From NCBI GenBank assembly GCA_027494135.1, contig JAOSJK010000012.1, positions 253,001 through 317,000 on the forward strand: a stretch of DNA of 64,000 bases, in the 5' to 3' direction. Source of the DNA: Acidimicrobiia bacterium (lineage in GTDB: Bacteria; Actinomycetota; Acidimicrobiia; IMCC26256; PALSA-610). The notes below the pieces were generated by a model, which was not told the origin of the DNA, did not search any database, and saw nothing but the letters and a program-made list of their open reading frames with translations. Of the stretch, positions 1 to 64,000 are shown piece by piece; the stretch's first letter is position 1, and every line of letters starts with the position of its first letter. Made by a program: the position numbers and the translations under genes.

Positions 1-1
1 C

Positions 2-553
2 GGGGCGAACTGCGACCTCACCTACTCGGGCACGTACCTGGGGTACTGGCGTTCGACGTTCGGCGACACGGCCGCCGAGAGCGACGAGTGCTTCGAGGGC
101 TTCGACATCACCCAGGACGGGTTCAACGAGGCAGAGACTGCCGCCTTCCACCGTGACGCGGGCCTGAGGTACGCCCGCGACCACGCGAGCCGCCTCCCGG
201 TCGTCGCGATGGCACGGCTCGGTCGTGCCTTCGGCTTCTACGACACCTTCGATCAGGTGCGTCTGGAGTCCTTGGAGGGAAGGACCGTCCGCTGGCAGAC
301 TCTCGGTCTGCGCATGTACTGGCTGCTCCTGCCCTTCGCCGTGGCGGGGGCAGTCCTTGTCCGCCGCCGCACCGACCTCGTCCCCCTGCTCACCCCGTTC
401 GTGCTCGTCGCAATCACCGTCGTCCTCACCCACGGCAACGAGCGGTTCCGCATCTCGGCGGAGCCCGCACTCGTCGTCCTCGCCGCGATGGGGGCTGTGG
501 CGGCAGTCCGAGCGGCGCGCCATCGGATCGACCGACAAGGAGCCAACCGATGA
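2..553 (+). CDS. GT-C type membrane glycosyltransferase, C-terminal part (cut by window start)
   Basis: The frame is open from the first bases of the window, so the gene begins upstream. The visible 183 residues carry a soluble stretch with a Cys-Asp...Tyr-x-Gly-x-Tyr pattern (GANCDLTYSG near the start), a helical segment ending in RLPVVAMARLGRAFG, then three hydrophobic membrane segments. The same order is found in two further proteins of this window (2384-3700 and 28808-30238), which are GT39/ArnT-like polyprenol-phosphate-sugar transferases with an N-terminal catalytic Asp. That half is missing here. The gene overlaps the next by ATGA at 550-553, so both are in one operon. Function as a glycosyltransferase is inferred from the paralogues; the sugar is unknown. 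Confidence 0.75.
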   Translation, partial: GANCDLTYSGTYLGYWRSTFGDTAAESDECFEGFDITQDGFNEAETAAFHRDAGLRYARDHASRLPVVAMARLGRAFGFYDTFDQVRLESLEGRTVRWQTLGLRMYWLLLPFAVAGAVLVRRRTDLVPLLTPFVLVAITVVLTHGNERFRISAEPALVVLAAMGAVAAVRAARHRIDRQGANR

Positions 554-1305
554 AGCGCGTGCACGTCAGCAGGAGAGCGTCGCTCCGCATCAACGACGCG
601 CTCGACCGCTGGTTGCCTCCCGTGCTGCGCGACTCGCGCCCGGTCGCCGCCCTCGTGCGGCGGATGTACGGCCCCCTCACCGAGGACATCAGCGAGTTCA
701 AGGAGCGCGCCTTCTACCTCTCGCGGCGCGAGTACGCCGACTTCTACCAGCAGCTCCGCTCCAAGGTCGACCAGGGCATCACCGACCTCACGCCCGAGTC
801 GCTCGACGCCGTCGTCGACGCCGTGAGGGGAGAACGTGTGCTCGATGTCGCCTGCGGCAGAGGCCACCTGGCCGAGCGCCTCGCGGCCGACCGCGACGTC
901 GTCGGCTGCGACGTCGCAGTGACCGCCGGTCGCCGTGGATCGTCGAGCACGGTCACCTACTGCGAGGGAAACCTGGAGCAGCTCCCCTTCCGCGACGGCG
1001 CCTTCGACACCGTCGTCTCGACCCACACCCTCGAGCACGTCCAGCACCTCTCCGAGGCGCTTGCCGAGCTCCGCAGGATCGCCGCTCGCCGGCTTGTCAT
1101 CGTCGTGCCGCGTCAACGCCCCTATCGGGTCACCTTCAACCCTCACATCCAGTTCTTCCCCTACCGGTTCTCACTCCTCGCGTGGACCGGTACCGACCGC
1201 CGCCACACGTGCGAGCTGGTCGGCGGCGACTGGCTGTACGTGGAGGACACCGACAGCGCTCCCGACGGTCCCGCGCACGAAGGGAGCTCGCCGTCCGTAC
1301 GCTGA
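550..1305 (+). CDS. class I SAM-dependent methyltransferase
   Basis: 251 residues. The SAM-binding glycine loop is visible as VLDVACGRGHLAERLA (about residues 97-112), followed by the acidic end of strand 2 (VGCDVA) and a motif resembling 'post-I' LPFRDGAFDTVVSTHTLEH. This is the Methyltransf_11 pattern. The N-terminal 95 residues are outside the core fold and may hold the acceptor-binding part. Its position in a glycosyltransferase operon, coupled by ATGA to the gene before, suggests methylation of a sugar or lipid-linked glycan, but the substrate cannot be read from sequence. The start ATG at 550 is fixed by the overlap. Confidence 0.85.
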   Translation: MKRVHVSRRASLRINDALDRWLPPVLRDSRPVAALVRRMYGPLTEDISEFKERAFYLSRREYADFYQQLRSKVDQGITDLTPESLDAVVDAVRGERVLDVACGRGHLAERLAADRDVVGCDVAVTAGRRGSSSTVTYCEGNLEQLPFRDGAFDTVVSTHTLEHVQHLSEALAELRRIAARRLVIVVPRQRPYRVTFNPHIQFFPYRFSLLAWTGTDRRHTCELVGGDWLYVEDTDSAPDGPAHEGSSPSVR

Positions 1306-2012
1306 TCGTCGTCCCCGCCTGGAACGAGGAGGCGGCGCTCCCCGCGACGCTGGCGGAGCTCCGCACGACCGCGCCCGATCTCCACGTCGTGGTCGTCGAC
1401 GACGGCTCCTCCGACACGACGTCGCGTGTCGCGCTCGCCGCAGGCGCGCGTGTCGTGCGGTTGCCCTTCAACCTGGGCGTCGGCGGTGCCGTCAAGACCG
1501 GGCTCCGCTTTGCGGTGGAGCGCGGCTACGACCGGGCCGTAGTCCTCGACGCCGACGGGCAGCACGACTCCGCGGAGATCGAGGCGCTCCTCGCGCGTCT
1601 CGACGCCGGGGCCGACATGGTGATCGGCAGCAGGTTCGCGCAGGGTGCACCCGACTACGCGGTCGGGATGACCCGTGGACGCGCGATGGCCGCCCTAAGG
1701 TTCGTCGTGAAGCGCGCCACCGGACACGCCTTCACCGACGTGACCTCCGGCTTCCGCGCGTTCGGCCGGCCCGTGCTCGACTTGCTCGCCCGGGAGTATC
1801 CGGCCGAGTACCTCGCCGACACCGTGGAGGTGCTACTGATCGTCTCGCACGGCGGCTACCGGATAGATGAGGTACCGGTCTCCATGCGGCCCCGCGCGGG
1901 CGGGAGGCCCTCGAGCGTCCGCCTCCGCCTTGTCCTCAACTACATGCGCCTTCTGGTAGGCATCCTCTCGTCTGCGTACCGGCGTTCGCGACCCCGTAGG
2001 GGAGGAGGTGCG
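1293..2012 (+). CDS. GT2 family glycosyltransferase (dolichol-phosphate-mannose-synthase-like)
   Basis: The protein begins in recognisable form as RTLIVVPAWNEEAALPATL, the canonical start of polyprenol-phosphate GT2 enzymes, with the nucleotide-binding VVVDDGSSDTT, the DADGQHD metal site, and the GSRF motif. Transfer of a sugar from a nucleotide donor to polyprenol phosphate is the expected reaction. Two oddities: the codon where the start should be is GTC (1293), and no ATG, GTG or TTG lies close upstream in frame (nearest GTG at 1209 would add an arginine-rich stretch); and no stop separates it from the DUF2304 gene. A one-base change in the C run near 1992-1995 would place TAG at 1997-1999, so both boundaries given are approximate. 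It overlaps the end of the methyltransferase. Confidence 0.75.
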
Positions 2013-2384
2013 ATGACAACCCGTGCGCACGTGATCGTCGCCGTCGTCGCCGTCGCGACGATGGTCTTCATCCTGCGGCTGGTCGGCCGCCGCCAGCTCC
2101 GCAGCAAGTACGCGCTCCTCTGGCTCGGCACCGGGGTCCTGATGTTGCCGCTGGCCGCCTTCCCGGGCAGCCTCGAGACCATCTCCGACTGGGTCGGCAT
2201 CTCGTACGCACCGACCACGTTCCTGCTCGGAGCCATCGGCTTCCTGCTCGTGGTCGTCATCCACCTCTCCTGGGAGGTGTCGCGCCTCGAGACGAGGCTC
2301 CGCGCCGTCGCCGAGGACCTCGCTCTCCTCAGGACGAGCGTGGAGGACGACGTGGAGGACGACGTGGAGGACGACGTGGAGTGA
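2013..2384 (+). CDS. DUF2304 family small membrane protein
   Basis: 123 residues: an N-terminal membrane segment, the LRSKYALLWLGTGVLML signature of DUF2304 followed by two more hydrophobic segments, and a charged coiled-coil-like tail (SWEVSRLETRLRAV). Genes of this family regularly follow polyprenol-phosphate GT2 genes, as here, and may act as membrane partners, although the biochemical role is unknown. The start is set by a good ribosome binding site (GGAGGAGG, 2001-2008) before ATG 2013, which argues for a separate gene although the GT2 frame runs straight into it. The C terminus ends in a VEDD repeat. It overlaps the next gene through TGATG at 2382-2386. Confidence 0.75.
   Translation: MTTRAHVIVAVVAVATMVFILRLVGRRQLRSKYALLWLGTGVLMLPLAAFPGSLETISDWVGISYAPTTFLLGAIGFLLVVVIHLSWEVSRLETRLRAVAEDLALLRTSVEDDVEDDVEDDVE
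2340..2381 (+). repeat. 12-bp tandem repeat in coding sequence (3.5 copies)
   Basis: GTGGAGGACGAC is repeated without mismatch at 2340-2351, 2352-2363 and 2364-2375, with a half copy (GTGGAG) at 2376-2381 just before the stop codon. It encodes the VEDD repeats at the C terminus of the DUF2304 protein. The period is a multiple of three, so copy-number change by slippage would alter tail length without breaking the frame. Confidence 0.95.
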
Positions 2385-3700
2385 TGGCGCGCTTTGCTAC
2401 GGTGCGCGCCATGCCCGGGCCGAGCCGCAAGTTCCGGTGGTGGCTCGCGGCGGTCACCGTCGCGGGATTCGTGCTGCGGGTGCTCTACATCAGGTTCGAG
2501 CGCTCCGGTACAGGCCTGGAAGCGGCCGCCGGCGTCGTGGGCGGCGACGCGTTCTTCTACCACAAGGGCGCCCAGCTCCTGCCCCACCACGGATTCATCT
2601 CGCCCGAGGTGTTCCTGGGGGAGGGGCGCGTCATGCCGGCTGCGGAGCACCCTCCCCTCTACCTCCTGTGGCTGGCGATCCCCTCGGCGCTGAACGTGAC
2701 GAGTCCACTCGCGCACATGCTCTGGTCGGCGCTCATCGGCACCGCGACGATCGTGACCGTGGGGCTCCTCGGGCGCGAGGTCGCAGGCGAGCGGACCGGG
2801 CTGATCGCCGCCGGCCTGGCGGCCGTCTACCCGAACATCTGGGCGCCAGACGGCTTCCTCGTCTCCGAGACGATGGCGATCTTCACGGTAACCCTCACGC
2901 TTCTCCTCGCGTACCGCTATGTGCGCGAACCCGGTACCGGCCGGGCAGTGCTCCTCGGTACCGCCGCGGCGCTCGCCGCTCTATCGCGTGCGGAGGCGCT
3001 CCTGCTCTTCGCGCTGGTGGTGCTACCCGTCATCTGGCGGGTCCGTGAGGAGCCGATCAAGCTCCGGCTCAGACGCCTCGTCGCTGCCGCACTCCTGCCG
3101 ATCCTGCTCATCGGCTCGTGGGTGGGTTTCAACATCAGTCGATTCGAGAACCCCGTCTTCCTGTCGTCGGGCTTCGACGTCACACTCCTCAGCTCGACAT
3201 GCGACGACACCTACTACGGGCGTTTCACCGGCTACTGGAGCATCTTCTGCGTCGCCGAGGTCCGCGACGCCGAGGTCACTCCCGACATGGACCAGTCGGA
3301 GACCGCCGTCATCTACCGCAGGGCGGCGACGGAGTACCTGGGCGACAACCTCGGACGCCTCCCCGTCGTCGTACTCGCGCGTTGGGGCCGCATCACCGGC
3401 CTCTGGAATCCCGGACAGCAGGTGAAGCTGGACCAATTCCCCGAGGGCCGGGAGAAGTGGGTCGCTTGGTCGGCGCTGCTGACGTGGTATCCACTCGCTC
3501 TCCTCGCCATCGGCGGCGCGATCGCACTCAGGCGTCGCCGCGACGCTCCCCTCTTCCCGCTTCTCGCACCTCCGATCGGCGTGATGATCGCGATAACGAT
3601 CACCTTCGCGACGACGCGCTACAGAGCCACGGCGGAGACGGCGATCGTCGTCCTCGCGGCCGTCGCCGTCGACACACTCCTGCGGCGGCGCGAGGCGTGA
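2384..3700 (+). CDS. GT39/ArnT-like polyprenol-phosphate-sugar glycosyltransferase (GT-C fold)
   Basis: About 438 residues with an N-terminal membrane segment, then GGDAFFYHKGAQLL, which carries the acidic residue expected after TM1 in GT-C enzymes, AEHPPLYLL, and many hydrophobic segments. A large C-terminal extracytoplasmic loop holds the STCDDTYYGRF motif shared with the proteins at 2-553 and 28808-30238. Such enzymes take a sugar from a polyprenol phosphate on the outer face of the membrane and add it to a glycan or protein. ATG 2384 overlaps the previous stop; GTG 2381 or an internal ATG at 2411 (MPGPSRK) are alternatives. The end overlaps the next gene by GTGA at 3697-3700. Confidence 0.85.
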   Translation: MARFATVRAMPGPSRKFRWWLAAVTVAGFVLRVLYIRFERSGTGLEAAAGVVGGDAFFYHKGAQLLPHHGFISPEVFLGEGRVMPAAEHPPLYLLWLAIPSALNVTSPLAHMLWSALIGTATIVTVGLLGREVAGERTGLIAAGLAAVYPNIWAPDGFLVSETMAIFTVTLTLLLAYRYVREPGTGRAVLLGTAAALAALSRAEALLLFALVVLPVIWRVREEPIKLRLRRLVAAALLPILLIGSWVGFNISRFENPVFLSSGFDVTLLSSTCDDTYYGRFTGYWSIFCVAEVRDAEVTPDMDQSETAVIYRRAATEYLGDNLGRLPVVVLARWGRITGLWNPGQQVKLDQFPEGREKWVAWSALLTWYPLALLAIGGAIALRRRRDAPLFPLLAPPIGVMIAITITFATTRYRATAETAIVVLAAVAVDTLLRRREA

Positions 3701-4999
3701 CCGCAGGCACGTCAGAAGTCGACACGCAGGTCCGAACCGGAGTGCACTTCCCCGGTTTCGACGGGCTGCGGGCGATCGCGGCGCTCTCGGTCGCAGTGAC
3801 CCACGCGGCGTTCATCAGCGGCTTCAGCCTGCGCAGCGACTTCTGGGGCCCGTACGCGGCGCGCCTCGACATCGGTGTCGCGACGTTCTTCCTCATCTCC
3901 GGCTTCCTCCTCTACCGACCGTTCGTCGCGGCGCGCTTCGAGGACCGGCCGGCGCCCGCACCGGGCCCATATTTCCGGCGCCGCTTCCTGCGCATCTTCC
4001 CGGCGTTCTGGATCGCCGTCACCCTCGTGATCTTCGTGCTGCCGCGCCCCGACGACGCGATACCGAGCCTCGGCGGACTCGTCGCCCTCTACTCGCTCAC
4101 CCACATCTACTTCGAGCCACACGTCCTCGGTCCGCTCCAGCAGTCGTGGACCCTCGCCACCGAGCTCAGCTTCTACCTGCTCCTGCCCGTATACGCGGCC
4201 TTCATGCGTAGGGAGGCGCGGACCTGCGACACACCTCATTGCCCACGAGGTGGCCGGGCTCTGCCTGCTCTACGCCGTCAGCGTCGCCTTCCGCGCCTGG
4301 GTGCTCACAGCCGGCATCGAGCCCGCCGGGATGTACAAGACGTGGCTGGTGGCCCGCACCGATCTCTTCGCGCTCGGGATGCTGCTCGCCGTGCTCAGCG
4401 CCTGGTGGTCTGCACCCGGGCGCTCCGAGCCGCGGTGGCTGGCGCATCGGGCCGTCCCGTGGGTCTCCTGGTGCCTCGCTCTCCTCGCTCTTCACTGGGT
4501 CTCCAAGGAGATCGGCCTCGAGCTGATGGAGAACCGCGGCCCGGTGCCCTTCACCACGAGCCAGGAGCTCGAGATGCAGCTCCTGTACGGAGCCTTCGCC
4601 TTCTTCCTGCTCGTGCCCGCGGTCCTCGGTCCGCAGTCCACCGGCGCAGTGCGGCACCTTCTCGCGCGGCGCACGGTGCAGTGGCTGGGTCTGATCTCCT
4701 ACGGCATCTACCTGTGGCACGAGGCCGCCCTCGGCGCGTTCCTCGTGTGGTGGGACCGGGGAGACTGCTCGGTGCCGGGCATCCCGTGCGCGTGGATCGA
4801 CGGTTCGTCCGAGATCGGCTGGCACTACCCGTTCGGCATCGATGCCGCCTTCGTCGAGATGGGGGTCTTCATGCTTCTGACATCGGTGGCGATCGCGGCT
4901 CTCTCCTACTACGCGGCCGAGAGGCCCCTGATGGCACTGAAGAACGGGCCGCTCCTGCCGGCGCCCCTCCGGCGCGATCGACGAGGCAGTGCACGATGA
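3697..4999 (+). CDS. acyltransferase family 3 membrane protein (OafA/OatA type), frame-broken
   Basis: The start GTG 3697 overlaps the previous stop. The N-terminal part shows the family signature FPGFDGLRAIAALSVAVTHA, then GVATFFLISGFLLYRPF and YFRRRFLRIFPAFW, all typical of acyltransferase 3, which moves acyl groups from the cytoplasm onto surface sugars. Near 4215-4240 the frame shifts by one base; homology resumes with HLIAHEVAGLCLLY and continues through several membrane segments (ISYGIYLWHE is the characteristic late motif) to the stop at 4997-4999. Combined length of about 433 residues is normal for the family, so a one-base sequencing insertion is more likely than decay. Probable job: O-acylation of the glycan made by the neighbouring transferases. 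Confidence 0.8.
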
Positions 5000-6649
5000 G
5001 CCGTCTCACGCCACGGCAGGCGACGCACTCGCGCTCGGAGCGCTGGCCGTGCTCGTCGCACTGCCTCTGAGGGGCCTGATGCGGAATCAGGGACCCCCGA
5101 TGGAAGAGGGCTTCATGCTCGTCTTCCCCGAGCGGGTCCTCGCGGGCGACCTGCCCAATCGCGACTTCCTGCACCTCTACGGGCCGGGGAGCCTCTGGGC
5201 GCTCGCCGCGGCGTTCAAGGCCTTCGGGACCCAGCTCGAGGTGCAGCGGCTCTTCGCCCTGGCACAACAGATCGGCGTGTTCGCCGGCGTCTTCGCGCTC
5301 TCACGTCGGTGGGGACGGACCGCCGCGACACTCTGCGGCGCGATCTCGCTGGTGATCATCGTGCCTCGATCGGGCTCACGGCGCTGGCGTGGGTGGGTGC
5401 CGTCGCGTTCGGGGTCTGGGGCCTCACGATGGGGCTGCGCGCCGTCCGCGACCAGTCCGACCCCCGGTCGGGGCGCCGGATGCTGCTCGGCGGCCTCCTG
5501 TTCGGGCTGGCTCTCCTCTTCCGTCTCGACCTGGTGGTGGCGGTGGGCCTCTCCGGCTCCGTGCTCTGGCTCGCCGTCGACCGCCGCCTGCGCACCCGGC
5601 TCCTGACCGGCCTCGCAGCCGGCAGCGCCCCGTATCTCGTTCACCTCGCCACGGCCGGGCCCGGCAACGTGATCCGCAGGATGGTCCTCGACCCCGTCGT
5701 CTACCTGCGCGGTGGGCGGCGCCTACCCATCCCTCCCCCACCCGACCACCTCGCCGGGTTCCTCCAGCGGGCCGGCGAGCTGAGAGCACTCGACTGGCCG
5801 GTGCCCACGCTACGGCCTGCGACACAGCTGACCGTCTGGTTCTTCTTCCTCATCTTCTCGATCGCGGCGCTCCTCCTCGTCGGTTGGCGACGGCTGCGCG
5901 TCGATCGGTCCTCGTACCGCGGGCGTGTCCTGCTCGCGGTGGGCCTCTTCAGCCTCGGGATCCTGCCGCAGGCGCTGCAACGCACCGATTCCACCCACTT
6001 CGCGTGGGTCTCGTGCGTCCCGGTGGCTCTCCTGCCGACAGCGATCATCGAGTGGTCACGGTCGCGGCGGCCATCGCCCGCCCCGAGGAGGGATCCGCGC
6101 TCGACGAGCCTCGCCGCCGGTGCCGTCGTGATCGCCTTCCTCGCCTTCGTGATACCGCGCTACACGTTCCACTCGTTCACCGACTACACGCTCCAGACCT
6201 TCGGCATCCACCGTCAGGCGTTCAAGATCGAGCGAGGCGACCGCATCTTCTACTACGGGCGCCCCGACGTCGCGTCCGCGCTACGACCGCTCATCCGCGA
6301 GCTCGACGCCATCTCCGAACCGGGGCAGACCCTGCTGGTAGGTACCGCAGACCTCAGGAAGACCCCGTACAGCGACGCGTTCCTCTACTACCTCTTCCCG
6401 GAGCTGCCTCCCGCCACCTACTACATAGAGATGGACCCCGGAGTCGCCAACGCAGACGACTCGGGGCTCGCCGACGAGGTGCGCGACGCCGACTTCCTGG
6501 TCCTGTCGCGCGTGTGGGACGAGTGGGACGAGCCGAACGACTCGCGCGTCTTCGGCTCCGATGAGCCCAACCGTGTCGTCGAGGAGGAGTTCTGCCTCGT
6601 CGGCGACTACGAGCACCTGTACGAGCTCTACCGTCACTGTGACCGGTAA
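4989..6649 (+). CDS. multipass membrane glycosyltransferase-like protein, frame-broken
   Basis: GTG 4989 overlaps the previous gene by 11 bases. The first 125 residues contain RGLMRNQGPPMEEGFMLVFPE and a GDLPNRDFLHLYGPGSLW loop, the latter resembling the acidic first loop of GT-C (GT39/RgtA-like) enzymes. The frame changes near 5370 (IIVP, then SIGLTALAWVG in the new frame), and the remaining part carries further membrane segments and a soluble C-terminal domain of about 170 residues (YYGRPDVASALRPL onwards). Total near 553 residues. The sugar and acceptor are unknown. The break removes or adds a single base, so it is read as one gene. Confidence 0.7.
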
Positions 6650-6659
6650 CCTTCCTGCG

Positions 6660-7446
6660 ATGCGGACGCTGGTGGCGGTTCCGACCTACGTCGAGGGCGA
6701 GAACATCCGCGAGATGCTCGGGCGGCTGCGCGCCGCCGTCCCCGACGCCGATGTCCTCGTCATCGACGACAACAGCCCCGACGGGACCGCCGACATGGCC
6801 GAGGAGGTCTCCGCCGAGCTGGGGCAGATCGAGGTCCTCCGTCGCCCCGCCAAGAAGGGGCTGGGAAAGCGCGTACCGAGCCGGGTTCGGGATCGCGATC
6901 GACCGCGGTTACGACCTCATCTGCCAGATCGACGCCGACCTCTCCCACGACCCCGCCGCCCTGCCGTCACTGCTCTCGGCGGTGAGGGCCGGGGCCGACA
7001 TGGCGATCGGGTCCCGGTATGTCCCCGGCGGCACCATCCCCCACTGGCCGGCGTACCGGCGGGCGATGTCGCGCTACGGCAACCTCTACGCGAGCCTCAT
7101 GCTGGGTCACGGCGTTACCGACTCCACCTCCGGCTACCGGGCGTACAGGACGACGACGCTCGAAGGCATCGAGTTCCAGAACACGAAGGCCAACGGCTAC
7201 CTGTTCCAGATCGAGCTCGCGTACCGCGTCTGGCTGTGGGGCGGGAGCATCGCCGAGGTTCCGATCGCGTTCACCGACAGGGTGCGCGGCCAGTCGAAGA
7301 TGTCGTGGCAGGTGGTCGTCGAGGAGATGACGATGGTCACGTGGTGGGGCCTGCGCGACCGGGTGAAGCCCCACTGGCACGGGGCCAGGCGCCGGCCCGG
7401 GCTACCGCGCCTGGGCCGCGCTGCGCGCACGACCGGCACTCGCTAG
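6660..7446 (+). CDS. GT2 polyprenol monophosphomannose synthase (Dpm1-like), frame-broken
   Basis: ATG 6660 gives MRTLVAVPTYVEGENI, the normal beginning of Dpm1-type enzymes. VLVIDDNSPDGTADMA follows, then the frame breaks in an A triplet at 6866-6868; removing one A restores KKGLGSAYRAGFG, which is the family consensus. The rest (QIDADLSHDPAALPSLL, IGSRYVPGG, SGYRAYR, FTDRVRGQSKMSW) is intact to the stop at 7446. The reaction is transfer of mannose (or glucose) from GDP- or UDP-sugar to polyprenyl phosphate in the cytoplasm, supplying donors for the GT-C enzymes of this cluster. About 262 residues, normal length without a C-terminal membrane domain. Confidence 0.85.
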
Positions 7447-7458
7447 GCAGCCACAAGC

Positions 7459-8985
7459 TCAATCGGCGCCGGTCCTGGGCAGGATCGGGGCGTCGCGACC
7501 GGTGCCCCCTCCGCCTCCGCCGGTCGGGTCGCCGTGTTCCTCGTGGTACTCGGCCTCGACGTTCACGGCCCAGACGTCGTGGTGTGCCCCCATGATGTTC
7601 TCGACCGAGAGCATCGCTGTGAGCATCGAGTGGTCCTGGTTGTTGTACTTGTGCATGCCGTTGCGCCCGACCGGGAAGACGTTCGGGACGTTCTCCGCGA
7701 TCCAGGCTCGCAGCACCTCTACGTTCACCTGATACGCGTCGTCGTACACCGGGTATGCCTTCGGGATACGCACGACGTAGCCGGCCTCGACCTTCCCGGC
7801 CTCGACCAGACCCAGCTGGGTCACCTCCCGCGTCGCCTGTGCGATGAGCTCGTCGTCGGACTTGGTCCAAGTGCTGTCACCTTCGTTGACGAAGAACTCG
7901 AGGCCGAGACAGGTACGGCCGTCCTTGACCAGATACGGCGACCACGACCCGAAGTTCTGGATCCGCCCCACCTCGACGCCGGGATCGTGGATGTAGATCC
8001 AGTTGTCGGGGAACGAGAACTCCTCCGGCACCACCAGCGCCACCGTGATGAAGTCGCGGTGCGCCAGAGCGCGGGCCGCGCGCAGCACCTCTGCGGGCGC
8101 GGGTGGGTCCATCGCCTCGATCAGCTGTCCGAACGGCATCGACGAGACCACATCGGTGCACCCGAAGGTGCGCTCCTCGCCTTCGACCCGAGCCGTCACG
8201 GAGTGGGCGAGGCCGGAGGAGTGGTGCACACCGACCACCGGGGACTGCATCAGGAGGGTCGAACCCTGCCCGGTCACGATCTCGGCCGCCTTCTCCCACA
8301 TCTGGCCCGGTCCGTACTTCGGGTAGTTGAACTCCTCGATGAGGCTCGTCACCTGCTTCTCCCGGCCGCGCCGTGCCCGGATCCACCTCGGTGTGAGCGC
8401 CTCGGTCGCCGCCCGCATCAACGAGAGGTTCTTGATCCGCTGCGCACCCCAGTCGGCCGAGATCTCCGACGGCGGCACGCCCCACACCTTCTCGTTGTAC
8501 GTCTTGAAGAAGTGCTGGTAGAGCCTCCAACCGAATCGCGAGACGATGAAGCCCTCGAGCGTGTGCCGGTTCTTCGGTGGCCGCACGCGGACCCAGAGGT
8601 ACGAGAGCACGCAGCGGACGGCCTCGACCGGTCCCAGGTTGCGGAGCGCGTTCATCGGCACCAGCGGGTAGTCGTAGAGCTTGCCCTTGTAGAAGATCCG
8701 GCTCATACGCGGCCGGCTCAGGAACTCGTCCGCACCGAGGATCTCGAACCAGAGGTCGTCCACCGGCTTCACCTTCGTGAAGAAGCGATGGCCGCCGATG
8801 TCGAACCGCCAGCCGTCGCGCTCGACGGTGCGGCTGATCCCCCCGACGATGTCGTCGGCCTCGAGGATGGTGCTCGCGTGACCGGCCTTCCCGAGCTCGT
8901 ACGCGGCGGTGAGCCCGGCCGGACCCGCTCCGATCACGACGACGGCGGGTCTCGCCTGCGTCTGCTCGTCGACGTCGGAGGTCAT
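7459..8985 (-). CDS. FAD-dependent oxidoreductase, UDP-galactopyranose-mutase-like
   Basis: 508 residues. The N terminus has the Rossmann loop VVVIGAGPAGLTAAYELGKAGH and the flavin-contacting GGISRTVERDGWRFDIGGHRFF, the pattern of the UDP-galactopyranose mutase / protoporphyrinogen-oxidase-like amine oxidase superfamily. The middle carries WGVPPSEISADWGAQRIK, and the C terminus FPVGRNGMHKYNNQDHSM, which resembles the family's closing FAD-contacting region. Members beside polyprenol glycosyltransferases are common in actinomycetes, and a role in surface sugar metabolism is likely; true mutase activity is not shown. ATG 8985 is preferred over GTG 9000 because the extra residues are not conserved-looking. 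The gene converges on the GT2 gene, 12 bases apart. Confidence 0.8.
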   Translation of the reverse strand: MTSDVDEQTQARPAVVVIGAGPAGLTAAYELGKAGHASTILEADDIVGGISRTVERDGWRFDIGGHRFFTKVKPVDDLWFEILGADEFLSRPRMSRIFYKGKLYDYPLVPMNALRNLGPVEAVRCVLSYLWVRVRPPKNRHTLEGFIVSRFGWRLYQHFFKTYNEKVWGVPPSEISADWGAQRIKNLSLMRAATEALTPRWIRARRGREKQVTSLIEEFNYPKYGPGQMWEKAAEIVTGQGSTLLMQSPVVGVHHSSGLAHSVTARVEGEERTFGCTDVVSSMPFGQLIEAMDPPAPAEVLRAARALAHRDFITVALVVPEEFSFPDNWIYIHDPGVEVGRIQNFGSWSPYLVKDGRTCLGLEFFVNEGDSTWTKSDDELIAQATREVTQLGLVEAGKVEAGYVVRIPKAYPVYDDAYQVNVEVLRAWIAENVPNVFPVGRNGMHKYNNQDHSMLTAMLSVENIMGAHHDVWAVNVEAEYHEEHGDPTGGGGGGTGRDAPILPRTGAD

Positions 8986-9213
8986 CGCGGTTCTCTGCAC
9001 CTCTGAGTAGCGGGCATCGGGCCGGTGGACGTCCGCGGCGCCGAACGATCCTAGCCCTGCGTCCCACTACCTCCGGAGTCCGGACTTCCAGTAGAGCCCA
9101 TCAACTGCATCCGCGTCTCGTCGTGATCAGTTGCAGCGGCGCGCACCTTGACGGTCCGGGTCTGCAACGCCGTGGGCATCGACCGAGATCCGGCGGTCAT
9201 GCGGTGGTCCCCG

Positions 9214-9284
9214 TTGACAGGGTACGAAGACGATGTGCTAGTACGGCAGCAATGACGCACCTTTCGCGCGAGGGGTGCGACCCC
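9214..9284 (+). promoter_or_regulatory. possible promoter and palindrome upstream of uspA
   Basis: The roughly 320-base gap between the flavoprotein and uspA holds no convincing gene. In it a perfect -35 hexamer TTGACA (9214-9219) is followed after 19 bases by TAGTAC with an upstream TG (extended -10, 9239-9244). A short inverted repeat GGGGT-GCG-ACCCC lies at 9272-9284, just before the start region, and could be an operator. Spacing is longer than ideal, and a chance match is possible. Confidence 0.3.
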
Positions 9285-9303
9285 CCATGAGATCGGATTG
9301 AAG

Positions 9304-9747
9304 ATGAACACGATCATCTTGGGTCTCGACGGTTCCAACGGCTCCCAGGTCGCGGCTCGATGGACCACGGCCGCTGCAGGACCCGACACTCGAGTCGTCG
9401 CGGCGCACGTGATGCAGAGATCAGAGCTCTGGACCCTCGGCGCATTGCAGGTCGATGCCAGACCGATCGTCGACGAGCTCAAGGCACTACTGGACGGGAA
9501 GTGGACGGAGGTTCTGCGCAAGGCTGGAGTTCCCCATACAACGCGTTTCCTACGAGGCGATCCGGCAAGTGAACTGCTACGTCTCGCCACGCGGACCAAC
9601 GCCCTGATGTTGGTGATCGGCACGAAGAGCCACCGATCGGTACACGATCTCGTCGTCGGCGGAACGGCGCACAAGATCATCAATCGCAGTACCGTCCCGG
9701 TCACATTGGTTCCGCATCCGCTCCCCCGCTCGAAGGTCGCCCGATGA
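9304..9747 (+). CDS. uspA: universal stress protein (UspA family)
   Basis: 147 residues, single-domain size. It starts TIILGLDGSNGS, where the Asp contacts ATP in this family, and ends with the nucleotide loop GTKSHRSVHDLVVGGTAHKI and the VPVTLVPHP strand. This is the ATP-binding type of Usp. ATG 9304 is chosen; TTG 9298 two codons earlier is possible. It overlaps the NuoF-like gene by ATGA at 9744-9747, so the stress protein and the flavoprotein are made together, which suggests a role in redox or energy stress. Confidence 0.85.
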   Translation: MNTIILGLDGSNGSQVAARWTTAAAGPDTRVVAAHVMQRSELWTLGALQVDARPIVDELKALLDGKWTEVLRKAGVPHTTRFLRGDPASELLRLATRTNALMLVIGTKSHRSVHDLVVGGTAHKIINRSTVPVTLVPHPLPRSKVAR

Positions 9748-11132
9748 CGGTGAGCCGCCGTGAGGTGGTACTACCCGCTCGAAGCATCGAGTCGTTGGCC
9801 GAATGGGTCGCGGCCGGCGGCGCCAAGGGCCTCGCGCGGGCTAGGGAGCTGGGTCCGGAAGCGACAATTGCCGAGCTGGAGCGGGCAGGGGTGCGCGGTC
9901 GCGGTGGGGCTGGATTCCCCGTCGCGACCAAGTGGCGGACGGTGCTAGGCGCCGTGGGCCGCCACCGATACGCAGTGTGCAACGGGGCCGAGGGCGAGCC
10001 CGGCACCTTCAAGGACCGCACGATCCTGCGCGCAGATCCGTATCAAGTCATCGAGGGTCTCGCAATCGCCGCGTACGTCCTCGGCGCGCGGGAGGTGTTC
10101 ATCGCGCTGAAGGCCAGCTTCGAGCCCGAGCGTGAGCGTGTCATCGCCGCCGTAACGGAAGTCGAACAGGCCGGTCTCGTCGGCGACCTCTCGATCGCCG
10201 TTGTTGCCGGACCCGAGGAGTACCTCTTCGGCGAGGAGAAGGCGCTGCTCGAAGTGATCGAGGGCAACGATCCGCTTCCGCGCTGGCTTCCGCCGTACGT
10301 GCATGGCTTGTTCGCGACCGCGCCACAACTGGGCTGGCAGGCGCACGAACCCGAGACCGGGCACTCCCGCAGACAGGAGTCGAACCCGACGGCGGTCAAC
10401 AACGTCGAGACACTGGCCAATGTCGCACACGTTCTTGCAAATGGTGCATCGTGGTATCGGTCGCTCGGTACCGTCGCCGCGCCGGGAACAGTCGTGTGCA
10501 CGGTCGTCGGCGACGTCAAGCGGTCTGGTGTCGTGGAAGTCGAGTGCGGTACACCGCTACGCGAGGTCCTGGAAACGTTCGAAACGCTGCGAACCGACGC
10601 CACCATCCGGGCAGTACTTCCCGGTGTGACCAACGCCGTGCTCACCGAAGCGCAGCTCGACATACCACTGACCTTCGAGGCATTCGCCGCTGCAGGCACC
10701 GGTCTCGGCGCCGCCGGATTCATCGTGTACGACGATTCGGTGTGCATGGTCGACGTTGCTGCTGTTCTCTCCCGATTCCTGTACGTGGAGTCGTGTGGGC
10801 AGTGCCCTCCGTGCAAGCTCGGGACCGGAGCGATCACGAGTGCGCTCGACGACATCGCGACGGGAAGCGGCACTGACGCGAGCCTCGAGCACATCAACCA
10901 CTGGCTCGGTGTCGTCGCCGACGGGAACCGTTGCTACTTGCCCGTCGAAGAACAGCAGCTGGTGGGCAGCATCCTGCGGTCGTTCCCCGAGGACTTCGAA
11001 GCGCACCTCCGAGGAAGGTGCACGCGACAGCACCGAGCGGTCGTCCCAAAGCTCGTTGACATCCTCGACGGGCGCGCCGTCTTCGACGCGCAGCAGATGC
11101 GGAAACGACCCGACTGGACGTACGCAGATTGA
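9744..11132 (+). CDS. stand-alone NuoF-like NADH:acceptor flavoprotein (FMN, 4Fe-4S)
   Basis: 462 residues. The FMN/NADH part shows RGRGGAGFPVATKW (about 51-64) and CNGAEGEPGTFKDR (about 78-91); an SLBB segment follows, and the 4Fe-4S domain has Cys351, Cys354 and Cys357 (SCGQCPPCKLGTG) plus Cys397 (NRCYLP). These are the hallmarks of NuoF/HoxF/FdsB, which oxidise NADH and pass electrons one at a time. No NuoE or other complex I subunit lies near, so the partner is unknown: a ferredoxin or an electron-bifurcating complex elsewhere is possible. The SLBB region has an intact NPTAVNNVETLANV motif. Coupled by ATGA to uspA. Confidence 0.85.
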   Translation: MTVSRREVVLPARSIESLAEWVAAGGAKGLARARELGPEATIAELERAGVRGRGGAGFPVATKWRTVLGAVGRHRYAVCNGAEGEPGTFKDRTILRADPYQVIEGLAIAAYVLGAREVFIALKASFEPERERVIAAVTEVEQAGLVGDLSIAVVAGPEEYLFGEEKALLEVIEGNDPLPRWLPPYVHGLFATAPQLGWQAHEPETGHSRRQESNPTAVNNVETLANVAHVLANGASWYRSLGTVAAPGTVVCTVVGDVKRSGVVEVECGTPLREVLETFETLRTDATIRAVLPGVTNAVLTEAQLDIPLTFEAFAAAGTGLGAAGFIVYDDSVCMVDVAAVLSRFLYVESCGQCPPCKLGTGAITSALDDIATGSGTDASLEHINHWLGVVADGNRCYLPVEEQQLVGSILRSFPEDFEAHLRGRCTRQHRAVVPKLVDILDGRAVFDAQQMRKRPDWTYAD

Positions 11133-11190
11133 CGGACCAGGCCGGCGGCGCGCAATCGTCGCATGAGCTGGCATCTGACTCGGCCGATCG

Positions 11191-12135
11191 TCAGATCTTT
11201 CCCGACTCCGCCAGCCCGTCGAGGAGCAGGTGGAAGTAGACGAGGCCGGAGAAGGGATTCCATCGAGCCAGTACCGATCGGATCTCATCGTAACTGGGCG
11301 GTGTGTCGAGATCGAGCCAGCTCTGGAGCTTGTTGCGGGCACCCACGTCGTCGCCGGGGAAGACATCAAGACGCCCCAGCGTCCGCAGCAGCACATACTC
11401 GGCAGACCAGCGTCCGAAACCGCGTTCACGCTGAACGGTCACAGAGGCACGCTCGTTGTCCTCACCCGCGAGAACGTCGAGGCTGAGCTCACCGCTTGCC
11501 ACGCGCTCTGCGACGTTTATCAGCGCGATCGCCTTCGCCCGACTGAATCCAAGAGCCCGTAGCGCCTCGGGCTTCGCGTCTCTGATCTCCTCCGGACGTG
11601 GGAACGCGTATGCCGCCGGTTGCTCGGCCGTCGGTGCCGACCACCCGTAGGTCTGCGCCATGCGGTTCAGCAGTTGAATCCCGACGTCAAGGGAGAGCTG
11701 TTGGCACGCGATCGCGTTCGCCAGCCCTTCGAAGAGGCTGGCGAACCTCGGGGGCTTGAGACCTCGGAATCGACGCTCCAATGCGGAGAGCCGCGGGTCT
11801 CCTCTCGCCAGACGGGAGAAGCTTCGTAAGTCGATGCGCAGTCCGAGGAGCCGCTCGAGCGCACGCGTCGTCTCGACCCGGCACCCGGATGCGTCTCCGG
11901 TCACGACGACTTGAAGCGACGGCGCAGAGGGCTTCGTCGTCTGCGTGACGGCCACGTCGACGGCCGCGGAGCCCACGATCAATGTCCGACGGTATGTGTG
12001 GCCATCCCAGCGGTCGATCGCGTTCTGGGATCGTCGCCGGAGTGCCCAAGTGGTCAGATCCAGACGGAACGGACTCACCGGCTTGATCTCGAAGCTGTCG
12101 CTGCCCCGCCTGCCCGGCCCCCGGCCCCCTGTCAT
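11191..12135 (-). CDS. DNA-3-methyladenine glycosylase II-like (HhH-GPD)
   Basis: 314 residues. The C-terminal half is an HhH-GPD glycosylase: LFEGLANAIACQQLS near the domain start, the helix-hairpin-helix region KPEALRALGFSRAKA, and GFGRWSAEYVLLRTLGRLDVFPGDD, where the LDVFP-x-DD Asp matches the catalytic Asp of AlkA-type enzymes. The N-terminal 110 residues resemble the AlkA N-terminal domain in position only. Expected role: removal of alkylated bases in base excision repair. Its ATG (12135-12133) abuts the stop of the membrane gene upstream (TGAATG), so it is the last gene of a three-gene unit running 13175 to 11191. Confidence 0.8.
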   Translation of the reverse strand: MTGGRGPGRRGSDSFEIKPVSPFRLDLTTWALRRRSQNAIDRWDGHTYRRTLIVGSAAVDVAVTQTTKPSAPSLQVVVTGDASGCRVETTRALERLLGLRIDLRSFSRLARGDPRLSALERRFRGLKPPRFASLFEGLANAIACQQLSLDVGIQLLNRMAQTYGWSAPTAEQPAAYAFPRPEEIRDAKPEALRALGFSRAKAIALINVAERVASGELSLDVLAGEDNERASVTVQRERGFGRWSAEYVLLRTLGRLDVFPGDDVGARNKLQSWLDLDTPPSYDEIRSVLARWNPFSGLVYFHLLLDGLAESGKI

Positions 12136-12561
12136 TCAGTCAGCGACGGCCTGATAGCGGGCGACGGTGAACGCGATCATGAGGGGCACGGCAGTTGCGA
12201 ACACGACGAGGCCGACGGTGAGCACGGCCAGCGGGCGACCGGGCAGGTCGTTCTTGATGAACGACCATTCGATGATCCCGGCCTGGAATACGTACGCCAG
12301 GAGGGCCCAGCGGAGCACCTGGGCGAACCGGGTCCACGCGAAGGGACGGATGGTCACGAGCATCACGATCGCGGTCGTCTCGAGAACGATCGCTGCGCCC
12401 ATGAGCACGCTCGGCAGGACGAGCTCCGGCTCCTCGCCAATCTGCGCGGCGACGAGGATGCCTCCGGTGATCGCCGAGGTCAACGCGGCCATACCGATAC
12501 CGACGACCGGGACAAGCTTGCGCTCGAAAGGGCGGACTGCCGTCACTGCGGTGGTGCTCAT
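12136..12561 (-). CDS. small multipass membrane protein, unknown
   Basis: 141 residues with four clear hydrophobic segments (LVPVVGIGMAALTSAI; LPSVLMGAAIVLETTAIVML; WALLAYVFQAGIIEW; LAVLTVGLVVFATAVPLMIAF) and a short basic N terminus. I do not recognise the family. It overlaps the upstream 205-residue membrane gene by ATGA (12561-12558) and abuts the AlkA-like gene downstream, so the two membrane proteins are probably made in equal amounts and may form one complex. No cofactor motif is obvious. Confidence 0.65.
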   Translation of the reverse strand: MSTTAVTAVRPFERKLVPVVGIGMAALTSAITGGILVAAQIGEEPELVLPSVLMGAAIVLETTAIVMLVTIRPFAWTRFAQVLRWALLAYVFQAGIIEWSFIKNDLPGRPLAVLTVGLVVFATAVPLMIAFTVARYQAVAD

Positions 12562-13175
12562 TGCGTTGCCACCCGGGTCATGATCAGCAACGTAGCGATC
12601 TGCATCAAGCCTGTGATACCGGCCGTGTAGACGAATCGCTTCATCAGATGATCGATGACCTCGACGTCGGGCCCGGGCTTCTTCATCTCGAAGAGCACTG
12701 CGATGTTGGCAGGTTCGAGAATGCCGAGCGCGATGATCGCCATGATCCCGACGACGACCATCGAGGCGACAAGCCATGGCTGGTTGGCGTTCCCCTGGTA
12801 GAGAGTGCCGTAGTTGATCGCTATCTGGAACCCGGCGGCAAGCGTCAACATGACGAGGGTGGGCATCAGCAGCACCATCTTGGGCATGAACTTCGAAGCG
12901 AACTCGACGCGGGCGGGTTGAGACAGGCCTCCCATTATCGGCCCGAGGATCAGGCCGACGTAGAGGTCGACCGCCGTCCACATGCCACCACCCGCGACGT
13001 GTGCCAGCATGAGCGCCCACATCGAGTTGGATGCGATCGCGTATATGACGAACAACACGGCGGCACCGACGATCGGCAGGGCCTTGAGCGGTACGATCTG
13101 GAGGTCGAGCGGCGATGCATGCGCATCACCCGACACCGGCACACCTGCCGGCGTGAATCCCGCTGTAACGCTCAT
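12558..13175 (-). CDS. multipass membrane protein, unknown (CopD/DUF2269-like appearance)
   Basis: 205 residues with a soluble N terminus of about 30 residues and five hydrophobic segments. The segment MLAHVAGGGMWTAVDLYVGLILGPI, followed by RVEFASKFMPKMVLLMPTLVMLTLAAG, is reminiscent of DUF2269/CopD-like membrane proteins in which a His in an early helix may bind haem or metal; this resemblance is from memory and weak. It is the first gene of the unit with the 141-residue membrane protein and the AlkA-like gene. The 129-base gap to the aconitase stop should carry the promoter; no clear boxes are seen. Confidence 0.65.
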   Translation of the reverse strand: MSVTAGFTPAGVPVSGDAHASPLDLQIVPLKALPIVGAAVLFVIYAIASNSMWALMLAHVAGGGMWTAVDLYVGLILGPIMGGLSQPARVEFASKFMPKMVLLMPTLVMLTLAAGFQIAINYGTLYQGNANQPWLVASMVVVGIMAIIALGILEPANIAVLFEMKKPGPDVEVIDHLMKRFVYTAGITGLMQIATLLIMTRVATQ

Positions 13176-13304
13176 CGTTCATCCCCCGCGCTCATCTCCC
13201 GCGAGTGCCGAACGTCACCCATGGGCGACAATCCAGCCGCACCATAGTGACTCTACGCCGTGAACACTGGGAGCGTGGATCAATGATACAAGCCATGAAT
13301 GACA

Positions 13305-16098
13305 TCAGCTGTCGACAAGTTGTCGTAGGACATACTGCAGGATTCCGCCGTGGACGAAGTATTCAGCCTCGGCCGGAGTGTCGATCCGTACGGTCATGGT
13401 GAACTCGCGGGTCTGCCCGTTGTGCGCGACGCGAACGATGACTTCGGTTGGGACCGGGTCGGCACCTTGTAGTCCGATGATCGAGTAGCACTCCTCACCG
13501 GTGAGACCGAGGCTCTGCGCGGACTCGCCGTGCTGGAACTGCAACGGCAGCACGGCCATGTCGATGAGGTTGCTGCGATGGATCCGTTCGAACGAAGTGG
13601 CTAGCACGGCCTTGACACCCAGCAGCATCGTGCCCTTGGCAGCCCAATCGCGCGACGATCCCGAGCCGTACTCGGCGCCGGCAACGATGACCAGAGGCAC
13701 ATCGTCAGCGCGATAGGCGACCGCCGCGTCGTAGATGCTCGAGATCCGGCCGGTAGGCAGGTGGCGCGTGACGCCGCCCTCGGCATCGGGCACAAGCTGG
13801 TTGCGCAACCGGATGTTCGCGAATGTGCCGCGGATCATCACTTCGTGGTTGCCGCGCCGCGAACCGTACGAGTTGAAGCCGTCGGAGCCGACACCGTGCT
13901 CCGTCAAGTACCGTCCCGCCGGAGACGCCTCGTTGATCGCGCCGGCCGGTGAGATGTGGTCGGTGGTCACCGAATCTCCCAACAACACGAGTACGCGTGC
14001 GTCGGTGATGTCTTCGAGCGGCGCCGGGCTGGAGGCCATGGTGTCGAAGTACGGCGGACGGCGGACGTAGGTTGATGCGTCGTCCCAGACAAACGTCTCG
14101 TCCACCGGCGTCGCGAGATGCTGCCAGTTGTCATCACCGGCGAACACGTCCGCGTACCCTGCGGTGAACATGTCAGCTCGGAGAGACTCGGCGATGACGG
14201 TCTCGATCTCCTGAGTCGTTGGCCAGATATCGCGCAAGAACACGGGCCGGCCTCCATGATCGCTGCCGAGCGGCTCCTCCAGGAGATCGGCGTGCATCGT
14301 GCCGACGAGGGCATAGGCGATCACGAGTGGCGGCGAAGCGAGAAAGTTCATCTTGCACTCGGCATGGATGCGCCCTTCGAAGTTGCGGTTACCGGACAAC
14401 ACCGAGCAGACGGTCAGGTCGTGTGCGATCACCGCGTCGCTGACCTGCGTGATGAGCGGACCTGAGTTCCCGATGCACGTCGTGCAGCCGTAGCCGACCA
14501 GTCCGAAGCCGAGCTCCTCGAGAAACGGGGTGAGCCCGGCCCGGTCGAAGTAGTCCGTCACCACTCGGGAACCGGGCGCGAGCGTCGTCTTCACCCAGGG
14601 CTTGGTGCTCAGGCCCCGCTCCACGGCCTTCTTCGCCACCAGACCCGCCGCGATCATCACCGACGGATTGGATGTGTTCGTACACGATGTGATCGCAGCG
14701 ATCACGACATGACCGTGATCGATCATTGCGGTCGAACCGTCATCGAAGATCACACCGACCGGATCCGATAGCAGCTCGCGTGCATCTCCGTTGACCCGAG
14801 CGGTGACGGGCTCGTCGCCGGGATAGTCGCGAATGACCGCGATCGGATCACTCGCCGGAAACGACATCCGCGACGCCTGGTCGAGCCCGACGGGCACCGC
14901 CGGAACCGTCGTCTGGTCGGCGAGAAGCGAGCGGACTGCGTTGCGGGCGCCGGCCAACGGGATGCGGTCCTGCGGTCGCTTCGGACCGGCAATCGACGGC
15001 ACGATGCTCGCCAAGTCGAGCTCGATCGAGTGGGAGTAGACGGGCTCATGGGCCGGGTCGTGCCAGAGATCCTGTTCCTTGGCGTAGGCCTCGACCAACG
15101 CGATCTGGTGCTCGGCCCGTCCGGTGAGTCGAAGGTAGTCGAGCGTCTCACCGTCGATCGGGAAGATCGCGCAAGTCGAGCCGTACTCCGGACTCATGTT
15201 GCCGATCGTGGCCCGGTTGGCAAGCGGAACGTTGGCCAGGCCGGGACCGTAGAACTCGACGAACTTGCCGACGACCCCCTGCGCGGCGTAGGACCTCTGT
15301 CACCGTCAGGACCAGGTCGGTGGCGGTCGTACCTTCGGGTAGCGCTCCGATCAGCTTGAGGCCGACCACCTGAGGTATCAACATGCTCAGTGGTTGACCG
15401 AGCATCGCGGCCTCCGCTTCGATGCCGCCGACTCCCCAGCCGAGCACGCCCAGGCCGTTGACCATCGGGGTGTGCGAGTCGGTACCGACCAACGTGTCCG
15501 GATACGCCATCACGCCGTCGGGCTCATGACGGGTGAACACGACACGCGAGAGATACTCGAGATTGACCTGATGACAGATACCGGTATCCGGCGGCACGAC
15601 CTGAAGGTTGTCGAACGCGTGCTGAGCCCACCGCAGGAGCTGATAACGCTCGCGGTTGCGATCGAACTCCAACTCGGCATTGACTCGGAAGGCATCATGG
15701 CGCGCGAATACATCAGCGATGACGGAGTGGTCGATCACCAGCTCAACCGGAATCAACGGATTGATCTTCTTCGGATCACCCCCCAAGGCGACAATCGCAT
15801 CGCGCATCGCGACGAGGTCAACGATGCACGGCACGCCGGTGAAGTCCTGTAACAGCACGCGTGCCGGAGCGAACTGGATCTCGATCCCATGGTCAGACGT
15901 CGGATCCCACGCCGCGAGCGCGCCGATCTGGTCCCCGGTTACGGCGACGCCGTCTTCGCGTCGTAGCAGGTTCTCGAGCAGGATCTTCAGGCTGTAGGGA
16001 AGCCGTGTCGAGCCGGCAATCCGGTCGAGCCGGTAGATCTCGTACGCCGACCCGTCGACGTCGAGGCGGGCGTGAGCGTCGAAGCTATTCCGCGTCAC
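13305..16098 (-). CDS. acnA: aconitate hydratase (AcnA type), frame-broken
   Basis: Aconitase interconverts citrate and isocitrate in the TCA cycle through a 4Fe-4S cluster. The N-terminal part has [23 protein letters not shown] and [27 protein letters not shown]. The cluster ligands appear in [14 protein letters not shown] and [13 protein letters not shown]. The swivel domain at the C terminus has [16 protein letters not shown] and [13 protein letters not shown]. The frame breaks near 15290-15300; dropping one C in CGCCGCG restores [15 protein letters not shown], the family consensus. Total about 931 residues, the normal AcnA size, so one gene with a consensus error is likely. ATG at 16098. 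It is followed upstream on the same strand by the AhpD-like and AceE genes. Confidence 0.9.
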
Positions 16099-16136
16099 GA
16101 TCCGTCTGCTTCACCCGAGATCCGTTCCTCGTGCTC

Positions 16137-16469
16137 CTACGACGCCTCGTGCATTGCATGCAGTGCAAGCGTGGAGTGCGCATAGGCACCCCCGGCACGC
16201 ATCTCCGCCGCTACCCAGATCGCCTCCATGATCTCCTCAGGACTTGCACCTTTGCGCCGCGCCAGCCGCGTGTGCCCGTCGATGCAGTAGGGACACTGCG
16301 TCACATGCGCCACCGCCACCGCAATCAGCTGCTTCGTCTTCTCCGGAAGTGCACCATCGGCGAACACGGCTCGACTGAATTGCACGAACGCATCGTGGAT
16401 ATCGGGGGCGAGCTCCTTGCGCCGAGCCGCGATCTCGGGTGTGGTCGGGTGATATATCGTGTCCGACAT
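16137..16469 (-). CDS. carboxymuconolactone decarboxylase / AhpD-like protein
   Basis: 110 residues, single domain. The motif QCPYCIDGHTRLARRKG carries the CxxC pair and nearby His of the AhpD-like alkylhydroperoxidase core. Such proteins act as peroxide-linked thiol reductases; in AhpD the partner is lipoylated E2 of the pyruvate or 2-oxoglutarate dehydrogenase. Its position directly downstream of aceE, 82 bases away, fits a link with lipoyl-dependent complexes, but that is inference. ATG 16469 is preceded by an AAGGAG sequence. Confidence 0.8.
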   Translation of the reverse strand: MSDTIYHPTTPEIAARRKELAPDIHDAFVQFSRAVFADGALPEKTKQLIAVAVAHVTQCPYCIDGHTRLARRKGASPEEIMEAIWVAAEMRAGGAYAHSTLALHAMHEAS

Positions 16470-16551
16470 CGATCATCTCCTTGTTTGATGACAACAAGAC
16501 CGTGAGGGCTCGAGGTTCCAACGGTTGTGGTTCAGACGTCTAGCAGTGTCG

Positions 16552-19148
16552 TCAGGAGTCGCGGGGATCGGGGAGCTCGACATCGATTCCGTACTGGCGC
16601 CCGGCATCGCTCACCGTGCTGCCCTTCAGCTCTCCTTGCAGGAACAGTCCCCAGAGGGTCGCCAGGACGATGTGGGCCGCGTCGGTCTCGAAGTGCCGGC
16701 GCAAGGCAGGCCTCGTGTCGGACATGCCGAAGCCGTCGGTGCCGAGTGGAATGAACGGCTGTGGCATCCAGCGCGCAGCCTGGTCGGCTACGAGCTTCAC
16801 GAAGTCGGTGACGGCGACGACCGGCCCCTCGCCGGCCTCCAGTACACGCTGGACGTACGGGACGGTAGGAGGATCGAGGGGATGAAGACGGTTCCAACGT
16901 TCAACGGAGAGTGCATCGTCACGTAGCGCCTTGTAACTGGTCGCGCTCCAGACTTCAGCGCCGACGTCGTGGTGTTCGGACAACAGCTGTTGCGCCTCGA
17001 GCGCGGCGAGCATCGCGGTGCCGCTCGCGAGTATCCGGCCCGCGTGCGCGCGACCGGCGGGTGCGTCTCGGTATCGATACAGCCCGGCGAGTATTCCCTC
17101 TTCGACACCCGCAGGCATCGGCGGCTGCGGGAACGGCTCGTTGTACAGGGTCAGGTAATAGATCAGGTCTTCAGGATTCGCACCGTACATGCGCGTGATC
17201 CCGTCGCGCACGATAACGGCCATCTCGTATGCGAAGGCCGGATCGAACGCACGCATGTTCGGAATGGCGGTTGCGAACAACAAGCTGTGACCGTCGCAGT
17301 GCTGCAGGCCCTCGCCTTGGAGCGTGGTGCGCCCGGCGGTGGCGCCCAACAGGAACCCTCGAGCGCGCATGTCGCCCGCCGCCCACAGCAGATCGCCGAA
17401 TCGGTGAAATCCGAACATCGAGTAGTAGATGAAGAACGGTACGACCGGTTCCCCCAGGTCGCATAGGCAGTGCCCGCAGCCGTGAAGCTCGCCATCGCAC
17501 CGGCTTCGGTGATGCCCTCCTCCAGGATCTGGCCGTCGGCTGCTTCTTGGTAGCTGAGCAGGAGATCGGCGTCGACCGGCTCGTACTTCTGCCCGTCGGC
17601 CGCGTAGATCTTGTGTCGACGGAACAGTGCGTCGATCCCGAACGTACGCGCCTCGTCCGGAATGATCGGCACGATTCGTCGACCGATCTCGGGATCACGC
17701 ATGAGGTTGCGCAAGAGCCTTGTGAACGCGCCGGTCGTAGAGGCAGCCACCTTCTCTCCGGTACCTGCGAGCACCTCTCGATAGGTCTCTGCTGCAGGGA
17801 GCGCTAGGGCCTTCGGGCGTACACGCCGTTCCGGTAGGTGACCACCGAGAGAGCTCCGGCGGTCCATCATGTACCGGAACTCGGGAGAGTCGAGACCCGG
17901 ATGCGCGTATGGCGGAGCGAAGTCGGTCAGTGCCGCATCAGTGATGGGCAGCTCTAGGCGATCGCGGAACGTTCGCAGTTCCAGTTCGGTCATCTTCTTG
18001 ATCTGGTGAGTGGCATTTCGGGCTTCGACGTCCGGACCCAGCGCCCAGCCTTTGACGGTATGGGCGAGAATCACCGTCGGTGCACCTCGATGATCACATG
18101 CAGACGCATAGGCGGCATACACTTTGGCGACATCGTGACCACCGCGTCGCAACCGACGCAGATCGCTGTCGGACAGATGAGCCACTAGTCGACGCAACCG
18201 GGGGTCCGGGCCGAAGAAGTGCTCCCGTACATACGCGCCACTCTCGACTCGGTACTTCTGAAACTCGCCATCGACTGTCGAGTTCATCTTGTCGACGAGC
18301 ACACCCTCCGTATCTGCCGCGAGGAGTGGGTCCCACTCACGACCCCACACCACCTTGATTACGTTCCAGCCTGTACCGCGAAACAGGCCCTCGAGCTCTT
18401 GGATGATCTTGGCATTTCCACGCACCGGTCCGTCGAGGCGTTGAAGGTTGCAGTTGACGACGAAGATCAGGTTGTCGAGATGTTCCCTACCGGCGAGAGC
18501 GACGCCGGCCAAGCTCTCGGGCTCGTCCATCTCGCCGTCGCCGGCGAAGCACCAGACTCGCGCATCCGCCGTCTCTGCGATCCCGCGGGCAGCAAGATAG
18601 CGGTTGAAGCGAGCCTGGTATGCCGCGTTGATGAGCCCGAGGCCCATCGACACGGTCGGGAACTCCCAGTAGTCGCAACGACGCGGATGTGGATACGACG
18701 GCAACCCACCGCCGATCTCGCGTCGGAACCCATCGAGCGCAGACTCATCGATCCGCCCTTCGAGATACGCCCGCGCGTAGATGCCAGGAGAGGCATGGCC
18801 CTGAAAGAAGACCTGGTCGCCGAAGCTCTCGTCGGTCTTGCCGCGAAAGAAGTGGTTGAAGCCGACCTCGTACAGCGTGGCAGCGGACGCGTAGGTCGCG
18901 AGATGACCGCCGATTCCGTCGATACTCAGGTTCGCCCGCGCCACCATCACCGCGGCGTTCCACCGAACGTAGTGGCGGAGCCGCGTCTCGAGGCGTTCAT
19001 CGCCAGGGAAGGGCGTCTCCGCTCGAGCGGGGATCGTGTTGGTGTAGTCCGTCGCGAGCGGTGACGCGACGTCGACTCCGACCTCTCGTGCCCTGGCGAC
19101 CGCTCGAAGAAGGATCTTCTGCGCCCGGCGAGAGCCGACTGTCGCCAC
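16552..19148 (-). CDS. aceE: pyruvate dehydrogenase E1 component (AceE, homodimeric type), frame-broken
   Basis: AceE decarboxylates pyruvate with thiamine diphosphate and acetylates the lipoyl group of E2. The ThDP-binding motif is visible as [12 protein letters not shown] with [14 protein letters not shown] about 30 residues later; NGIGGH-like [21 protein letters not shown] and HTVKGWALG are also typical. The frame breaks near 17450 in a G run: one more G gives [11 protein letters not shown], and homology continues in the other frame to the stop at 16552. GTG 19148 is only the first canonical start; conserved-looking residues ([14 protein letters not shown]) lie upstream in the same frame to about 19208, where AGGGAG (19220-19215) precedes ACG codons but no ATG or GTG. 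The true start is therefore uncertain. Total near 886 residues. Confidence 0.88.
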
Positions 19149-19225
19149 TAGTGCGTCGACAGATTCCAGCCAGTCACGGGTCTCGTCAACATCGAGGTCG
19201 GTAGGCGTCGTGTTCTCCCTTATTT

Positions 19226-19239
19226 CTAGTCATCACTAG
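19226..19239. promoter_or_regulatory. short inverted repeat upstream of aceE
   Basis: CTAGT-CATC-ACTAG at 19226-19239 is a perfect 5-bp inverted repeat inside the only AT-rich patch of the region (19220-19250). It lies just upstream of the probable aceE ribosome binding site and could be an operator or part of the promoter. The pattern is short, so chance occurrence cannot be ruled out. Confidence 0.3.
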
Positions 19240-19339
19240 TTTAACTATCTCCACGCGTCTCAGTGGGGGCGCGGGTTCGGACCCGTGGTGATGTCAGGCC
19301 GGCCAGGTGATGCCGTTCACGGTGCTCCCCTACGGTCAC

Positions 19340-21709
19340 TTACCGGTGCTCGGCTCGGCGCCGTCGTGGTTCGCGACCCGCAGGTTGGGTCGGACGCGAT
19401 CTGCGCGTTCCTACGGTATCGCTCGGCGGCGTGGGACAGACGACGGGCTCATCGCCGGACACCGTGGTCGCCTTCCCGAAGTGGAAGACCGTCAGCGCAT
19501 CGCCACCTGACAGCCGGTACGTCGTGGCCTCGGTTGTCGCTTCCACCCCCAAGCGCCTTCCCCGGAAGACGACGCCGAACGCCAACCGGGTGAGCCCCTC
19601 GGGCAGGCGCGGCGCGAAGCCCAATGTGCCGTCGCACTCGCGCATGCCGGCCAGGCCGTCGACGAGCGCGATCCATGTGCCGGCAAGCGCGGCGATGTGC
19701 AGACCGTCGCGGGTGTCGTGTTCGAGGTCGTCCAGATCCATGAGGGCGGTCTCGACCAGGTAGTCGTACGCAAGGTCGAGATGACCCACCTCTGCCGCGA
19801 TGACCGCCTGGGTACAGCTGGACAACGACGAGTCCCGCACGGTCAGCTGCTCGTAGTAGGCGAAGTTGGCCGCCTTCTCCTCCGGGGAGAAGGCGTCACC
19901 TCGCAGGTGCATGGCCAGCACGAGGTCGGCCTGCTTGACCACCTGCTTGCGGTAGAGGTCGAAGTAGGGAAAGTGCAGCAGCAGCGGATACTGCTCCGGG
20001 CTCGTGGCGTCGAAGTCCCAGATCTCGTGTGCGGTGAAGCCCTCGGCCTGAGGATGGATGCCGAGAGCTTCGTCGTAGGGAACGACCATGGCATTCGCAG
20101 CGTCGCGCCAGGCGGCCATCTCCTCGCCATCGACCCCGATCCGGCGGGCTCGGTCGGGGTTCCGTTCGGCCACCTCGGCAGCGGCACGGAGATTGTGCTG
20201 GGCCATGAGGTTCGTGTACACGTTGTTGTCCGCAACCGCGCTGTACTCGTCGGGGCCGGTGACCCCGTCGATGCGGAACCCGCCTCGGGTGTCGTGGTGG
20301 CCGAGGGAGCACCACAGGCGGGCGGTCTCGGACAGCAGCTCGAGGCCCATGTTCTGCTCGAAGTGCTCGTCGGCGGTGGCCCCCAGATAGCGCACGACGG
20401 CGCCGGCGATATCGGCTCCGACGTGGAACGCCGCCGTCCCAGCCGGCCAGTAGCTCGAGCACTCGACCCCGGTGATGGTCCGCCACGGAAACGCGGCGCC
20501 GGCAAGGCCCAGCTGGTCGGCCCGCTGACGCGCCATGGGCAGCGTGGAGTGCCGCCAGGCCAGTGCGTGGCGGGCCGCGGCGGGAACGGTGTAGGTGAGC
20601 ACGGGCAGGACGAAGGTCTCGGTGTCCCAGAACGCATGACCGCCGTAGCCGGTCCCGGTCAGTCCCTTGGCGGGGATGGCTCGGCGCTCGGCTCTGGCCC
20701 CGGCCTGGAGCACGTGGAACAGGGCGAAGCGCACGGCCTGTTGGATCTCGGCATCACCGTCGACCGCAACGTCGGCACGCGCCCAGAAGTCATCCAGGTA
20801 GGCCCTCTGCTCTGCCACAAGGCCCTCCCAACCGGTCAGGCGGGCGGCGGTGAGCGAAGCTTCGACCTGGTCGCGCACCGCCGGCCGTGACCGTGCCGCC
20901 GACCAGCCGTAGGTGACGAACTTGACGAGGCGCAGCCGCTCTCCGGGCGCGAGCAAGGCGGCGACCGTCACCCGGCCGAGGTCGGCGGAGCTCTCGACGA
21001 GCATCTCGGTGGGACCCGGCCCGTCGACGACATGGTCCATGGCTGCTGCCATCAACAGGCCACTGTGCTCGGTACGGTGCACCAGCTCGACCCGACCACC
21101 TTCGCCGGCGTGCTCCTCCGAGCGCCACGGATCCTCGATCACGGCCGCCACCCTCGGATCGGCGCTCGCCGGAGGCAGGGGCTCGTTGGTGACGAGCTCG
21201 GACTGGACGACGAGACGCGCCGGACCGTCGAGCACCTCGACCTCGTACTCGATTGCCGCCACCGAACGCTGGACGAAGGAGACCAGGCGGGTCGAGGACA
21301 CCCGGATCGTCCGGTCGGCCGGCGACGTCCACTCGGCCTGGCGCCGCAACACGCCGGCTCGGAAATCGAGCACCCGCTCGTGGCCGCGCAGCTCGCCGTA
21401 GCGGACATCGAACGGTTCATCATCGACCAAGAGGCGGATCAGCTTGCCGTTGGTCACGTTGAGCATGATCTGGCCGGCCTCGGGGTAGCCGAAGCCCGCC
21501 TCGGCGTACGGCAACGGACGTTGCTCGAACACGCCGTTCAGATAGGAGCCGGGCAGGCCTCGTGGGGCGCCCTCATCGAGGTTTCCCCGCCAGCCGATGT
21601 GACCATTGGCCAGCGCGAACACCGACTCGCTTCGGTCGAGGACGTCGAGATCGAGCTCGGTCTCCCGCAGGCACCACGGCTCGACCTCGAAGGAAGGGTG
21701 GCTGATCAC
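19340..21709 (-). CDS. GH65 glycoside phosphorylase/hydrolase (maltose, trehalose or kojibiose phosphorylase type)
   Basis: About 789 residues. The N-terminal beta-sandwich begins VISHPSFEVEPWCLRETELDLD and contains ANGHIGWRGNLDEG. The (alpha/alpha)6 barrel contains GHAFWDTETFVLPVL, YPPARHAL-like ARHALAWRHSTL and the catalytic acid in GVTGPDEYS; counting from GTG 21709 this Glu is residue 488, close to the position known for bacterial maltose phosphorylase. That numbering supports GTG 21709 rather than an earlier start at 21778, whose extra residues are His/Arg-rich and unlike the family. The enzyme would split an alpha-glucobiose with phosphate to a glucose 1-phosphate; which disaccharide is used cannot be told. 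No phosphoglucomutase gene is adjacent. The C-terminal 30 residues are arginine-rich. Confidence 0.85.
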   Translation of the reverse strand: MISHPSFEVEPWCLRETELDLDVLDRSESVFALANGHIGWRGNLDEGAPRGLPGSYLNGVFEQRPLPYAEAGFGYPEAGQIMLNVTNGKLIRLLVDDEPFDVRYGELRGHERVLDFRAGVLRRQAEWTSPADRTIRVSSTRLVSFVQRSVAAIEYEVEVLDGPARLVVQSELVTNEPLPPASADPRVAAVIEDPWRSEEHAGEGGRVELVHRTEHSGLLMAAAMDHVVDGPGPTEMLVESSADLGRVTVAALLAPGERLRLVKFVTYGWSAARSRPAVRDQVEASLTAARLTGWEGLVAEQRAYLDDFWARADVAVDGDAEIQQAVRFALFHVLQAGARAERRAIPAKGLTGTGYGGHAFWDTETFVLPVLTYTVPAAARHALAWRHSTLPMARQRADQLGLAGAAFPWRTITGVECSSYWPAGTAAFHVGADIAGAVVRYLGATADEHFEQNMGLELLSETARLWCSLGHHDTRGGFRIDGVTGPDEYSAVADNNVYTNLMAQHNLRAAAEVAERNPDRARRIGVDGEEMAAWRDAANAMVVPYDEALGIHPQAEGFTAHEIWDFDATSPEQYPLLLHFPYFDLYRKQVVKQADLVLAMHLRGDAFSPEEKAANFAYYEQLTVRDSSLSSCTQAVIAAEVGHLDLAYDYLVETALMDLDDLEHDTRDGLHIAALAGTWIALVDGLAGMRECDGTLGFAPRLPEGLTRLAFGVVFRGRRLGVEATTEATTYRLSGGDALTVFHFGKATTVSGDEPVVCPTPPSDTVGTRRSRPTQPAGREPRRRRAEHR

Positions 21710-21880
21710 GGGCCCGTCACCCACCTCGCAGCCGTGCCTGTCATGGTGCCTGTCGTGGCGGGTGTCACCGATCCACATCGCCTCGTACGAGCCGGGGCAC
21801 GCTCCCGGCGGCGCGATCTGTCATGGCCGGCCCGCCGTCGTGATCCGGCTGCCGGCCGAGACGGGATCGAGCACTGCGGG

Positions 21881-22243
21881 TCAGCCTCTCACGAGCTCGG
21901 CCAGCACCGCGGCCTCGCTGATGTCGGCCTGCTTGGTGGCGGTGAGCAGTGTCAGGATCCGGTGGTCGGCCAAGTCGCGCAGGTGCTGGAGGGCCTCGGC
22001 ACGCTCGGGTTCTTCGAGCTCCACCCGGTAACGCCGGGTGAACTCCGCGAATCGCTCGGGATCGTGGCCGTACCACTTGCGAAGCGCCGTCGACGGCCCG
22101 ATCTGCTTGCACCACTCGTCGAGGTCGGCCTTCTCCTTGCTCAGGCCCCGGGGCCAGATGCGGTCCACCAGTACTCGCAAACCGTCACCGCGCACCCGCT
22201 CGTCGTAGACGCGGCCCACCTTAACCTCGTGCTTGCTGGTCAT
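21881..22243 (-). CDS. DUF488 family protein (YeaO-like)
   Basis: 120 residues. VRVLVDRIWPRGLSKEKADLDEW-type sequence (GLRVLVDRIWPRG at about 21-33), ALRKWYGHDPERFAEF and LLTATKQADISEAAVL mark it as a DUF488 (YeaO) protein. The function is unknown. It has the same orientation as the GH65 gene downstream and Tal-Pgi upstream, with gaps of about 170 and 130 bases, so it may be transcribed with them. Confidence 0.85.
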   Translation of the reverse strand: MTSKHEVKVGRVYDERVRGDGLRVLVDRIWPRGLSKEKADLDEWCKQIGPSTALRKWYGHDPERFAEFTRRYRVELEEPERAEALQHLRDLADHRILTLLTATKQADISEAAVLAELVRG

Positions 22244-22376
22244 GGACTACCCCCGGTCGATGGCATCGATCGTGCGATTCGGACCCTCGTCCGTACCCCC
22301 TGTCGTCCTGGTCGATAGAACGGGGCCGGATCGACGTGGCCGGCGGCATGATCAGGGCTGGTCGCTCCGGAGCCGG

Positions 22377-25212
22377 TCATGATGACCCAGAGTCCGCCGG
22401 AGGGAGGGCCGAAGTCACGGCGGCACGGATCTGTTCAAGCCCAGCGATCACGTCGGTGCCGACGTGGACCCGTAGCGCACGTCGGCCCCGCTCGGCCATT
22501 ACCTCGAGGTCGCTTCGGGCCTCGGCGTCCTTGACCACCCCAAAGCTGTAGCGGTGCCCGGGCACGGCGAGGGTGACGGTGTCCTCGCAGGTGATCTGGA
22601 GGAACACCCCGGTGTTGGGGCCGCCCTTGTAGGCCTGGCCGGTCGAGTGCTGGAAGCGAGGCCCGAATCCGACGCACGTGGCCACACGGCGGGCGTCTCT
22701 GACCATGGTCCTGATCTCGGTCAGGAGAGCCTCGTGGGCAGGGGTCATGTCCACGTAGGCGAGGAGGGCCACATAGTCGCCGGCCCCGGCCCGGGCGAGA
22801 TGCGCCCCCAGGTAGGCCGACAAGGAGACGTCTTCACCAGCGGCCTTGGCCAGCTCGGCCCGGTTGGAGGGGTCCGCGTAGAGCGCCAGTCCGTCGGCCT
22901 CGAAGAACGGCTTCTGGTCTCCCAGGGTGCCGGTCTGGTCGTAGCGGTCGGTGAGCCGGCGGACAGCCACCTTGGCCTCCTCGACATCGGGCTGGTCGAA
23001 GGGGTTGATCCCGATCAACGAACCGGCCACGGCGGTGGCGAACTCCCAGCGGAAGAACTCTCGCCCCAGCTCGTAGGGGTCGGACAGCTCGATGCGCACC
23101 ACCGGCCGGCCGGCCTCCTCCAGGATCGAGACCCGGGCATCCTGGTCCGCATCGTCGTCGTCAGTGAGGGAGATGTAGGCGAAGAGCCGGTCGGATCCGT
23201 AGGCCTCGGGCTCCCCGAGAGGCTCCCGATCGATCGGGATCACGCCACGGCCGCTCTTGCCGGTCGACTCGGCCAGAAGCTGCTCCAACCAGGCGCCCAG
23301 GTGGGACAGGCCCGGGGAGGTGATGAGGGTCAGCTTGTCCCGGCCGGTGTTGGCGGCCGACCCGATCACCGCGCCGAGCAGGAGTCCGGGATTGTCCGCG
23401 GCCGGCACCGAAGGTGCACAGGCGTGCGCCATCGTCTCGGCCGAGTCGAACAGGCGTACCACGTCGATACCGCAGGCGGCTGCGGGCACCACGCCGAAGT
23501 CCGACAGGGCCGAGTAGCGCCCGCCGATCGAGGGCACCCCGTGAAATACGGCCCGGTAACCGTGCCGCCGGGCCAGGTCCTCGAGCGGCGAGCCCGGGTC
23601 GGTTATGGCCACGAAGTGCGAGCCGGCCGGCTCCTCGCCGACCACCTTGGTCACGGCCTCATAGAAGTAGGAGGCGAGGATGTTGGGCTCGAGGGTCGTG
23701 CCGGACTTGGAGGAGACGAAGAACAGCGTCGTGGCCAGGTCCACTCGCTCCTCCATGGCCTTGACCTGGGCGGGGTCGGTCGAGTCGAGCACGTGGAGCG
23801 TCGGGAAGCCGGGCTCTGGTGCAAAGGTGGCCGCGAGTACGTCCGGACACAGGCTCGAGCCGCCCATCCCGAGCACCACGGCGTCGGTGAAGGCGGCATC
23901 GCGCACCCGCCGACGAGATCCTCGAAGCGATGGGCGTGGACCGCCTGGTCGAGGGCCACCCCCAGCCAGCCCAGCCATTGGTCCTCGTCCTTCCCGGTCC
24001 ACACCGTGGCATCATGAGTCCACAGGCGGGACACCTTGCCGTTCGCCCGCCATTCGTCAACGGCAGCGTTCACCTGCTCGACCAGATCGTCGGGCAGCGA
24101 GCGGCGCAGGCGCCAGGGTTGCGACTTCTCGGACGGTCCTGCCAGGGCCGCTTCTATCGAGGCGAGCAGCTGACGGAAGGCGCCTTTGAACTTGTCCACC
24201 CCGTCGCTCACCAGCTGGTCGGTCACCGCGGTCAAGTCGACCCCTTGGTCGGGAAGGCTGTCGATGATGGCCCGGGCCTCGTCCACGTCCTCCTCCAGTG
24301 CCGCGCGCACGGTGCCGTGAGCGCGGAAGGCCTCGTAGGTGGCGGGCGGGACCGTGTTGATGGTGTCAGGGCCCATGAGCGACTCCACGTAGAGCAGCTC
24401 GGGGAGGGCCGGGCTCTTCGTGCTCGTCGATGCCCACAGCAGTCGCTGCACCCTCGCTCCCGCTTCGGCCAGAGCCTCCCATCGGCCGCCGGCGAAGAGC
24501 TCACGGGAGCGGGCATAGATGACCTTGGCGTTGGCGATCGCCACCTTGCCCTGCAAGGAGGGCTCGAGGCGACCTTCGAGCGCCGAGTCGAGACGACTCA
24601 CGAACACGCTGGCCACCGAGACGATGTCCCTCAGGCCGCCGCCTGCGGCGAGACGGTCCTCGAGACCGGCCATGTAGGCCTGCACCACCGCTTCGTAGGC
24701 ATCGAGGCCGAACAGCAAGGTGATGTTCACGTTGATGCCCGCCCCGGTCAGCTCCTGGATGACCGGCATCCCCTCGGGGGTGGCGGGGACCTTGACCATC
24801 AGGTTCGGTCGGTCGATCGCCGCCCACAGCCGCCTGGCTTCTGCGGCAGTGGCGGCACTCTCATGGGCCAGCTCAGGGAGACCTCGATGCTCACATAGCC
24901 GTCGGCACCTCCCGTGCCGTCGAACGCGGGCCGGAAGATGTCCGCCGCCGCGCGGATGTCGGCAATGGCGAGGGACTCGTAGGCGGACTTGGCTTCGGTG
25001 GATCCCGAGCGGCGCAGCTCGGCGATGGCCTCCGCGTAGTCGCTGGAGCCGGTGATAGCCGCCTTGAATATCGACGGGTTGGAGGTCATGCCCCGCAACC
25101 CTTCGCTGGTGACCATGCGCTCTAGATCACCCGAGGTGAGCAGCGACCGGCGGATGCCGTCGTACCAGATGCTCTGGCCCAGGGCCATGGCCTCATCGAT
25201 GGGATTGGTCAT
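22377..25212 (-). CDS. bifunctional transaldolase / glucose-6-phosphate isomerase (Tal-Pgi), frame-broken twice
   Basis: The N-terminal half is transaldolase: GLRGMTSNPSIFKAAI and NLMVKVPATPEGMPVI, whose Lys forms the Schiff base. The C-terminal half is phosphoglucose isomerase: VLGMGGSSLCPDVL, SSKSGTTLEPNILASYF, IGGRYSALSDFG and GQAYKGGPNTGVF. The frame changes near 24877 (a CCC run; one more C gives SPELAHESAATAAEARRLW) and near 23910 (restores VGRVRDAAFTDAVV). ATG 25212 has a strong AAGGAG site eight bases upstream; about 945 residues in all, the size known for this fusion. It would join the non-oxidative pentose phosphate branch (sedoheptulose 7-P + glyceraldehyde 3-P) with glucose 6-P/fructose 6-P interconversion in one polypeptide. 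Confidence 0.9.
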
Positions 25213-25325
25213 CTGCTGCTCCTTCGTCGTTCGCGGGAGTCCTCCGCTCATGGGCGTCCGGCCGTCGAACCGGGTGGTCATCACACGCTCGGAGCGACTC
25301 TCGAGGGATTCGAGTGATCATCGGA

Positions 25326-25499
25326 GTGGACCCCGCCCACGAGCTCGAGCTCGCGACACTCTCATGGGTGCACTGGCACAACACCGCGCGCCTCCACAGA
25401 CGCTCGACGACGTGCGCCCAGCGGAGTTCGAGCACGCGTTCTACGCTGCCTCCACGAACACCGACGAGACGATCGGAATCCAACAACCCGAGCTTCCAC
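25326..25499 (+). mobile_element. IS3-family transposase C-terminal remnant
   Basis: The 348-base gap between tal-pgi and the flavoprotein reductase gene contains a fragment matching the end of IS3-type OrfB: HELELATLSWVHWHNTARLH in one frame and, after a one-base shift near 25400, LDDVRPAEFEHAFYA in the next, continuing TDETIGIQQPELPPD. The W-x-x-W-x-N-x-x-R-x-H and P-x-E-F/Y-E patterns are those of the integrase core C terminus. The DDE catalytic region is absent and no inverted repeats are seen, so it is a dead scar. Confidence 0.65.
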
Positions 25500-25560
25500 C
25501 GGACCCAAGTCGGCGACTCATTCCGATCGCTTGCCCTCATCCAGAAGGGATCGTGACCGG

Positions 25561-26808
25561 ATGACTGAAAGAGAATCGCTTGTGATCGTAGGCGCCGGCC
25601 TGGCCGGAGCCAAGGCGGCCGAGGCGCTGCGGGAAGAAGGCTTCGACGGTCGGGTCGTGCTCCTCGGGGAGGAGAACCAGCGACCCTACGACCGCCCTCC
25701 GCTGTCCAAGGACTACCTACAGGACAAGTCGGAGAAGGAGAAGATCTACGTCCACCCCGAAGGCTTCTACGCTGAGCACGACATCGAGCTGCGCCTCGAG
25801 ACCCGCGTCACCACCATCGACCGAGCAGCCCACCAGGTGACCACCCAGGACGGTGTGAAGCTCGGCTACGACAAGCTGCTCTTGACCACCGGCTCGTCAC
25901 CACGTCATCTGACGGTGCCCGGAAACGACCTCGACGGGGTCCTGTACCTCCGGCGGGTCGGTGACTGCGAGGCGATCAAGGCCGCCTTCGCAACGGCGAA
26001 GCGCGCGGCGATCATCGGAGCCGGCTGGATCGGTCTCGAGACCGCAGCCGCGGCCCGAGCCGCCGGGGTCCAGGTGACCGTGCTCGAGGCGGCGAACCTA
26101 CCGCTGTTGCGCGTGCTGGGCCCGGAGCTGGCCGAGATCTACGCCGCGCTGCACGATCGTCACGGCGTGGAGCTGCGAACGGGCGTCCAGGTGGCCGGCA
26201 TCGTCGGCGTCGACGGCCAGGCGACCGGAGTGCGTCTCGCCGACGACAGCCGGATCGACGCCGACGTCGTCGTGGTCGGCATCGGCATCACCCCCAACAC
26301 CGAGTTGGGCGAGGCGGCCGGCCTCGGCGTCGACAACGGGATCCTCGTCGACGAACACATGCGAACCTCCGATACCGACGTGTTCGCCGCGGGTGATGTC
26401 GCCAATACCTACTATCCGTCTCTCGGCCACAACCTGCGCCTGGAGCACTGGTCGGCCGCCCTCAACCAAGGTCCCGTGGCGGCAGCCAACATGGTCGGCC
26501 GGGCGACAGCATACGACCGCGTGCCGTACTTCTTCTCCGATCAGTACGACATGGGGATGGAGTACCGGGGCTACGTAGAGGCCGGCCGCTACGACCAGGT
26601 CGTGTTTCGAGGTGAGGTTTCCGGAGGCGAGTACATCGCGTTCTGGGTGGGTCAACGACGGGTGCTGGCGGCCATGAACGTCAACGTCTGGGACCAGAGC
26701 GACGCCATCAACGCCCTGGTCCGCTCCCACGACACGGTCGACATCGACCGGCTCGCAGACCCTGCGGTTGCCTTGGAAGACCTCATCGGCGCACACCACA
26801 GCGAATGA
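25561..26808 (+). CDS. FAD-dependent ferredoxin (rubredoxin) reductase family protein
   Basis: 415 residues. First Rossmann motif LVIVGAGLAGAKAAEAL (about 6-22), RPPLSKDYL (FAD region), second Rossmann motif AAIIGAGWIGLETAAA for NADH, and TDVFAAGDVANTYY at the C-terminal FAD site. A C-terminal reductase domain follows (MGMEYRGYVE, FWVGQRRVLAAMNVNVWD). The family passes electrons from NADH to ferredoxins of oxygenases and related systems. Its stop overlaps the ATG of a 39-codon ORF, which in turn overlaps the membrane molybdoenzyme gene, so the natural partner here may be that protein. A ferredoxin gene is not present in the window. Confidence 0.88.
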   Translation: MTERESLVIVGAGLAGAKAAEALREEGFDGRVVLLGEENQRPYDRPPLSKDYLQDKSEKEKIYVHPEGFYAEHDIELRLETRVTTIDRAAHQVTTQDGVKLGYDKLLLTTGSSPRHLTVPGNDLDGVLYLRRVGDCEAIKAAFATAKRAAIIGAGWIGLETAAAARAAGVQVTVLEAANLPLLRVLGPELAEIYAALHDRHGVELRTGVQVAGIVGVDGQATGVRLADDSRIDADVVVVGIGITPNTELGEAAGLGVDNGILVDEHMRTSDTDVFAAGDVANTYYPSLGHNLRLEHWSAALNQGPVAAANMVGRATAYDRVPYFFSDQYDMGMEYRGYVEAGRYDQVVFRGEVSGGEYIAFWVGQRRVLAAMNVNVWDQSDAINALVRSHDTVDIDRLADPAVALEDLIGAHHSE

Positions 26809-26924
26809 ACAGCACGGTGATGAACGACGAGGAGCGCGAGCTGACCGGACGGCTGTCCGCCGCGCTCGGGGAGATGCTCGTCGAAGACGAACAGGTCGTC
26901 ACACAGCCCTCCGTAGGTACCTGA
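26805..26924 (+). CDS. 39-residue acidic microprotein, translationally coupled
   Basis: ATG 26805 overlaps the stop of the flavoprotein (ATGA) and its own stop TGA (26922-26924) shares a base with the next ATG (TGATG). The product MNSTVMNDEERELTGRLSAA... is acidic and could form one amphipathic helix (ERELTGRLSAALGEMLVED). No family is recognised. The exact stop/start interlock at both ends suggests a genuine coding link rather than chance, but it could also simply be a spacer through which ribosomes re-initiate. Confidence 0.5.
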   Translation: MNSTVMNDEERELTGRLSAALGEMLVEDEQVVTQPSVGT

Positions 26925-28720
26925 TGCCCGATCCTCGCGAGCGCCGTTCGAACGGACATGAGCCGCCCGCTCCCGTAGAGATATCACCTGATGTGGTGCG
27001 GAGCTTCCGATCGCAACTGACACCGGGTGAGGACGTGATCGATCCGTCGACGTGGGCGGGTTCGATACCCCAGGCGCAGGGCATCGCGCCGCGTGTGCGG
27101 ATCGGCAGGAGTCGCTGGTTCAACCTGCTGTGGTTGCTGCCGATCGTATTCGTCGCCCTGATCGTCGCCGTGGCGGCGGCGAAGGGCCTGCGCAACGTGG
27201 CGCCCGTCGAGCGCTTCATCGCCCGCTACCCGGGCACCATCGAGACCGCCGGAGCGAGGACAACACCTGGATTCCCCGCGTGGGTCGGTGTCCAGCACTT
27301 CTTCAACCTGTTCCTGATGATCTTCATCATCCGATCAGGCCTGCAGATCCTCGCCGATCACCCGCGGTTGTACTGGACGCGACACAGCACCCCCGGCAAG
27401 GAGTGGTTCCGCGCACAGACAGCAATTCCGAACGACCCCTTGTGGACCGCAAAGCAGGACTCCATCCGTCTGCCGCGACAAGTCGGCCTACCGGGGCTGC
27501 GGCATACGATCGGTCTCGCCCGGTGGTGGCATCTCGGGACAGATGCCATCTGGTTGTTGAACGGGCTCGTGTTCTACGTCTTGTTGTTCACCACCGGGCA
27601 GTGGCGTCGCGTCGTACCCACGACCTGGGCAGTGTTCCCCAACGCCCTCTCCGTCCTCATCCAGTACCTCTCACTGCACTGGCCGACCGAGAACGGCTGG
27701 GTGGCGTACAACGGCCTCCAGCTCCTCGCGTACTTCATCACGATCTTCGTTGCTGCACCACTCGCGCTGATCACCGGGCTCGGCATGTCACCCGCCCTCT
27801 CGGCGCGCTTCAAGCGCGTCAGCAAGCTCTTGAGCATCCAGACTGCACGATCAATGCACTTCATGGTGCTGGTCTGGTTCCTCGCGTTCATCGTCATGCA
27901 CGTCACACTCGTCTTCGCGACAGGGACGCTCAACAACCTCAACCATGTCTATGCCAACCGCAACGACGAGAGCTGGATCGGCTCCGCTGTCTTCGCCGCG
28001 TCGATGCTGCTGTGCGGCGTCGCATGGGTCGCGGCGACACCGTTCACCCTGCACCGTCCACGCGTGGTGCAGCGGGTCGGATTCGCGCTGGTCGGCCCGG
28101 CACAGCGCCTCTTCGAACATGTGGACTCAACACCTGGTGAGTACACCGAGGAAGACATCTCGCCGTACTTCTGGCACAACGGCGAGTACCCCGACTCAGA
28201 CGAGTACACGGCGTTGTTCGACGGCAACTTCGCCGACTATCGGCTACGCATCAACGGGCTCGTCGCCAACCCCGTCGACCTCACCCTCGCCGAGCTGCGC
28301 GCCCTCCCTCACCACGAGCAGATCACACAGCACTTCTGCATACAGGGTTGGTCGGGGATCGCCAAGTGGGGCGGTGTGTCGATGCAGACGATCATGGATC
28401 TGGTGAAGCCGACACCCGAGGCGAAGTGGGTCGTCTTCTACTCACTCGGTGACGGTGCCGACACGGGCGTGTACTACGACGCCCACCCCATTGAGCAGAT
28501 GAGCTACCACCTCACGATGCTGGCCTACGACATGAACGACGAGCCGCTGTCCTTCGGCCACGGCGCCCCGCTGCGGTTGCGCAACGAGACGCAGCTCGGC
28601 TTCAAGCAGGTGAAGTGGATCAAGGGTGTGGAGTTCGTCGCAGACTTCACCGACATCGGCGGTGGCTACGGCGGATACAACGAGGACCACGAGTTCTTCG
28701 GCTACCGACAGTCCATATGA
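26924..28720 (+). CDS. fusion of cytochrome b-type membrane domain and sulfite-oxidase-like molybdopterin domain
   Basis: 598 residues. The N-terminal 64 residues are soluble, followed by six hydrophobic segments at about 65-87, 120-143, 203-225, 263-286, 311-334 and 352-373. His125, His203, His312 and His326 lie at or in these segments and are candidate haem b ligands, as in cytochrome b561 / formate-dehydrogenase-gamma-type proteins. Residues 405-598 are a sulfite oxidase (Mo-pterin) domain: QHFCIQGWSGIAKWGGV holds Cys472, the expected Mo ligand. No Tat signal is present, and with an even number of membrane segments the Mo domain would face the cytoplasm if the N terminus does. It looks like a reversed, fused MsrP-MsrQ arrangement. 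Substrate unknown. Coupled to the flavoprotein and 39-residue ORF. Confidence 0.8.
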   Translation: MPDPRERRSNGHEPPAPVEISPDVVRSFRSQLTPGEDVIDPSTWAGSIPQAQGIAPRVRIGRSRWFNLLWLLPIVFVALIVAVAAAKGLRNVAPVERFIARYPGTIETAGARTTPGFPAWVGVQHFFNLFLMIFIIRSGLQILADHPRLYWTRHSTPGKEWFRAQTAIPNDPLWTAKQDSIRLPRQVGLPGLRHTIGLARWWHLGTDAIWLLNGLVFYVLLFTTGQWRRVVPTTWAVFPNALSVLIQYLSLHWPTENGWVAYNGLQLLAYFITIFVAAPLALITGLGMSPALSARFKRVSKLLSIQTARSMHFMVLVWFLAFIVMHVTLVFATGTLNNLNHVYANRNDESWIGSAVFAASMLLCGVAWVAATPFTLHRPRVVQRVGFALVGPAQRLFEHVDSTPGEYTEEDISPYFWHNGEYPDSDEYTALFDGNFADYRLRINGLVANPVDLTLAELRALPHHEQITQHFCIQGWSGIAKWGGVSMQTIMDLVKPTPEAKWVVFYSLGDGADTGVYYDAHPIEQMSYHLTMLAYDMNDEPLSFGHGAPLRLRNETQLGFKQVKWIKGVEFVADFTDIGGGYGGYNEDHEFFGYRQSI

Positions 28721-28757
28721 CCCTGGCGATTCGTCGGTGACAGCTGGTTAGTAGTCG

Positions 28758-28787
28758 CCGGGCGCGAGAAGTGCCCTGTTCGCCCGG
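28758..28787. terminator. possible terminator hairpin between convergent genes
   Basis: CCGGGCG (28758-28764) and CGCCCGG (28781-28787) form a 7-bp GC-only stem with a 16-base loop in the 87-base gap between convergent genes. There is no T tract on either side, so termination is uncertain. Confidence 0.3.
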
Positions 28788-28807
28788 ACCGCCCGTTCCG
28801 CCGGAGG

Positions 28808-30238
28808 TCAGACCGATTCACCGCCCCCGGAGTCTGCGTCGGCGGCAGGCGACCGCTCCGCTCGACCCGCCAGCATCGATAGGGCGACGGCGGCGAGCAC
28901 CACTATCGACGGCTCGGCGGCGGACCGGAAGCGGGTCTGGCCGTAGGTGACCGCCACTCCGATCGTCACGATGACGGCGGGGACCAGCAGGGGCCAGAGC
29001 GTCGCGAAGCGGCGCCGCGCCAAGTGGACCGCGCCGACGGATGCCAGGGCGAGGAGCGGGTAGTAGGTCCACATGCCTAGCGCGCTGACCCAGCGCTCGC
29101 GCCCCTCCCCCAGGTTGTAGGAGAGCATGTCGGCGGGACGGTAGAGGCCCCACGTCCGCCCGACGCGCGCCGCTACCACCACCGGGACGCGACGGAGATG
29201 ATCTCGTGCGTACTCGATCGCCCGCTCCCGGTAGATGCCCGCGACCACAGACTGGTCGCCCGGTGGATGCGGGCTGTCGATGCACGGCGGATCGAGCGAC
29301 GTCAGACCCAGGCCGCCGCCGTAGTACACGCGATCGCAGTTCGAGCCGGCGAGTGCGATCCCGTCGTTCGTCGAGATCGTCGTCCGCTCGTCGAAGCGCA
29401 GGTTGTTGTAGACGATCCACGGACCGACCACCACGCCCGAGGCCACCGCCGCGGCGACGGCCAGTGCCAGGCGCTCCCGTAACCCACGCTCGCGGGTGAG
29501 CACGATCACCGGGACCGCAAGCAACGGCACGAATAGGGCCAACTCTGCGCGCGCGAGCGCCGCGATCCCACAGCACCCGCCGAGCACCACGGCCGCGCGC
29601 ATCGACGGCGCCCGGGAGAATCTGTAAGCGGCCAGCAGCGTGGCGACGACGGCGACGCCCGCAACGGTCTCCGACATCACGAGACCGTCGTTGACCCACA
29701 GGCTCGGGTAGATCGAGGCGACGCCCGCTGCAATCAACCCGACACGCGTGCCCGCGACCGAGCGCCCGAGCAGGCCGATCAGCACGACCAGTGCCGTTCC
29801 GAGCAGCGCCATCGCGTAGCGGTGCTCGCGCACGTGGGTCGCGTCTCCGAACCAGGAGAAGGGCGGTACGTGCTCGAAGACGAACGAGACGGGTGCCAGC
29901 ACCGTGATCGTGAGCGGGGGATGGTCGGCTGCGGGAGCGGTGCCGGGCTCCGGGGCGTTCCGAGCGTCGAAGGGCTCGACGTAGCCGTCTCCCTCGGCGA
30001 GCCGGTTGGCGGCCGAGTTGTAGAAGACCTGGTCGCCCACTGCGCACTCGCTGGGGTACGAGCCGACCACCTCGCCGTGCAGCACGACGGGACAAGGGCC
30101 CGACTTCGCGAACGTCACATAGCCGACCCGCACGACGAGGGCGACGAATGCGATCGCCAGTAGCACCCGCCAGAACCGGTCGAGCTCGCGCCTGCGTTCG
30201 GAGCGCGCCGGGCGAGGCTCGTCGGTCGGCGCGGCCAT
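28808..30238 (-). CDS. GT39/ArnT-like polyprenol-phosphate-sugar glycosyltransferase (GT-C fold)
   Basis: 476 residues, related to the proteins at 2-553 and 2384-3700. TM1 is followed by CAVGDQVFYNSAANRLAEGDGY with the acidic residue expected in GT-C enzymes, then ADHPPLTITVL and about nine more hydrophobic segments. The outer loop shows GSNCDRVYYGGGLG, the Cys-Asp-x-x-Tyr-Tyr-Gly motif also seen in the paralogues, and the C terminus has YGQTRFRSAAEPSIVVLAA. Role: transfer of a lipid-linked sugar outside the membrane. It is the last gene of a minus-strand operon; only ten bases separate it from the PIG-V-like gene. Confidence 0.85.
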   Translation of the reverse strand: MAAPTDEPRPARSERRRELDRFWRVLLAIAFVALVVRVGYVTFAKSGPCPVVLHGEVVGSYPSECAVGDQVFYNSAANRLAEGDGYVEPFDARNAPEPGTAPAADHPPLTITVLAPVSFVFEHVPPFSWFGDATHVREHRYAMALLGTALVVLIGLLGRSVAGTRVGLIAAGVASIYPSLWVNDGLVMSETVAGVAVVATLLAAYRFSRAPSMRAAVVLGGCCGIAALARAELALFVPLLAVPVIVLTRERGLRERLALAVAAAVASGVVVGPWIVYNNLRFDERTTISTNDGIALAGSNCDRVYYGGGLGLTSLDPPCIDSPHPPGDQSVVAGIYRERAIEYARDHLRRVPVVVAARVGRTWGLYRPADMLSYNLGEGRERWVSALGMWTYYPLLALASVGAVHLARRRFATLWPLLVPAVIVTIGVAVTYGQTRFRSAAEPSIVVLAAVALSMLAGRAERSPAADADSGGGESV

Positions 30239-30248
30239 CGAGGCGAGT

Positions 30249-31387
30249 CTATGGGACCAGGACGCCGGAGAACGCGAGAACCGACGCGCCCACGAGGCCC
30301 GCGGCCGAGAGCGTCACGACCGTCCGCTCGACCGCTTCCCTGTCGCAGAGCCCTGCGACGGCCAGCAGGAAGGGGAACGTGGAGAGCGAGTATCGCTCGA
30401 GCGAGTCGAGGTTGCTCGCCGTGAGACCGAGCAGGAGCGAGGCCGCTGCGTAAGCGGAGTACGAGGCGGGCCAGCGCTGCACCAGCACCACCACAAGGGC
30501 ACCGAGCACCAGCGCGCTCAGGAAGTGGAGACCGGAGCCGAACCGATCGCCCCCGTCAGGTCGCGGAACGCCTCGACGAGGTTCCCCACGGGCTCGACCG
30601 TCCCTCCGCGCAGATCGGGAGTGTTGTGCAGTCGTATGGCCAGGAGGAGGTCGTCGGTCCGGTCCCAGACCCAGATCAGGTAGACGAGCACGCCCGCCGC
30701 CGGCCCCGCGACCGCCGTGGCACGCGCGAGCCGTTCGCCGGTCGGAGCCCGGCGCAGGTCGCGCAGCGCCTCCACGAGTGCGGGGACGATCAGCAGCAGT
30801 CCCACCGGCCTGGCCAGCCCGGCGAGGAGGCCCGCCGCAGCCGCCAACCCCCACCTGCGCGTACGCAGTGCCAGGAAGGCCGCGACGGCGCAGGCCATCA
30901 TCGGCGCCTCCGCGTAGCCCATGACGAGCACGAAGGCCGGCGGGGCGAGCGCGCCGATCCACACAGAGCGGCGGGCCAGGTCGCGGTCGCCCGTCTCGTG
31001 TACGACGAGCCGGTGGAGCAGCACGCCGAAGGCGAGTGCGGAGAGGTTCACGACGACGAGGATTCCGAGGTCGGTGTCGATCGCCGGCGCGATGCCGAGG
31101 GCACGCCCCAGAAGCGGGAGCAGCGGGAAGAACCGGAGCCCCGGCTCCGGCACCGCTGCGTAGCCCCCGCGCGCGATGTCGGCATACCAGGACGCGTCCC
31201 ACGACAGCAGGCCCCCGGAGAGCTGCGTCGGCCTCGGCGTCACCGCCATCTCCGAGGCGAGGTGGCGGGCGAGAGCAAGGGAGCCGAGTACCAGCACTCG
31301 GGCGATGATCCACGGCGGTGCGGCGGCGCGCAGCGCGTCGACGAGGGTCTCCCGCTCCGCGCGCAGCGACCACCGGGTCCGGCTCAC
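30249..31387 (-). CDS. PIG-V-like mannosyltransferase (GT-C), frame-broken
   Basis: GTG 31387 overlaps the stop of the upstream glycosyltransferase (GTGA). After one membrane segment, GGLLSWDASWYADIARGGYA matches the WD-x-x-W/H-x-x-x-I-A-x-x-GY motif of PIG-V/GT76-related GT-C enzymes, followed by RFFPLLPLLGR and ALAPPAFVLVMGYAEAP. The frame changes near 30535, and RFGSGLHFLSALVLGAL then SNLDSLERYSLSTFPFLL complete the protein to the stop at 30249. About 379 residues. In the known family the donor is a polyprenol-phosphate mannose; here that is inferred. Confidence 0.75.
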
Positions 31388-32905
31388 GGTGCCGCGAACC
31401 GGATCAGGCCGGCCATCTCGAAGACCGAGTCGTCGGGGGAGGACACGCGTGACAGCATCCCGCGACTCGCCGAGCCGGGCCGCCAGCGCCTCGCAGGTGC
31501 CGGTGTGCGTACGGTATCCGGGGCCCCACACCAGCCAGACGGCACGATCGTCGCGCGCCCTCTCCAGCGTCCGCCGCGCGAAGTCGCTCGGGTCCACGGT
31601 CGTGAGCCGCTCCTCGTAGTCGGTCCAGTCGACGCGTGCGGGGTCACCGAAGAACGGATACGTGAAGGCGTCGAGCCCGTCGGGCGCTCCGCGGTCGACC
31701 GACGGCCCGAGCTGGTCCGGGCAGTAGACGACCACGTCACCCGGCTCCGCCTCGGCGCTCAGGACCTCGGCCACCACGCCTGCCTGCGTGCGGTTCTCGA
31801 CGAGGTTCCGGCCACCGCCGACGAAGCCCAGGGCCACGACCACACCGGTGACGCCGGCCAGCACCCTGCGATCCGTGAAGCACGCGAGGCCGCGCGCGAC
31901 CACCAGGACGTAGAACGGCAGCACGATCGCGGAGTAGCGCGTCTGGAACGCGCTGCCGGCAAGGTAGGACGCGGTCGTGCCGACCACCACCGTCGCGACG
32001 CCGACGAGCGCCTCCCATCTGACGTCAGGTCGGGTCCGGAGGTCGATCTCGATGTGCCGTCCGTCGGTCGCCCTTCCGAAGACCCCGAGGAACATCAGCG
32101 CGGTCATGGGCAGCAGGAGCAGCCACCCCTCGTGCTCGATGCCACCGGCGAAGTCGCTGAAGGTCTCGCCGATCGGCAGACCCGGCAGCACCGCCTCTCC
32201 CCACGGGGTCCCTGTGTGGGCCCTCTGGTACAGGAGCGTCGGCACCCAGGGAGCGAACGCGAGCACTCCGATCGCCGACGCGAGCAGCAGCCGTCTCGCA
32301 GCGTCGGCGTAGCCCCCCCTCCATCCCAGGAAGACGAGGAGCGCGACGACGACCGGCACCAGGTAGAAGGCCCAGTAGTGCGTGTACAGGAGCAGCGCGA
32401 GCACGAGACCGAAGAGCGATACGCGCGCCGGGCTCGGCCGCTCCAGCCCTCGGCGCAGCGCCAGGATCCCCGCGAAGACGAGGAGGATCTCGAGGCCGTA
32501 CATCCTCGCCTCGGTCGCATACCTCACCGCGAACGGGTTGGACGCCAGGACCACTACCGACAGCCACGCCGTGGTGATGCCTCCGACCCGCCGACCCGCG
32601 TACCAGGCGAGCGGCAGGGCCGCCACGCCCGCGACACCGGAGAGGGACCGCGCCGCGATGTCCGAGGAACCGAAGACAGCAGTCCAGACGTGGAGGAGGA
32701 GATAGAAGAGGGGCGGTGCACCGTCGATCTCGAGGGCGCCGCGCAGGTCGCCCAGCGGCAGGCGTGCGATGTTGACGGTGAGGGCCTCGTCGAGCCAGAG
32801 ATCCGACGTCGTGTAGAGGCGGAGCGCCACACCGACGACGACGACTGCCGCCACCGACACCGAGAGCAGGCGTGCGAGGCTGGGGAGCGGTCGGCGAGGT
32901 CTCAT
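31384..32905 (-). CDS. GT39-like mannosyltransferase (GT-C), frame-broken near the end
   Basis: About 507 residues. TM1 is followed by TSDLWLDEALTVNIARLPL, where the Asp-Glu pair is the GT39/GT83 catalytic motif, then GAPPLFYLLLHVW, and FAVRYATEARMYGLE, which is typical of actinobacterial mannosyltransferases. The C-terminal soluble part contains VVVYCPDQLGPSVDRG. The frame breaks near 31440 and the natural C terminus (SSPDDSVFEMAGLIRF) is in the adjacent frame, ending at 31384; read without the shift the frame would run on into the next gene and falsely fuse the two. ATG 32905 overlaps the acyl-CoA dehydrogenase stop (ATGA). Confidence 0.8.
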
Positions 32906-35099
32906 GGATCTCGCGGCAGTCCCAGTAGTCGCTCCGCGATCACGTTCTTCTGGACGTCACTGGTACCGCCCGCGATCGAGAGACTCCGTGTCGACAGGAA
33001 GCCGTTCATCCACTCGGCACCCTCGGAATCGTCGATGACTGCGTCGGCGCCGAGGAGCTGCAGTCCGACCTCCTGGGCATCCTGATCGTGCTCGACCCCG
33101 AGGAGCTTGCGCACGGAGGCCTCCCGAGCCCGAGGGGTCCGTACCGGCGATCGCCTCCAGCGTGAGGCGGTATCCGAGGACCGCGAGCGCGTGCCCGGTG
33201 GACACGAGTCGCCCGATCGCGCCGAGCGCCAGCGGATCGTCCTCCGCCCCGCGAGCCCTGGCCAAGCCGATCACTCGTTCTACGCCGTAGCCGGTGGTGG
33301 CGCCCGAGCCCATGAAGACGCGCTCGTTCGCCAGTGTCGTGCGAGCGGCGCGCCAGCCGCCGCCGGCCTCGCCTACCAGGCAATCGTCGGGGACGAAGAC
33401 CGCGCCGAAGAACACCTCGTTGAACATCGACATCCCGGTCAGCTCACGGAGAGGCCTCACGTCGATCCCCGGGGAGCGCATGTCGACCATGAAGCAGGAG
33501 ATGCCGTCGTGCTTCGGCGCGTCGAAGTCGGTCCGGGCGAGGCAGATCCCCCAGTCGGCAGTCGTCGCCAGCGAGGTCCACACCTTCTGGCCGTCGAGGA
33601 TCCAGCCGCCATCGGTGCGAATGGCGCGCATGCTCAGCGATGCGAGGTCGGACCCGGCACCGGGCTCGCTGAAGAGCTGGCACCACTGGATCTCGCCGCG
33701 CAACGTCGGCGGGATCCACCTCTGCTGCTGTTCCGCCGTCCCGTAGACGATCACTGTCGGCAGCGCCCAGCCTCCGATGATGATCGACGGGGGCTGCACA
33801 CCGGCGGCCCGGAGCTCCTCGTCGATCACCAGCTGCTCGACCGCCGACGCCTCGCGCCCCCACGGCTTCGGCCATCCCGGCACGACGTACCCCGCCTCGG
33901 CGAAGCGAGCGACGCGCGCGGCCGGATCGAGCCCCTCGATCTCCGAGATGAACTCACGCACCGCCGCCCGCATCTCCGCTGCCTCCGCCGGCAGCTCCAC
34001 CGTCAGGCGGCGCCGCGCCCCGCCCAGCGCCTCCTGCGCCGCACGGAGGCGCCACCGCGACGGCAACCCGAAGACTTGGTGCAGCGTGACCGCGCGCCGC
34101 ATGTAGATGTGCGCGTCGTGCTCCCAGGTGAACCCGACGCCACCGAGGGTCTGGACGCAGTCCTTCGCACACTCGAGCGCCGCAGCAAATGCGAGCGCTC
34201 CCGCCGATGCCACGGCCAGCGCGCCACCGTTCTCGGCGTCGCCGACTGCGCGGGCAGCGTCCCACGCCGCCGCGCGGGCGAGCTCGGTGCGCGCCAGTGC
34301 CAGAGCGCTGCGATGCTTCACTCCCTGGAACTGCCCGATAGGGCGACCGAACTGCACGCGCACTTTCGCGTACTCGGCGGCGGTCTCGACACACCATTGG
34401 GCTACACCCACCGCCTCGGCCGACGCCAGGACCACCGCGGACGACTCGACTCGATCCCGCGTCATGCCGTCGAGGATGCGGTCGGCTCGAATCGTCACGC
34501 CCGACGCCGTTACGGGAGCCGCTGCGCCGGACGCGGTCGGCGCTGGGCAGCTCGCAGATCGCGACCCCTGGGGCGCCGGCCTCGATGACGCACCACACCT
34601 CGGTGGCATCGGGCAGCATCGCCGGCACGATGACGAGGTCGGCCAGGTGCCCCGAGAGGACCGGCCGCAGCTCGCCCTCGACTCGCAGATCGGCGCCCTC
34701 GCGCGTCGCGTGGAGCGGCGACCCCAGCGCCACTGCCCCGATCGTCTCGCCGGCCGCGAGCGCAGGCAGGAGCGCCTGCTCCGCCGGCCCGCCGGCCGAT
34801 GCGAGAACCTCGCAGGCGAGTGCCGACGCCAGGAACGGCCCCGGCAACGCCGCGCGCCCGAGCTCCTCGAGCACCACCGCGAGCTCCGGCAGCCCGTAAC
34901 CGAGTCCGCCGCGCTCCTCGGCCACGTGGATGCCGAGCCACTGGGCTCCGGCGAGCGAGTCCCAGAATCCGGGTCTCCCCTCGCTCTCTGCGTCGAGCAC
35001 CGCCCTGGGAACCGAGGGCGGACAGAAGGTCTCGACCCATCGGCGGACCACCCGACGGAGCTCCTCGTGCTCTTCGGTCACCCCGATCGACATCGCCAA
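32902..35099 (-). CDS. fused two-domain acyl-CoA dehydrogenase (FadE34-like), frame-broken twice
   Basis: About 732 residues made of two acyl-CoA dehydrogenase units in tandem. The first (1-370) starts VTEEHEELRRVVRRWVE and contains EERGGLGYGLPELAVVLEELGRAALPG; the second shows QLFSEPGAGSDLASL, GWILDGQKVWTSLA, FNEVFFGAVFVPDDCLVGE and closes with GGTSDVQKNVIAERLLGL. Such head-to-tail fusions are known in actinomycete steroid side-chain and CoA-thioester catabolism, where one unit is degenerate. Frame changes near 34530 and 33130 are single-base and homology continues, so it is treated as one gene. It would oxidise an acyl-CoA to the enoyl form with FAD. Unexpectedly it is ATGA-coupled to downstream glycosyltransferases. 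Confidence 0.82.
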
Positions 35100-35121
35100 T
35101 CCCCTCCGGCCCGCGACGATC

Positions 35122-36495
35122 TCAGCGAGCGACTTCGAGGAAGCGGGAGTAGCGCTCCGACGCTGCGGCGGCCCAGCGCGGATCCGGATCGACTATCTGC
35201 GCCGTGCGCGCCCAACGGCTCGCATCGCCCATCGACTCCTCCAGTCCCGCGGCGACCCTCGCGAGGAACGCCGCCCCGAGCGCCGCACCCTCGGGCACCG
35301 CCGCCACGTGCACCTCGATACCTGTCGCGCCGGCAAGAGCGCTCATCCACTCCGAATCGCGGACGCCGCCGCCCGTGGCCACGACGCGCCGGGCGCGCAC
35401 GGGCGACGCATCGATCATCCGACGGGCCACGAAGCCGGCCGACTCGTAGGCGGCTCGCCGGATGGCCGCCGCGTCGTGTGTCAGGTCGAGGTCGATGAGC
35501 TGCGCACGGCGCGTCGGGTCGGCCAGTGGGACGCGTTCGCCACGCGGATACGGGACCCACACGGGGACGTTGCTCGGATCGAGTGCCCTCGCCACCGAGC
35601 CGAGGACCGGCGTGCTGTCCTCCAGGAGCCGGTCCACCCAGTCGAGGAAGAGGCCCCCGGCGTTGCTCGGTCCGCCGAGGAGGAACTTGCCCCCGGGAGC
35701 GGTGTGCGGCACGCAGTAGTAGCCCTCGAGCTCTACCGGTTGGGGAACCACGCACCAGACGATGAGGGTCGTGCCGCAGATGACGAGCACGTCGCCCACG
35801 TCGTCGGCTCCGGCCACCAGCTGCTCGCCGATCGCGTCGATCGTTCCTGGTTCGAGCACGCAGTTGCGATACCCCGTCACCTCGCCGGCGGCACTGCCAC
35901 TCGGTGCCACCCGCGGCATCTGCTCCGACCGCGCGCCGACCTCGGCGAGACGCCCGGCATCCCAACCGACCCAGTCGAAGACGGGTACCGCCGTAGCGGC
36001 CGTAGTGGTGGAGATCACGCCCTCCCCCGCTATCGCGTGGTTGGCGACGGCCTGCGCCGGCCAGTATCCGGACGCGTCGGGGAACTCGCCGGCCGTCCAG
36101 CGCAGGAACTGCTCCAGCTCGCCGCTCTCCGACGGATTGCCGCTCGACCCGGTGTAGCCCCGCTCGTCGCCGTACAGGAGCCCCGGCGAGCACGGGACAC
36201 CGTCGGCGTCGACCGCGCAGAGCGACGGGACCATCGCCGACGTCGAGACGCCGCGTGGGTCGATCCTCCCCAGAGAGGCCAGTGCGGCTCGCGGTCCGTC
36301 GCTCCAGGCCCTCCCCGCGCCGTGCTCGAAGCGGAGCGGTGCAGGAACCGCGAAGGGGTGCGGCACCCGCGAGCGTGCCACGACGCGCCCGTCGCCGTCG
36401 GCGGCCACGGCCTTGACCGAGGAGGTACCGATGTCGACGCCTACGGTGATGTCCGACTCCGCTGACACTGCGTCGAAGGCTACGAGATGCGTCAT
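35122..36495 (-). CDS. FGGY-family carbohydrate kinase (xylulokinase-like)
   Basis: 457 residues from ATG 36495. The N-terminal phosphate loop TVGVDIGTSSVKAVAADGDG and the second nucleotide loop RRVVATGGGVRDSEWMSALA, with EGAALGAAFLA after it, define the FGGY (hexokinase-fold) kinases. Middle motifs: LLYGDERGYTGSSG in place of the usual W-D-R-x metal/substrate segment, and VLVICGTTLIVWCV for phosphate 1. Substrate cannot be told: pentulose, gluconate or glycerol kinases are all possible. It lies 22 bases upstream of the acyl-CoA dehydrogenase start and 28 bases downstream of the HisN-like gene, likely one transcript. Confidence 0.85.
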   Translation of the reverse strand: MTHLVAFDAVSAESDITVGVDIGTSSVKAVAADGDGRVVARSRVPHPFAVPAPLRFEHGAGRAWSDGPRAALASLGRIDPRGVSTSAMVPSLCAVDADGVPCSPGLLYGDERGYTGSSGNPSESGELEQFLRWTAGEFPDASGYWPAQAVANHAIAGEGVISTTTAATAVPVFDWVGWDAGRLAEVGARSEQMPRVAPSGSAAGEVTGYRNCVLEPGTIDAIGEQLVAGADDVGDVLVICGTTLIVWCVVPQPVELEGYYCVPHTAPGGKFLLGGPSNAGGLFLDWVDRLLEDSTPVLGSVARALDPSNVPVWVPYPRGERVPLADPTRRAQLIDLDLTHDAAAIRRAAYESAGFVARRMIDASPVRARRVVATGGGVRDSEWMSALAGATGIEVHVAAVPEGAALGAAFLARVAAGLEESMGDASRWARTAQIVDPDPRWAAAASERYSRFLEVAR

Positions 36496-36523
36496 CCGCC
36501 CGGCGGGATTCCCGGGCGGATCG

Positions 36524-37333
36524 TCAGTCCGGGGCGGCCTGAGGACGGGCGCCGGCACCGGGGGCGAGGGCCGAGAGGACGGCCTCGTGCAGCCGACCGT
36601 TCGTGCACACGATGCTGCCACCGTCGATCCTCGCTGCTCCGCTCAGGTCGCTGAACCTCCCGCCCGCCTCCTCGATGATCGGCTGCAGGGCGGCGACGTC
36701 CCAGGGCGAGATCACCGGCTCCGCCGCGGCGTCGAGCGCGCCCTCTGCGACGAGCACGTGCTGCCAGAAGTCGCCGAGCGACCTCGACCGCCAGCAGCGG
36801 CGGGCGAGTGCCATCACGTTCGTGTCGAAGCGGCCGTGCTCGAACCGCTCCGTCGTGTCCCACGAGAAGGAGATGTGCGCGTCCTCGATCGCCTCTACCG
36901 CCGACACGTGGATCGGGTCGCCGTCGCGGAAGGCGCCCAGCCCGCGGCCTGCCCACCAGCGCGTGTGCAGCGCCGGCGCCGAGACGACCCCGACCACCAT
37001 CTCTCCGCCCCACTCGAGACCGACCAGGGTCGCCCATATCGGCACCCCGCGGAGGTAGCTCTTGGTCCCGTCGATCGGATCGATGATCCACCTGTACTCG
37101 CTGTCGTCGGTCTCGTCGTAGCCGAACTCCTCGCCGAGGATCGCGTGCTCCTTCGCGTAGATGGCGAGGTGCTCCCTGATCGCCTGCTCCACTGCGTGGT
37201 CCGCCTCCGTCACGGGCGTGTTGTCGGGCTTGGTGCTGACGACCAGATCCGTCGCGCGGAAGAGCCGCATGGTGATCTCGTCGGCGAGGTCGACGAGATC
37301 CAGAGCGAGCGCGAGGTACGAGTCGACGGTCAT
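36524..37333 (-). CDS. hisN: inositol-monophosphatase family phosphatase, probably histidinol-phosphatase HisN
   Basis: 269 residues. The Mg-binding motifs are complete: DNTPVTEADHAVE, ILGEEFGYDE, WIIDPIDGTKSYLRGVP and SPWDVAALQPIIEEAGGRF. The IDPIDGTKSY/F-x-R-G-x-P wording is that of the HisN type of actinomycetes, which dephosphorylates histidinol phosphate; inositol or other sugar phosphate activity remains possible. There are no other his genes in the window. ATG 37333 begins a normal N terminus. Confidence 0.82.
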   Translation of the reverse strand: MTVDSYLALALDLVDLADEITMRLFRATDLVVSTKPDNTPVTEADHAVEQAIREHLAIYAKEHAILGEEFGYDETDDSEYRWIIDPIDGTKSYLRGVPIWATLVGLEWGGEMVVGVVSAPALHTRWWAGRGLGAFRDGDPIHVSAVEAIEDAHISFSWDTTERFEHGRFDTNVMALARRCWRSRSLGDFWQHVLVAEGALDAAAEPVISPWDVAALQPIIEEAGGRFSDLSGAARIDGGSIVCTNGRLHEAVLSALAPGAGARPQAAPD

Positions 37334-37357
37334 CGACGAGAGCCTAAACGCCGAGGT

Positions 37358-37801
37358 TCACTCCCGGCGCCGCGGCTCTGCGACCGCGGAGGCCGTTACG
37401 TCGAACTCCCCGGCGTCCAGGAAGACGCCGAGCAGAGTGAACCGAACTGCCGAGCGCAGCCTCACGGTCACGCCGCCGTCGCCCGTATCGATCGCGACGT
37501 CGTCGATGATGCCGGCGTCGGACTGCGCATCAAGGTGCTCGCGCGCCAGGAGCGCGGCCCTCTCCGGGTCCAGGACCAGTGCCCCCTCGCGCAGGGCGGC
37601 CTCGTCGAGCCCGTCGGCCGCAGCGGCTGCGGCTCCGTCGGCCATCGTCGCGAGGTCGCTGCGCACCGCGATCACGCGCCACAGGTCGGCGCTGAGGCCG
37701 CCGAGGAAGAGAACCGCCACGCAGAGCCCGAGAACGTAGAGGGTCACCGTGCCCTCCTGGTCGCGACGGCGTCGGCGACCGCCGGAGCCACACGCGATCA
37801 C
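37358..37801 (-). CDS. TadG-like pilus assembly protein (pseudopilin-like N terminus)
   Basis: 147 residues. A basic N terminus with RRRRRDQEGTVTLYVLGLCVAVLFLGGLSADLWRV is the TadE/TadG-type pattern: Glu at the start of a single membrane helix. After it, RSDLATMADGAAAAAADGLDEAALREG is the characteristic Ala-rich region of Flp-pilus TadG-like proteins. GTG 37801 overlaps the stop of the TadE gene (GTGA). It is the most distal gene of the Tad operon seen here. Confidence 0.75.
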   Translation of the reverse strand: MIACGSGGRRRRRDQEGTVTLYVLGLCVAVLFLGGLSADLWRVIAVRSDLATMADGAAAAAADGLDEAALREGALVLDPERAALLAREHLDAQSDAGIIDDVAIDTGDGGVTVRLRSAVRFTLLGVFLDAGEFDVTASAVAEPRRRE

Positions 37802-38220
37802 CCTCTGCTCCGGTAGTCGCCAATTCGGCGGGTGTGCGTGGTGCTCCAGCTCCACGACCCGACGTTTCCCATCGCCGGGATCGCGAGCGCAGGCATCCGC
37901 ACCGTCACCTCCGCGGATACGTGTCCGGAGCCCGCATCAGATGTGTGCACCTCCACTCGGATGTCCTCCTCGGGTACGCCGTGAGCCGCGGCGAGCGACC
38001 GCGCGGCCGATTCCGCCTCGGCAGTCGCGTCGCCGGGGAAGCCGCTCGCAGCCACGATCGTGGCCTCGCGCGCGACTGCGATCGCCGTGTGTGTCCGTTC
38101 CGACCACGTCGGGATCGACGCGACGAGGAGCACGACCGGCAGCAGGAGCAGACCCACCGATGCGACGAGCTCGATCGCGGCATGCCCGCGCTCCTTGGCC
38201 GCCTCCCGCTCGGTGCTCAC
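37798..38220 (-). CDS. TadE-like pseudopilin
   Basis: 140 residues. AKERGHAAIELVASVGLLLLPVVLLVASIPTWSERTHTAIAVAREATIVAAS has the prepilin/TadE layout: small basic lead, Gly-His-Ala-Ala-Ile-Glu, then one long hydrophobic helix and an Ala-rich continuation. The outer part is acidic. Minor pilins of the Flp/Tad pilus fit best. GTG 38220 overlaps the upstream stop (GTGA); the end overlaps the downstream gene in the same way. Confidence 0.78.
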   Translation of the reverse strand: MSTEREAAKERGHAAIELVASVGLLLLPVVLLVASIPTWSERTHTAIAVAREATIVAASGFPGDATAEAESAARSLAAAHGVPEEDIRVEVHTSDAGSGHVSAEVTVRMPALAIPAMGNVGSWSWSTTHTRRIGDYRSRG

Positions 38221-38607
38221 TGCTCACGCGCCGCGATCGCCGAGACCGTGAAGCTCCAGTCGGGCAGCAGCCAGGGAAGCCACGAGGCGAGGGTGACCTC
38301 GGCGGACGCACTCACCCGGTCTGGGTCCTCGGCGCAGGTCACAACCACCCGATCGTCAGGGGATCCGCCGAGTGTCGCGTCGAGCGCCTGCTCGGCGCGC
38401 TCCGCGCAGGTGCCCGCGGGTGAGTCGAGGCGCGTCGCTGCGCGCGTCGCCTCGTCGAGGGCCGAGCGCACCGCTGCGCGCGTAGAGGTCGACCATCAGG
38501 TTCGCGATGAGTACGAGGACGAGCAGCCCGAAGGCCGTCGCCACCACGTACTGCACCGTCGCGAACCCAGCCTCGCGCGTCCGCGTCGGTCCGCCGAGCT
38601 CCACCAC
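38217..38607 (-). CDS. TadE-like pseudopilin, frame-broken
   Basis: REAGFATVQYVVATAFGLLVLVLIANLMVDLYA is a pilin-type N-terminal helix (Gly-Phe-Ala-Thr-Val-Gln). Near 38480 the frame shifts by one base, after which AVRSALDEATRAATRLD and WLPWLLPDWSFTVSAIAAREQ complete a TadE/G-like Ala-rich exposed domain of about 80 residues. Total near 130 residues. The two parts fit one gene of the same size as its neighbours. The start lies five bases after the Flp-like gene. Confidence 0.7.
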
Positions 38608-38612
38608 CGTGG

Positions 38613-38828
38613 TCAGCGCGCGCCGAGCAGGTCGCTCCGTATCCAGTCGACGACGTCCAGGCCGAGCTGGCGCAGGCCGGCCCAGACGACGATGAGCGCG
38701 AAGACCCCGAGAGCGGCGTTGCCCAGCAGCTCGGCGGTGGTCATGCCGCGCTCGTCGCTCCCCGGCACAGCGACCTCCCGGGTCCTGTGGCGCAGGCCCA
38801 CGAGCAGTGCCATCAGTCGATCTTGCAC
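38613..38828 (-). CDS. Flp-like small pilin / membrane peptide of the Tad locus
   Basis: 71 residues from GTG 38828, which is preceded by a strong AGGAGG (38838-38833). DERGMTTAELLGNAALGVFALIVVWAGLRQLG resembles the class IVb prepilin layout: Gly-Met-Thr-Thr-Ala-Glu followed by a single hydrophobic helix, with the Glu at position +5 as in type IV pilins. This is the best candidate for the major pilin, although it could also be a minor subunit. Cleavage by a TadV peptidase would be expected after the Gly; no such peptidase gene is in the window. Confidence 0.7.
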   Translation of the reverse strand: MQDRLMALLVGLRHRTREVAVPGSDERGMTTAELLGNAALGVFALIVVWAGLRQLGLDVVDWIRSDLLGAR

Positions 38829-38886
38829 GGTGCCCTCCTGTCTCTCCTGTTGCGAACGACGCGACGCCCGCGCCGGCCGTCGGTGC

Positions 38887-39828
38887 TCATCGCTGCCCCA
38901 GCACAATCGAGGGGAGCGGTGCGGCGATGAACAGCAGCATGATCGGAGCGAGAATCGCGATCGTCGGCACGAGCATCGCCGCACGGCGACGAATCGCCGC
39001 CTTGCGGAGATGCTCGCGACGCGACTCCCGTAGGTCTTCGCTCAGGGCGAGCAGCGCATCGGCGAGATCGGCTCCGCGCTCCGCCCCGGTCGCGACGAGG
39101 CGGTACGTGCGCGCCGCGCTCGGCTCCGGCGTGAGCTCCGCAGCCCTGCGGAACGCTTCCGGCTCGCGCATGCCGCGACGCGTCCACGAGAGGAGCGCGT
39201 CGAGCTCCTCCACCACAGCTCCCCGCCCGCGGTCCACGACCCGTTGCGCAGCCTGAAGGGGCCCGGCGCCGGTGCGCACGTGAAGTGCGAGGAGCTGGTT
39301 CACCGTGTAGAGCTCCTGGCGGATGCGATCGGACCTCTCCGCGATCGCCCGATCCACCCGCGAACGCGTACGCGTCGAGCCGAAGGTGAAACCCGCCACG
39401 ACCGCACCTAGAACCGCGACCGGGGCACGCAGCACCACCGCCGCGCCGAGCCCGAAGGCCGCGGCGGCGAGCGCTCCCTGGGTCACCTGCCGGAGCCGGT
39501 ACTCCTCCGGCGTGACGTCGAAGATGCCGGCCTGATGCAGCCTGAGCGCGAGGTAGTCGTCGCCTCGCGACTCGATCACCCTCGAGAGTCGCTGCGCGAG
39601 AGCCATCACCGGAGGCCCGAAGAGGCTCTTGACCGTGCCTCCACCGGCCATCGCCGCGCTGCCGATCGTGCCCGGGGAGTCGGGCCGCTGACCGAGCGCC
39701 GAGCGCGTGACCACGGTGTACGGCCGGACTCGCGGCCCGAGTCGCCGCGTCGGACGCACGACGATCCGGGCCAGAGCCGCGAGTGCGACTCCGACCGACG
39801 CTGCGGCGAGGAAGGTCGTGCCCGTCAC
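38887..39828 (-). CDS. tadC: TadC-type inner-membrane platform protein (GspF domain)
   Basis: 313 residues. An N-terminal membrane segment (LAAASVGVALAALARIVV), a pair of membrane segments in the middle (QVTQGALAAAAFGLGAAVVL and VAVLGAVVAGFTFG), the cytoplasmic RAIAERSDRIRQELYTVNQLLALHVRTGAGPLQA helix bundle, and a C-terminal membrane helix pair (MLVPTIAILAPIMLLFIAAPLP) give the type II secretion F (TadC) architecture. GTG 39828 overlaps the probable TadB stop (GTGA). It forms the membrane platform of the pilus machine with TadB. Confidence 0.82.
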   Translation of the reverse strand: MTGTTFLAAASVGVALAALARIVVRPTRRLGPRVRPYTVVTRSALGQRPDSPGTIGSAAMAGGGTVKSLFGPPVMALAQRLSRVIESRGDDYLALRLHQAGIFDVTPEEYRLRQVTQGALAAAAFGLGAAVVLRAPVAVLGAVVAGFTFGSTRTRSRVDRAIAERSDRIRQELYTVNQLLALHVRTGAGPLQAAQRVVDRGRGAVVEELDALLSWTRRGMREPEAFRRAAELTPEPSAARTYRLVATGAERGADLADALLALSEDLRESRREHLRKAAIRRRAAMLVPTIAILAPIMLLFIAAPLPSIVLGQR

Positions 39829-40704
39829 TGCGTCGCCCCCGGCCGAAGACCCGTGGCTCGTCCGGCTGGCGCCCCAGTCGTCCGAGCACCACCACGCCGA
39901 CTCCCGAGAGAGCAGCGGCGACCATCACCACGGCCACACCCGCGCCGCGACGGTAGAACTCCCTGAACGGGCCCTCGGACGCCGTGAGCGCAACAAGGAC
40001 GAGCCACGGCAGCACCACGACCGCGCGCGCGTTGATGCGCATCTCGAGCCCCTCGGTCTCCACCTCCTCAAGGAGTCGCAGGTCGCGAGTAGTGGCCCTG
40101 GCGATGTCTTCCAGGATCGGACGCACGATCGCTCCGCCGCGGACGTGCGCGAGTATCAGAACCTCGAGCACGCGATCGCTCGTCGCGTCGGCGATCTCCT
40201 CGCGCACGATCTCCAGCGCGGGACGGTACCCAGCATCCTCGCGAGCGAGGGGTAGTCGGCGAAGGCCTCACGCAGCGGTTCTGGCCCCGTCTGCGCGAGC
40301 GCCTCGACCGCCTGCCCCAGGGAACGACCGGCGGAGATCGACGCGAGCAGGTCGCGCAGGCCGTCGGGCCACGCCGCCTGCACGAGTCGCATCCGCTGCG
40401 CCCGGCGGCGACCGAAGTAGGCGCGCGGGAGCAGCGCTACCGAGGTCGCCGGCACCGCCGCGACGATCGGTGACCCGCAGACGACCGTCAGCATCGCGAG
40501 CGCAGCAAGCCCGACGCCGAAGGAGCCGAGAACGAACTGCGCCGGGGTGAGCCCCACGCCCGCCTGCTGGAGCCATACCTCCCTCCGCCCCCGCCCGCGA
40601 CCGCGCCGCGTGAGCCTCATCCGGAACCGGAGCGGCTGACCGGTGAGCACACCGGCGAGGAGCGCCAGAGCCACTCCGGCGCAGACGGCGGCGAGCAGCC
40701 TCAT
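39825..40704 (-). CDS. tadB: TadB-type platform protein (GspF domain), frame-broken twice
   Basis: N-terminal membrane segments (LLAAVCAGVALALLAGVL; FVLGSFGVGLAALAMLTVV), then AAWPDGLRDLLASISAGRSLGQAVEALAQTGPEPLREAF, the GspF helix bundle. The frame changes near 40225; ALEIVREEIADATSDRVLEVLILAHVRGGA continues the bundle, and two membrane helices follow. A second one-base change near 39840 (G run) would give the stop TGA at 39825-39827 that overlaps tadC; without it the frame runs on into tadC territory. ATG 40704 overlaps the tadA stop (ATGA). About 293 residues in total. Confidence 0.78.
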
Positions 40705-41982
40705 ACCGGCGCGACCGCCCGCTCCGCCACTCTACGCAGGCTCATCCCGCGCGGGAGGGCGCGGTCGACGCGGTCCTCCAGGCCCGCAGGGATCGCGCCG
40801 GTCCACTCCAACGGGCGGCCGAGCGCGGGCCGGGTGAAGACCGGCTCACAGGTGAAGCCCTCCGACAGCGCCGGAGCGACGGCGGTGATCTCCGACACCT
40901 GCCTCCTGATCCCGACGTCGTCGCGCGGCAGGTCGTCGCGATCGATGTGGACCACGAGGTCGAGCGACTCGGAGAAGACCTTGCGAACCACTCTCTCGGT
41001 GACGTTCTCCCCCGGCCATCAGAGCAGCGTTGACCATCGCGTTCAGCGCATCGGGTGCGCTGTTCGCGTGGACCGTGCACAGGAATCCGCAGCCGGCGTT
41101 GACAGCGCGTGTCAGCTCGAAGGCCTCGCCGCCGCGCACCTCGCCCACCACGATTCGGTCCGGGCGCATCGCGAGCACGAACTTGAGCAGAGCTCTTACG
41201 GAGATCTCGCCGGTTCCGTCGACCGACGCCGGCCTCACCTCGTAGTACGCGCCGTGGGTGACGGGGACCGCGATCTCGCGGATCTCCTCGCAGCAGCGCA
41301 CGCAGTGGGCCGCAGGCGCGGCGGCGAGGAGCGCCGCGAGCAGGGTGGTCTTCCCTGCACCGGGCTCCCCCGACACCACTATCCGCGACCGGATCTGCAT
41401 GACCGCCCAGAGAAAGCCCGCGGCCTCACGCGACAGCGCGCCGAGCTCCACGAGGTCGGCGAGGGCAACGTTGCGCACGGTGTAGCGGCGCACCGTCGCC
41501 GATAGGCGGTCGGCGACCGGGGGAATCGCGGCCGTCAGCCTCGCGCCCCCTTGCAGCACGCGGGCCTGGACGATCGGGTTCTTCACGTTCAGCTGCCGGT
41601 CGGTGGTCGCGAGGAGGCGGTCGATGATCTGTCGGTTCTCCTCCTCCGTCGTCGGCACCGCCAGCCCACGCACACGTCCCGCAGTGTCGAGATAGGAGAC
41701 GCGTGAGCCCTCGATGAAGATCTCCTCGACGTCGCGGCGCGCCACCAGCTCCGTCAGTGGCCCAAGGTCGTTGATCGATCTCAGAACGCGCTCGGCCATC
41801 TCCCGGGGCTCACCGAGGGGAATCTCCTCACCGAGGTGGGCGCGACGCTGGTAGTCGTCGACGGCAACATCTATCTCGGACCTCATCTCGTCGAGGTCCG
41901 ACTCGACGCGCAGGCGGCGCCGCTCGATGCGCGCCAACGAGTCACGGCGGATCGCGTCGTAGGCGTCGGGCCGCGCGCTCAA
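40701..41982 (-). CDS. tadA: TadA/CpaF-family secretion ATPase, frame-broken
   Basis: The motor ATPase of the Tad pilus. GPLTELVARRDVEEIFIEG is the CpaF N-terminal signature; Walker A is VSGEPGAGKTTLLAALLAA; the Asp box is ATP-binding CVRCCEEIREIAVP; the Walker B region is MRPDRIVVGEVRGGEAFEL, and HANSAPDALNAMV is the conserved His box. The frame breaks near 41011 in a G run; removing one G gives MAGENVTERVVRKVFSESLDLVVHIDRD, the normal end. TTG 41982 overlaps the tadZ stop (TTGA) and begins MSARPDAYDAIRRDSL. Length about 427 residues. Confidence 0.88.
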
Positions 41983-43196
41983 GGCGCCACCACCTCCAAG
42001 CTCGGTGGCTCGGCACCGGCTCGGCCGCGCCGGTCCGTCCGCATGGCCAGGAGTTCGGATACAGCCGCACCGACGGCGCGCGTGAATGGTCCGCGCCGCA
42101 CGGCACATCCGGCCCACGCCGCCGCCTCGACGCGCCGGTCGGACGGAGTGAACGACAGCGACGCCGGAGGGAACGTCCGGTAGATCTCCTCGAAGACCTC
42201 GCCGCGGCGGAAGCGGTCGCGTGGAGCCCTGTTCACCAGCACATGCATCTGCGACGCGGGTGCGATCGAGTGGGCCGAGGCAAGCCACGCGAGCAGCCGC
42301 GTCACCCCTACCGGATCGGCATTACCCACCGCGACGACCTCGTCTGCCTCCTGGAGGAGCGCGCGGGCGAGCGCGTAGCGGCCGCGGCTCCCTCCGCCGA
42401 CGTCGTCGAGCGGCGCCGCGACGTCGATGACCACCACGTCGTGCGATCCGGCGAGCCCGCGCAGCACCCGCACTACCTCTCCCGGGCGGACCTGCGACCA
42501 GGCCGCCACGTTCGGCAGGCCCGCGACCACTGCGAAACCGCCCTGCGGAGCGACACCGAGGGCACCGGAGAGCGTGCCGAGCCCGAACTCGACCGCATCG
42601 ATGGCACTGCGCAGGTTCGGCTCTATGGGCAGTCCGAGGCGTGCTGCCACCGACGGTGCAACCTCGTCGGCGTCGAGCAGGGCGGCGGTCTTGCCCTCGA
42701 CGGATACGGCCCGCGACATCTCGACCGCGAGCTCGGTCTTCCCCGACCCGGCCGGCCCGCCCACGAGGATCGTGCGCCCGAGCCGGGCGTCGTGCACGGA
42801 AGCAGCAGAAGCCCGCACCCCCGCTGAGGCAGCCGGCTCCTCCTCGGGTTCGCGCGCCAGGAGCAGCAGTGCGTCCAGGAAGGAGCGCGGGCCGGCATCC
42901 GACTCGACCACGGCGTCCACGCCGAGACGATCGAGGATCTCGCGCGCCGCCGGCTCCTCACGGTCGTAGACGCCGAGGATGCGTCGTCGCCGGTCGTGCA
43001 GGTCGGCGACGAGCGCCTGAGTGAGAGCCGGCCACCGGTGGCTCACGACGAGCGTGTCGTAGTCCTCCTCGAGCGCCAGTGCCGGATCCACGAGCACCTG
43101 ACGAACCCGCGCGCCACCATGATCGGCGAAGTGCCGGTGGAGCTCCTCCACCCATGGCTCGGGCGAGAAGACGAGTGCGATCTCGGGCTCCCTCAC
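41979..43196 (-). CDS. TadZ/CpaE-like ParA-type ATPase
   Basis: 405 residues. The N terminus (1-115) looks like a degenerate response-regulator receiver domain (IALVFSPEPWVEEL, YDTLVVSHRWPALT), as in CpaE/TadZ. The P-loop is TILVGGPAGSGKTELAVEMSRA, a plain Walker A rather than the deviant KGGxGK form. A Walker-B-like VVVIDVAAPLDD follows. TadZ/CpaE proteins place the pilus machine at the cell pole. GTG 43196 overlaps the CpaB stop (GTGA). Confidence 0.78.
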   Translation of the reverse strand: MREPEIALVFSPEPWVEELHRHFADHGGARVRQVLVDPALALEEDYDTLVVSHRWPALTQALVADLHDRRRRILGVYDREEPAAREILDRLGVDAVVESDAGPRSFLDALLLLAREPEEEPAASAGVRASAASVHDARLGRTILVGGPAGSGKTELAVEMSRAVSVEGKTAALLDADEVAPSVAARLGLPIEPNLRSAIDAVEFGLGTLSGALGVAPQGGFAVVAGLPNVAAWSQVRPGEVVRVLRGLAGSHDVVVIDVAAPLDDVGGGSRGRYALARALLQEADEVVAVGNADPVGVTRLLAWLASAHSIAPASQMHVLVNRAPRDRFRRGEVFEEIYRTFPPASLSFTPSDRRVEAAAWAGCAVRRGPFTRAVGAAVSELLAMRTDRRGRAGAEPPSLEVVAP

Positions 43197-43898
43197 GGGA
43201 CGGTCCCCGCTGCCTCGGCGGCGCGTGCGTCGAACGGCTCGGCTCCGGTGGAGCGCACCAGGGTCACCTTCGAGCCGTCGAGGGCTGCGGCCAGCAACAC
43301 GGCTTCGCCGGGACGGACCGCCAGCGTCACCGTCAGCGCGTCGTCGCCTGCGCGCAGCGCTCCCGAGCCCCCGCCGCCGTCGACTGCCAGGACCTCGACG
43401 CCGGCGAGCACGTAGCGCGCCACGCCCTCCGACGCCGCCACCACGTCGACCCTGTCTCCGGCGCTCAGTGCACCACCGACGGCGAGAGCAGCGTCGATCG
43501 GGAAGCTCATCGATCGCGGCGCGGCCCCCGTCCCCGCCGTCTCGAGATCGGAGAGCGCGACCAGCTCACCCTGCTCGCGCGCCGCCCCGCCACCCCCCCT
43601 CGATCGAGTCGATCCGGTCCGCCGCGACGAGCGTGTCGAGCACGCTCCCGGCCGCGTGGAGGTCGACGAGATCGAAGGAGCCGGCGTCGACGCGCTCACC
43701 GGCCTCGATGTCGGCGGCGGCGACCGCGACCGGCACCGTCGTGTCGGCGGCCTGTAGGAGGTCGAGGGTCAGGAGGAACCCGAGGAGGCCGGCCACGACC
43801 ATCACGACGTGCCCCGCAGAGAGCCTCGAGGTGAGCGCACGCCTCGGCACCGGCAGATGGGCGGTCGCCTCGTCCCGTCGGATCGTCGCGGCCGTCAT
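43193..43898 (-). CDS. CpaB/RcpC-like Flp pilus assembly protein (SAF domain), frame-broken
   Basis: ATG 43898 has a strong GGGGGAGG eight bases upstream. The N terminus has one membrane helix (VVMVVAGLLGFLLTLDLLQA), then VAVAAADIEAGERVDAGSFDLVDL, the SAF fold found in CpaB. The frame breaks near 43595 in a run of seven C on the plus strand; after the break SMSFPIDAALAVGGALSAGDRVDVVA and VTLAVRPGEAVLLAAALDGSKVTLV complete the CpaB/RcpC domain. About 235 residues. It is the first gene of the Tad operon and probably anchors the outer channel part in the envelope. Confidence 0.78.
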
Positions 43899-44012
43899 CG
43901 GGCTCACCTCCCCCTTCCCGCCCCGTGGAGCGCGAGTACGAACACGACCGCCGACCGCGACGGAATGTCAGCAGATCATGCCTTCGCGTGCAAGGGGCAC
44001 TCTCTGCCGATC

Positions 44013-44028
44013 AGCCCCGTTCGGGGCT
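44013..44028. promoter_or_regulatory. inverted repeat in the divergent tad / HTH promoter region
   Basis: The roughly 310-base gap between cpaB (-) and the HTH gene (+) has no gene. AGCCCC (44013-44018) and GGGGCT (44023-44028) form a perfect inverted repeat around GTTC. A TTGACA -35 hexamer on the minus strand (44083-44078) would fire toward the tad operon, but its -10 is poor. The repeat could be an operator for the adjacent HTH protein or a small hairpin in the tad leader. Confidence 0.35.
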
Positions 44029-44206
44029 TACGCACAGCGACGGGACACGACGAAGTGTGTCCACAGGCGTCATCCAGTGTCAAGTAGTGCTCTGCACGGG
44101 ATCGTGCCGGCTACGAGGTCCGGTTCCTCTCGCCCTCATGCTGCGCCTCTACACGTCTCGCTGCGACAGAGCACCTCGGTGTCGTACCCCCGGGTACCAT
44201 CGCCCC

Positions 44207-44455
44207 ATGACCGCAGACGAGGGAATCGAGCCCGCCGCCTTCCCCGAGATCCTCACGACGGCCATGGCCGCGGAGCTGCTCCACGTGCACGTCGAGTACC
44301 TGCGGCGCATGGTCCGCGAACGGCGCATCCCCGCCCACCGATTCCCCGGCGGACGCGAGATGCGCTTCCTGCGCGACGAGCTCGTCGAGTGGGTCCGCAA
44401 CCAGCCCGGCTTCGACCGCTCGCCGTCGGCCGAGGCCCGTCAGTCGGGCTCCTGA
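44207..44455 (+). CDS. excisionase/MerR-type helix-turn-helix protein
   Basis: 82 residues. LTTAMAAELLHVHVEYLRRMVRERRIPAHRFPGGREMRFLRDELVEWVR is the HTH_17 (excisionase family) pattern: a winged helix-turn-helix with the AAELLxVxxxxLRRMVR recognition helix and the R-F-x-R-D-E-L-x-x-W ending. ATG 44207 is the start; about 13 residues precede the domain. It is divergent from the Tad operon and close to an inverted repeat, so control of the pilus genes is plausible. There is no integrase nearby, so it is not obviously a phage excisionase. Confidence 0.8.
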   Translation: MTADEGIEPAAFPEILTTAMAAELLHVHVEYLRRMVRERRIPAHRFPGGREMRFLRDELVEWVRNQPGFDRSPSAEARQSGS

Positions 44456-44464
44456 CGCGCGCCG

Positions 44465-45016
44465 CTACGGGCGGCGCGGCGCGACGAAGGCCACCGAGGA
44501 GAGGGCCAGGAAGACCTCTCCTCCCCCTCTCCCGGTGACGCAGACGTGGTCGGACCCGACGCCGATCCGGCCGTCGAACGGCTCGGGAAGGAACGCCGTA
44601 CCCACTGTCACCTCCACACCCTCGGTCTCGCGTGAGAGCAGGCGGGCCCGGAACCCACCCGACGACTCGCCGCCCGAGCGGCCTCCGGCACGCGCTCGCT
44701 CGGCGACCTCGAGCGCCACCGGAACCGCGTCGCAGAGGTTCACGTCGACCCTACCGGCGACGGTCAGGATCGAGAGCAGGTCGTCGGAGGCCTCGACGAC
44801 CTCGCCGGTGAATCGGTGTCCGGCTACGACCGCCGCTACCGAGTCGCCTCTGTGCATGCACTCCAGCAGTCGGTCGCGCAGGCTCCGACCGTGCTGCCAG
44901 TGCTCGACCGCGTCGGCGCCCGCCGCCTCCTCCTCCGACCGCCAGTCCGCGCGCATCGCTGCGCCCGCTCCCACGAGATCGGGGTGCCCCGCGACGGGGT
45001 CCACGTCGTCTGCCAT
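44465..45016 (-). CDS. conserved-looking hypothetical protein
   Basis: 183 residues from ATG 45016 (ADDVDPVAGHPDLV). The N-terminal 60 residues are helical and charged; the rest looks like short beta strands: HRGDSVAAVVAGHRFTGEVVEASDDLLSIL reads as a small barrel (Sm- or SH3-like), and GVEVTVGTAFLPEPFDGRIGVGSDHVCVTG as strands. I do not recognise the family. It converges with the HTH gene nine bases away. A DNA- or RNA-binding role would fit the barrel but is speculation. Confidence 0.55.
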   Translation of the reverse strand: MADDVDPVAGHPDLVGAGAAMRADWRSEEEAAGADAVEHWQHGRSLRDRLLECMHRGDSVAAVVAGHRFTGEVVEASDDLLSILTVAGRVDVNLCDAVPVALEVAERARAGGRSGGESSGGFRARLLSRETEGVEVTVGTAFLPEPFDGRIGVGSDHVCVTGRGGGEVFLALSSVAFVAPRRP

Positions 45017-45205
45017 GTCCGTATCGTGCCACCGTCCGGTCGGCAGCGACAGTGCAGGTTCCGGAGATGCACGGCAAGGGGTACTCTGCATGCGCGCTCG
45101 TGGGCACGACACTGCTCGGCCCGCGGGCGGTGCGCCCGGCGCGCCCTTCGAGGCTGCCCCGGTCGTCGCGCCGCCCGCGGCCGTCTCGAACAAGCGTGCC
45201 CTCCG

Positions 45206-45826
45206 CTAGAGACCGAACACGGCGCGGAAGAGCTCGCGGTCGTTGACGTTGGGGAACTCCTCGTCGGGTACCGGCACTCCGAGGAAGTCGCAGAGCGGCG
45301 CCCACCCCTCCGACACGCGGAACACGAGGAGGCGCTCGGCCGGCACCTCGGCCACGACCGCGGCGTTGTGCGCCTCGAACGCCGCTGTGAAGCCGGCCTC
45401 GTCGAGCTCGAACCCGGCGAAGCTGCGCGGTGCGACGACGCTCATCCCCACGCGCTGGATGCTGCGCACTCCGGGGTCGTCCGAGGGCGGCAGCGCCATC
45501 TGCTCCAGGACGGTCGAGCTGAAGCTCTCCCACCACTTCTTCGGCTCGCGCACGCCTAGGACGACCTTGGCATCGGGGTACGCGACAATCAGCTCCCGCC
45601 AGAACGCGCAGCCCGGCCAGTCGACCGTCGCCGCGTAGGCGCCGAAGATCTCCGACCAGTCGACGGCCTCGCCCGCACCCGCCCGCTCCCAGAAGTCGGC
45701 GGCCTCGGGGTGCGCCCACACCTCGATCATGTGGTAGCAGGGACCGAGGCCCAGCCGCTCGAGCGCGGTCTTGAGAGAGAGGGTGCCCGTACGACCGAAC
45801 CCCGCCCCGATCACCTCGAGCGTCAC
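45206..45826 (-). CDS. sulfotransferase family protein
   Basis: 206 residues. EVIGAGFGRTGTLSLKTALERLGLGPCYHMIE is the 5'-phosphosulfate loop (G-x-G-R-T-G-T-x-S-L) of the family; YPDAKVVLGVREPKKWWESF is the 3'-phosphate-binding region and ERLLVFRVSEGWAPLCDFLGVPVPDEEFPNVND the end. These enzymes transfer sulfate from PAPS to an alcohol or amine. The acceptor is unknown. GTG 45826 gives the conserved beginning directly; earlier starts add unlikely sequence. Confidence 0.85.
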   Translation of the reverse strand: MTLEVIGAGFGRTGTLSLKTALERLGLGPCYHMIEVWAHPEAADFWERAGAGEAVDWSEIFGAYAATVDWPGCAFWRELIVAYPDAKVVLGVREPKKWWESFSSTVLEQMALPPSDDPGVRSIQRVGMSVVAPRSFAGFELDEAGFTAAFEAHNAAVVAEVPAERLLVFRVSEGWAPLCDFLGVPVPDEEFPNVNDRELFRAVFGL

Positions 45827-45946
45827 GACGCCTCCTCGCGCTGCCTGTCGCTCCTCGGCTCTTCCGCGACCCGGCCGAGGGCGGATTGTACGTCGCACCC
45901 CCGGTCCCCGACCCTGTGACCGACCTGCGGGCGGTAGCGTCGACGG

Positions 45947-46695
45947 ATGCCGACATTCGAGTCGTTCGACGGCGTCACGCTGCACTACGAGGAGGAGGGC
46001 GACGGCGACGTCGTCGTGCTCCTTCACGGCTTCGCCGCCGACACCAACATCAACTGGATCCGGCCGGGCATCTTCGACGCGCTCTGCGACGAGGGCTACC
46101 GCGTCGTCACGCTGGACGCCCGCGGGCACGGCCTCTCCGGCAAGCCACATGACGACGGCGCCTACGCCGGTGGAGCGATGGTGCGCGACGTGCAGGCCCT
46201 GCTCGACGAGATCGGGTGCGACGCGTGCTCCGTGGTCGGCTTCTCGATGGGCTCCGCGACGACGATGCACCTCGCAGTCGTCGAGCCGCGCGTCCGGTCT
46301 GCCGCGCTTCTCGGAGTCGGCGCGGTGACTCTCGTGGCCGGCGGCGAACGCCGCGACTTCCTCGTCGACGCGATGACCGCGGAGGATCCGGCGTCGCTCT
46401 CCGACCCGATAGCCGCCGAGTTCCGCAGGCTCGCCGACTCGGTGCGCGCCGATCGCCTCGCGCTGGCCGCCTGGGCCCGCGCGACGGGCGACGACGCCGC
46501 GCCCGCGCTGGGGAGATCAAGGTCCCGGTCATCGTCATCGCCGGACGCGACGACTTCCTGGCCGGTCCGCCCGAGGGCCTCGCGGAGCGGATCCCCGGAG
46601 CGACGGCCGTCAGCGTGCCCGGCGACCACTTCACCGCGAACGACCAACCCGCTCTCCACGCCGCGCTCATCGAGTTCCTCGCGACCGCGCGGTAG
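45947..46695 (+). CDS. alpha/beta hydrolase, frame-broken near the end
   Basis: About 249 residues. LLHGFAADTNINW (oxyanion loop), VVTLDARGHGLSGKP, nucleophile elbow VVGFSMGSATTMHLA (Ser), acid IAGRDDFLAGP and base GDHFTANDQPALHAAL are in the usual order. The frame changes near 46510 in GGGG; the acid and His are only in the second frame, so the intact protein needs the correction. Substrate unknown; haloperoxidase/esterase-like members are the nearest by appearance. Divergent from the sulfotransferase, with 120 bases between. Confidence 0.82.
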
Positions 46696-46728
46696 CTGCC
46701 TCGACCGCGGATGAGCGTTCTCAGCGTC

Positions 46729-47106
46729 TCAGCTGTCAAGCACCGAACGCGCACCGTCGTACATGCGCTCCGCCCAGGCAACGGCGTCCTTCGCGTGGCG
46801 TCGCTGCACTGACAGCACCTGATACTGGGAGCGCGCCCTCAGGTTCAGCAGTCGTTTGAAGGTCGCCTCCAGTCCCGCGCCGGCCTTCCCGGCCCGGCGC
46901 AGCTCGGCCGGAGCCGCGTTGTGATCGTCGAGCTTCATGGACTGGCCGGTGAGCTTCAGGCAGATGGCATCCTTCGAGTTGATGGCGGAGACAACGGCAT
47001 CCGATGTTGCTGCGTTGAATAGCGCGGCATCGAGGGAGAGTTCCGCCGCTTCGAGGAACTCCTTCGCCTTGGCCAGATGTGCGCGCGCATCCTCCAGCAC
47101 GCTCAT
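46729..47106 (-). CDS. HEPN-domain protein (toxin/partner of MNT)
   Basis: 125 residues, all helical: LEDARAHLAKAKEFLEAAELSLDAALFNAATSDAVVSAINSKDAICL is the first helix pair of the PF05168-type HEPN fold and LNLRARSQYQ with AKDAVAWAERMY the last. A classical R-x4-6-H RNase motif is not evident; the conserved Tyr of the R-x-x-x-x-Y segment is present (RSQY). It follows the nucleotidyltransferase with an ATGA overlap (47106-47103), the normal order of MNT-HEPN pairs in which the nucleotidyltransferase neutralises the HEPN toxin by nucleotidylation. Confidence 0.8.
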   Translation of the reverse strand: MSVLEDARAHLAKAKEFLEAAELSLDAALFNAATSDAVVSAINSKDAICLKLTGQSMKLDDHNAAPAELRRAGKAGAGLEATFKRLLNLRARSQYQVLSVQRRHAKDAVAWAERMYDGARSVLDS

Positions 47107-47729
47107 GCCGGCGCCTTCGCCATCTGGCGCGGGGAGCGTCCCGCGACCACGACCGCATCGTCGTGCAACGCCCTCACCAGCCGATCGCCGGCTGCGACGA
47201 GCTCCGAGAACTCCGCCTCGGAGTACTCGAGCACTTGGCACCTGTTCCCCGACCACAGCAGGACGCTCTCGGCCAGCGCCAACGTCTGTGTCTCCCAGCG
47301 GTCGTCGTCTTCGGGGACGGCATCCGCGCGAATGACCAGGATGTCCACGTCACTCGACGGCGTCGCCTGTCCTCGTGCAGCCGACCCGAAGACCCACACC
47401 GCCACCGGCCGGACACGCCATGACTGCACTGCGGCGGCCATGCGGGCGAGGAGCTCGTCGCGTGCACCGGCGGCAGCGAGCACGGCTGCCGCAGCGACAT
47501 GGTCTCGATTGAGCAGGTAGAGGTTCGCGGTGCCGGTATGCTCGCAGGTGACCAGGCCCGACTCCACGAGCGGTGCGATCGCCTTGCTCACGCCGGACTG
47601 GGAGACGGCGCCGCCGGACAGCTCCGCGATCTTGTTCCCCGTGAGAGGCACGGTCGTTGCGGCGAGAATGCGCAGCACGACGCCACGAGCCCCCGGCACC
47701 ACGGTCGTGATCGGTGAGCGGAAGTCCAC
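47103..47729 (-). CDS. minimal nucleotidyltransferase with N-terminal winged helix (MNT antitoxin)
   Basis: 208 residues. Residues 1-75 look like a winged helix-turn-helix: LTGNKIAELSGGAVSQSGVSKAIAPLVESGLV. Residues 105-208 are the MNT domain with VWVFGSAARGQATPSSDVDILVIRAD, an exact GSx10DxD catalytic motif, and a downstream WETQTLALAESV helix. Most MNT antitoxins are single-domain; the attached DNA-binding domain would let this one also control its own operon. A perfect 14-bp palindrome lies 32 bases upstream of its start. ATGA overlap with the HEPN gene shows a two-gene operon. Confidence 0.83.
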   Translation of the reverse strand: MDFRSPITTVVPGARGVVLRILAATTVPLTGNKIAELSGGAVSQSGVSKAIAPLVESGLVTCEHTGTANLYLLNRDHVAAAAVLAAAGARDELLARMAAAVQSWRVRPVAVWVFGSAARGQATPSSDVDILVIRADAVPEDDDRWETQTLALAESVLLWSGNRCQVLEYSEAEFSELVAAGDRLVRALHDDAVVVAGRSPRQMAKAPA

Positions 47730-47760
47730 GGGGCCCCCTCTGAGACGATCCTTACTACCG

Positions 47761-47774
47761 TGGTAACATTACCA
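47761..47774. promoter_or_regulatory. perfect palindrome upstream of the MNT-HEPN operon
   Basis: TGGTAA-CA-TTACCA is a perfect 6-2-6 palindrome inside an AT-rich patch (47751-47795), which stands out from the GC-rich surroundings. It lies between the MNT start (47729, -) and the lipoprotein gene (47948, +). An operator for the winged-helix domain of the MNT protein is the most likely reading. Confidence 0.55.
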
Positions 47775-47947
47775 TATTCCTACTAATCCGGTATCGGAGG
47801 AAACGGCACGACGCACTCTCTCTCAGCCACGTCCCGCCCCGACCGACCACACCACCCCCGTGGTCGCAACCTCGATCGCTGGTACCCTTTGCGTATCCGC
47901 ACTTTGGGCATAGAGTGTCCATACGGTAGTTATCTATCGATTGGGGG

Positions 47948-48604
47948 ATGACCGTGGGGCGTCGGCTCATGGCTCTAGGGCTGGGGTGCCTCGTCGCCTC
48001 ACTGCCGATCGCGGGGTGCGGCACGGGTGTGTCAGACGAGTCCGGAGTGCGCGCTGTAGGCGACATCTCCGCCGTCGCCCGGACCGAAGCTGCTGGCGCA
48101 GGCGACTCCGCGGCGACTATCAGGATCGCCGAGCTCGGGTTGCGAGTTGGCTCGCTGCAGGAGGGCTTCGTTCGGGACGGTGGCGTGGTCTCCATCCCCG
48201 GCGCGGAGGCAGCTCGCACGGTGTCGTTCGTCTCTTCGGCGGCGCAATCGCCGGGCTCGCCTCTTCCCCAATTGGTGACAATCACGCGAGTTGATGGGCT
48301 CCAGGACGCGGCACTGCGTGCCGCCGCGATGGATCCGCTGGCACTCCGTGAGGCGATTGAGAAGGCCTGGTCGCTCTCGGGGAGCGTTCGCGAGTACCCG
48401 AGCGGGCTTGCGATCGAGATCGAAGAAAGCTCGCGAATCTCTGGTGATCTCGGCCCGGACGCCTCCTATCCGGACAGAGTGACAAGACAGATCTCAGTCT
48501 TCCTGAGCGACCGGAGCGTCGTCCACGTCCTCGGTGAAGGTCTCAGCCTCGAGGATCTCCGAAGCATCGCCAGAGGAACACAGGATCTGGAGGTCGCAGA
48601 GTGA
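47948..48604 (+). CDS. lipoprotein, unknown function
   Basis: 218 residues. The N terminus RRLMALGLGCLVASLPIAGC has a basic start, hydrophobic core and lipobox ending in Cys (LPIAGC), so export and lipid attachment are expected. The mature part has no family I know; RVDGLQDAALRAAAMDPLALREAIEKAW and SVFLSDRSVVHVLGEGLSLEDLRSIARG look like a compact alpha/beta domain. ATG 47948 has a GGGGG just upstream. Nine bases separate it from the next secreted protein, so the two are probably one operon. Confidence 0.65.
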   Translation: MTVGRRLMALGLGCLVASLPIAGCGTGVSDESGVRAVGDISAVARTEAAGAGDSAATIRIAELGLRVGSLQEGFVRDGGVVSIPGAEAARTVSFVSSAAQSPGSPLPQLVTITRVDGLQDAALRAAAMDPLALREAIEKAWSLSGSVREYPSGLAIEIEESSRISGDLGPDASYPDRVTRQISVFLSDRSVVHVLGEGLSLEDLRSIARGTQDLEVAE

Positions 48605-48613
48605 CAAGGCGCC

Positions 48614-49114
48614 GTGCAATCGGCATGTCAAGGCACACTGATCGGTCTGACGGTGTTTGTCCTTGGGTTTGCTGGTCCCGCACATGGAGACGCGATGGAT
48701 GGTGACGGCGACTGGTGGGACAACCATCTGCTGAAGTTGAACGGATCGGTCACCGCGGGCAATATCATCGCGTTTTGGGAAACTGGGCTCGCGGCGGAGT
48801 ACGCGGATGTGGGGCACGTAAACGGCCGGTTTCAGACGGCCGACGACTGGCTCACACGCCAGTTCCAGCAAGACCACGGCATCACCGTCGATGGCCAGGT
48901 AGGACAGCAGACCTGGAACACGGCGCGGTTCTGGCACACGGCGAATGCCGGTCCTTACAGCGGTGGAACTATCTGGACGTGGTCAGGAAGCCCCTGGACT
49001 TTCCCGATGTGGCAACTTCCGCCCTACAACACTTGGTTGTACGAGCCAATGGGCTGCTACGACCCCTGGTACAACACGGGCCATCCGACGATTACCCAAC
49101 CCACGTACTGCTGA
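48614..49114 (+). CDS. secreted protein with peptidoglycan-binding-like domain
   Basis: 166 residues from GTG 48614. GTLIGLTVFVLGFAGPAHGDA is a classical signal peptide with Ala-x-Gly/Asp-like cleavage. GHVNGRFQTADDWLTRQFQQDHGITVDGQVGQQTWN matches the PG_binding_1 repeat (QQDHGITVDGQVGQQTW). The last 60 residues are rich in Trp, Pro, Tyr and Gly (WTWSGSPWTFPMWQLPPYN) with no known domain. A cell-wall associated role is likely. Coupled by position to the lipoprotein before it. Confidence 0.68.
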   Translation: MQSACQGTLIGLTVFVLGFAGPAHGDAMDGDGDWWDNHLLKLNGSVTAGNIIAFWETGLAAEYADVGHVNGRFQTADDWLTRQFQQDHGITVDGQVGQQTWNTARFWHTANAGPYSGGTIWTWSGSPWTFPMWQLPPYNTWLYEPMGCYDPWYNTGHPTITQPTYC

Positions 49115-49316
49115 CTCCGACGGCGCCGGTTATCCGCTCCAACGACTGGGCGGCAATGCGCGCGTCCTACAAGGGATCGTCGCGATGAGTAGGGGAGTGA
49201 ATAGCCCCCGCGATGGTCAGTTCAACAACATCGCCCACACCGGCACCGAACCGCCCGCCACGCACGCCGGACAGTTTCATGAACGGTAGGGCCACACTCT
49301 CGTGAAACCCTCTTCG

Positions 49317-49387
49317 AGGCGGCGGTGGGAATTGAACCCACGTCCAGGGTTTTGCAGACCCTTGCCTGAGCCACTCGGCTACGCCGC
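49317..49387 (-). tRNA. tRNA-Cys (GCA)
   Basis: On the minus strand the cloverleaf is complete: acceptor stem GGCGGCG (49387-49381) pairs with CGCCGCC, the anticodon stem AGGGT/ACCCT encloses loop CTGCAAA with anticodon GCA, the T arm is GTGGG-TTCAATT-CCCAC, and the discriminator base is U as in other tRNA-Cys. The 3' CCA is not encoded. Confidence 0.95.
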
Positions 49388-49469
49388 CGGGAGCCGCAAG
49401 GGTAGTCGCCGGGCGCAGGTGTGGGCGCCCCGCCGCGTCGCGTGGCCGCGCAGAAGGTACCGTCTTGTG

Positions 49470-50459
49470 GTGGACGCGTCGGCGGTGGGACTCGAGCATG
49501 TCACGCGTTCATTCGGAGACATCGCCGCCCTCTCCGACTTCACTCTCGAAGTGCCCGCCGGCACCATCGCGATGCTCCTCGGCCCCAACGGAGCCGGAAA
49601 GACCACGGCGGTGCGCGTCGTGACGGGGGCGCTACCCGTCGACTACGGCGGCGTGCGCGTCCTCGGCCTCGACCCGCTCACCGACGGCGAGGAGGTCCGG
49701 CGCCGCTGCGGGGTGGTGCCCGCCAGGCCGGCGCTCTACGACCGCCTGACCGGCTACCACAACCTCCGCTATGCGGCCGACCTCTTCGAGGTGGCCGAGC
49801 CCGACTCGGCGATCGGAGCAGCGGCGGAGCGCTTCGACATCACCGAGGCCCTCGGCCAGCGTGTCGGCGGCTACTCCACCGGGATGCGGGCACGCTTGGC
49901 CCTCGCACGGGCAACACTCCACGACCCCGACCTCCTCCTCCTCGACGAGCCGACGGCCGGTCTCGACCCCGAGTCCTCTCGCGCCGTCCTCGACCTCATC
50001 CGCGAGATGACCCGGGGCGGCAAGACCGTCCTCATGTGCACGCACCTCCTCCTGGAGGCAGAGGGGATCGCCGATCACGTCGTCGTCATGGACCACGGCA
50101 GGACCCTCGTCTCCGGCTCTCCCCAGGAGCTCACGCGCCGCTACTGGACCTCGGCGACGGTCGTGATCGACGCGGAGGAGCCCGGCGACCTCGATCGGAT
50201 CGCGACGATGCCGGGCATCACCTCCTACCAGCGCGACGGGGTCGCCCTCGTCGGCCTCGACTCGCTCGACAGGGTCGCCGACCTCGTCGGTGCTCTGGTG
50301 CGCGACGGCGTTCGGGTCACGCGCGTGGAGCCGCGGATGCCGTCGCTCGAGGAGCTGTACTTCGCGGTGCGACGCGCCTCGCGCGGTGGAGATGCGACCG
50401 TCGAACCCGAGACAACCGAGGGGCCCACGGCTCCACAGCGATCCGGTGCCACCCGATGA
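49470..50459 (+). CDS. ABC transporter ATP-binding protein (exporter type)
   Basis: 329 residues. Walker A MLLGPNGAGKTTAVRVVTG, signature region VGGYSTGMRARLALARATLHDPD, Walker B LLLLDEPTAGLDPESSRAVLD and the switch His in MCTHLLLEAEG are intact; the C-terminal 100 residues are the extension typical of CcmA/NatA-like exporters. GTG 49470 is taken as start (GTG 49467 is equally possible). The stop overlaps the permease ATG (ATGA). Substrate unknown: sodium, drug or lipid exporters share this build. Confidence 0.88.
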   Translation: MDASAVGLEHVTRSFGDIAALSDFTLEVPAGTIAMLLGPNGAGKTTAVRVVTGALPVDYGGVRVLGLDPLTDGEEVRRRCGVVPARPALYDRLTGYHNLRYAADLFEVAEPDSAIGAAAERFDITEALGQRVGGYSTGMRARLALARATLHDPDLLLLDEPTAGLDPESSRAVLDLIREMTRGGKTVLMCTHLLLEAEGIADHVVVMDHGRTLVSGSPQELTRRYWTSATVVIDAEEPGDLDRIATMPGITSYQRDGVALVGLDSLDRVADLVGALVRDGVRVTRVEPRMPSLEELYFAVRRASRGGDATVEPETTEGPTAPQRSGATR

Positions 50460-51282
50460 TCAGCGGCGTGACACGGCGAGCCTGGGTGATCGCGCGCACC
50501 GATCTCCGTGCGCTGCGCAACAGCCGCGACTTCTGGATGCCGCTCGCCGCGATCTCCGCGCTCTTCTTCGTCGTGCTGCCCACGGGGCTCTTTCTCGCCC
50601 TCACGACCATCCGCGACCAGGGGATCGTGCAGCAGCTCGGCGACGTCGTGAACGTGCTGCCGGAATCGGTGCGAGCGCAGACGCCCGCCGGCAGCCCCGA
50701 CGTGCAGGTCGCGTACGCACTCGCCGTGTACCTCTTCGCCCCGCTGGCGATCATCGTGCCCCTGACGGTGTCGTCGGCGATCGGCTCTCACACCATCATC
50801 GGTGAGCGCGAACGTGGGAGCGGCGAGTTCCTGGCGCACTCACCGGCCTCGGAGAACGAGATCTTCGTCGGCAAGCTCATCGCGAGCCTCCTCCCCGGCT
50901 ACGTGACCGCTGCGGTCGGCTTCGGCCTGTACTCGCTCGTCGTGAACCTGATAGTCGGCCGCAAGGTCGGCGGCTGGTTCTTCCCGACGCCGAACTGGTG
51001 GCTGATGATCCTCTGGGTGGTGCCACCCTTCCTGGCCCTCGTCGTCGCCCTCATACTGCGGATCTCCGCCCGCGTCTCCAGCTCTGCGGCCGCCCAGCAG
51101 GCCTCGGCACTCGTCACCCTCCCGCTCGTGATCGTCGCCTACGGCCTCTCGTCGGGGTCGCTGGCACAGGCGCGCACCTACGGGATCGTGGTGGGCGCGC
51201 TCGCATGGGTCGCTGCGGCGCTGGCGCTCTGGCGCGGCGCCCGGTCGGTCCGCCGCAGAGGCTCCTGGGCCTCGGGAGCTGA
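50456..51282 (+). CDS. ABC transporter permease (ABC-2 type)
   Basis: About 275 residues. The N terminus ARTDLRALRNSRDFWMPLAAISALFFVVLPTGLFLAL and the central VPLTVSSAIGSHTIIGERERGSGEFLAHSPASENEIFVGKLI are the hallmarks of ABC-2/NatB permeases (the latter being the coupling-helix region), with six hydrophobic segments. In the given sequence the frame stays open past the next gene start; a TGA at 51280-51282 in the neighbouring frame, four bases before GTG 51286, is the likely true stop, implying a one-base error shortly before it. Partner of the ATP-binding protein. Confidence 0.8.
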
Positions 51283-51285
51283 TCC

Positions 51286-52298
51286 GTGCCGGTCCGCCAC
51301 ACGACACGGGGCCGGCCGCGCCGGGGATTTCGGTCGGCGACGATCGCGCTCCTCTGCGCCGTCTCGACGGCCGCGGCCTGCACCGGTGGCGACAGCGCGG
51401 GGAGCGACATCGACTCCGCGACGGCGCCTACAACGACTTCTACGCCGGCACCGACGATCGCCGTCGCCTCGATCCCCGACGGTCGGCCCTACGCCGTCCT
51501 GGAGCGCACCGAGACCCTCGTGGACACCTCGCGCCCGACCGACGACCCCTCGACGTCCTCGACGCTCCCGACCGGACCATCGCGACCGACCTCTACGTTC
51601 CCCGCGAGCGCGGGCCGTTCCCGCTCGTCGTGCTGGCGCACGGCAAGGACGGGAGCCCTGAGAGGCTCACCATGCTCGCGTCGGGCTGGGCGTCGGCGGG
51701 CTACGTCGTCGCCGTCCCGTACTTCCCCCTCACCAACGACGGCATCGACGGTGGCGCCCGGATACCCGATTACGTGAACCAGCCCGAAGACGTCTCGTTC
51801 GTGATCGACGAGATGCTGCGGCTCTCCGCTCTCGACCACGGCGCCCTTTCTCAGAGGATCGACCCCGACCGCATCGGCGTCGCCGGCCACTCGCTCGGAG
51901 CAGCCACCGCGTACGCTGTCGCCTTCAACTCCTGCTGCCTCGATCGGCGCATCGACGCCACGATCCTGATGGCGGGACGCCGATTCCCATTCCGAGGCGA
52001 GTACACGCTCGACGGTGTTGCGGCGATGTGGGTCCACGGCGACGCCGATCTGAGCCTTCCCCACGCCGACTCCGCCGAGGCATACGCGCAGGCGGCGTCG
52101 CCGAAGGCGCTCGTCACACTGCTGGGTGGCTCGCACTCACCGCCCTTCGAGGACACGCCCGACCCGCACGACCGGGTCGTCACGCTCGTCACCCTCGACT
52201 TCTGGGACGCCTACCTGCTGGGCGACTCCCGCGCGAACGAGCGCATCAGAGCCGACGGCGAAGAGCCCGGACTGGCCACCGTCGACTACGTGCCGTAG
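51286..52298 (+). CDS. alpha/beta hydrolase lipoprotein (dienelactone-hydrolase/chlorophyllase-like), frame-broken
   Basis: The start GTG 51286 gives a lipoprotein signal: RSATIALLCAVSTAAAC with Cys, then a Ser/Thr/Pro-rich linker. The frame changes near 51540; the enzyme domain continues with TIATDLYVPRERGPFPLVVLAHGKDGS, nucleophile IGVAGHSLGAATAYA (Ser), acid MWVHGDADLSLPH and His in LLGGSHSPPF. It is an exported, lipid-anchored hydrolase of about 337 residues. Substrate unknown. Its position directly after an ABC exporter may be co-transcription only. Confidence 0.8.
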
Positions 52299-52319
52299 AC
52301 GACCGACGCGCCGCTCGTG

Positions 52320-54683
52320 TCAGCGGCGTCCGTCTACGGCGGGCGGGAACGCGATGACCGTCGCCGCCCGGTTCGCCGCGTCTGCTACCGGACCGGTCCC
52401 CCGCACTCCTTCGAGCAGAACGGACTCCACCTGCTCCGGCGACAGCGCCGGGGACCAGAGCCATCCCATCGCGCGGTCGCACCCGAGGGCGCGCAGCCGC
52501 GCCGCCTGCTCTGCCCGCTCGACACCCTCGGCCGTGACCTCCATGCCCAGGGCGTGACCCATCGTGATGACCGCCTGTGCGATCGCGACGTCGGAGGCGT
52601 GCGTATCCATGCACTCCACGAACGTCCGGTCGAGCTTCACGACGTCGACAGGGAGCCTCTTCAGGTACCCGAGCGACGAGTAGCCGGTACCGAAGTCGTC
52701 GATCGCGACTCGGACTCCCAGCGAGCGGAGTCGATCGAGCGTCTCGACCGTGCGGTCGACATCGGTGAGGGCCGTCCTCTCCGTGATCTCGATCTGAAGG
52801 CGCCGCATGTCGGCGCCCATGTCATTCGCGACCGCGACGAGGTCTCCCACCGTGTCCGGTTGACGGAAGAAGCGAGGCGAGATGTTGACGCTCACTACCA
52901 CGCCGTCGTGCCCCGCGTCACCGTCGTCATCGCCGGTCGCCGGCAGATTCCACGTACGTGCCCAACGACACGCCTCGCGGAGCACGAACCGGTCTACTTC
53001 GACGATCAGGCTGGACTCCTCGGCGAACGGCACGAACGCGTCGGGCTCCAACAATCCTCGCGTCGGGTGGTCCCACCGCACCAGGGCCTCCACCGCGACG
53101 ATCCGACCGGTCAGCAGGGACACCTCCGGTTGGAAGTGGACCTCGAGCTCATCGTGCTCGAGTGCGCGCCACAGGTCACCCTCTAGCTCGAGGCGCCCGA
53201 CGACGTCGGCGGCGTCGATGGCGTCGAACATCTCCCACCGCGAGCGCCCGTTCTGCTTGGCGAGGTACATCGCGAGGTCCGCCTGACGTAGCAGGTCACC
53301 GGCGGCGTCGTTGCCGTCCGAGGAGATCGCGATCCCGATGCTCGTAGTCACGTGCAGGTCCCGATCGTCGATCGAGAGGGCCTCGTTCAGGGACTCGGTG
53401 ATGCGCTGGGCGACCGTCACAGCCTGTTCCGGCGACACCAGGTTCTCGAGGAGCACGGTGAACTCGTCGCCGGCGAAGCGCGCCACCACATCACCCGGAC
53501 GCAGGCAGTTGAGGAGTCGCTCCGCTATCTCGACAAGGAGCCGGTCACCGACGTCGTGGCCGAGACTGTCGTTCACGAGCTTGAATCGGTCGAGATCGAG
53601 GAAGAGCACCCCGATCGGGAGCCCGTCGTGACGCGCCCTGGCGAGCGCACGCTCGAGACGCTCGAGGAACGCCGCCCGATTCGGCAGTCCCGTCAGCTCG
53701 TCGTGGTTCGCCTGGTGGGCGAGCTGGTTCTCGAACTGCTTTCGCTCGGTTATGTCGTGCAGGTTGCAGACCATCCCGCGGACACTCGGGTCGGACACCC
53801 GGTTCGTCACCCCCACCTCGAACCACTTCCACGACTGATCCGCGTGCCGAAGCCTCATGTCCATCCACGCGACATCGCCCGTTCTCGAGATCATCGCCGC
53901 GAAGAACTCGACCGCTCGCTCGAGGTCCTCGGGGTGAACCCACCCTGCGGCCGCGTCCGATACCTCGTGATCCTCGTACCCGAGCGTCCTCAGGACCGAG
54001 GGGCTCGCGTAGTGGACGTCGCCGTCGACGCCGATCACCATGATCACATCGGAGCCGTGCTGCACCAGCGCCCGGAATCTCTCCTCGCTCGCTCGCAGCT
54101 TTCCCTCGACCTGCTCCTTGCGTGCGGTCGTCCAGCCGATGAGGGCGATGATCAGCGACGCCCCGATCGCCGCAAGCACCGCTAGCCCGTGACCCTCGGG
54201 CTGGGGTAGCAGCGTCGGGATCCAGCCGGCCGAGATCGCGACCTCGCCGAAGGCGATCGACGCCAGCGTCCAGAGGACCCCGAGCCGCGCCGCTCGGGAT
54301 CCCTCTACACGTATGCACTCGGCGACACCGAAGACGAAGCCGACCGCCAGGGTCGCACCCCAGCCGGTGAGGTAGCACACCCCACCGATCGAGATGCACA
54401 TGACCCCGACGCGAACCCACAGCTTCCACCCTGTGCTGCCGGGCATGACCAGAGCCGTCGCGAGGCTGCTTGTCACCTGCGCGAATACGAGCGCACCTAT
54501 GAGCATCCACAGCGGCACGTCGGCGATGAACCCCGCGCGCTGACCCATCGCGAAGAGTGGGGCCACGAGCAACGGGATGGCCTGCGCGGGGTTGATCACC
54601 GCGCGCCATGCGGCGCGACGTCCTTCGTCGCCGGCTTCGCTCCCGGCTTGCTGTGTGGGCAACCCGGTGCCCGTCCCCTCCAT
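52320..54683 (-). CDS. membrane-bound PAS-GGDEF-EAL protein (cyclic di-GMP turnover)
   Basis: 787 residues from ATG 54683. The first 200 residues have about six membrane segments (MASE-like sensor), then a PAS domain (ALVQHGSDVIMVIGVDGDVHYASPSVLRTLGYEDHEV) with PAC, a GGDEF domain and an EAL domain. The diguanylate cyclase signature reads AGDEF (404-408) instead of GGDEF, with NHDELTGLPNRAAFLERL and LDLDRFKLVNDSLGHDVGD intact. The EAL motif VAVEALVRWDHP (Glu532) and DDFGTGYSSLGYLKRLPVDVVKLDRTF look catalytically complete. Net cyclic-di-GMP hydrolysis or a bifunctional role is possible. It could link to the Tad pilus, but that is only inference. Confidence 0.9.
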   Translation of the reverse strand: MEGTGTGLPTQQAGSEAGDEGRRAAWRAVINPAQAIPLLVAPLFAMGQRAGFIADVPLWMLIGALVFAQVTSSLATALVMPGSTGWKLWVRVGVMCISIGGVCYLTGWGATLAVGFVFGVAECIRVEGSRAARLGVLWTLASIAFGEVAISAGWIPTLLPQPEGHGLAVLAAIGASLIIALIGWTTARKEQVEGKLRASEERFRALVQHGSDVIMVIGVDGDVHYASPSVLRTLGYEDHEVSDAAAGWVHPEDLERAVEFFAAMISRTGDVAWMDMRLRHADQSWKWFEVGVTNRVSDPSVRGMVCNLHDITERKQFENQLAHQANHDELTGLPNRAAFLERLERALARARHDGLPIGVLFLDLDRFKLVNDSLGHDVGDRLLVEIAERLLNCLRPGDVVARFAGDEFTVLLENLVSPEQAVTVAQRITESLNEALSIDDRDLHVTTSIGIAISSDGNDAAGDLLRQADLAMYLAKQNGRSRWEMFDAIDAADVVGRLELEGDLWRALEHDELEVHFQPEVSLLTGRIVAVEALVRWDHPTRGLLEPDAFVPFAEESSLIVEVDRFVLREACRWARTWNLPATGDDDGDAGHDGVVVSVNISPRFFRQPDTVGDLVAVANDMGADMRRLQIEITERTALTDVDRTVETLDRLRSLGVRVAIDDFGTGYSSLGYLKRLPVDVVKLDRTFVECMDTHASDVAIAQAVITMGHALGMEVTAEGVERAEQAARLRALGCDRAMGWLWSPALSPEQVESVLLEGVRGTGPVADAANRAATVIAFPPAVDGRR

Positions 54684-54781
54684 GGCGTACTGATCGGCAG
54701 GCGATCCGGCACACTTGACCCGAAACGCCCCCCGTGCTCTTGTCGCGGGTCGCTCGACCGGATACCGGTAGCGTCTCACGC

Positions 54782-56237
54782 GTGACGGCCGGCTTTCCCA
54801 GGATCAAGAGCCTCGAGGGCGTCGTTGGGCTCCGCGACCGCGTCGCCGAGCTGGGCATCGACCTGCCGTGCGACGACGCCCCGCTCCCGTCGCCGCTCTC
54901 CCCCTCGCCGACCCCTGGCCCCTCGCCCCCGGCCTGATCGCCCCGAACCGCTGGGTGGTGCAGCCGATGGAGGGATGGGACGCCCTCGCCGACGGCTCCC
55001 CGTCCGATCTCACCCTCCGTCGGTGGCGGAACTTCGGTCGCTCCGGCGCAGGGCTCGTCTGGGGCGGAGAAGCCGCCGCAGTGACCCCCGACGGTCGCGG
55101 GAACCCGCACCAGCTCGTCGTGTCCGACGGCACCGCGGCCGGTCTCGGAGCCCTCCGGCGAGCGCTGCTCGACGTGGCGGCGGAGGCCGGCAACCCGACG
55201 CCGATCGTGGGCCTGCAGCTCACCCACAGCGGCCGCTGGGCGTGTCCCACTTCGGCGGGGCCCCGTCCGCGGATCGCGTATTCGCACCCGCTGCTCGACG
55301 CCCGCTCCGGTGCGACCGCCGACGACGTCGTCACCGACGCAGACGTCGATGCGCTCGTCGCTGCGTTCGCGCGCTCCGCCGCGCTGGCCCAGTCGGAAGG
55401 CTTCGACTTCGTCGACCTGAAGCACTGCCACGGCTACCTGCTCCACGAGTTCCTCGCGGCGCGCAGGCGCCCGGGCGCGTGGGGCGGCCCGACGCTCGAC
55501 GACCGGACACGGCTGATCCGGCGCGTCTCCGAGGCGGTGCGCGAGAGCGCCCCGGCCTCGTGATCGGCGTCAGGCTCTCGCTCTTCGATCTCGTCCCCCA
55601 TCGTCCCGGCCGCGACGGGCGTGGCGAGCCCGAGAGCGTCGCACTCCCCTACACCGACGCGTTCGGAGCCCTGGCCGGCGACCCCACGCGCACCGACCTT
55701 GCCGAGCCCCTCGCACTGGTCCGCCGCCTCACCGGGTTCGGCCTCTCGATGCTCAACGTGTCCGGCGGCAGCCCCTACTACGTGCCGCACGCCCAGCGCC
55801 CCGCGGCGTTCCCGCCGAGTGACGGCTACGAGACACCCGAGGACCCGCTCGTCGGAGTCGCGCGCCTCCTCGACGCCGCCAGGGCTGCGCAGCGGGCGGC
55901 GCCCGAGTTGCCGATCGTCTCCACGGGCTGGTCGTACCTGCAGGAGTACCTCCCGCATGTCGCGCAGGCCTGCGTGCGCGACGGCTGGTTCGGAGGGGTC
56001 GGGATAGGGCGGATGGCGCTCGCCTACCCCGACCTCCCGGCCGATGTCCTGGCCGGTCGAGAGATCGACGTGAGCCGCCTCTGCCGGACCTTCAGCGACT
56101 GCACGACCGCGCCGCGCGCAGGGCTCGTCTCCGGCTGCTACCCACTCGACCCCTTCTACCGGGAGCGCCCGGAGCGCGCCGGAGTGCTCGCCGCGAAGCG
56201 CGCCCGCCGATCGCGGTCGTCGGGCGGACAGCGATGA
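54782..56237 (+). CDS. NADH:flavin oxidoreductase (old yellow enzyme family), frame-broken twice
   Basis: About 485 residues. GTG 54782 starts AGFPRIKSLEGVVGLRDRV. After the first frame change (about 54885-54905) LAPGLIAPNRWVVQPMEGWDA gives the N-terminal FMN region; IVGLQLTHSGRW is the flavin/substrate motif, and GFDFVDLKHCHGYLLHEFLAARRR contains the conserved H-x-x-H/N-x-Y-L-L-x-x-F-L pattern. A second change near 55555 leads to VIGVRLSLFD and, at the C terminus, GIGRMALAYPDLPADVLAGRE. These enzymes reduce C=C bonds of enones or dienoyl-CoA. It overlaps the DapA-like gene by ATGA. Confidence 0.82.
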
Positions 56238-57205
56238 CACCACCTCGCCTCTCCGAAGTCCTCCGGAGGCGGCCGGCGCGCACGGATCCCGTCCACGGGA
56301 TATCGGCGGTGCTGCTCCCCTACCGTGCCGACGCCTCGATCGACTGGCCCTCCTTCGAGCAGCACGTCGCGCGGACTGCCGGTGCAGGCCTCGACGTCGC
56401 GTTGAACATGGATACGGGCTTCGGCGACCTGCTCACGCCCGGCGAGCGGCTCGACGTTCTCGATGCCGCGCGGGGAGTCCTCGGGACGGGTCCCGCGATC
56501 TACGCCGCGGTATTCGCCGGGGAGGGTGATCCGCTCGAGGGCTACCGCTCGGAGCTGTCAGCGGTCACGTCACGCGGGTGCATCCCGGTGATCGTCCAGT
56601 GCAGCGCGATGCGTGCGCTCGGCGCCGAGGCCAAGGTGGCTCTCTACCGCGCTGCTCTCGAGGGCGTGGAGCGCGCGCTCGCCTTCGAGCTGAGCCCCGC
56701 CTTCGCGCCACACGGTGAGATTTGGGACGACGACACCTTCGCGAGGCTCCTCGACATCCCGAGCCTCGTCGGGGCGAAGCACTCCTCGCTCGATAGGGCG
56801 ACTGAGCTCCGCCGGCTCGAGACGCGCGCCGCACTCCGCCCCGAGTGGCGCGTCTACACGGGCAACGACCTCGCGATCGACATGGTCCTCGATGGCTCCG
56901 ATTACCTGCTGGGCCTCTCGACGTTCGCCCCGCAGGTCTTCGCGGAGCGAGACCGCGCACTCGCGAACGACGACGTCGAGTTCCTCTCGATCAACGGCGC
57001 GCTGCAGCACCTGGGCAACGTCGCGTTCCGCTCTCCGGTACCGGCGTACAAGCACTCGGCGGCGCAGTTCCTGCACATGACCGGGGCGCTCGCCGGCGAC
57101 TCGATCCACCCGCGGGCCACTCGGAGGCCCGACTCGGATCGGGTCCTCCTCGCAGACTGCGCCGCGAGGCTCGGCCTCCCGGCCGTGACACCTCCGGCCT
57201 CCTGA
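56234..57205 (+). CDS. dihydrodipicolinate synthase (DapA/NAL) family aldolase
   Basis: 323 residues. GISAVLLPYRADASIDWPSFEQHVARTAGAGLDVALNMDTGFGDLLTPGERLDVLDAARG follows the DapA TIM-barrel opening; the Schiff-base Lys is Lys182 in LVGAKHSSLDRA. The usual G-T-T-G-E motif reads NMDTGFGDLLT, so the substrate is probably not aspartate semialdehyde. Members of this superfamily act as pyruvate-dependent aldolases or hydratases on sugar acids. ATGA coupling to the flavin oxidoreductase suggests one catabolic step pair. Its stop TGA and the next gene's stop on the other strand abut within TGATCA (57203-57208). Confidence 0.82.
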   Translation: MTPPRLSEVLRRRPARTDPVHGISAVLLPYRADASIDWPSFEQHVARTAGAGLDVALNMDTGFGDLLTPGERLDVLDAARGVLGTGPAIYAAVFAGEGDPLEGYRSELSAVTSRGCIPVIVQCSAMRALGAEAKVALYRAALEGVERALAFELSPAFAPHGEIWDDDTFARLLDIPSLVGAKHSSLDRATELRRLETRAALRPEWRVYTGNDLAIDMVLDGSDYLLGLSTFAPQVFAERDRALANDDVEFLSINGALQHLGNVAFRSPVPAYKHSAAQFLHMTGALAGDSIHPRATRRPDSDRVLLADCAARLGLPAVTPPAS

Positions 57206-58225
57206 TCACCGGAGCGCGCGCCCGGCGCTCACCCGTCCCGAGCCGCCCTGCGCCGCGTTGGGGGCACCGAGCCCCTGGAGCCGGCACGCGAGCAGGCAGA
57301 TCCACTCCAGGGCGAGTGTTGCAGCGGCGAGCGACGTGATGCCGGCGGCGTCGTATGGGGGCGAGACCTCGACGACGTCCATCCCCACGAAGCTCGGCTC
57401 CGGCGCGCCGGCGAGCGCGTACACGACGCGCTGCACCTGAGAGGTCGTCAGCCCCCCGACGACGGGGGTTCCCGTCCCGGGCGCGTACGCCGGATCGAGG
57501 CAGTCGATATCGATCGTCAGGTAGGTGGTGTGCGAGCCGACGACGCGCCGGATCTCCTCGGCGACGGCGCCGGGGCCGTGCTCGTGAACCCACGGGGCCG
57601 TGAGGATCGTGTAACCGTGATCCTCCTCGTTGAACGTCCGCAGCCCGATCTGCACGGAGCGGCTCGCGTCGACAAGACCCTCCTCCACCGCGTGGAAGAA
57701 CATCGACCCGTGGTTGTGCCGCTCGTCGCGCCAGGCGTCGGAGTGGGCGTCGAGATGCACCAGCGCGACCGGACCGTGCTTGCGCGCGTGGGCGCGCAGC
57801 AGCGGGAGCGTCACGAAGTGGTCACCCCCCAGTGTCAGCATCCGCGCCCCGGTTGCGATGATCCGGTCGGCGTGTGCTTCGACGGCCTCGACCATCCTGT
57901 CGGGGTAGCCCTCGTCGAAGACGACGTCGCCCCAGTCGATCACCGAGAGCGTCTCGAAGGGGTCGAGGTTCCACGGCCAGACCCTCCCGAACGCGAGGTT
58001 CGCCGAGGCCTCACGGATCGCACGCGGGCCGAACCGCGCACCGGGGCGGTTCGTCGTGCCGAGGTCGTAGGGGATCCCGCTCACGACGACGTCCGGCGAT
58101 TCGGCTACGAGGTCTCGCGAGTAGCGCCGCCTGAGGAAGCTGGTCGCCCCCGCGTAGACCGGCTCGGGGCGGCTCCCCATGGGGCCCGGCGCAGTGAACG
58201 CGGCGTCACCTTCGTGCAGCTGCAC
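57206..58225 (-). CDS. ureohydrolase (agmatinase/arginase family)
   Basis: About 339 residues. The binuclear Mn site is complete: MLTLGGDHFVTLPL, VHLDAHSDAW and YLTIDIDCLDPAYAPGTGTP; GMDVVEVSPPYD is the closing Glu region. This is the arginase/agmatinase fold; SIPYD-like SGIPYDLGTTNRPGARFGPRAIREAS is typical of agmatinase and guanidinobutyrase. The substrate cannot be settled. GTG 58225 is preferred: the earlier start at 58270 falls inside a long hairpin and adds unlikely sequence. Convergent with the DapA-like gene. Confidence 0.88.
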   Translation of the reverse strand: MQLHEGDAAFTAPGPMGSRPEPVYAGATSFLRRRYSRDLVAESPDVVVSGIPYDLGTTNRPGARFGPRAIREASANLAFGRVWPWNLDPFETLSVIDWGDVVFDEGYPDRMVEAVEAHADRIIATGARMLTLGGDHFVTLPLLRAHARKHGPVALVHLDAHSDAWRDERHNHGSMFFHAVEEGLVDASRSVQIGLRTFNEEDHGYTILTAPWVHEHGPGAVAEEIRRVVGSHTTYLTIDIDCLDPAYAPGTGTPVVGGLTTSQVQRVVYALAGAPEPSFVGMDVVEVSPPYDAAGITSLAAATLALEWICLLACRLQGLGAPNAAQGGSGRVSAGRALR

Positions 58226-58246
58226 GCATCCTCCCAACGCACCAAC

Positions 58247-58293
58247 CACGAGCGTCGATAGACCACACATATTGTGGTCTATCGACGCTCGTG
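58247..58293. repeat. 21-bp perfect inverted repeat with 5-base loop (hairpin)
   Basis: Arms 58247-58267 and 58273-58293 are exact reverse complements over 21 bases, with loop CATAT (58268-58272). It sits between two minus-strand genes, downstream of 58307-59422 and just upstream of the ureohydrolase start. As RNA it is a very stable stem, so it may end transcription of the upstream gene or shield the 5' end of the next; no T tract follows in the minus direction. Confidence 0.9.
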
Positions 58294-58306
58294 CCGGGGG
58301 CGGGGG

Positions 58307-59422
58307 TCAGGGGGCGCCGTCGAAGAGGCCGGTGAAGCCGTAGGGCCCGTACGCACCGAGCACGATCTGCTCGAAGACCCCGACGCCGACACGGTCACCC
58401 CAGGTCGCGCGCACCAGCTGCTGCACGTGCAGGTAGAACGGATCCATCGGGTTCGTATCCGCGACCCTCCACCTCTCGGCGTGCACCTCCAGCTCGCCCT
58501 GCCAATGCCCGTGACCCCACTCCGGGTGCAGGTAGCCGAGTCCGCGCATCTGGAACGTGGCGAGCGGCTCCAAGTGGATGTCGATCGACTCGGCGTTGTG
58601 CATGTGCAGCCGGATGTCGGCCGACTCCGACCAGCGCGTCCCGGGCTGCCACTTGATCGAGTGCTCCACGGCGCTCGCCCAGGTGACCGTGGAGTCGGCG
58701 CCCGGCACGGCCTCCTCGGGTGAGCCGAGCAGGGGTATGTGCGCGCCGACGAAGTGCCACTGCCGTCCGTCGCCGTACTCGTTGACGTCGAAGTGCACGC
58801 AGCAGTCGTCGAACCACAACGGCGCCCACAGCCAGAAGAACTGGGGCTCCACCCCTTCACCGGGAGGCTGCTGGCCAACCGGTCGCACCCCCCACGAGCG
58901 GTCGCGGCACCCGACGTGCTCCGACGGGACGATCTGATGCTCCTCGCCATCGACCGAGACGTTCCCGGACCACGCCCCCCACTGCGTCAGGCGCGTGTAG
59001 TCGAAGGAGGTGACCGCGCCCGACCGCAGCGTGTAGCGCGGCTCTTCGATGGCCGCCGTTCGCGACGTGAAGACGACGTCGGCCTCCACCCCCGCCTCGT
59101 TCGGATCGACCGTGATCCGGAAGCGCTGCATCGGCTCCTCGATGGCGACCTTGATCGGGCCGACCTGAGTCTCGATCGGGTCGAGCGGGGCCCGACGCGA
59201 CGCGATCACCGAGACCACCTCGCCGTCGCGCAGCACCGCGAACGCGGCGTCCATCACACGGCGGTTCGGGTAGTACCCGAGCGCGCAGCCGAAGTACAGG
59301 GAACCGTCGTGGTTGTACCCGTTGAAGAAGTACCTGTCGTACTGGTTGAGGCTCGCACCCGCCCCGTGCGCGAGCGGCTCCGGGGTCTGGTGGATGGGGT
59401 AGTCGTCGAGTCGTGTGAGCAT
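58307..59422 (-). CDS. hypothetical beta-rich protein (AttH/CrtC-lipocalin-like appearance)
   Basis: 371 residues from ATG 59422. DDYPIHQTPEPLAHGAGASLNQYDRYFFNGYNHDGSLYFGCALGYYPNRRVMDAAFAVLRDGEVVSV is a beta-strand-rich opening; EPQFFWLWAPLWFDDCCVHFDVNEYGDG and the closing HPEWGHGHWQGELEVHAERW are rich in Trp and His. The layout resembles AttH / hydroxyneurosporene-dehydrogenase-like lipocalin pairs seen in actinomycete lipid genes, by appearance only. No signal peptide. I do not assign a reaction. Confidence 0.6.
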   Translation of the reverse strand: MLTRLDDYPIHQTPEPLAHGAGASLNQYDRYFFNGYNHDGSLYFGCALGYYPNRRVMDAAFAVLRDGEVVSVIASRRAPLDPIETQVGPIKVAIEEPMQRFRITVDPNEAGVEADVVFTSRTAAIEEPRYTLRSGAVTSFDYTRLTQWGAWSGNVSVDGEEHQIVPSEHVGCRDRSWGVRPVGQQPPGEGVEPQFFWLWAPLWFDDCCVHFDVNEYGDGRQWHFVGAHIPLLGSPEEAVPGADSTVTWASAVEHSIKWQPGTRWSESADIRLHMHNAESIDIHLEPLATFQMRGLGYLHPEWGHGHWQGELEVHAERWRVADTNPMDPFYLHVQQLVRATWGDRVGVGVFEQIVLGAYGPYGFTGLFDGAP

Positions 59423-59476
59423 GGCGGACGATGCTACGGCTCCTCCGTCGCCCCTGTCGCCCCGACGACTCTCAGG

Positions 59477-60205
59477 TCACTCGCCGCAGACCTGACCTGC
59501 CTCGATCGCCGTCACGGCGTCAGCGTCGTCCGTCCCCTCGAGGAAGCCGTACATCGCTCCCGGCCCGGTCGGCCCGACCGAGAAGGACGGGCCGCCCCCC
59601 TCTTCTCCCGCGTTCACCTGGAGTGCCTCCCCGTAGGCCGCGCGCAGATCGGCGACAGACGACCCGACGCCCACACCCTCCTGCGTGACCAGGCTCGCGC
59701 CACCCCCGGATCGATAGAGGTAGGCGAAGAAGTGCGGTCCGCCCTCGACCCCATAGGCCGTGGCGCCATCGGTGATCAGCACCGCGAGCCCGTCCCACTC
59801 GACGGCGCGCAGCGTCGTACCCGGGCACGTCCCGAACGACGAGAAGGACGGCTCGGTGGCATCGCCCGTCGGCTCGCCCAGCTCCATGGTGAGAGCCGCG
59901 ACCGTGTACTCGGGGAGGTCGCCGAACGAGGTGACACCGAGTCCATCGGTCCGCAGCACCACCGCCGATCCGGCTGCCACCGTGGTCGGAGCGACAGCAG
60001 TCGTGTCCGGAGTGGTCGGCGCTGTGGCGCCCTGCCCGCTGGTCGCAGACGCCGCGACGGTCGTGGTCGTCGCGGCAGCGTCGGTGCGGGAGTCGCCGTC
60101 GCCTCCTCCCCCGCAGCCTGCGGCCGCCAGAGCAGAGGCGCAGGCGAACAGGAGCAGCGGGCCACGGATGGACCGGGGCCGGGACCTGCGGAGCGTCGTG
60201 AGCAC
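59477..60205 (-). CDS. lipoprotein, unknown function
   Basis: 242 residues. RGPLLLFACASALAAAGC is a lipoprotein signal with the Cys at about 31, followed by a Gly/Asp stretch and a Thr/Ala-rich linker of about 40 residues. The folded part begins VVLRTDGLGVTSFGDLPEYTVAAL and has two Cys (GTCPGT and QVCGE) that could pair. No family recognised. ATG 60205 is chosen, as the signal starts directly after it. Confidence 0.68.
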   Translation of the reverse strand: MLTTLRRSRPRSIRGPLLLFACASALAAAGCGGGGDGDSRTDAAATTTTVAASATSGQGATAPTTPDTTAVAPTTVAAGSAVVLRTDGLGVTSFGDLPEYTVAALTMELGEPTGDATEPSFSSFGTCPGTTLRAVEWDGLAVLITDGATAYGVEGGPHFFAYLYRSGGGASLVTQEGVGVGSSVADLRAAYGEALQVNAGEEGGGPSFSVGPTGPGAMYGFLEGTDDADAVTAIEAGQVCGE

Positions 60206-60252
60206 GGCAGGAGGTTAGCCATGGCACGGAGGAAGCAGTGCCCGCGGAGCGG

Positions 60253-62025
<1,773 letters not shown>

Positions 62026-62230
62026 GACATCCTCGGCGCCGTGGACGACGAAGGGCCCTAATCGGACGTATCTCTCGGAGGCCGGTCAGCTGCCAGGTGT
62101 CGGGGCCTTCGTCCTTCCCCGGCCACGTAGAGCCGCGAATCCCCCTACCGGCATCCCCGATTCCATGGCATCGCTACGTCGGGAATAACGTGAAGACGAT
62201 CACAAGCGTCTACTGCCGATCGGAGGCAGC

Positions 62231-64000
62231 GTGACCGAGGACCAGGTTCCCGCATCGGGCTTGTCGAGGCGCTCGTTCCTCAAGTACTCGGGAGCGGCCG
62301 TCACGGCGACGGCGTTCGTCCGGTACGAGGCGGGCCTCTCATTCCTGCGACCCGCGCAGGGAGTGGGCAACCCCCTCGGGGAGTACCCCGACCGCGATTG
62401 GGAGAGCGTCTACCGCGATCTCTACGCGTACGACGACTCCTTCACCTGGATCTGCGCCCCGAACGACACGCACATGTGCCGCATGCAGGCTTTCGTCCGC
62501 AACGGCGTGGTGCTGCGCAGCGAGCAGAACTACGACGGCGACAACTACAGCGACCCCCAGGGGAACTGGTCGACCGCGCACTGGAACCCGCGCGGCTGCG
62601 CCAAGGGCTTCACGATGCACCGCCGCGTCTACGGGCCGTACCGATCCAAGTACCCGATGCTCCGCCAGGGCTGGAAGCAGTGGGCCGACGACGGCTTCCC
62701 GTCTCTCTCCGACGACCCCGCGCTGCGCACTCGCTACAAGTTCGACGACCGCGGCAACGACGACTACGTGCGCGTCTCCTGGGAGGAGGCGGACGACTAC
62801 TGCGCGCGCGGCCTGCAGGCCGTGGCGCAGACCTACAGCAACGAAGAGGGCAGAACCCGACTGCTCGAGAAGGACGGCTATCCCGAGGAGATGCTCGAGT
62901 TCTGGGAGGAGTCCGGCGTCCGCACGATGAAGTTCGGCTCGTCTCTCCCCATCCACGGGGCCGCGGGCAAGTTCGGTCTCTTCCGATTCGGCAACATGCT
63001 GTCGCTCCTCGACGCCTCCGTTCGCGGCGTGGGCGCTGATGAGGCCAAGGGTGGGCGCGATTGGTCCGAGTACACGTGGCGCGGCGACCAGGCGCCGGGC
63101 TTCCCGTTCGTCCACGGTCTGCAGACGTCCGAGGTCGACATGAACGACATGCGCAACAGCCGCCTGATCGTCATGGTCGGCAAGAACCTCGTCGAGAACA
63201 AGATGGCCGACAGCCACTGGTTCCACGAGACGATGGAGCGCGGCGGGAAGATCGTCTCGATCATTCCCGAGTACGGGCCGCCGTCGAGCAAGTCCGACTA
63301 CTGGATCCCTGTTCGAGCCGGCCTCTCCGACACGGCGCTGATGCTCGGCCTCGCGAAGGCACTGATCGACTCCGACCGCTACGACGCCGACTTCCTCAGG
63401 CGCTTCACCGACATGCCGCTGCTGATCCGCCTCGACACGATGCAGCGCCTCCGTGCCGACGAGGTGATCGCCGGTTACCAGAACGCCCTCGATCCGAACG
63501 GACCGAGCTTCACTCTTCACGGCCTCACGTCTGAGGACTACGCGAAGCTCGGCGATCGCGTCGTCTGGGACGAGGGTCGCGGTGGTGTCACCCCGATCAC
63601 CCGAGACGACGTGGGCGACAAGATGAGCGAGAAGGGCATCCGGCCGGCACTCGACTGGTCGGGCACCATCACCCTCGCCGATGGCACCACCGTCGAGGCG
63701 ATGACGGCAATGGCCATGTACCGTGAGCACCTCGCCGACTACGACCTCGACACCGTCTGCGAGATCACAGGGGCCCCCAAGGACCTCGTCGAGCGGCTCG
63801 TCGAGGACCTGGCCACCATCCGCCCCGTCGGGTTCCACTTGGGTGAGGGGGTCAACCACTACTTCCATGCGACTCTCCACAATCGCGCGATGTACCTCCT
63901 CGCGATGCTCACCGACAGCATCGGGGTGCCCGGTGGATCCGTGAGCACCTGGGCAGGCAACTACAAGGGAGGCGTGTGGCAGGCGGCCCCTTGGTTCGGG
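62231..64000 (+). CDS. nxrA: Tat-exported molybdopterin oxidoreductase alpha subunit, NXR/pNar-like (cut by window end)
   Basis: 590 codons visible without stop. GTG 62231 (GGAGG at 62222-62226) yields a twin-arginine signal, SRRSFLK at 12-18, with a hydrophobic stretch after it. Residues 75-123 hold a 4Fe-4S site of the pattern Cys75-x3-Asp79-x3-Cys83-x39-Cys123, where Asp stands at the second Cys position. YTWRGDQ contains Asp286, the expected Mo ligand of type II DMSO-reductase family enzymes (compare NarG YDWYADLP). WNPRGCAKGF, HRRVYGPYR, KNLVENKM and GEGVNHYFHATLHNRA are, from memory, close to the nitrite oxidoreductase alpha subunit of Nitrospira and to periplasmic-type NarG. Nitrite oxidation or extracytoplasmic nitrate reduction is inferred; other type II substrates are not excluded. 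The beta subunit should follow outside the window. Confidence 0.8.
   Translation, partial: MTEDQVPASGLSRRSFLKYSGAAVTATAFVRYEAGLSFLRPAQGVGNPLGEYPDRDWESVYRDLYAYDDSFTWICAPNDTHMCRMQAFVRNGVVLRSEQNYDGDNYSDPQGNWSTAHWNPRGCAKGFTMHRRVYGPYRSKYPMLRQGWKQWADDGFPSLSDDPALRTRYKFDDRGNDDYVRVSWEEADDYCARGLQAVAQTYSNEEGRTRLLEKDGYPEEMLEFWEESGVRTMKFGSSLPIHGAAGKFGLFRFGNMLSLLDASVRGVGADEAKGGRDWSEYTWRGDQAPGFPFVHGLQTSEVDMNDMRNSRLIVMVGKNLVENKMADSHWFHETMERGGKIVSIIPEYGPPSSKSDYWIPVRAGLSDTALMLGLAKALIDSDRYDADFLRRFTDMPLLIRLDTMQRLRADEVIAGYQNALDPNGPSFTLHGLTSEDYAKLGDRVVWDEGRGGVTPITRDDVGDKMSEKGIRPALDWSGTITLADGTTVEAMTAMAMYREHLADYDLDTVCEITGAPKDLVERLVEDLATIRPVGFHLGEGVNHYFHATLHNRAMYLLAMLTDSIGVPGGSVSTWAGNYKGGVWQAAPWFG

Follow-up and report, generated by a model that had tools for sequence, protein, structure and literature searches.

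Organization of the locus

The window, a stretch of 64,000 nucleotides (G000:C12:253001-317000), belongs to a 3.93 Mb assembly of 80 contigs, a MAG that is 77.5% complete with 4% contamination and with indel errors that split the beta and S genes. Its end very probably holds the first half of nxrA, the opening gene of an extracytoplasmic NXR-type operon of an Acidimicrobiia genome that would work as proposed below (Table 1). The alpha reading frame starts with GTG and is still open at the last letter of the window, and on the assembly contig the complete subunit comprises 1159 residues and stops at 65710. The operon continues beyond the window end in the order alpha-S-beta-delta-gamma-M, with all genes on the same strand. 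Rfam and tRNA scans of the 64-kb window returned nothing besides tRNAs.

Table 1. Features of the NXR-type operon in window numbering; positions above 64000 lie past the window end on the assembly contig.
Feature	Position	Strand	Remarks and basis
nxrA-type alpha, residues 1-590 of 1159	62231..64000	+	sequence homology
Tat signal region of alpha	62261..62359	+	RR at residues 13-14 = 62267-62272
FS0 motif C75-x3-D79-x3-C83	62453..62479	+	substrate Asn78 at 62462-62464; alignment; Kuenenia ligands PMC8387239
C123, fourth FS0 ligand	62597..62599	+	within WNPRGCAKGF; alignment
Asp286, Mo ligand	63086..63088	+	within YTWRGDQAPG; alignment
GEGVNH motif, residues 538-543	63842..63859	+	GEG invariant, NH nearly so in NXR-A clade
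Small ORF S	about 65710-66016	+	frame-shifted
Beta	66016-67244	+	two frames, indel near 66711
Delta, TorD-type chaperone	about 67241-68026	+	
Gamma, haem-b	67990-69009	+	best match NXR-C
Membrane protein M	69006-69992	+	

Identity and active site of the alpha subunit

Among PDB sequences, alpha is matched by Kuenenia NXR-A (7b04) with 1505 bits (E = 0; residues 11-1156, 1146 residues), while perchlorate reductase, ethylbenzene dehydrogenase EbdA and NarG reach 188, 146 and about 104 bits, respectively. The initial annotation had placed the protein with NXR rather than with cytoplasmic NarG and had proposed its comparison with other type II alpha subunits; the scores agree with that placement, since neither PcrA nor EbdA nor NarG comes near the NXR-A value. 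Each of the NCBIfam models for type II, EbdA and narG remains well under its cut-off (124 bits for the narG equivalog, with a cut-off of 1084) and therefore none of these names suits alpha. A canonical NarG or EBDH is ruled out by 104-146 bits as against 1505.

The Tat signal suggested earlier is borne out by the arginine pair, which is kept in all 77 homologues that reach that far N-terminally, with the Pfam TAT_signal model scoring 21.7 bits, slightly below its cut-off of 22.7. The motif also sets alpha apart from cytoplasmic NarG, which is not exported by Tat. In Kuenenia NXR, three Cys and one Asp serve as ligands of the FS0 cluster, with an Asn pointing to the substrate and an Asp coordinating Mo (PMC8387239), and alpha aligns with every one of these residues. 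Across 82 aligned homologues there is no variation at C75, C83, C123, D286 and GEG538-540; N78 is shared by 81, and D79 is present in 71 and replaced by Cys in 11. The Fe-S site and the Asp286 Mo ligand recognized in the initial annotation are thus complete (C75, D79, C83, C123 and Asp286), and the stretches that it singled out are found at residues 118-127 (WNPRGCAKGF), 130-138 (HRRVYGPYR) and 538-546 (GEGVNHYFH). At the level of sequence, the identity of the enzyme and the anatomy of its NXR-type operon are established, and alpha is indeed the catalytic subunit of an exported NXR-type enzyme in an actinobacterium.

Downstream subunits

A beta subunit, a haem gamma subunit and cytochromes had been looked for past position 64000 at the suggestion of the initial annotation; both subunits are present, and there are no c-type cytochrome genes nearby. 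Proteins with CxxCH were likewise absent from the fetched operon neighbourhoods. Judged by homology, beta is an NxrB-type four-cluster subunit: its FR_3 orthologue scores 583 bits to NXR-B over the full length, with the next family at 208 bits, and the two beta fragments of the window genome share 77% and 75% identity with FR_3 beta. Because other conserved genes of the MAG are split alike, the breaks in this gene (beta A) would be assembly indels rather than decay. Frameshifts occur in COX1 (G000:C1:47068-48419), alpha B and beta B, in addition to beta A and S. Gamma is closest to NXR-C and keeps the residues aligned with axial Met155 and Lys305, Met and Lys being the haem-b axial ligands defined for Kuenenia NXR gamma (PMC8387239). 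In most NXR-A operons of the various phyla, Nitrospinota included, alpha and beta are separated by a small conserved ORF of the S kind (about 80-105 aa; e.g. L056:7160-7480 and L011:5711-6016), for which Pfam holds no match.

Distribution and phylogeny

Alpha was found in five of 61 genomes, comprising the window's own and 60 relatives; all five belong to the order, and the other four copies are 70-79% identical to that of the window. Within the same family, all 13 other genomes lack it. At the level of the class, 17 of 395 genomes carry alpha at ≥58% identity, and with about 4% of genomes so equipped the gene is no isolated oddity; seven of the 395 carry a paralogue (B) at 39-42%. The host, taken for a probable actinomycete in the initial annotation, is not a typical one and belongs instead to a class-level Acidimicrobiia group.

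One scan of genome contigs yielded 401 relatives, the best 80 of which come from Acidimicrobiia, Chloroflexota, Planctomycetota including anammox, Nitrospinota, Methylomirabilota, Omnitrophota and others, with no record labelled Nitrospira or Nitrospirota among these best 80. Two trees, from whose references Nitrospira, SerA and ClrA sequences were absent, place the window alpha in a ten-row clade (SH-aLRT 100) made up of Acidimicrobiia and Actinomycetota MAGs, Thermoflexaceae H3_CFX4, UCB2 and one MAG labelled Dehalococcoidia. AU tests reject the grouping of this clade with anammox alone (p-AU 9.5e-10) and with the Nitrospinota pair alone (p-AU 9.6e-45), the p values being somewhat optimistic as the groups were chosen after the first tree. 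In these trees, which leave the place of Nitrospira aside, a separate Acidimicrobiia clade of alpha outside the anammox and Nitrospinota clades is fully supported. Thus, the description of the enzyme as Nitrospira/anammox-type holds for its NXR-A family by score but not for its branching, which lies outside the anammox and Nitrospinota clades in AU tests that had no Nitrospira. Acquisition by transfer is plausible, because alpha is missing in the 13 same-family genomes and a Chloroflexota MAG is nested in the clade.

Comparison with characterized and related systems

The closest characterized counterpart is the anammox Kuenenia stuttgartiensis NXR-ABC (7b04), with 55-57% identity over full-length alpha, homologous beta and gamma subunits, and the same 3Cys/1Asp FS0, Asn, Asp Mo ligand and Met/Lys haem b. 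In contrast, the Acidimicrobiia alpha forms a separate clade, the Acidimicrobiia gamma ends in a C-terminal membrane helix, and the genes run alpha-S-beta-delta-gamma-M instead of the anammox gamma-beta-delta-alpha, M not being found in anammox loci. The Nitrospinota NXR (ARS89, ODZ_NOB7a) similarly has an NXR-A type alpha, S between alpha and beta, and a TorD-type chaperone, but its gamma includes a haem-c domain and lacks the C-terminal helix. In Chloroflexota MAGs (Dehalococcoidia, Caldilineales, Thermoflexaceae), the operons share the short anchored gamma and M, mostly in the order alpha-beta-delta-gamma-M, although their alphas belong mostly to other clades (57-60% identity), with Thermoflexaceae H3_CFX4 nested in the Acidimicrobiia clade.

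The same genome contains paralogue B (G000:C1:494386-497867; L012:6351-12780), a type II alpha that shares the FS0 motif and is accompanied by beta, gamma and delta. It differs from the window alpha in sequence (41% identity), in its GMGPNH and SWHTDLPPG motifs and in the absence of M. Enzymes of Nitrotoga and Hydrogenobaculum are about 40% identical to Kuenenia NXR-A (PMC8387239), and paralogue B would fall in their range. Paralogue B is also present in FR_3 and CSP1-5, and in CSP1-5 it adjoins the NXR-A operon.

Membrane protein M and the architecture of gamma

The last gene of the operon encodes M, a protein of 328 aa. Its predicted structure (trimmed to 315 aa, from 24 sequences) has a mean pLDDT of 90.9, a pTM of 0.88 and about ten long helices, and residues R34, E181, W231 and G234 are invariant. 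Nothing above noise was obtained in Pfam or NCBIfam, a profile search gave no PDB sequence relative, and Foldseek retrieved no similar fold from the PDB (best E 0.35, TM about 0.2). A cytochrome b anchor was considered for M and dropped, with at most one well-conserved His and no fold match.

Occurrence links M closely to the NXR-type enzyme. Among the 61 genomes it is present in exactly the five that have the NXR-type alpha, and G015, which has paralogue B only, lacks it. Of 81 NXR loci 25 contain M, directly after gamma in 21 of them, and all M loci are labelled Actinomycetota or Chloroflexota bar one bacterium that groups with them. The operons of G087, G135, G120, G368, G030 and G056 begin with alpha, continue with S, beta and delta in the same order and close with gamma-M, and every complete Acidimicrobiia operon of the alpha clade has the gamma-M ending. 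M is on this pattern a candidate NXR subunit; it could also be an assembly or accessory factor. A truncated divergent gamma and an M lie at the start of another contig of the window genome (G000:C80:600-2610; L116), which is either a contaminant or holds one more NXR-like operon.

All 27 complete gammas of Actinomycetota and Chloroflexota, assigned to phyla by the labels of the sequence records, display a C-terminal hydrophobic helix (Kyte-Doolittle maximum ≥1.58) and lack CxxCH. In the remaining phyla, gamma as a rule stops just past the haem-b domain, with one or two CxxCH upstream. Exceptions to the latter pattern are SB17, GW328 and second anammox gammas, which have the helix, and the anammox NxrC, which is short and soluble. 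In the textbook view, Actinomycetota and Chloroflexota have no outer membrane. In a cell that has no periplasm, gamma would be fixed to the cytoplasmic membrane and have M as its partner, and diderm forms would instead be fused to a cytochrome c or make use of one. We thus read the NXR-type operon with anchored gamma and M as a monoderm form of NXR, whose parts, M included, seem adapted to cells lacking an outer membrane.

Proposed mechanism and physiological role

Alpha and beta would fold in the cytoplasm, where delta would assist the loading of Mo-bisPGD, and the pair would leave the cell interior through Tat. At the outer surface of the cytoplasmic membrane, nitrite and nitrate would be interconverted at the Mo held by Asp286, and electrons would pass from FS0 (3Cys/1Asp) through the beta clusters to the haem b of gamma with its Met/Lys ligands. 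The gamma subunit would be tethered to the cytoplasmic membrane via its C-terminal helix, beside M, in place of the haem-c domain that gamma has in phyla with an outer membrane, and electrons would be exchanged with a membrane-bound or small cytochrome c of the bcc/caa3 chain. We infer the tethering, the electron partner and the direction.

The window genome encodes COX1 with an adjacent haem-c COX2 (caa3 type), a bc-type cytochrome b and one small cytochrome c. No match to NirK, NirS, RuBisCO or cytochrome bd and no NO-reductase-like COX1 was obtained in this genome, which, being 77.5% complete and affected by indel errors, does not prove absence or intactness of genes. A bd-like oxidase has been reported from nitrite oxidisers and anammox bacteria, with accessory c cytochromes and cupredoxins as further parts of the NOB set (PMC3578206). 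Weak partial matches to this oxidase lie in long frames of the genomes of Nitrospinota and Brocadia; the window genome gave none.

NXR works in both directions in vitro (PMC8387239), and this reversibility leads us to divide the estimate of direction. An aerobic, possibly facultative nitrite oxidation has about an even chance, nitrate respiration somewhat less, and another role a small one. The wider proposal is that Acidimicrobiia and part of the Chloroflexota possess a distinct monoderm NXR, whose haem-b gamma, pinned to the membrane, would stand in together with the new subunit M for the route through periplasmic cytochrome c, and that at least some of these actinobacteria live by nitrite oxidation with it; it is put forward tentatively, as less likely than not.

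The same enzyme may serve nitrate respiration, a reading to which we give slightly less than an even chance; quinol would then feed the bcc complex, cytochrome c and gamma in turn, and nitrate would be reduced to nitrite outside the cell. This agrees with the separation of alpha from the anammox and Nitrospinota clades, with the nitrifier accessory set and RuBisCO not being found, with the reversibility of NXR, and with the interpretation of non-Nitrospinia Nitrospinota enzymes as reductases (PMC10839748). In addition, a NirK-type gene occurs near the operon in the relative G030, along with genes for a NasC-like reductase and a NarI-like protein within about 15 kb, and at least six further type II alphas in the window genome suggest oxygen-independent catabolism, the two of them that were tested being nearest EbdA (738 and 655 bits). 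However, the nearest characterized enzyme is an NXR, the window genome combines an aerobic oxidase with no match to NirK, NirS or NO reductase, and an outward-facing reductase saves less energy.

Another physiological substrate, e.g. the oxyanions chlorate or selenate, is improbable: such enzymes do occur among the type II DMSO-reductase relatives and the genome is rich in type II alphas, but the perchlorate reductase and EbdA scores are 8-10x below that of NXR and the NXR active-site residues are all kept. Less probable still is a binning or contamination artefact that brought in the operon of another organism. The MAG is 4% contaminated and its contig C80 carries the stray divergent gamma and M; against this, the operon lies on a 1.19 Mb contig and recurs in the 17 class genomes. 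As one of these carriers, G087, is a single 2.2 Mb contig, in which biosynthesis-type housekeeping genes flank the operon on both sides, contamination cannot account for the operon.

Relation to earlier reports and significance

Accepted nitrite oxidisers belong to few phyla. If the nitrite-oxidising role holds true for Actinomycetota, the nitrogen cycle would be extended; if the organisms respire nitrate, NXR-type genes alone must not be counted as nitrification. The presence of nxrAB has been noted in deep-sea Actinomycetota UBA5794 MAGs, where it was termed a potential nitrate reductase (PMC13335318; 2026), and KEGG-based calls in Actinobacteriota did not separate NXR from NAR (PMC11411797). 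The kind of enzyme is thus already known, and the clade, M and the envelope-linked split of gamma are apparently undescribed, no description having been found in the open literature, a search outside which most subscription papers fall. The alpha motifs, S, the anchored gamma and M provide testable markers for a class-wide Acidimicrobiia NXR-type lineage. KEGG-number annotation lumps NxrA and NarG together, and the marker set would pick out true NXR-type enzymes. At its electron-exit side, NXR differs according to whether or not a group has an outer membrane.

The further type II alphas of the window genome are located at G000:C1 416-586 kb and C12 745-794 kb (L105-L108, L009, L010), and some of them have beta, gamma and delta homologues nearby, as in an expansion of hydroxylase-like enzymes. 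Look-alike membrane proteins of about 450-490 aa, with no confident Pfam family, lie upstream of the NXR operons in several carriers (L024:7726-9189(-), L112:16553-17908, L029:6259-7617). Other genes near the operon in relatives encode MobB (UBA5794), a DUF2249 protein (SJ254) and a hemerythrin (SJ788).
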